24,427 nt of DNA from a virus, in the IMG/VR virus record IMGVR_UViG_3300026319_000018, positions 1 through 24,427 of that record; one strand, written 5' to 3'. The position numbers were made by a program, and so were the translations under genes. The notes under the pieces were generated by a model. It ran no database searches. It saw only the letters and a program-made list of their open reading frames with translations, and had not been told where the DNA came from. Below are positions 1 through 24,427 of the stretch, piece by piece (the first letter of the stretch is position 1; every line of letters begins with the position of its first letter).

Positions 1-1
1 T

Positions 2-130
2 CTTGGCTTTGAACACTGGACACCAGGAGGTAAGTTTGCTATTGTGAATAAAGAAGATCTTGACAAACATGAATTTGATTTTAAGTTTAAACTTTCCGAA
101 ATTATTCAAATCCAAAAGGAACTTATATGA
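2..130 (+). CDS. C-terminal end of an unknown protein (partial)
   Basis: An open frame runs from the window edge to a TGA and gives the last 42 residues of a protein, beginning LGFEHWTPGGKFAIVN and ending QIQKELI. It is rich in Lys, Phe and Glu and shows no motif I recognise. Its stop overlaps the start of the next gene in an ATGA, the usual coupling in this operon, which supports it being real coding sequence. The start and most of the gene lie outside the window. Function unknown. Confidence 0.6.
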   Translation, partial: LGFEHWTPGGKFAIVNKEDLDKHEFDFKFKLSEIIQIQKELI

Positions 131-441
131 ATCCTAATCACCCATCTAAAAGATTATCTAAAGAAGTTATAGAGAAACTTGCAAATTTGCATACAGCTGA
201 TACAGCACAAATGCCCGAGAATAGAACAATAGGAACAATTTCCCCTGAAGCTTATCCTCCATATCCGAGAAACAAACTTGCTTATATTAATGTTATGCAG
301 ACTGCAATCAATAAAGCTAATGTTCGTGGTTATGATGAAGGAAGAAAAGATTCAAGAGAAAGATGCCAAGAAGATATTCTTAATAAAATGATAAATGCTT
401 TATGTAAAGTATCCACAGCACTTGCAGAAAGGAAATACTAA
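127..441 (+). CDS. Hypothetical phage protein (104 aa)
   Basis: A 104-residue soluble protein that I do not recognise. The start is supported by an AAAGGA ribosome site just upstream and by the ATGA overlap with the preceding frame. The middle has a Pro/Tyr-rich stretch (PEAYPPYPRNK, about residues 41-51). The C-terminal half is charged and probably helical, with several Arg/Lys/Glu and two Cys. Its stop codon shares one base with the next start (TAATG), so the two are translationally coupled. It sits upstream of recombination genes, suggesting early expression. No membrane segment or signal peptide is visible. Confidence 0.7.
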   Translation: MNPNHPSKRLSKEVIEKLANLHTADTAQMPENRTIGTISPEAYPPYPRNKLAYINVMQTAINKANVRGYDEGRKDSRERCQEDILNKMINALCKVSTALAERKY

Positions 442-683
442 TGAATATGTTTGGTGATAATCATGATTGTCCATTAAGAATAACAAGCTTTGTAGGATAC
501 AATAAACTTCAAATCGAAGATTCAGCTAAAAGATTAGTGGAACAATTTGGATGGAAAATCCACTCAAGAGCTACTCTTGAAACTCTCGAATCCACAGTAT
601 ATTCTATAATCTTATTTAATACTAAGGGAACACTAATAGAAGATTTAACTAAATCCTCTTCTGAATTACGATCAAGGATATGA
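441..683 (+). CDS. Hypothetical phage protein (80 aa)
   Basis: An 80-residue protein of unknown function. AAAGGA lies about ten bases before the ATG, and the start overlaps the previous stop by one base. The sequence has an alternating hydrophobic pattern (YSIILFNTKGTLIEDL near the C-terminus) that suggests a small alpha/beta fold. No catalytic motif is recognisable. It is placed directly before the ATPase gene, separated by four bases, and is likely in the same transcript. Confidence 0.65.
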   Translation: MNMFGDNHDCPLRITSFVGYNKLQIEDSAKRLVEQFGWKIHSRATLETLESTVYSIILFNTKGTLIEDLTKSSSELRSRI

Positions 684-687
684 AATA

Positions 688-1722
688 ATGTCTGAAACTC
701 CCCAAACTGTAACAACTGACATATCCAAAATCCCAAAAATAGTAGTTCCCAAACAACTAACATCAGAGGATCTCACAGCCGGACTTCTAGCGCTCCCTTC
801 TCTTCTTGAAACTTCCGTAGATGAGGTTGACCATGTTATAATCTACGGGAAAAGTGGCACTGGTAAGACAACTCTCACGGGATTACTAGCTGAATTCTTT
901 AATATCCTTTGGTTTGATGGGGATAAAGGAATGACAGCACTTGTAAATAATCTTCCTCCTGAGCTTCTTCAACGAATTCATCCTATTAAAATTCCTGATA
1001 ATACTCTCAATCCAATAATGGTTGGGACAATGCTGCGTGTGATTACCGGACGCCCAACTAAGATATGTCTCGAACATGGCGCCGCGGATTGTCCTAATTG
1101 CACGAGTGTTGAGAAGAAGAAAGTTACTGTTGCATTGAATGCACTTCCAAGAAATTGGGTAGCTGTTATGGACTCACAAACTCAATTCATTGCAAGTGCT
1201 CTTGCACAATGTCATTATAAGGTTAATAAGAAACAACTCGGTAAGGATACTGATGATTTCTGGAGTCCTTCAGGCGGAGATGTATTTGATTTCTGGCGTT
1301 ATATGAGAAGTATCTCTGAGAAATTTGGTAATTACATGAAGGATCTGGAATGTCAATTCGTTGCTATTGGTCATGACATGGATATTACTGAAGGTGAAGG
1401 GAATCTTAAGAGGTTAATAGCAACTGTTCCAGTATCAGGCTCGGAAGCGGCCAGTATTAATTACGCGAGATATTATGGAACGGAAGTTCTTGCTAAGAAA
1501 GCGAATTACAAACTGAACTATATCACATCTGCAACATATAGTAACACTGAACAAACAAAAAGTCGAGCGAATGTTAAACTTGAGGAGAAGAAAGTTCCAA
1601 GTCTTATTCATATATTTCGTCCAAAAGAAGCTGAAGAGTTGCTGAAGGGATCTTATTCTGAGTGGTTCTTTTCAGATAGGAAATTACCTCAACCCAAACC
1701 TAAAGGAGTATTATCAGAATGA
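688..1722 (+). CDS. P-loop ATPase, RecA/Sak4-like (AAA_24-type) recombination protein
   Basis: A 344-residue ATPase with a clear Walker A motif (GKSGTGKTT, residues 54-62) and a likely Walker B strand ending in Asp162 (VAVMDS). A further segment, FVAIGHDMD (about 224-232), matches the conserved strand after Walker B in RecA-like phage ATPases. Length and layout fit the phage AAA_24/Sak4 group, Rad51-like proteins that act in single-strand annealing or recombination with a partner single-strand DNA-binding protein; such a candidate lies three genes downstream. Between the two Walker motifs is an unusual Cys/His cluster (C127-x2-H-x4-C-x2-C138), perhaps a small zinc site. The start has AAGGA upstream and the stop overlaps the next ATG. 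The ATPase call is solid; the recombinase role is inferred. Confidence 0.8.
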   Translation: MSETPQTVTTDISKIPKIVVPKQLTSEDLTAGLLALPSLLETSVDEVDHVIIYGKSGTGKTTLTGLLAEFFNILWFDGDKGMTALVNNLPPELLQRIHPIKIPDNTLNPIMVGTMLRVITGRPTKICLEHGAADCPNCTSVEKKKVTVALNALPRNWVAVMDSQTQFIASALAQCHYKVNKKQLGKDTDDFWSPSGGDVFDFWRYMRSISEKFGNYMKDLECQFVAIGHDMDITEGEGNLKRLIATVPVSGSEAASINYARYYGTEVLAKKANYKLNYITSATYSNTEQTKSRANVKLEEKKVPSLIHIFRPKEAEELLKGSYSEWFFSDRKLPQPKPKGVLSE

Positions 1723-1967
1723 AACTCAACGGGCTCACAATCCGAAAGAACTATTATGATTCCAGTGGCCAAACTATGACTGGAGAGATTGTAGTTGAAG
1801 TCGGAGATACTCATAGTGAGGTAAAATTAACTCTTACTCCAGATCATATACAGAAAATTCTTGCTGTTGTGGCTGATGTTGTTGTTGAATCAGCTAAGGA
1901 AGTCGCACAAGAACTAACAGTGAGAGTGATTGAAGATCAAGCCAAACTATTGGAGCATAAATCATGA
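1719..1967 (+). CDS. Hypothetical phage protein (82 aa)
   Basis: An 82-residue protein starting in an ATGA overlap with the ATPase stop, with AAAGGAG about a dozen bases upstream. The N-terminal half looks like beta strands (MKLNGLTIRKNYYD, then EIVVEVGDTHSEVKLTL). The C-terminal half looks like one long amphipathic helix rich in Val, Ala and Glu. I do not recognise a family. Its position between the ATPase and the OB-fold protein suggests a small partner in the recombination module, which is inference only. Confidence 0.7.
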   Translation: MKLNGLTIRKNYYDSSGQTMTGEIVVEVGDTHSEVKLTLTPDHIQKILAVVADVVVESAKEVAQELTVRVIEDQAKLLEHKS

Positions 1968-2281
1968 GTGCTCAAGATACACTGAAAGCAAGACAAAGTC
2001 GTTACGGAGAATTTACTGATAACTCTCGAATTGCACAATCTCTTAAAGATACAATGAGATTGTCTACTTCAGAAAATGATGGAGATGGAGGATGGCATAC
2101 ATTATCTCCAGATCAGAAAGAAGCTCTTGATATGATTCAAACAAAAATCTCCAGAATACTCACAGGAGTGTCTGATTATTCTGACAATTGGCATGATATA
2201 CAAGGATTCGCAAAACTAGTTGAGAACAGGCTTCTGACTGGCTCCAGTTACAAGGAGCCAACTAAGAAGGCAGCAAGGTAG
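1964..2281 (+). CDS. DUF6378-like small phage protein
   Basis: A 105-residue protein. The pattern R-x-x-R-YG-x-F near residues 11-17, then a helix with ALDMIQTKISRIL (about 54-66), then DNWHDIQGFAKLVENRL (about 74-90) resembles the small phage family annotated as DUF6378, whose hallmark is a conserved D-x-W-x-DI-x-GYA-type helix. The molecular function of that family is unknown. It starts in an ATGA overlap with the previous gene, with GGAG nine bases upstream. The tail is basic. The family call is from memory of the pattern, not from a search. Confidence 0.6.
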   Translation: MSAQDTLKARQSRYGEFTDNSRIAQSLKDTMRLSTSENDGDGGWHTLSPDQKEALDMIQTKISRILTGVSDYSDNWHDIQGFAKLVENRLLTGSSYKEPTKKAAR

Positions 2282-2331
2282 CACCATTGTAAGTCATCGT
2301 AATTCAATCATTGAAATGAAAGGTAATTAAC

Positions 2332-2823
2332 ATGGCACTTGATCGCGCTAAGCTAGGTGCATTAGCTACTGTTGTTGCACGTGATTTGGATGATATTCCT
2401 GATCTTCCAGATTATAAGGCACCACATCCAGGAGTTTATAAACTCAAAGTAGCAAAAGTTGAGCAACGAGAGATTAATAAGAAGACTGCTCTTGTGATTG
2501 AGTATGTTGTTGTTGATGTTATTCAACTCAATGAAGCAGAAGATGAGAATGATCCGAATGTTGTACCAGGAAATATGTTCTCAGAAGCATTCTGGTTTGA
2601 TGACGCGGATCGCATTGAAACAACCCTCGGAGCTATGAAGAAAAAGTATTCTGGACTCTCTGAAGCACTTGGTACCAAGAATCTTCTCGACATTCTTGAC
2701 AAGATGGAAGGTATGCAAGTGAAGTGCATTGTTACGAATCGTACTGATAAAGATGGTAAGACAGATGAACACGGGAAGGTTCGTATTTATGCTTCCACAA
2801 TGGAGATGGTTCCAGCAGTTTAA
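2332..2823 (+). CDS. Single-stranded DNA-binding protein-like (probable OB fold)
   Basis: A 163-residue acidic protein. The segment HPGVYKLKVAKVEQREIN followed by ALVIEYVVVDV has the strand pattern of phage single-strand DNA-binding proteins found beside RecA-like ATPases. After a helical insert (about residues 95-120), MEGMQVKCIVTNRTDKDGKT is a second beta hairpin typical of these proteins. The closing strand is short and lacks the long acidic tail of bacterial SSB. A 50-base gap with AAAGG precedes the start, and a strong terminator follows the stop. It probably coats single-stranded DNA during replication and recombination. It could also be a DUF669-type protein of similar role. Confidence 0.55.
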   Translation: MALDRAKLGALATVVARDLDDIPDLPDYKAPHPGVYKLKVAKVEQREINKKTALVIEYVVVDVIQLNEAEDENDPNVVPGNMFSEAFWFDDADRIETTLGAMKKKYSGLSEALGTKNLLDILDKMEGMQVKCIVTNRTDKDGKTDEHGKVRIYASTMEMVPAV

Positions 2824-2847
2824 TTCTTTCTGCTAATTACTAGGATT

Positions 2848-2885
2848 CTGGAGGAGCCTAATAAGTTCCTCCAGCTTTTTCTTTT
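2848..2885 (+). terminator. Rho-independent terminator
   Basis: A perfect 8-bp inverted repeat (CTGGAGGA at 2848-2855 and TCCTCCAG at 2867-2874) encloses an 11-base loop and is followed at once by CTTTTTCTTTT. It lies between the OB-fold gene and thyX and should end transcripts of the recombination module. The stem carries a GGAGGA sequence that would otherwise look like a ribosome site. Confidence 0.85.
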
Positions 2886-2886
2886 C

Positions 2887-3600
2887 ATGAGTTTTAGCGA
2901 ACAACCGACAGTAAAGGTACTAGATCATGGCTTTGTACGGCTCGTTAATAGTATGGGTAGTGACCTTGATATTGTGCGTAGTGCTAGAGTGTCCTATAAT
3001 GCAGATTGGCGCGATAACTATTCACACGAGGAGAATAAGGACGAGAAGCTTATTGCTTACTTGTTACGTAACAAACATACTAGCCCTTTTGAATCTGTGG
3101 TATTCACTTTTGAAATTAAATGCCCTATCTTCGTAGCAAGACAATGGCATAGACATAGGACATGGGCTTACAATGAAGTAAGTGCGAGATATACGGAATT
3201 ACCGGAAGAATACTATATCCCCTCTCCAGATCAATTAACTACTCAGGCCAAAGATAATAAGCAAATGCGAACTGGTCAACAAGTAGGAGAAACTAATTCA
3301 ATTATTAAATCAATGCAAAATCATTGTGAGTATTCTTTTGCGTTATATAAAGAGTATCTCCAGAGAGGAGTAGCCCGTGAACTTGCCAGAATGGTCCTTC
3401 CGCTTAACACTTACACTCGTTTCTTTGGCACTGTCAATCTTCATAATCTCTTACACTTTCTTCGTCTTAGATTACACCCTCATGCCCAGTATGAGATAAG
3501 AGTTTATGCGGAAGCTATAAGAACTATTATAAAAGAGATAGTTCCAGTGACAATGAAATATGCAGACTTTCTAGATCATACTGCATCAACTTTAACATGA
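2887..3600 (+). CDS. thyX: Flavin-dependent thymidylate synthase ThyX
   Basis: A 237-residue protein, the usual ThyX length. It shows the family signature RHR-x7-S (R89-H90-R91 to S99, in WHRHRTWAYNEVSARY). It also has the early SARVSYN motif (about 32-38), the HTSPFES segment (64-70) that contacts FAD, and a conserved QYEIRVYA segment near the C-terminus. ThyX makes dTMP from dUMP using methylene-tetrahydrofolate, FAD and NADPH, supplying thymidine for an AT-rich phage. The ATG lies directly after a terminator and has no Shine-Dalgarno sequence in reach; the next in-frame ATG would remove conserved N-terminal residues, so this start is kept. The stop overlaps the Nudix start (ATGA). Confidence 0.95.
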   Translation: MSFSEQPTVKVLDHGFVRLVNSMGSDLDIVRSARVSYNADWRDNYSHEENKDEKLIAYLLRNKHTSPFESVVFTFEIKCPIFVARQWHRHRTWAYNEVSARYTELPEEYYIPSPDQLTTQAKDNKQMRTGQQVGETNSIIKSMQNHCEYSFALYKEYLQRGVARELARMVLPLNTYTRFFGTVNLHNLLHFLRLRLHPHAQYEIRVYAEAIRTIIKEIVPVTMKYADFLDHTASTLT

Positions 3601-4130
3601 ATTACGTCTGTGGTTTCATGATGTCATATGATCTCATGCAATTCCTTCTTATTCGTAAAACTCATCCTGAGTGGCAGAAAGGAAAGCTTAATGGGATTGG
3701 CGGAAAGATTGAGAAGAAGCATGAAGTTATAGTAGATAAAGAGAATCCAGAACAAAGTATATGGCTCTCAGAAACTCCTCAGGAAGCAATGATTCGTGAA
3801 TTTCAAGAAGAAACTGGAATGATGATTATAAGAAAAAGATGGCATTGCTTTCATATTGAATATCATGCAATAGAACCAGATAATAAAACTGAGGATGCAA
3901 AAATTTATTACTTTGCTGCATTTGGGGATGAAGCTAAAAGACAATATATTGGAGATAATAAAGATCCAATGTTTGAAGTAGTTAATTCTTTCAACTTAAC
4001 TGATCTCTTTTTCTATAGGCCAGAACAGGTTGTTTATAATGTTCCATATCTTATAAGAATGATTATTGATTCTATAAGAGCAGCACAATTTAATCAGCTT
4101 AATCCTGAAGGAGTTAATAGTCTACCATGA
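3597..4130 (+). CDS. Nudix hydrolase with enlarged Nudix-box loop
   Basis: A 177-residue Nudix protein. The end of the Nudix box is perfect: E59-x7-R67-E68-F-Q-E71-E72-T-G74-M, the metal-binding helix. The beginning (WQKGKLNGIGGKIE, residues 26-39) is also typical. However, the canonical spacing of five residues between Gly36 and Glu59 is expanded to 22, so an extra loop of about 17 residues is present. Nudix enzymes split nucleoside diphosphates linked to another group, and those in phage nucleotide operons often clean or recycle nucleotides. The true substrate cannot be told. The gene is coupled to thyX and to the next gene by ATGA overlaps, fitting a shared role in nucleotide metabolism. 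Confidence 0.9.
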   Translation: MNYVCGFMMSYDLMQFLLIRKTHPEWQKGKLNGIGGKIEKKHEVIVDKENPEQSIWLSETPQEAMIREFQEETGMMIIRKRWHCFHIEYHAIEPDNKTEDAKIYYFAAFGDEAKRQYIGDNKDPMFEVVNSFNLTDLFFYRPEQVVYNVPYLIRMIIDSIRAAQFNQLNPEGVNSLP

Positions 4131-4510
4131 AATGCACTGATCCTGGTCACAGGTATGAATTGGATGTTTTAGATGGACAAAATATGGTATCTAAACACGC
4201 ACTCCAATTTGTCAAACGAATGGGGGAAAATTACCCAGGCAATGAATCTATTAATCCTGGAGTAACTATTCAAGAAATCCTTCGTGCTTGTATTGATCGT
4301 CTTTATTATGTGAATAATCAAATTCGTTGTCCTGAATCTGAGGCAGCAATTTATAATTTACGTATGGCGATATGGGAATTAGAAGTTCGCGCAAAAAGAA
4401 TTAAGAAAAAAACTCTTAATCTTACAACTATAAAAGAAATAGAAACTATTCCCACTTGTGTCACTTGTGGACACATAATGTGTGCTGAGAATCATATTCA
4501 TGAGAGATAA
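4127..4510 (+). CDS. Acb2/Tad1-hairpin-like protein, candidate cyclic-nucleotide sponge
   Basis: A 127-residue protein. The opening DPGHRYELDVLDG (5-17), then LQFVKRMGENYPGN (26-39), a helix with QEILRACIDRLYYVNNQI (49-66) and a second helix with NLRMAIWELEVRA (77-89) follow the pattern I know for phage proteins annotated as Acb2/Tad1 hairpin domain. Those proteins form oligomers that bind cyclic nucleotide signals and so block CBASS or Thoeris defence. The C-terminus adds a C-x2-C-x4-C-x3-H cluster (residues 111-123) that may bind metal and is not part of the hairpin domain as I know it. It starts in an ATGA overlap with the Nudix gene. Family placement is from sequence pattern only; the anti-defence role is inferred. 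Confidence 0.6.
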   Translation: MKCTDPGHRYELDVLDGQNMVSKHALQFVKRMGENYPGNESINPGVTIQEILRACIDRLYYVNNQIRCPESEAAIYNLRMAIWELEVRAKRIKKKTLNLTTIKEIETIPTCVTCGHIMCAENHIHER

Positions 4511-4514
4511 AATA

Positions 4515-4640
4515 ATGGCAGTTTGTTATGACCTCCTTGTAGGAGGTGGGATGATTCTTGGAGCTAGTGTTGCAATTTCAGTTGCAATTACTATTCCATT
4601 TGTTGCATTTGGATTCCTTCATAGCGCATTCTGCAAATGA
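4515..4640 (+). CDS. Small membrane protein (41 aa)
   Basis: A short frame of 41 codons filling the space between two coupled genes. Residues about 13-36 are almost entirely hydrophobic (MILGASVAISVAITIPFVAF), a single membrane span. The stop overlaps the next ATG (ATGA). A second in-frame ATG at codon 13 follows a perfect AGGAGGT, so a shorter 29-residue form is possible. Function unknown; a small holin-like or membrane-modifying role is possible, but nothing proves it. The first start has only a weak GAGAG upstream. Confidence 0.55.
   Translation: MAVCYDLLVGGGMILGASVAISVAITIPFVAFGFLHSAFCK
4531..4547 (+). promoter_or_regulatory. Shine-Dalgarno/anti-Shine-Dalgarno hairpin inside the 41-aa gene
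   Basis: ACCTCCT (4531-4537) and AGGAGGT (4541-4547) form a perfect 7-bp stem with a TGT loop. The right arm is the full consensus ribosome site and lies three bases before an in-frame ATG (4551). The left arm equals the anti-Shine-Dalgarno end of 16S rRNA. Folding would hide the internal start; ribosomes moving through from the first start would open it. Confidence 0.5.
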
Positions 4641-4786
4641 GATTCAAAGATGGATTATATCAAGTGAATAGATTTGATGTATGTGCTGGATTTGTGGTCC
4701 AAAACGGAATAGTAATTTTATGTGCTCCTATTTTGAGAAAGAAGTTCAATTATTGGGCAAATTTTGCAGCTCAAGTTGGAGAATGA
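4637..4786 (+). CDS. Small conserved-type phage protein (49 aa)
   Basis: A 49-residue frame that starts in an ATGA overlap and ends exactly one base before the polymerase ATG (TGAATG). The sequence YQVNRFDVCAGFVVQNG (8-24) followed by CAPILRKK (29-36) has the pattern of tiny phage proteins with an F-x-CAG-hhh-x-x-G core and a following APIL-R segment. These are common near replication genes, but I know no function for them. There is no own ribosome site, so it probably relies on coupling. Confidence 0.6.
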   Translation: MRFKDGLYQVNRFDVCAGFVVQNGIVILCAPILRKKFNYWANFAAQVGE

Positions 4787-6253
4787 ATGGATTCCTCACC
4801 AATTCTCTTAATGGTAACTCCATTCGATGAACCATTTCTTTCCACTCTTAAGCCACTCTTGAAGGGAAGAAAAGCTTATTCAATATCAGAAGATCCTGAC
4901 TCACATGCGGAGATAGAATTATATGCAAAAAGTAAAGGTATTAAGTATATCATCTCCACAAATGGTGGAGTTCTTAATAAAGTCATTGAAAGTCAACGAC
5001 ATCAGAAGCTCGATGATTGGGCCGGCTCTTTATATGAACGGAATGGAATCACATATCTCTTCCTTAACCCTCTTAAACAACTGTATAGTGTTCCATATGG
5101 AAGATTCCTCGCTGAGCGATTTATTAGTAAGTTGGTTCAACCTTCTCTATGGCCCCGCACTCCATCCTTTTCATGGGAACTCGCAAGAGTTGAAACTATC
5201 GAAAGATGGTTCCATCTCTTCTCTCAAACTCTTCTTATTGCAAATGATATTGAAACTGTTTCGTTTGAGAATCCATCAAACGGGGAATATGAAACTGCTA
5301 TTCAATGCTTAGCATTTACTGGTCTGTGGCCCGATAATAATATTCACACGATAGTGCTTCCAATCATGGATGCTCCCGTGAATGAGCAAATGTTCTGGAT
5401 CACTTGGATGCGAAAATTCTTGCTTCTTAAAATTGCAAAGGTATACCAAAATGGGCTCTATGATAATGCACACTGCATTAGTTATTCATCGCCAGGATAT
5501 GGATATTTCTTTGATACACAAAGTCTTTTCCATTCGTGGTATTCCGAGCTGCCAAAAAATCTTGCCTTTATTGCCGGATTTACTGTGCACAATGTTTACT
5601 ATTGGAAAGATCTCGCCAAAGAAAGCGGCAGAAGACATGAATATAATGCTCGGGATGGTTGGGCTACGCTTGTTTCCGCATTGGGACTTGCTAAAGAAAT
5701 GCCTCAATGGGCATGGACAAATTATTTATTTAAGTTCCCCGTATGGGTTCCTTGCTTATATTCCAACCTTGAAGGAGTCAAAGTAAATGAGTCAATCCGT
5801 GCAAAGCTTAGTGAGAAATTCATCACTGAGTATGAGGATTCACGTCTTAGAATGGAGAGATGGTTCGGAGAAGGATTCAATGGAAATTCTTCGCAACAAG
5901 TTACAAAACTTATACAGTTCTATGGAAGTACAGATATTACCAATGCTGACGAAGATGCCATTGAACGATTCGCACTTCGTCATCCTCTCAATGCTAGATT
6001 TGCTAGAGAACTCCTCAAGCTTAGAGAGTGTGCTGCTGTCATATCTAAATCGCTTAAACCCGATAATTTTAGTGTCTCTAAAAATAAATCTAAGAAAAAG
6101 ACTTATCTACTTAAAGGGGGACGATTTTATCACTCCCACAACCCAGATGGAACAGACACACTCAGGTTTACATCTGGCCCTGGCTATAACTGGACTGGTG
6201 CGAATATACAGAATCAAAACCCACGAATAAAGGAAATGTATGAGCCAGATTAA
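4787..6253 (+). CDS. Family A DNA polymerase, N-terminal part (3'-5' exonuclease and thumb)
   Basis: A 488-residue protein forming the first part of a split Pol I-type phage DNA polymerase. The proofreading exonuclease has all three motifs: Exo I D154-I-E156, Exo II N222-G-L-Y-D226 and Exo III Y286-N-A-R-D290. The remainder is the thumb and the start of the palm, ending with RFTSGPGYNWTGANIQNQNP and RIKEMYEPD, the segment that in whole enzymes is followed by P-G-Y and then catalytic motif A. Here a TAA comes straight after EPD. GGAG stands just before the ATG. The motif A to C part is encoded in the gene at 6406 in another frame. It should be an active exonuclease and needs the second part for synthesis. 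Confidence 0.85.
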   Translation: MDSSPILLMVTPFDEPFLSTLKPLLKGRKAYSISEDPDSHAEIELYAKSKGIKYIISTNGGVLNKVIESQRHQKLDDWAGSLYERNGITYLFLNPLKQLYSVPYGRFLAERFISKLVQPSLWPRTPSFSWELARVETIERWFHLFSQTLLIANDIETVSFENPSNGEYETAIQCLAFTGLWPDNNIHTIVLPIMDAPVNEQMFWITWMRKFLLLKIAKVYQNGLYDNAHCISYSSPGYGYFFDTQSLFHSWYSELPKNLAFIAGFTVHNVYYWKDLAKESGRRHEYNARDGWATLVSALGLAKEMPQWAWTNYLFKFPVWVPCLYSNLEGVKVNESIRAKLSEKFITEYEDSRLRMERWFGEGFNGNSSQQVTKLIQFYGSTDITNADEDAIERFALRHPLNARFARELLKLRECAAVISKSLKPDNFSVSKNKSKKKTYLLKGGRFYHSHNPDGTDTLRFTSGPGYNWTGANIQNQNPRIKEMYEPD

Positions 6254-6413
6254 GATTGTTGCTGTAATTAATAATGGAGATTATACAAGAGAAATTGGTT
6301 CATGGAATTTACCTTTAGAAATCCAAGAAGATCAAGAGGATGTAATATATTATATTGTTAATGAATTAAATGATCCTAAAGTTACAAAACTTGAGATTGT
6401 AAAAATTGAGTAA
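6240..6413 (+). CDS. Unknown 57-aa protein inserted between the polymerase halves
   Basis: A frame of 57 codons starting 14 bases before the end of the first polymerase part and ending eight bases inside the second part. AAAGGA lies six bases before the ATG, a good ribosome site. The product (starting MSQIKIVAVINNGDYTREIG, ending KVTKLEIVKIE) is acidic with alternating strand-like segments, compatible with a small alpha/beta fold. It has no homing-endonuclease motif such as HNH or GIY-YIG. It is the only gene between the two polymerase parts. I do not recognise it. Confidence 0.6.
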   Translation: MSQIKIVAVINNGDYTREIGSWNLPLEIQEDQEDVIYYIVNELNDPKVTKLEIVKIE

Positions 6414-7221
6414 TTTCTTTTTCTGTGAGCTTGATAATGAGCAAAGTGAGAGTCGTTGTACCGCTTACCTTAGCGGAGATAAAAATCTTATATCAGCGGT
6501 GGAATCGGATAAAGATTTTCATGCCATTAACATTGAGCGATTTTTTGGTGTTCCATATGATAAGGTTATTGGCCCTAATGGTGAGATTCTCGATTTGGAA
6601 TTGCGGAATCTTAGTAAGCGTGTTAATCATGGTGCAAATTATAATATGGGTCCAGCGGTTTTACTTATTACAATGGGAGAAGAAAATGTTGATCGTGCTA
6701 AAATTCTTCTCAATCTTCCAAAACATTGGAATAGAATTCGAGTTTGTGAACATCTATTAGGATTATATGACAAAGCTTATCCTGATGTCAAAACAATCTG
6801 GTATTCAGCAGTTAAGACGCAAGTACGCTCAACTCAGAAATTGGTTTCTCCTATGGGATGGACCCGTTACTGCTTCGGAAATCCAGAGAAATCAAAACCT
6901 GATCTTAATGCGTATGTTGCCCACCCGCCACAGAATCTTAGTGTCAGTATTATTAATGAAGGATTCAAAGATCTTTTTTGGAATATACAAGTCCAGAATC
7001 CAAAGGACTTTAGGCTTAAAGCACAAATTCATGATTCAATCTTTCTCCAAATCCGTTTTGGCAGAGAGAATCTTATTGAAGAAGCTAGAAAAGTGTGCGT
7101 TCGTCCAATACCAATTACGGATTGCAAGGGCATAAAGAGAATAATGACCATTCCGGTCGCTGCTAAAATAGGGAATAATTGGAAGGATATGAAAAAATGG
7201 ACCTCAGACTCCTTACATTAA
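6406..7221 (+). CDS. Family A DNA polymerase, C-terminal part (palm and fingers)
   Basis: A 271-residue protein carrying the synthetic centre of a Pol I-type enzyme. Motif A is CELDNEQSESR (catalytic D10). Motif B is R67-x3-K71-x7-Y79 (LRNLSKRVNHGANYNMG). Motif C is QIHDS (H209-D210). The frame opens only after a TAA at 6400, and the sole start candidate ahead of motif A is the TTG at 6406, giving M-S-N where whole enzymes have P-G-Y. Nothing essential is missing between the two parts. The position equal to Phe762 of E. coli Pol I is His75. No good ribosome site precedes the TTG, so translation probably depends on ribosomes finishing the 57-aa gene. Confidence 0.85.
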   Translation: MSNFFFCELDNEQSESRCTAYLSGDKNLISAVESDKDFHAINIERFFGVPYDKVIGPNGEILDLELRNLSKRVNHGANYNMGPAVLLITMGEENVDRAKILLNLPKHWNRIRVCEHLLGLYDKAYPDVKTIWYSAVKTQVRSTQKLVSPMGWTRYCFGNPEKSKPDLNAYVAHPPQNLSVSIINEGFKDLFWNIQVQNPKDFRLKAQIHDSIFLQIRFGRENLIEEARKVCVRPIPITDCKGIKRIMTIPVAAKIGNNWKDMKKWTSDSLH

Positions 7222-7478
7222 CAACTGTAAAAGAGATGTTTCCTTTAAAAGGAATATCAGCGGAGACTACTCTTGAAGTTATTCAATGCTTAGCAGTAAT
7301 GGAAGTTAAAACTATACTTTTAGTAGCTGATCCAGATGGGCAAAGATTCATTTATAATATAAATCGTATTCGCCAAGATTTGTTGCCAAAAGAATTTAAA
7401 TATCTTAGTAAGGGGAGGAAATATATAACACTTAAACTTCCTGAGCTTGAATCATTATTAATAATCCGAGTAAAATAA
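7197..7478 (+). CDS. Hypothetical phage protein (93 aa)
   Basis: A 93-residue protein starting at ATG 7197 inside the end of the polymerase gene; GGAAGG lies ten bases upstream. A TTG at 7179 would add six residues but has a worse context. The sequence begins with a helix (LLTLTTVKEMFPLKG) and alternates hydrophobic strands (VKTILLVADPDG) with a basic C-terminal half. It may be a small DNA- or protein-binding accessory factor, but I recognise no family. It sits between polymerase and helicase genes. Confidence 0.65.
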   Translation: MDLRLLTLTTVKEMFPLKGISAETTLEVIQCLAVMEVKTILLVADPDGQRFIYNINRIRQDLLPKEFKYLSKGRKYITLKLPELESLLIIRVK

Positions 7479-7479
7479 G

Positions 7480-8781
7480 TTGTCCTCTGCACCAAATTTT
7501 ATATCTTCCTACCTTGATTACCAAAAGGGTACGGAAGCACCATTGCTGTATCATCGCTGGGCTGCGATTACTGGCATCGGGGCGCTTCTCGGCAGAAGGG
7601 CATTCGTAATTCACGGACATAATAAGTTCTATGCTAACCAATACGTTCAACTTGTAGGAGAGAGTGGAGCAAGGAAGGATACCGCATTAAGAGGGATAAG
7701 AAAATTGCTAGTAGCCGCCGATTATAAGACCATAGCAGCAGATAAAACTACTAAGGAAAAATTTCTTATTGACCTTGAAGAAGGAATGGACAAAGCCCAT
7801 GATCCCGACGAGAGATTTGATGTTACGAAAAATGATAAGAAAAATCCAACAATGCGAGCATTATTTGGTGCGGAAAGAAGTAAGGAACCAGCTGAATGTC
7901 TCATATATTCAGGGGAGTTCAATAGCTTCTTGGGTCACAATAATGTGGAATTCATTGACCTTCTCACGGCTCTCTGGGATTGGGAAGGTGTTTATGAGAA
8001 TCGCATTAAAAATGGTCGTAGTGTTATTGTTCCTGACCCTACTATTTCTCTTCTCGCTGGCAATACTCCTACAGGCATCAGTATGGCTTTTCCGATAGAA
8101 ATTATTGGGCAAGGGTTTTTTTCAAGATTATTTCAAGTTTATTCTGATCCAACGGGAAGAAGAGTTTCCTTTCCACCTTCACCTCCACCAGAGGAAACAT
8201 TAAAACTTGTATTAATGCTGAAAGATATTCGTGCAAAAATGATAGGACAATTTGAAATAAAACCTCAAGCTGTTATTGCAATTGATGATATTTATCAATC
8301 ATGGAAGGATCTTGAAGATGTTAGATTTAAAAGTTATAGCTCCAGAAGGTTTACACATCTCCTTAAATTATGTCTCTGCTTTGCTGCATCAAAACAGGAA
8401 AGATACATTAATCTTTCAACTGTTATTGAAGCCAACTCAGTCCTCCACTATACAGAGCATTTCATGCCTAAAGCACTCGGAGAATTTGGTAAGGCTAGAA
8501 ATAGTGATGTCACGGAAAAAATCCTCAAAATTCTTGAAACAGCAGAAGAACCCTTGGATCTCATAAATGGATTATGGCCTAAAGTATCAAGGGATTTGGA
8601 TGGTATAAAACAACTCTCTGATCTTCTTAAAGGATTACAAGGAGCGGGGAAGATTGATAGTACAAGTGAGGGGAAGATAATGATTAAGAAGAAGATTCCG
8701 ACTTGGGATTTTGTACACAGTAATATTAGAACACTTCCGGAATATTATGAAAATCAAATTAAACAAGGATTACTGACATGA
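7480..8781 (+). CDS. DUF3987-like replicative helicase / primase-helicase P-loop protein
   Basis: A 433-residue protein. After an N-terminal helical region (LLYHRWAAITGIGALLGRRA, about 22-41) comes a P-loop-like GESGARKDT (60-68). Then follow a Walker B-like CLIYSGEF (141-148), a sensor-like ISLLAGNTPTG and an arginine-containing GFFSRLFQVY. This order fits the DUF3987 group of phage helicase-like proteins, where the P-loop has the unusual G-x-S-G-x-R-K form. Here Asp67 replaces the usual Ser. The C-terminal 150 residues are helical and may contact DNA or partners. Start is TTG, one base after the previous stop, with a weak ribosome site. It most likely unwinds DNA for the polymerase. Confidence 0.65.
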   Translation: MSSAPNFISSYLDYQKGTEAPLLYHRWAAITGIGALLGRRAFVIHGHNKFYANQYVQLVGESGARKDTALRGIRKLLVAADYKTIAADKTTKEKFLIDLEEGMDKAHDPDERFDVTKNDKKNPTMRALFGAERSKEPAECLIYSGEFNSFLGHNNVEFIDLLTALWDWEGVYENRIKNGRSVIVPDPTISLLAGNTPTGISMAFPIEIIGQGFFSRLFQVYSDPTGRRVSFPPSPPPEETLKLVLMLKDIRAKMIGQFEIKPQAVIAIDDIYQSWKDLEDVRFKSYSSRRFTHLLKLCLCFAASKQERYINLSTVIEANSVLHYTEHFMPKALGEFGKARNSDVTEKILKILETAEEPLDLINGLWPKVSRDLDGIKQLSDLLKGLQGAGKIDSTSEGKIMIKKKIPTWDFVHSNIRTLPEYYENQIKQGLLT

Positions 8782-8987
8782 AAGCTACATTTACACTCAC
8801 TGATCGTGGATTAGATTTTAGATTAGAGGCTGAATCTCTAGAAGAGCAGAGAATCCTTCCATTACTTGAAACTTATAAATTTGAAGCTTGTAGTATTAAA
8901 TATAATAGAGATTATAATTACGATGGGAAAGCAGAATTTCTTAGAATATCTTTCTTAAAGCCTATTGAACCGTCTGGGATTGTGTAG
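8778..8987 (+). CDS. Hypothetical phage protein (69 aa), last gene of the + operon
   Basis: A 69-residue protein starting in an ATGA overlap with the helicase stop, with AAGGA upstream. The sequence shows a strand pair (MKATFTLTDRGLDFRLEAES), a helix and a tyrosine-rich stretch (IKYNRDYNYDGKAEFLRISF). Function unknown. Its last 26 bases overlap the end of the giant - strand gene tail to tail. Confidence 0.65.
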   Translation: MKATFTLTDRGLDFRLEAESLEEQRILPLLETYKFEACSIKYNRDYNYDGKAEFLRISFLKPIEPSGIV

Positions 8988-11900
8988 CAGGTTGATTAAT
9001 GAAATCCGGGAGAGGAGTTCCACCCATTATAAGTTGCATTTGTTTTGCGAATGGACTTTGAAGATGTTGAGTTACTCTATTCACCTGAGATTGATTAGCA
9101 TTAATCATAGTGCTTGTAAAGAACTTATTAAAATTTTCGATCCGTCCACCACTCTTAGCATACTCTTTAGCAAAGTTTTCAACTTGTTCTTGAGATGGTG
9201 TTCCTCCACCAATCATTGTAGTTTTAATAGTGCTTCCTAATTCTTGAATATTTGAGGTATCCTTAGCCTTATATGCATTTATCCGATATAGAGCGTCAAG
9301 CGCAATTGCTTCGTCAAAAGGTTTACCACCAGCAACTCTTGACAAGGTTGCAATATTCCAGAAATCTTGAGAAGCAGTTAATAGAGACGCTTGAGACGTG
9401 GAAGTATAACCTTGAGCGACCTGAGCTAATCCAGATAACGGACGTGATAAACCGTTATGCTCAAGAGCTTGAGATAGTATTGGCCATGTTGCCCCACCTT
9501 GTCCAATCCGCTCCGAAAGCTGAAAAAGATTCTTTACGAACTTCGTTGAGGCATTTACGACGGGAATATCTGCTAAAGTTGTTGGAAGAACCGTTAACTG
9601 GCGTGGGTTAATATCTCCACGGGAATACAAATTCACTTTCATACTTGGATCAACTAAACCTAATGCATTACTCCCAGCTCCATAAAGAATCCAATCACCA
9701 AGACTTTTACCAAAAATTGAATAACTAGCTTGATAAAGATCCTTATGCTCAGTGTTACCATTAGCGTTACCTACAATATGCGTATTAAGGAAGTTAAAAG
9801 CGGGAAGACCTTGCATACCATATATAGAACCTTGAAGGCCAAGAAGAATGGCAATAGATTTTTTGTCACCCTCGCCCACGTACCGGAACATTTGTTGCAT
9901 CAAATTGAATTGGTAGGTCTGAAAAAGAGAAATTGCTTGGCCCACTACTCCTTGAAAGACAATAGGACGCTGAGAGTGCAAATAATTCCCTTGCGTCCTA
10001 TTAACAAAAAGTTGGATATACTCATTAGCTTCCCTGTCAGAAGCAAGAACTCCTGATTCAATAGCGAGATCAGTAATCTGACGCATTACATCAGCAGCTA
10101 CAAATCGCGTCATTTCCTCAGCCATTTGATTACCAGTCCACTTCTTCCCAAATTCTACAGCTGCATTAAGCTTAGAATCAGTTTGTGCACTGGTTTCTTT
10201 CCAATTGAAAGTGAGTTTATCAAGCATCTGACGCTCTTGTTGAAGAATATCAGTTACTGATCCAATATCTTGATATCTTTTAAGAAGAGCACCATCTCCC
10301 ATTGCATCCGCACGATAATTTTCAATAGCATTCTTTAGAAGTTTTCCAGTTGTTGGAATAGTAATTCCACTTCCATCAGGGCTTTGCACAGTCATGAGAC
10401 GTGAAAGCTTTCCGGCAATCTGCTCATCTCCAGCAAGAATTCCTTTTACAAGATTACTAACTTCAGCGCTAGTAATAATTGGGGCACTTACTGCATTATT
10501 AATAGCATTAAAAGCATCAAGCTGTAAGAGAGTCGAAGACATTATTCCATTAGCTTTTGAAACTCCTCTTGCAAGCCATGGCTTAGCTGCAATATTACCA
10601 TTTGCCACATTCGCTGTGTAAGCAGTCTCAAATGGACTTCCCATTCCCATTCTTCGTGATATCTCATTAATTTGATTAAAATTTTCGTCCGTAAGTGTTT
10701 CAGTATTCCTAAAAACATCTCGCATTTTATTTACTGGAATTTCAATTGCATCTCTGATAGTGTCATTAAAACTTCTCCACCATTGATAACGTGATTCAGT
10801 TCCAGTAGAAATGTCAAGAGCAGTCTTTACGATTTCATTGTAAGGGTCCTTTGTCCCAGTTTCAAGTTTTTGTGTAAGAGACCGGAATTGAGAAGTTGCA
10901 ATATTTGTATATTCTTTTCCAAGGAGTTCTAATTCTTGGAAAGCTTGAGAATAATTATGTTCCACCATTCGCGTTGTAAGAATTTCTTCTTGACGAATAT
11001 GCCAATCCATGATATCCTGCATTACCCGATCAGCAGAAACTGTTGGAAAGAATTCTCCCATTACACCTTTTCTTTTGAGAGCTGAATCAACTGAGGATTC
11101 ATTAAGTCCAAGAGAGAAATTGTAATCTCCAATCGCTTTATGCCAATCTTCTTTATCAACTTTTGTGATTACATTGAATTTATTCGTGTCAACTTGTGAA
11201 ATGAGCTTATTCAGTGTTGCTTCATCCTTAGCAACAATCATTCTCTTCTTATCCGCTAAGGATACCTCACGTGGCTCAACAAATACAAAATGTTTATATT
11301 TCGTAGTATCAAGAGGAATAGGATACCAAACTTGTGGATCAAAGTCATCTCCCATTACTCCTGCTGCTCCCTTAAGATTACGTACATGCACTTGATTATC
11401 CGCATTGATTTGAGCACGAGTCTGACCCAAATTCCAGACATTCTCATTTTCAATGGTAAGTTCTTCAGCAGTATCTGCTCCTTTTAATGCTGAAGTATAA
11501 TCCTTACGAGGAATGAGAGTTTGTGGTTTCGTGGGATGCTGAACCCATGATTCAGGAGAAGCACGAAGAGTATTCTCGAGAAGTGCTAACTCAGAAATAG
11601 CATCCTGTCCATCTTGAACCACAGAACTCATAAGAGGATTAAGAGTTTCAGCAAGTTCAGTCTTACGTGCAACTTTTAACTTATTAGTAGCCATTCCAGT
11701 AACTTGGGCCCATCCTGGAGCAGTGCCATAATTACCATTAGCAAATCCTAGTAACGAAGCTCCAGCTCCCTCTCGTGTTGGAGTTCTCCCAGGATCAGTC
11801 CAGTTAAGAGCAATTGGAAAATCATCAGTGAAATCACCAGCAAAATTCGCAAAATTCTGTTGATGACGAAGCTCAATGAGATTTTTCTGAGTTTGATATT

Positions 11901-13884
11901 CAACTGCTCCCTGAAGTTGCATTGTATTATAAGTATCTTTAGCATTAACTCCAGGAGAGTAATCAATTCGTGCATAACGTGGATTCTGGTAATCTATTCC
12001 CGGACGTATCTTAGCGAGATCGTCACTTTCACCTCGTAGCCATCCATCAGATATATTAAGTCTATACCCGATTTCATCAATTGGAGTTCCGTTAAGTTCT
12101 TGAGCGAGCTGATATTTTCTGGACTGAATGTATTGTGCAAGTCTTTCACCAGTTGGAGCAAGTGAGACTCTTCCATCTTCTGTCTTAATGAAGAATCCGT
12201 CACTTTTATTTCCATCGTAATAACCCCTCTCAAGTAATGGAAGATCATTTTCCCCAATTACCTTATTTTTCCATGCAATATTCTTCTGTTCTTGAGCCCA
12301 AATAGTTCTAGCTTGTGCATCAAGATGTGATCCTTCAAGTGGAGTATACTTTAATGTATCCACCATTTTGATTGGATCAATGGTCCCCGCCAATACAGTA
12401 TCACCACGTACAGTAATAGGATTAGTTTTAGTAGCAAAATCTGCAAACCCAGCAGTCGCTTTATCAACTACAGCTCCATTTTGTTCGAAATCCACAATCC
12501 TATTATTCTGAAGTCTACGAATATCTGAAGCTTCAAGAATCTTGGATTCTGGATTTACTGAAAATGTTCCATTAGCGTTACGAAAAATATCATAACCCTT
12601 TTGAAAAGCTGTTTCCTTACTAGTTATTTCTTTTCCATAAGAAGCAATCTGGAGCTTATTGACATCACCAATTGTTTTGAATCCTTGAGTCTCTGGAGTA
12701 GCGGACGGCACAAATAAGTCTTGAGGTTTGCCAGCAGTGACAATTGTATTAAATTTATCAAGAGGCATCTTATGCTGAGGAAATATCACATCCCCGTATT
12801 CTAATGATTCCGCTTCAGTAATTCTTGAAAGGCTCCTAGTAGAAATTAAGGCTCCAGTGATATCATTAAGATTCTTTGAAGAATTAAGAACATCAAATAA
12901 TTGTTGTCCTACTCGTGCATCTCCACTTGACATATCAGTGAGTTGTTGACGAATAAGAATATCAATACGACCAAGAGTATCCTGACGTGCTTTAGTTACA
13001 AGTGATAATCTTGTAGCTGGGTCAAGATCAGTTTTTGCTGCTCCTGAGTATAATTCAGGCTCAGGCATATTGAATTTTTGAGCATAGAGATTAAGAAGTT
13101 TAATATCAGGAGTAGCCGTTTCAGGAACTTCTGCAATATACTTATAAGGGAATAATTCAATATCTGTAGTTTTCCCAACTTTGATTATTCCATAACCAAG
13201 TTTGGTCCCATGAAGAACTCCTCCAATTCCGCCACCAATTAATGTTCCAGTTGTTATATTCCAGAAAAGATCACTAGCTCCTTCTCCATCTAGAACAGGA
13301 GACTTATACATTGTAGCTGTTACAGCAGTTTCAAATGCTAGCATATCCAATGCTGATGAGCCTAAACCTTGGCTTAATGCTTTAACTGTATTAGCATTAA
13401 GGATTGAAAATGGAGAATTTCCAGAAGCAAATTCAATCTTAGCAGCTTTAGCATAATCTCTAGTAAGCGAGGTCATTAGACCAGAACTCTTGGCTATATT
13501 ACTTCCAATGAATCCAGCCTTAGCTGCTTGAAGAGCCTTAATTCCAGCCATTCCTGGTACAAATGATCCGAGAAGGAATCCAGCAGTTTCTACACCAGCT
13601 TCATGTTGTTTATAATATTCTCCAAGATTATCATCCATTTCTCTTAATACTTCATAAGTGGAAATGGGATCAATTTCAGCACCAACAAAATTAGCTACAG
13701 CAATACCAGTATTAAGAAAACTATCAACACCAGCCACAACAGCACCAATGCTCCCCTTAGCAAGAGCTTCACCAACATCTCCTATGAATTCTCCAGTAGC
13801 ATTAACTTTTTTCTCAAACCAGGATTCATCCCCATTTGCTACATTATGATTATCTACTGCGGAGAGAATTGAGTTATCTTCCAT
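8962..13884 (-). CDS. Giant internal virion / ejection-type protein (1640 aa)
   Basis: The largest gene of the window. It is a 1640-residue protein with several hydrophobic, Gly-rich stretches that could enter membranes, for example GSIGAVVAGVDSFLNTG (about 44-60), GFLLGSFVPGMAGIKAL (about 102-118), TLIGGGIGGVL (about 213-223) and SIAILLGLQGSIYGMQG near 1350-1370. The middle is charged and helical. The C-terminal third (FQTYQFNLMQQMFRYVGEG, then SLGDWILYGAGSNALG) resembles the long last gene of many podovirus-like phages, thought to be packed in the particle and released into the cell with DNA. I see no lysozyme or polymerase motif. It follows the 640-aa gene by one base. The call is by length, position and composition. 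Confidence 0.6.
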   Translation of the reverse strand: MEDNSILSAVDNHNVANGDESWFEKKVNATGEFIGDVGEALAKGSIGAVVAGVDSFLNTGIAVANFVGAEIDPISTYEVLREMDDNLGEYYKQHEAGVETAGFLLGSFVPGMAGIKALQAAKAGFIGSNIAKSSGLMTSLTRDYAKAAKIEFASGNSPFSILNANTVKALSQGLGSSALDMLAFETAVTATMYKSPVLDGEGASDLFWNITTGTLIGGGIGGVLHGTKLGYGIIKVGKTTDIELFPYKYIAEVPETATPDIKLLNLYAQKFNMPEPELYSGAAKTDLDPATRLSLVTKARQDTLGRIDILIRQQLTDMSSGDARVGQQLFDVLNSSKNLNDITGALISTRSLSRITEAESLEYGDVIFPQHKMPLDKFNTIVTAGKPQDLFVPSATPETQGFKTIGDVNKLQIASYGKEITSKETAFQKGYDIFRNANGTFSVNPESKILEASDIRRLQNNRIVDFEQNGAVVDKATAGFADFATKTNPITVRGDTVLAGTIDPIKMVDTLKYTPLEGSHLDAQARTIWAQEQKNIAWKNKVIGENDLPLLERGYYDGNKSDGFFIKTEDGRVSLAPTGERLAQYIQSRKYQLAQELNGTPIDEIGYRLNISDGWLRGESDDLAKIRPGIDYQNPRYARIDYSPGVNAKDTYNTMQLQGAVEYQTQKNLIELRHQQNFANFAGDFTDDFPIALNWTDPGRTPTREGAGASLLGFANGNYGTAPGWAQVTGMATNKLKVARKTELAETLNPLMSSVVQDGQDAISELALLENTLRASPESWVQHPTKPQTLIPRKDYTSALKGADTAEELTIENENVWNLGQTRAQINADNQVHVRNLKGAAGVMGDDFDPQVWYPIPLDTTKYKHFVFVEPREVSLADKKRMIVAKDEATLNKLISQVDTNKFNVITKVDKEDWHKAIGDYNFSLGLNESSVDSALKRKGVMGEFFPTVSADRVMQDIMDWHIRQEEILTTRMVEHNYSQAFQELELLGKEYTNIATSQFRSLTQKLETGTKDPYNEIVKTALDISTGTESRYQWWRSFNDTIRDAIEIPVNKMRDVFRNTETLTDENFNQINEISRRMGMGSPFETAYTANVANGNIAAKPWLARGVSKANGIMSSTLLQLDAFNAINNAVSAPIITSAEVSNLVKGILAGDEQIAGKLSRLMTVQSPDGSGITIPTTGKLLKNAIENYRADAMGDGALLKRYQDIGSVTDILQQERQMLDKLTFNWKETSAQTDSKLNAAVEFGKKWTGNQMAEEMTRFVAADVMRQITDLAIESGVLASDREANEYIQLFVNRTQGNYLHSQRPIVFQGVVGQAISLFQTYQFNLMQQMFRYVGEGDKKSIAILLGLQGSIYGMQGLPAFNFLNTHIVGNANGNTEHKDLYQASYSIFGKSLGDWILYGAGSNALGLVDPSMKVNLYSRGDINPRQLTVLPTTLADIPVVNASTKFVKNLFQLSERIGQGGATWPILSQALEHNGLSRPLSGLAQVAQGYTSTSQASLLTASQDFWNIATLSRVAGGKPFDEAIALDALYRINAYKAKDTSNIQELGSTIKTTMIGGGTPSQEQVENFAKEYAKSGGRIENFNKFFTSTMINANQSQVNRVTQHLQSPFAKQMQLIMGGTPLPDFINQPATQSQTVQ

Positions 13885-13885
13885 T

Positions 13886-15808
13886 TTACATGCTCACTGG
13901 ACGATTTTTATTAGCACGAACTTCTCCACCAAATGGTTCTATTGTTTTCATATTAAGATCAATATTAGAATTAATTCCTTTGGTAGGAGTTTTCATACCT
14001 TCTTGCATTTCCTTAGCTTGTTTATTTTTCTCAGTATTTCTTTCTTCAGCTCTACGCTTCTCTCCAGGAGTGAGATTTGATTGTTGTCCAGGAGATTCAC
14101 TATCAGAATAAGCAATGGGCATTATAAAGTTTGTATCCGTTCCTTCAGTTGGAGAAGCACTAACTTTATCTCGAACTTGCTGAGTAATAATATATTTAAG
14201 GGCTTGTTCAGGTTTAGTAAGATCATATCGCAAATTCTGTTTTACTGTTCCACCACCCATTCCTATTCCTGAAGTTGTTAAGAATGAAGTTGCGGGGACA
14301 AAATAAGAATCTGGAGCTTTCATTCCAACAAGCCCAAGATTCAAACTCTTATTCCTTAATTCAATGTTAGCTTTATAGTAAGCAGCAACTACAGCAGAAG
14401 CTTCATTTGGATTATCATATTCTTTAATGATTGCAGAGATCACAGTATTTGTTGGAACTGGGCCTTCAACTTTTGCATAAGGAAGAAGAATTTGTTCCAA
14501 TTTTGATCCAAGAGGAATAGCATTAGCTGCTATCATCTTGGCTGGAGACATTTCAGAGAATATTTTAGATTGAGAAGGATTAGCCATTTCCTTTTCAACA
14601 TCCTCACGTAGTTTCTTGGCAATTCTCTGTTCATTAATTTTTGGATCAACAAGAGGATCACGTGGAATAACTGCTTCCTTATCAGAAAGGAAAGTCAATA
14701 ATCTCCCAGTTTCCGGAGAGAGTTGAGGACCGACACGTTTAATGTTCTTAAGTGCTTCATAAGGACTGGTTCCAGCACTTCCTGCTCCGATTGCGGCAAT
14801 ATTCTCACGTTCATTTGCGGGAAGCCTATTAAAAAGTTGTCTATTTGTAGTTCCATTTGGATTTCCTATGTTCCTATCATATTGAGCAAGTAGAACATCT
14901 AAAGCTTTCTTATCAGCGAGTTCATACAGAAGTTTGGCCGCACTTTCAAGTCTCACGGCATGAGTATCAGCGAAGCGAATTGCATTCGCCATTGCCTCAT
15001 ATTTCAAACGCTCATTCTCCATTTCCAAATGAGTAGTAGCATTCGTGGCATTTACAAGCGCCATATCAGCAGAGAGTTTTTTGTTAGCAAAATCAATATT
15101 TGTTGCGGCAAGTTTTATATCAGCCTGAGCTTTTTGCTTAGCAGCTTCAGCAACAGCAACATTTGCATTAGCTGTAGCCATTGATGCGGTAATGGTTGGA
15201 ATAGCTCGATTATTAAGATCACCAGCATTCCTTGCACTCTGAATTCCTTCATCAATTGCACTTTGATTACTATTAATCTTATCAACTGCTGTATTGTAAT
15301 CAGAAATTGCACCAGGCAATTCCATTGCATTTAACATATATTCAATTGGATCATCAAAAAGAGAAGTTGCATGGAGATTGTTAATTCTATCTCTTTTTTG
15401 AGCAAGAGTTTCCCGAAGACGTTGTTGTTCGTGGGCAGCATTAGCAATGGCTGCATTTGGTGCCATATCCATTCCGAATAAGCGTTGAAAATATTTATAA
15501 CCTTCAGCTTCTTGCTGAGAACGTTGTCCTTTAGCTATTTCACCAGCAGCTTTTGCTTCACCTTCTTTACCAATTGCTGCTTTTTCTGCTTCAGTTGCTC
15601 CTTTATTGAGAACTTTTGATTCATCAACAGTAGAAGCGAATTCACCTCCAGTTACTTCAGCACGATTAAGAACTTCAGTTGCACGAGTAGTATCTGTTGG
15701 CACATAACTAGGAATTACTATTGGTTTAGTAAATTGATCAATTGCTCCAGAAAGGAGAGAATCAGCTTGACGAGTAGCTTCCTCAATGTCAAGAGTTGGT
15801 GCGGCCAT
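13886..15808 (-). CDS. Internal virion-type structural protein (640 aa, helical)
   Basis: A 640-residue protein. Residues about 60-110 and 190-300 are Ala/Glu/Lys/Gln-rich and likely form long helices or coiled coils, as in podovirus core proteins. The C-terminus is basic and polar. No enzymatic motif or signal peptide is visible. It starts 20 bases inside the end of the 429-aa gene with GGAG upstream, and ends one base before the giant gene, so the three form a coupled set. By position it may be the partner of the giant protein in an internal core or ejection tube, which is inference. Confidence 0.55.
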   Translation of the reverse strand: MAAPTLDIEEATRQADSLLSGAIDQFTKPIVIPSYVPTDTTRATEVLNRAEVTGGEFASTVDESKVLNKGATEAEKAAIGKEGEAKAAGEIAKGQRSQQEAEGYKYFQRLFGMDMAPNAAIANAAHEQQRLRETLAQKRDRINNLHATSLFDDPIEYMLNAMELPGAISDYNTAVDKINSNQSAIDEGIQSARNAGDLNNRAIPTITASMATANANVAVAEAAKQKAQADIKLAATNIDFANKKLSADMALVNATNATTHLEMENERLKYEAMANAIRFADTHAVRLESAAKLLYELADKKALDVLLAQYDRNIGNPNGTTNRQLFNRLPANERENIAAIGAGSAGTSPYEALKNIKRVGPQLSPETGRLLTFLSDKEAVIPRDPLVDPKINEQRIAKKLREDVEKEMANPSQSKIFSEMSPAKMIAANAIPLGSKLEQILLPYAKVEGPVPTNTVISAIIKEYDNPNEASAVVAAYYKANIELRNKSLNLGLVGMKAPDSYFVPATSFLTTSGIGMGGGTVKQNLRYDLTKPEQALKYIITQQVRDKVSASPTEGTDTNFIMPIAYSDSESPGQQSNLTPGEKRRAEERNTEKNKQAKEMQEGMKTPTKGINSNIDLNMKTIEPFGGEVRANKNRPVSM

Positions 15809-17078
15809 GAATTTGCTCCGTTGTCAGAAGAATATTTTTAGGAAGCACTTTACCAATGAACCAGCAGGTCCAATAAAGAAAGTGGATTACTATCCATCCT
15901 CTCAATGTTTTTCTTGCTCCACGAATACCAGCTTTGTGAGCTATGAATTCCGCACGATGATTACATCCAATAGTTGTAATTTTGGAGAGAATAGAATCTG
16001 GGAAGTAACGAAGATGTTTTGAAAGTGGAATTGCCCAGAAATAATAACCTCTTTTGATATTATCATCATATTTTGCAAATACTCTTGATCCAGGAATATA
16101 CCATCTTGTTGGAAGTTTTCCTTGTCTATGGAGTTCAGTACAAACTATCCAACAGAGGAAACAACCTTGGTCATCAGGAGGGGGAGTATTATGGTCATCA
16201 GGATTTGGAAGTGGTTCTCCAGTTGTAGGATCAATATTTGGGTCTCCTCCACCAAATCCAGGACTATTACCAGTAAATGGATCTCCACTACTTCCTCCAC
16301 CTCCAACACTCGTAGTATCACCAGTTACATCTGCTGGTGATGTAGTATTTTCATCAAAATTAAATGGCCCTAAAAATGGAGCATCTGCTATGCTTACTCC
16401 TCCAGGAATAACATCAGTTACAGCAGCAGCAGTACCAGAAGTAGCTCCAAGATCAGTAAGTTGATCTTGAGAAAATCCCAAAGCTTCCGGACCCGCAATA
16501 TTAGCAAGCTGATCTTGAGTATAACCCAATTGTTCTGGTTGAGAAGTCTTATCTCCAGTTACTGCATTAGTTTCATTTCCACTGAGCAATTTTTTCGCTT
16601 TCTGCGCAACCGTCAATCCAATTATTCCTTTTCCTGCTGGAGTAATGCCAGTTCTTTGAGTTTGTACTTTAGAAGCATTAAGTTTAGTATTGACAATACT
16701 AGTAGCAAGCCTTTGTGCATTAGTCTGAGCTTCAAGAACAGCTTGTGCACTTTCAGCTGTAGCTTTCGCAGCAGCCTCACTTTGGAGTTGTCCAAGAGCT
16801 GAATCAGAAACAGTTCTGTTGCCAGCTCCAATACTTGCTGCAATATTTGGTCCGAAAGCTGTTTTCGCTTTCAACAGAATTCCCTGAACCAAATTTGCCA
16901 TATTATCAGGATTGGCTGATCCAAGAATACTTTGCATTAAAGCATCTGCTTGACTACTAACTCCTCCTTCTGGAGAGGAACGAGTAGTAGTTGTTCCAGT
17001 CCCAAACTGGCCAAGAATATCCAAAAGCTCTTTAACTGGATCAGCATTTCCAGTAGGCAATTTTGCTTCAGCGGCCAT
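15789..17078 (-). CDS. Virion-associated protein with Gly/Pro linker and C-terminal Cys-rich domain (429 aa)
   Basis: A 429-residue protein in three parts. Residues about 1-150 are helical, Ala/Gln-rich and typical of structural proteins. Residues about 225-305 form a low-complexity linker rich in Gly, Ser, Pro and Asp (GGGGSSGDPFTGNSPGFGGG, then NTPPPDDQG). A separate C-terminal domain starts with CFLCWIVCTELHRQG. It continues with RGYYFWAIPLSKHLR and a conserved-looking CNHRAEFIAHKAG, and ends in a hydrophobic segment (WIVIHFLYWTCWFIGKVL, about 395-412) likely to be a membrane span. I have no confident family for that domain. AAAGGA precedes the ATG. It follows the holin-like gene by twelve bases. 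Confidence 0.55.
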   Translation of the reverse strand: MAAEAKLPTGNADPVKELLDILGQFGTGTTTTRSSPEGGVSSQADALMQSILGSANPDNMANLVQGILLKAKTAFGPNIAASIGAGNRTVSDSALGQLQSEAAAKATAESAQAVLEAQTNAQRLATSIVNTKLNASKVQTQRTGITPAGKGIIGLTVAQKAKKLLSGNETNAVTGDKTSQPEQLGYTQDQLANIAGPEALGFSQDQLTDLGATSGTAAAVTDVIPGGVSIADAPFLGPFNFDENTTSPADVTGDTTSVGGGGSSGDPFTGNSPGFGGGDPNIDPTTGEPLPNPDDHNTPPPDDQGCFLCWIVCTELHRQGKLPTRWYIPGSRVFAKYDDNIKRGYYFWAIPLSKHLRYFPDSILSKITTIGCNHRAEFIAHKAGIRGARKTLRGWIVIHFLYWTCWFIGKVLPKNILLTTEQIHGRTNS

Positions 17079-17090
17079 TGCTATGATCCT

Positions 17091-17627
17091 TTATTTAGAA
17101 AGATTCTGAATTGTGATATCTTTTGTTTGACTTGTTCTAGTTGTGCCGAATTCAAAGCTATAAACACTATCAATATAACCCAGAAAACGACCAAGCATAA
17201 GAAGCACAACCCCTTTTGCATATTCATTAATATTTGGAGTTATAATAACGTAATAAGCAAGTATCATTACAATAACAAGAGCAAGTGCAGCAAGTATTGT
17301 TGGAGCCCAACTTCTCCTACTTGTTTGCATTTGTCTTGCTGATTCTCTATCTCCTACTGCAAGCTTCTCAAGATCAACATCAAGTGCTTTCATATCCTTT
17401 TTGAATTGATAATCAGCATTCTTGAGAGCAAGAAGTTCTTGAGGTGTAGCATTCTGAAGTTTTTCAGAAATTACTTGTTGATTTTCTTCTTCAGTTGCTT
17501 GAGGATTCGAAGTAATTCCTAGAGTAGTAAGAATAACTTTAGTTGCCATCCCAGCTAAAGGAGTTCCATAAGCTGTGGCAAGCATTGGAGCAATGGTACT
17601 CAAAGTACTTTTCCAATCAAAACTCAT
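17091..17627 (-). CDS. Holin-like membrane protein (3-TM / gene-transfer-agent holin type)
   Basis: A 178-residue protein. The ATG at 17627 was chosen because it forms an ATGA with the stop of the endolysin candidate and has AAAGGA ten bases upstream; a TTG two codons earlier is less likely. The N-terminal third has a Gly/Ala hydrophobic stretch. The middle is a charged helix ending in DRESARQMQ (about 90-98), followed by two likely membrane spans (WAPTILAALALVIVMILAYY and YAKGVVLLMLGRFLGYIDSV) and an FGTTRTSQTK tail. The D-R-x-S-A-R-x-x-Q motif before the spans and the short FG[ST][ST] tail match phage proteins annotated as 3-TM holins. Adjacency to an endolysin candidate supports a lysis role. 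Confidence 0.6.
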   Translation of the reverse strand: MSFDWKSTLSTIAPMLATAYGTPLAGMATKVILTTLGITSNPQATEEENQQVISEKLQNATPQELLALKNADYQFKKDMKALDVDLEKLAVGDRESARQMQTSRRSWAPTILAALALVIVMILAYYVIITPNINEYAKGVVLLMLGRFLGYIDSVYSFEFGTTRTSQTKDITIQNLSK

Positions 17628-18028
17628 TCGCAATCCTTTATCTCAAGATTAAATTCATCAATTGCTGAAGTAAGTCTCATGAATTCAGCAAATCCCTCTT
17701 TAGCGGCAAGAACTGCGGGTTCTTCTTGAAGTGAACCAAATTGCTCACCAATTAGAATACACCCATGTGAATCTTCTTGAATATTCCCTTTGTGAATGAG
17801 AATTTCATCTCTTCCAGGAACATTCATTACTTGAAAAGTGTTTCCAAATTTTGGAGAATTGACTCTTTTGCAAATGTAATTCCCAGCAGGAATACAAGAA
17901 ATTCCATGCTCATTATTTCTCCATGGACGTTCAAGAGTTAATGCGAATGGAATCTGTCCTTCATGAAAGAGGACGCCAAAAGTTGGTATTTCAGAATCTT
18001 TAGTAAGCCGTTTAAGAGCAAAATTCAT
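17624..18028 (-). CDS. DUF5675-type protein, candidate endolysin
   Basis: A 134-residue protein with the layout of DUF5675: TFGVLFHEGQIPFALTLERP (16-35), then CIPAGNYICKR (45-55), VMNVPGRDEILIHKGN (67-82) and DSHGCILIG (86-94). The H79 and S87-H88-G89-C90 pair recalls the active site of L,D-transpeptidases (S-x-G-C with an upstream His), so it may act on peptidoglycan cross-links. Phage members of this family are often found with holins, as here. There is no signal peptide, so export would need the holin. Start is ATG with a two-base gap from the previous gene and no good ribosome site. Confidence 0.65.
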   Translation of the reverse strand: MNFALKRLTKDSEIPTFGVLFHEGQIPFALTLERPWRNNEHGISCIPAGNYICKRVNSPKFGNTFQVMNVPGRDEILIHKGNIQEDSHGCILIGEQFGSLQEEPAVLAAKEGFAEFMRLTSAIDEFNLEIKDCE

Positions 18029-18030
18029 AA

Positions 18031-18363
18031 TTAGCCAATAAGTTTAATGAGAGTGGGCCAACTTATAATTCCTAAACTCACAAGTAGTAATCCTAAGGCT
18101 CCAACAACAATAAATTTAATAAGAAATTTATATAAATCTTTTTTTATTTCTTCCCAAAATTTATTTTTAAGTATTAAATCAGCTTCTCTTGTATCAAGAA
18201 AATTCTTTATTTTTGGAAGAGTATCAAGATGATCTATTCTATGTTGATCCCCAGTTATCCCAAAATACATTTCCATTTCATTTCGGAAACTTTCCCTAAC
18301 AATGTTATATATTAATTTCTCTTTTTCATCTAACTTATTAAATAATATATCATTAGTAGGCAT
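18031..18363 (-). CDS. One-span membrane protein, possible holin or spanin component (110 aa)
   Basis: A 110-residue protein. The first 80 residues are charged and helical (NKLDEKEKLIYNIVRESF, then LILKNKFWEEIKKDLYKFL), followed by one strong membrane span (FIVVGALGLLLVSLGIISWP, about 84-103) near the C-terminus. The cytoplasm-heavy, C-terminally anchored layout and the place just before the endolysin candidate suggest a lysis accessory or second holin. I cannot assign a family. AAGGA stands eight bases before the ATG. Confidence 0.6.
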   Translation of the reverse strand: MPTNDILFNKLDEKEKLIYNIVRESFRNEMEMYFGITGDQHRIDHLDTLPKIKNFLDTREADLILKNKFWEEIKKDLYKFLIKFIVVGALGLLLVSLGIISWPTLIKLIG

Positions 18364-18386
18364 AATTTTCCTTTTTCAGCAAGCAC

Positions 18387-18617
18387 TTATAAAGTTTTTA
18401 AGTCCTCTTTAGTTATCTCTTTAGTCTTAGCAATAGGTGACTTGACGAGTTTTTTAACTTCTGCTTCTTGCACACCTCTTCCAAAATCTGGCATAGTCAC
18501 AGGAGTTGCTGTAAGATGCTCAAGCATTTGAGCAGTTGGGTGATTAATCAAAGCATCTCCAGGATCTTTTGCTATTCTTGCTTGATAATACTTTCCTGCT
18601 TGATCTATAAAAACCAT
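18387..18617 (-). CDS. Hypothetical phage protein (76 aa)
   Basis: A 76-residue soluble protein. The ATG at 18617 is chosen because it has a full AAGGAG just upstream; extending the frame upstream would overlap the preceding gene and give an unlikely basic leader. The product (MVFIDQAGKYYQARIAKDPG at the start) has a lysine-rich C-terminal tail (KSPIAKTKEITKEDLK). No motif recognised. It lies between the signal-peptide gene and the membrane protein gene. Confidence 0.65.
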   Translation of the reverse strand: MVFIDQAGKYYQARIAKDPGDALINHPTAQMLEHLTATPVTMPDFGRGVQEAEVKKLVKSPIAKTKEITKEDLKTL

Positions 18618-18628
18618 TTTACTTCTCC

Positions 18629-18829
18629 TTAAGATTTTGATGGAATATGTGCTTGTTTTCTTTTTTGCATACATTTATCAAAAGCAATTTTCTGTGCTTC
18701 AATTACTTTTGCAGGATGAATTATAGGAGTCTCTTTTGCAACTTTTTCACAAGCTTCTTTATCCCCTGTTGTTTCTACTGCGTAAACTGGCATAGAAAAA
18801 CATAGAATAATTAGCATTGATAATTTCAT
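18629..18829 (-). CDS. Small exported protein with signal peptide (66 aa)
   Basis: A 66-residue protein with a classic signal peptide: MKLSMLIILCFSMPVYA, then VETTGDKEAC, so cleavage after Ala17 is likely. The mature part would be about 49 residues with two Cys that could form a disulphide (CEKVAKE and KCMQKRK), and it is rich in Lys and Glu. There is no lipobox Cys at the cleavage site, so it is not an obvious lipoprotein. AAGGAG lies before the ATG. Placed close to lysis genes, it could act in the periplasm, for example as a spanin-like or inhibitor protein; this is a guess. Confidence 0.65.
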   Translation of the reverse strand: MKLSMLIILCFSMPVYAVETTGDKEACEKVAKETPIIHPAKVIEAQKIAFDKCMQKRKQAHIPSKS

Positions 18830-18849
18830 TTTAACTTCTCCTTAAAAAA

Positions 18850-19434
18850 TTAATGTTGAATATATTGACCAAGTGAGATATCAATATAAGCAACTCCTGG
18901 AGCAACTCCAATCCCTAAAAATTGTTCAGTTCTTCCTGCTGCTGTATCTGGAACAGTTGAGGCAACTCCAAGAACATGAGAAAGATAAATTGCCTGTCCT
19001 GGGAGAATTCCACCAATTGGTAAGATTCCTTGAGAAAGAATTACTTCAGTTCTTGCGCCTGCTACTACACCTCCAACAATATTACAATATCCATAAGCAG
19101 GCTTTCCTAAAGAATCTGAATTTCTAACATTCAAAATACCAGCATTATTATGAAGATTTATAAACGCCCCAAATGCAATATTCTCTGAAGCAATAACATA
19201 TAATCTTCCAGCTTGATGTCGTAATAGTGTATCAGTTGGTATTAATTGAGGCCATTGGGTAATGTCTTTTGTCGTTATTCCTACAAATTGTTCAATTGCT
19301 CTTACTAGATTATTAACTGTATTTATTACGAATTCATAAACTCCTTTAACTTCTGGATTTTTTATTCCATCAGGAGGTGTGTCTGGAATTCCTAAATCTA
19401 CATTAGAATTCAAGACATTCGGATTTTGTGACAT
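18850..19434 (-). CDS. Virion surface / fibre-like protein (194 aa)
   Basis: A 194-residue protein. The N-terminal 60 residues look like an attachment part with a helix (VKGVYEFVINTVNNLVRAIE). The rest is beta-rich with the pattern LPGQAIYLSHVLGVASTVPD followed by a Q-x-L-G-I-G-V-A segment and a final hydrophobic strand. That pattern (G-x-x-hYLS-x-x-x-G-hhT-x-x-P ... iGvA) occurs in small surface, head-fibre or tail proteins of tailed phages. Its stop and start are packed against neighbours, with a two-base gap upstream. Probably on the outside of the particle; the exact place is unknown. Confidence 0.5.
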   Translation of the reverse strand: MSQNPNVLNSNVDLGIPDTPPDGIKNPEVKGVYEFVINTVNNLVRAIEQFVGITTKDITQWPQLIPTDTLLRHQAGRLYVIASENIAFGAFINLHNNAGILNVRNSDSLGKPAYGYCNIVGGVVAGARTEVILSQGILPIGGILPGQAIYLSHVLGVASTVPDTAAGRTEQFLGIGVAPGVAYIDISLGQYIQH

Positions 19435-19436
19435 TA

Positions 19437-21080
19437 CTAACCAATCTTATAACCAGGATTCATTGTAAGTTCAAGTGAAGAAAGATCAAAACTTCCTTTT
19501 GCTACAATGGAATGATTCTTTCCCCAAATATCACATTGATATTTTCTATATCTTCCAGAATTAACTGCAAGAAATGGAGTTACTGCTGGAAGTAAAGTTG
19601 ATCCATCCATACTTGGGAGAATTTTCAAAGTGAAATTAGAACCAACTGGAATTGAATTCACCTCAATTTCATTGATTTGAAGAAGTCTTTCACGCACATA
19701 TTGATATTTTCCTAATATACAAACTCCAGTACAAGCAAGTTGTGTAAGGTCAAAATTCACTGTTTGAACTGTACCATCTTTCTGAAGAAAAGCAAGAGTT
19801 TGTTTAGCATGTTCAGCAGGAAGGAGTTGAGAAGCTAAATCATTCCAAGTAGTAGCTCCAAATCCATCCCATGTAAGAGTTCCAAGAGTATTCCAAGTAA
19901 TATCTCCATAAATACTTGGAATGAAATATTCAAAAACCGCAACATGAGTTATTTTTACTTTTCCCCAACGCTTATAAATTATATCATATACAAGCGCATG
20001 AGTAAATTCTGTGATTCCATAAGAAACTACAAGGAATCTTTTTTCGATAACTGCTACTTGCACCAAAAGATTTGAGCTAAGATTTGTTTGAGTGAATACA
20101 TCATTAACCTCATCATAATCCTCGAAGATTTTATCACTAAGAAAATCAGTAATATCCCCAAAGGAAGGAATTGCATTACTCTTGTCAACTCTCTGAAGTC
20201 CAGCTCGTGTCCAGATATAATGATAAGGACCATTATATTGCCAGAATATCTGTGTAGGAGGAATTATTCCACCACTCCCAGTAATTTCAAGATAATTAAA
20301 TGGAAAACGAATATTCTGAGTGAAGGACGCCCCGATTGCGTTAGCAGTCGTGTAAATAATGAATCCAGTTGATACTGGAAGACAAATAACAATCTTCCCT
20401 TTTATATCCTGAGGAATGCTGAATCCAGCCCCAGTGGTTATATCTGGCGTCAAGTTCAGTGGATCAAGTCCTGAAGAACGAAAAACATTAAAATCATCCC
20501 AAGCAATTAAGAATCCGTTAGAAGATGTTATTCCATTAAGATTAGCAGCTACAATACCAGTAAGAACAACAACATCAAATATTTTAGTTGTGGAATTGTA
20601 TTCAAAAACACCAGTATTCTTATAGCATATGTAAGTATGCCCATTTACATATGCTATAGTTACTATTGGGGAATTTATTGGAAGTGGATTAATTGCTGAA
20701 CGAAGAGGAATTGGAGCCCAGACTCCTACATTACCATCAAATACATAATTTGCTCCATTTGATGGGGAGTATAGAAAACGATTTTCACTGGGGTCACGAA
20801 GAATAGCCATTGCATTAAAATCAATATGTCCAGGAAGCCCAGCAATTTGCAGAGTAAATCCTATACTACGAAGTCCCTCAGAAACTGGCATAACATTATG
20901 CATGTAATATGCTTGAGGAATTCCAATATCTTTATCTTCATCTGCTGGATTTCCAAGAACATTCGCACGAAGAGCAAAAGCTTGATCTTGTTTTGGGACA
21001 ATAATTGTACGCCCATGATGCTGGGAAAGAAAAGGAAAATGCTGTGAAAGAGTATTAGCACGATAAGAAATTGTAGGCAT
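19437..21080 (-). CDS. Beta-propeller-like tail / head-tail stabilisation protein (547 aa)
   Basis: A 547-residue beta-rich protein. Repeated strand blades are visible, with segments such as FDGNVGVWAPIP, YVNGHTYICYKNTGVFEYN and ALVYDIIYKRWGKVKI, the last matching the Y-D-x-x-x-x-RWG motif of phage tail propeller proteins. A triplet DITWNTLGTLTWDGFGATTW (around residues 393-412) repeats the T-W-x-x-[LF]-G unit. Such proteins of about 500-600 residues sit in podovirus and siphovirus tail or stabilising rings. It lies between fibre-type genes, as expected for a tail part. The gene carries a perfect 14-bp inverted repeat. Confidence 0.6.
   Translation of the reverse strand: MPTISYRANTLSQHFPFLSQHHGRTIIVPKQDQAFALRANVLGNPADEDKDIGIPQAYYMHNVMPVSEGLRSIGFTLQIAGLPGHIDFNAMAILRDPSENRFLYSPSNGANYVFDGNVGVWAPIPLRSAINPLPINSPIVTIAYVNGHTYICYKNTGVFEYNSTTKIFDVVVLTGIVAANLNGITSSNGFLIAWDDFNVFRSSGLDPLNLTPDITTGAGFSIPQDIKGKIVICLPVSTGFIIYTTANAIGASFTQNIRFPFNYLEITGSGGIIPPTQIFWQYNGPYHYIWTRAGLQRVDKSNAIPSFGDITDFLSDKIFEDYDEVNDVFTQTNLSSNLLVQVAVIEKRFLVVSYGITEFTHALVYDIIYKRWGKVKITHVAVFEYFIPSIYGDITWNTLGTLTWDGFGATTWNDLASQLLPAEHAKQTLAFLQKDGTVQTVNFDLTQLACTGVCILGKYQYVRERLLQINEIEVNSIPVGSNFTLKILPSMDGSTLLPAVTPFLAVNSGRYRKYQCDIWGKNHSIVAKGSFDLSSLELTMNPGYKIG
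19890..19922. repeat. Perfect 10-bp inverted repeat
   Basis: ATTCCAAGTA (19890-19899) and TACTTGGAAT (19913-19922) with a 13-base loop, inside the beta-propeller gene. It may be chance in AT-rich sequence that also carries the repeated T-W codons. Confidence 0.5.
20621..20658. repeat. Perfect 14-bp inverted repeat with 10-base loop
   Basis: TATAGCATATGTAA (20621-20634) and TTACATATGCTATA (20645-20658) pair without mismatch around a 10-base loop. It lies inside the beta-propeller gene and encodes part of an I-A-Y-V-N-G-H-T-Y-I-C-Y stretch on the - strand. It could fold in RNA or extrude as a cruciform. Confidence 0.85.
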
Positions 21081-21098
21081 TTTCCTATTCTTAAGAAA

Positions 21099-21389
21099 TT
21101 AATCTTCCACTGCTGGAGGCAATTCTACTGGAACTCCTAAATCTTTCATATCAGCGAGAAGTGCATCCATTCCATCTAATTGCTTTTGTAAATTTTTCTT
21201 TACTGCAAGAATTTCTACAATATTCAATGGCCCCAAATCTGGCATTTGTGTTTGACCAGTATTAGGATCAAATTTTTGAATAAATACAACTGCAACTCCA
21301 TCTATTCCACCTTTAGTTCCCCCCATTTTATGAAGTTCAATTCCACCTTTCTTTTTCAATTCTACATATCTTGTCGGATCAATTTGCAT
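21099..21389 (-). CDS. Hypothetical virion-region protein (96 aa)
   Basis: A 96-residue protein with GGAG before the ATG. The first half has a Gly-rich stretch (KKKGGIELHKMGGTKGGIDG, residues 12-31) and a strand (VAVVFIQKFDPNTG). The second half is a helix (VEILAVKKNLQKQLDGMDAL) with an acidic, Pro-containing end. Unknown; by position between the tail fibre and the propeller gene it may be a small tail component or assembly helper. Confidence 0.6.
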   Translation of the reverse strand: MQIDPTRYVELKKKGGIELHKMGGTKGGIDGVAVVFIQKFDPNTGQTQMPDLGPLNIVEILAVKKNLQKQLDGMDALLADMKDLGVPVELPPAVED

Positions 21390-21419
21390 TTGAAAATTCT
21401 CCAGTTAAAAATTAAAAAA

Positions 21420-22961
21420 CTAACGCATACGTCTTGCACGAATTCTACCATAAGCTTTTAATGTACTTATAGTAAACGTTCCTTGGGCTATTAAATAGAT
21501 TGTAGTACTAGTCGACACACTTATGCGCCTAGTAGGTAATGACCAAAATTGATCAGCACCAGCAGTAGGTACTGTAGCAGGAGTTTCATAATCGAAAAAA
21601 CCACCAATAAAGGCATCTAAAGCTCCTGTAGTTGTACTTATAGCTCCAATCAAGTTAGTGTAACTGGTAGTTGCTCCAAATAAGAATGCCATCGTACCTG
21701 ACACGTCCCAGTCTCCAGCGCCTAGTGTAATATTTGTAATATTTGAAGCCACACCAGTAGTCAAAGCAACAGCGGAACCACTTGCTACGCTCGCATCAAT
21801 GTATTCCCCATATTGACCTGTTGCTGCACTATCACTAGTTGTTGTGCCAACGATAGCTACACCACCACCACCAGCAGTACCTAGAATTGGATTATTCGGG
21901 GAAACTGCACCAGCAGCAGTAATATTACGATTGGCAGAGGCAGTTCCTAGAACTGTGAACTGAGTAGTACCCCCAGGAGCCTCAAATACAATACTGCCTG
22001 TACCCGAAGCAATAAGACGCATACCTATATTAGTATCTGTACCTAAAGATTGTATGAATGGTGATTGTCCCGTTGAGCCACCTGTAAGATTCAAATAATT
22101 AGCAGTATTAGCTGTGTGCATGAATCTTGCTTGCAATTGGCGACCACTGTTTACATCGCCTGTGAAGGTGCCCCCAGTCGTGATATCAACTGGGCTTGTT
22201 CCCTTGGAGCCTAATACCAATCCAATATTTGTATCACCACCATTGGAAAATACAACAGGAGCAAATGGTGAACTTCCACCTTGTATACTTGCAAAATTCG
22301 TCCCATCACCAGCGTTGACGATCTTAATCTGTGTGGCCCCATTATTCGTCCTGAGTGATAGTGATCCGGTGGTACCGGAGTCAATCGACAGTGTCACCAC
22401 GCTTGTGCCAAATCTCGCAGTTCCGATCGAATCGACGCTGGCAACAGTAGTACCTCCACCTGATCCATTTTGCAAATCTAAAATAAGATTACCAGCAATT
22501 CCAGCATCATTACGAACAATGCGAACAGTGCCTATATTACTTGGGCCAAGAATATCTAATGGTTTTCCTGGTACAATACCAATCCCAAGTCTTTTATTAA
22601 TATTATCCCAGAAAAGATTTGCAGGGTCCTGGGCAAAAGTATTCCCCGCAGCACCAAATATAATTCCGCCAACTGCTACAGCGAATCCTATGTTCGCTAC
22701 GGAACGTCTCCATCTTCCAGTTGCTGGCACTGGAATAGGTGCAATAACATCTACTGCATCATCAGCAAGAACTGATGCAGGATCATAGTAAAATGTACCA
22801 CCCAAACCATCACCTTTAGTAACTCCACCGTCAACTTCAATAGTAACATTTAATGTACTTGGTGGAGGAGTTAATGCTTTGAGAATAGCAAAAGTTTCAG
22901 TAGCAAATACATCTCTTGTTGGAGTATTTGTGCCAAAACTTCCCCAGACTGAATAAGTCAT
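21420..22961 (-). CDS. Tail fibre / adhesin protein (513 aa)
   Basis: A 513-residue fibre. The ATG at 22961 is chosen for its AGGAG site and because it overlaps the stop of the 58-aa gene (ATGA). The N-terminus (GGVTKGDGLGGTFYYDPAS, about 45-63, then GRWRR) resembles the virion-binding end of phage fibres and spikes. Next, NKRLGIGIVPGKPLDI (about 122-137) is a fibre-shaft motif. Two related repeats around 222-263 and 289-331 share the core D-T-N-I-G-h-x-L-x-x-x-G-T. The end (ITLGAGDWDVSGTMAF, about 411-426 and on) resembles phage receptor-binding or trimer-forming domains. It is Gly/Ala/Thr/Ser rich. Its DNA is visibly richer in G and C than its neighbours, suggesting exchange with other phages. 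Confidence 0.75.
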   Translation of the reverse strand: MTYSVWGSFGTNTPTRDVFATETFAILKALTPPPSTLNVTIEVDGGVTKGDGLGGTFYYDPASVLADDAVDVIAPIPVPATGRWRRSVANIGFAVAVGGIIFGAAGNTFAQDPANLFWDNINKRLGIGIVPGKPLDILGPSNIGTVRIVRNDAGIAGNLILDLQNGSGGGTTVASVDSIGTARFGTSVVTLSIDSGTTGSLSLRTNNGATQIKIVNAGDGTNFASIQGGSSPFAPVVFSNGGDTNIGLVLGSKGTSPVDITTGGTFTGDVNSGRQLQARFMHTANTANYLNLTGGSTGQSPFIQSLGTDTNIGMRLIASGTGSIVFEAPGGTTQFTVLGTASANRNITAAGAVSPNNPILGTAGGGGVAIVGTTTSDSAATGQYGEYIDASVASGSAVALTTGVASNITNITLGAGDWDVSGTMAFLFGATTSYTNLIGAISTTTGALDAFIGGFFDYETPATVPTAGADQFWSLPTRRISVSTSTTIYLIAQGTFTISTLKAYGRIRARRMR

Positions 22962-23134
22962 AAATAAAATACTCCTATTGGAGCACAATTAAGAATTACG
23001 TCTCCCATATTTTCTTTAGGTGTTGTAGGAGAAGAAAGCATACCAAAAGCATAAATAAAGGGAACTACAGCCCAAACAGAATGAAGAATAATTAATTTTA
23101 TTCCTATGAAAGTTCCACAAAAAATTGAGGTCAT
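22958..23134 (-). CDS. Small membrane protein (58 aa), between the two receptor-binding genes
   Basis: A 58-codon frame that starts in an ATGA with the stop of the upstream tail gene and ends in an ATGA with the start of the tail fibre. Residues about 8-32 (TFIGIKLIILHSVWAVVPFI and on) form a likely membrane span, followed by a polar tail (SSPTTPKENMGD) and a short hydrophobic end. Both overlaps fit the coupling style of this phage, so it is likely real. Function unknown; a holin-like or host-surface role is possible. Confidence 0.6.
   Translation of the reverse strand: MTSIFCGTFIGIKLIILHSVWAVVPFIYAFGMLSSPTTPKENMGDVILNCAPIGVFYL
22972..22983 (-). promoter_or_regulatory. Small hairpin over the tail fibre ribosome site
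   Basis: On the - strand CTCC and GGAG form a 4-bp stem with an AATA loop. The GGAG arm is part of the AGGAG ribosome site of the tail fibre. Ribosomes reading the 58-aa gene pass over it, so fibre translation could be tied to that gene. The stem is short and may be chance. Confidence 0.3.
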
Positions 23135-24321
23135 GCTGTAAGCTCAGCCTCTGCTGTCCAATGAACTCCAAGAAGATTTCCAACAACTGTTCCTGCTGCA
23201 CCAACAGCTGAAATAAGAAATCCATTATCCCTAATACTTACAGCACCAGTACCTGTAAGATCAGCCCCAGCAGTTTCATCCCTTACTTGATTACTTCCAG
23301 TAGTAGGATTAAAAAACTGAATAATTCCAGGGGCATTTCTCATTATTACTTTAAAATTTACTTGTCCCCATTGGGCTAAAGCACCTGCTTTTCCAGCAAT
23401 AAACATAGTTTCACCAGATAAAGCACCAATACCTGATTGAGCATTTTGCCCTTGAGCAAAAGATCTCTGACAATATCTTTGACAAGCACTTAATTCTTCA
23501 TGAATTGTTTTTTGTTCAAATGGAGAAGTTATGCTTCCTTTTTCTAATTGTATTCCATTTATAATGAATTTATTTCCAATAGCATCTGTAGAAATAAATT
23601 CATTATAAATGGAATACAAATTCCCCGCAGTCCAAATATTTGCTGGAGTTTGAAATGTAGCTCCTACTGATCTAGCAAAAGAAACTATTAATCCAGCGCC
23701 ATTAGTGTAATCCCAAGCTCCAGCTACTGGTGAAGCTGGAATAACAATCGTTGCAGGTTCCCAAGTATCTGCCACTAATTGAGAATATTCTGCAACATAA
23801 GATCTATCAAGTCCAGAATTTCGAAATGCAACACAATAAATTCCTATTTTTGTATGTTTATGCCAAAAACTTAATGTTATAGGAACTTGAGCTAATAATT
23901 TCCAATAATATCCTTCTATTACTTGTCCAAGATAATCAAAATCTCCAGCAGCTATTGCAACATCTGCTGTAGTAACATTCATTCGTAATGATTTAACGTA
24001 CAATCTCCCTGCTTGAGCAATAGTAGGCCCGTCAACTACAGTTCCAATATCTTCAATAACAGTTCCTGATTTTCTATATTGCCATCTATCCGCAACATAT
24101 AAACCATCTCCAGCCCCTGCAAAATTTGTACCACGCTGAAAGGGATTTATATCAAAATCACCTCCAATTATTATATTTTTTCTGAAGAAATTTATCCCAG
24201 CTCCAAGCCCCATAAGAGTCTGAATATAACCCTTAAGAGCTCGAAGCTCGTCATCTCCTTGAGTTGCTCCTTTATTCCCATCAGGTTGTGTTGGATCGGT
24301 AGGGTCAACTATATATGCCAT
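23131..24321 (-). CDS. Tail / receptor-binding protein with carbohydrate-module-like core (396 aa)
   Basis: A 396-residue protein. The N-terminus (PTDPTQPDGNKGATQGDDEL, 7-26) is a typical virion-attachment leader. Residues about 50-82 (IIGGDFDINPFQRGT, then VADRWQY) and 255-275 (NGIQLEKGSITSPFEQ, then EELSACQRYCQRS) carry the hallmarks of a phage domain with N-G-D-F-x-x-x-Q-R-G ... D-R-W ... QLE-x-G-x-x-x-x-P-F-E-x-R, thought to be a jelly-roll sugar-binding module. The C-terminal 110 residues form another beta-rich part. AAAGG stands before the ATG. It contains a perfect 29-bp inverted repeat between codons 235 and 258. Probably binds the host surface. Confidence 0.7.
   Translation of the reverse strand: MAYIVDPTDPTQPDGNKGATQGDDELRALKGYIQTLMGLGAGINFFRKNIIIGGDFDINPFQRGTNFAGAGDGLYVADRWQYRKSGTVIEDIGTVVDGPTIAQAGRLYVKSLRMNVTTADVAIAAGDFDYLGQVIEGYYWKLLAQVPITLSFWHKHTKIGIYCVAFRNSGLDRSYVAEYSQLVADTWEPATIVIPASPVAGAWDYTNGAGLIVSFARSVGATFQTPANIWTAGNLYSIYNEFISTDAIGNKFIINGIQLEKGSITSPFEQKTIHEELSACQRYCQRSFAQGQNAQSGIGALSGETMFIAGKAGALAQWGQVNFKVIMRNAPGIIQFFNPTTGSNQVRDETAGADLTGTGAVSIRDNGFLISAVGAAGTVVGNLLGVHWTAEAELTA
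23548..23619. repeat. Perfect 29-bp inverted repeat with 14-base loop
   Basis: The left arm 23548-23576 (starting TTGTATTCCATTTATAATG) and the right arm 23591-23619 (ending ATTATAAATGGAATACAA) are exact reverse complements over 29 bases, separated by 14 bases. The repeat lies wholly inside the receptor-binding tail gene. The right arm, read on the - strand, encodes residues about 235-244 and the left arm encodes the conserved NKFIINGIQL core (about 249-258). It would form a very stable hairpin in mRNA or single-stranded DNA. Confidence 0.95.
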
Positions 24322-24322
24322 T

Positions 24323-24427
24323 TTAGAAGACCTTTAAAGTAATTTCATTCGTTTGAAGTGTAAGAAGCTCTTCTTCCTCTTCTTCTTTTGCACTCTTAGA
24401 TTCATCATCTTTACCAAGATCTTTGAA
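24323..24427 (-). CDS. C-terminal end of an unknown acidic protein (partial)
   Basis: An open frame from the right edge of the window gives the last 34 residues of a protein, ending LQTNEITLKVF, with a run of six Glu (KEEEEEEL). The stop lies one base before the next ATG. The acidic tail may be part of a structural or scaffold-like gene, but nothing more can be said. The start lies outside the window. Confidence 0.55.
   Translation of the reverse strand, partial: FKDLGKDDESKSAKEEEEEELLTLQTNEITLKVF

Follow-up and report, generated by a model that had tools for sequence, protein, structure and literature searches.

Organisation of the polymerase locus

The window, by which we mean the whole stretch of 24,427 nucleotides of viral DNA that was analysed (IMG/VR record IMGVR_UViG_3300026319_000018), carries a family A DNA polymerase gene (polA) in two pieces, with a small gene, S, lying across the junction (Table 1). 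The upstream half, N, runs from an ATG to a TAA and encodes 488 amino acids ending in ..EMYEPD*; the downstream half, C, runs from a TTG to a TAA and encodes 271 amino acids. S, with an ATG start and a TAA stop, overlaps N by 14 bases and C by 8 bases, and the three genes occupy three different frames. The list of open reading frames (ORFs) reproduces exactly the three-gene layout and both overlaps that an earlier note on this DNA had described. The sequence AAAGGAAATGTATGA at the ribosome site of S is likewise kept in the related contig L001 (see below). C starts without a strong ribosome site of its own in both the window and L001, and the overlap of the S stop with the C start is 4 bases in L001.

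Upstream of polA, positions 4482-4640 (+) may encode a 52-aa hydrophobic protein with a GTG start; positions 4500-4637 are 83% identical to L001 and belong to the most highly conserved sequence in this region. A 99-aa ORF at 7179-7478 (+) overlaps the end of the C half and gave no Pfam or PHROG match.

Table 1. Features of the interrupted polA locus in the window.
Feature	Position	Strand	Evidence
polA N half (3'-5' exonuclease, thumb, first part of palm)	4787..6253	+	ORF, phrog_17, motifs, dN/dS
Shine-Dalgarno-like AAAGGA for S, within the N coding sequence	6228..6233, +/- a base or two	+	sequence reading
S, 57-aa gene, third frame	6240..6413	+	ORF, L001 homolog, dN/dS, AlphaFold2
polA C half (motif A, fingers, motif B, motif C)	6406..7221	+	ORF, Pfam, start position kept

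Both halves belong to a family A polymerase under selection

The phage DNA polymerase family phrog_17 matches both N (1.2e-17) and C (1.6e-21), and C scores 46.7 bits against Pfam DNA_pol_A (PF00476), for which the cut-off is 34.3. N contains DIE at N154, NGLYDNAH at N222 and YNARD at N286, and C contains ELDNEQSESR at C8, RNLSKRVNHGANYNMG at C67 and QIHDSI at C207. The sequence-family match, together with motifs A, B, and C and the acidic residues of the exonuclease, places the interrupted gene among the family A DNA polymerases; all exonuclease and polymerase motifs, which the earlier note had called intact, could be located in one half or the other.

Between the window and L001, dN/dS is ~0.18 in the N half and ~0.09 in the C half, values that indicate strong purifying selection on each. 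We found no second family A polymerase in the window or in the L001 record (24 and 34 kb, both partial genomes).

The break recurs in related contigs

A scan of viral contigs with the C half as query returned 80 relatives, among which L001 (82% identical) was the only split contig. Its polymerase gene breaks off in the same place, a homolog of S follows, and both EMYEPD followed by TAA and the M-S-N start of C are kept, with an ATG replacing the TTG in an ATGA overlap. The other 79 relatives have no stop across the junction, two of them (L044 and L007) starting inside the gene. An exact search with the codons of the N end matched no contig but L001.

Profile searches built on the window/L001 pair yielded two further contigs, L175 and L177. 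L175 (N 72% and C 71% identical) shares the codon of the break (..GMYVPD-TAA); C begins there with a GTG (M-E-N-S-F-I-L-C-E-L-D) that has a fair ribosome site. The start position of the C half is therefore the same in all three contigs, with a TTG in the window, an ATG in L001 and a GTG in L175. Between the N stop and the C start of L175 lie 465 nt with two ORFs and no S. The first ORF, which has an out-of-frame ATG at the S-start position, matches phrog_18063 (5e-28). The second, of 82 aa, matches an HNH/EndoVII-type zinc-binding region over ~50 residues (phrog_2255, 1.8e-7; endonuclease VII, 4.5e-6); judging by the matched range, it seems to lack the catalytic core and to be a truncated endonuclease piece. 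The DNA at the junction is thus exchangeable, with S in the window and L001 and two other genes in L175.

L177 (N 58% and C 61% identical) has an unbroken polymerase (..EMYIPDEGFEMFELDN..). In a tree of 82 polymerases the window, L001 and L175 form one clade (SH-aLRT 100), and the unbroken L177 is the sister of this split trio. A last scan added no new split contig: 74 checked loci were intact (many of them seen before) and two were cut by contig ends. L238 has a short polA frameshift just ahead of motif A (4780-5080), which may be a sequencing error or an early break; it has no insert and was rejected as a further split case. The same polymerase family also occurs on L254, a contig titled Thermoprotei archaeon MAG that is probably viral or misbinned.

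The earlier note had suggested looking in related phages for the same break and the 57-aa gene; the break is present in L001 and L175, and S in L001. Purifying selection on both halves and a break common to relatives identify this as a split gene. Because both halves are under selection, the break recurs and no other family A polymerase was found, the two-subunit Pol I-type enzyme proposed in that note is well supported by the sequences as real and selected.

The break maps to a turn leading into motif A

An AlphaFold2 model of the intact relative L005 (pLDDT 93.5) stands in for the halves of the window. Its nearest PDB entries are Pol I/Klenow, and this intact model has the Pol I fold. A loop at residues 471-474 (S-D-P-G) joins a short strand (469-470) to the motif A strand (475-482), which contains the catalytic aspartate, D481. 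In the alignment to L005 the cut of the window maps after the D of the loop, and M-S-N fills the next three positions. The earlier note had M-S-N replace a P-G-Y before motif A. Replacement by M-S-N stands, but P-G-Y is present in only some intact relatives, the three residues at this position being mostly xGF.

The model places the break in a turn at the surface, next to the active site and nine residues ahead of the catalytic aspartate; the motif A strand follows directly on this turn. A break in this turn leaves the adjoining strands of the model free to pair, and we infer that the halves could reassemble through that pairing. The case suggests that a family A polymerase tolerates a cut at one turn while staying under selection.

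MEP401-like phages have an apparently independent split

For the Methylophilales phages MEP401 and MEP402 (Zobellviridae), a polA divided by a small ORF, perhaps an intron, has been reported (PMC10580990). By alignment the MEP401 break lies in the same turn, with ..FLSRYGE* / MILNADAKALEW as compared with ..MYEPD* / MSNFFFCELDNEQ in the window. All MEP relatives with both halves visible are split, with gaps of -17 to 635 nt. Their junction genes vary and include acidic proteins of ~73-102 aa, a membrane-like short protein and an extra winged-helix ORF (PF14090); 14 contigs of the lineage have no insert, their halves abutting or overlapping. Judging by this lineage, a junction protein seems dispensable for a split polymerase.

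The polA junction ORF of the MEP401-like contig L162 is an HNH endonuclease (phrog_3322, 8e-29); the C-half match of this contig has an odd start. The junctions of L086, L088 and L090 measure 459 nt and those of near-identical contigs 236 nt, which points to a recent gain or loss; in L086 the junction ORF with the winged-helix domain (PF14090, 4e-10) lies beside the usual acidic one.

The polymerases of CRP-345, CRP-738 and HTVC103P, more distant relatives of the MEP phages, are annotated as unbroken. Because these three are unbroken and the two lineages are remote, the splits of the window clade and of the MEP phages look independent in origin. Breaks at one turn in two phage lineages so remote from each other would make this turn a natural split site for the Pol I palm.

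S is a small protein under selection

The S proteins of the window and L001 are 61% identical over 56 aligned residues, with a dN/dS of ~0.37 (0.275/0.75). In neutral simulations started from either S sequence, about 1.5-3 of 10,000 runs arrived at that identity with the frame free of stops. These comparisons indicate that S is selected as a protein and, because of that, that it does something. The AlphaFold2 model of S, built from two sequences, is a compact beta-beta-alpha-beta fold (pLDDT 81) with no significant match in the PDB. The same fold gave weak matches in BFVD, some of them small phage DUF7336/DUF2188 proteins; we considered membership in these families and rejected it, the matches being too weak for an assignment.

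Apart from L001, no S homolog was found in phages, IMG/VR or GTDB species genomes, nor by an HMM search of the ORFs at polymerase loci, and comparison of S with PHROG and Pfam revealed no endonuclease homology. The GC content of S is 27-31% and its GC3 12-16%, as against a GC3 of ~30% in the halves, which suggests a foreign or fast-evolving gene.

Gene fission as the probable explanation

Taken together, we think it probable that a fission of polA has become fixed in this clade, that the halves fold together, that S is a resident gene with its own job, and that translation of the S frame couples the halves. An insertion of the homing-endonuclease type at the junction probably began the split, and the junction would then have become a slot for small genes. 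This origin step rests on L175 and L162 because S has no endonuclease homology: no endonuclease lies at the junction in the window, a truncated HNH/EndoVII-type piece does so in L175 and an HNH endonuclease in L162. N and C would fold together via the strand pairing formerly joined by the turn, forming an active exonuclease-polymerase heterodimer without a linker, and S would be a resident small phage protein with a job of its own. Overlapping signals would let ribosomes pass along the S frame after the N stop and reach the C start, which would tie the synthesis of one half to that of the other. In the window and L001 translation is likely to be coupled along N, S and C because starts and stops overlap and the ribosome site is weak for C and good for S; such coupling may not extend to L175, with the fair ribosome site at its C start.

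Alternatively, S could be a true third subunit, one that the enzyme requires for activity and that acts on the halves as a bridge, clamp or regulator. Its placement exactly in the junction and its conservation as a protein between the window and L001 would fit, and S would be produced together with N and C. Against this, operon position by itself is weak evidence for a subunit, L175 has its break at the same codon but lacks S, and the split polymerases of the MEP lineage have junction genes that are unrelated to S or absent; we regard a third subunit as unlikely. The earlier note had thought of S as a linker, clamp or regulator, and the same observations speak against that proposal: because S is replaceable even within its own clade, a linker or clamp is disfavoured. 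We are similarly doubtful of a narrower version, in which S serves as a third subunit peculiar to this clade, assembling or tuning the split Pol I, and has taken over the junction from genes of the L175 type.

It is very unlikely that the junction segment is an intron, spliced from the RNA so that a single polymerase is made. In SPO1 and phiL7, endonuclease-bearing group I introns interrupt polA not far from this site, and the MEP401 authors weighed an intron (PMC10580990). However, the putative intron would be only ~150 nt long, S is under selection at the protein level, and all three contigs have a usable C start at the same position. The missing residues of the turn are present on neither side, so splicing could not restore them. 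Rfam gave no group I or group II intron match in window positions 6000-6700, up to E = 5. RNA splicing, which the earlier note had named as an outcome that would overturn its reading, is thus without support from Rfam or from the comparison with L001.

Equally hard to credit is a decaying polymerase in a phage that relies on another one. Such a gene could lie outside the partial records, but neither record has a second family A polymerase, and the strong purifying selection on both halves and the intact motifs argue against decay. Ribosomal frameshifts or a hop could fuse the products of all three genes, or of N and C, into a single chain, as the ORFs overlap; this we consider extremely improbable because the frame relations differ between the two genomes, N and C being in the same frame in L001 and in different frames in the window, with a different S-to-C shift as well. 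A split intein was rejected, as the N end and the C start align with intact relatives with no extra segment. Finally, although the contig is metagenome-derived, an assembly or sequencing artefact can practically be dismissed because assemblies only ~80% identical share the break: it is common to two other contigs (82% and 71% identity), and, as the earlier note had argued for a single sequencing error, neither that nor an assembly slip or chance explains it.

Comparison with known split and interrupted genes

Gene fission with cooperating products has precedents: the 43A and 43B proteins of phage 25, products of a split gene 43, purify together and have polymerase activity, and the split NrdA of Aeh1 is functional (PMC2988022). 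Like the window, 43A/43B of T4-like Aeromonas phages and nrdA of Aeh1 represent the fission of a core replication or nucleotide gene, with halves that cooperate there, and these fissions are tied to homing endonucleases or inserted sequence (PMC2988022). Unlike the window, gene 43 encodes a family B polymerase and nrdA a reductase, and the inserts are endonucleases or untranslated sequence.

As in the window, the family A polymerase genes (polA) of SPO1, phiL7 and LUZ24 are interrupted near conserved catalytic segments; unlike in the window, annotations or descriptions treat the interruptions there as introns or endonuclease inserts. In SPO1 and phiL7 the interruption is in the NLQ region, ~15-25 residues upstream of motif A, and in LUZ24 the break is further downstream. 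Inserted DNA often lands in this part of polA, at sites other than the exact one of the window.

In MEP401 and MEP402, as in the window, a family A polymerase is cut just before motif A with a small ORF between the halves, and junction genes vary among relatives as they do in the window clade. The MEP lineage is remote, however, and its junction proteins are unrelated; the break of the window is a few residues further upstream than that of MEP401, and the overlapping frames are a feature of the window. The locus offers a tractable case for seeing how a core replication gene may be broken up by inserted genes that later replace one another in the gap. A two-piece family A polymerase as such is already reported for MEP401-like phages; new in the uncultured clade of the window are an apparently independent second origin at this turn, a sister lineage with an intact gene, and an exchange of junction genes within the clade, a truncated endonuclease piece among them.
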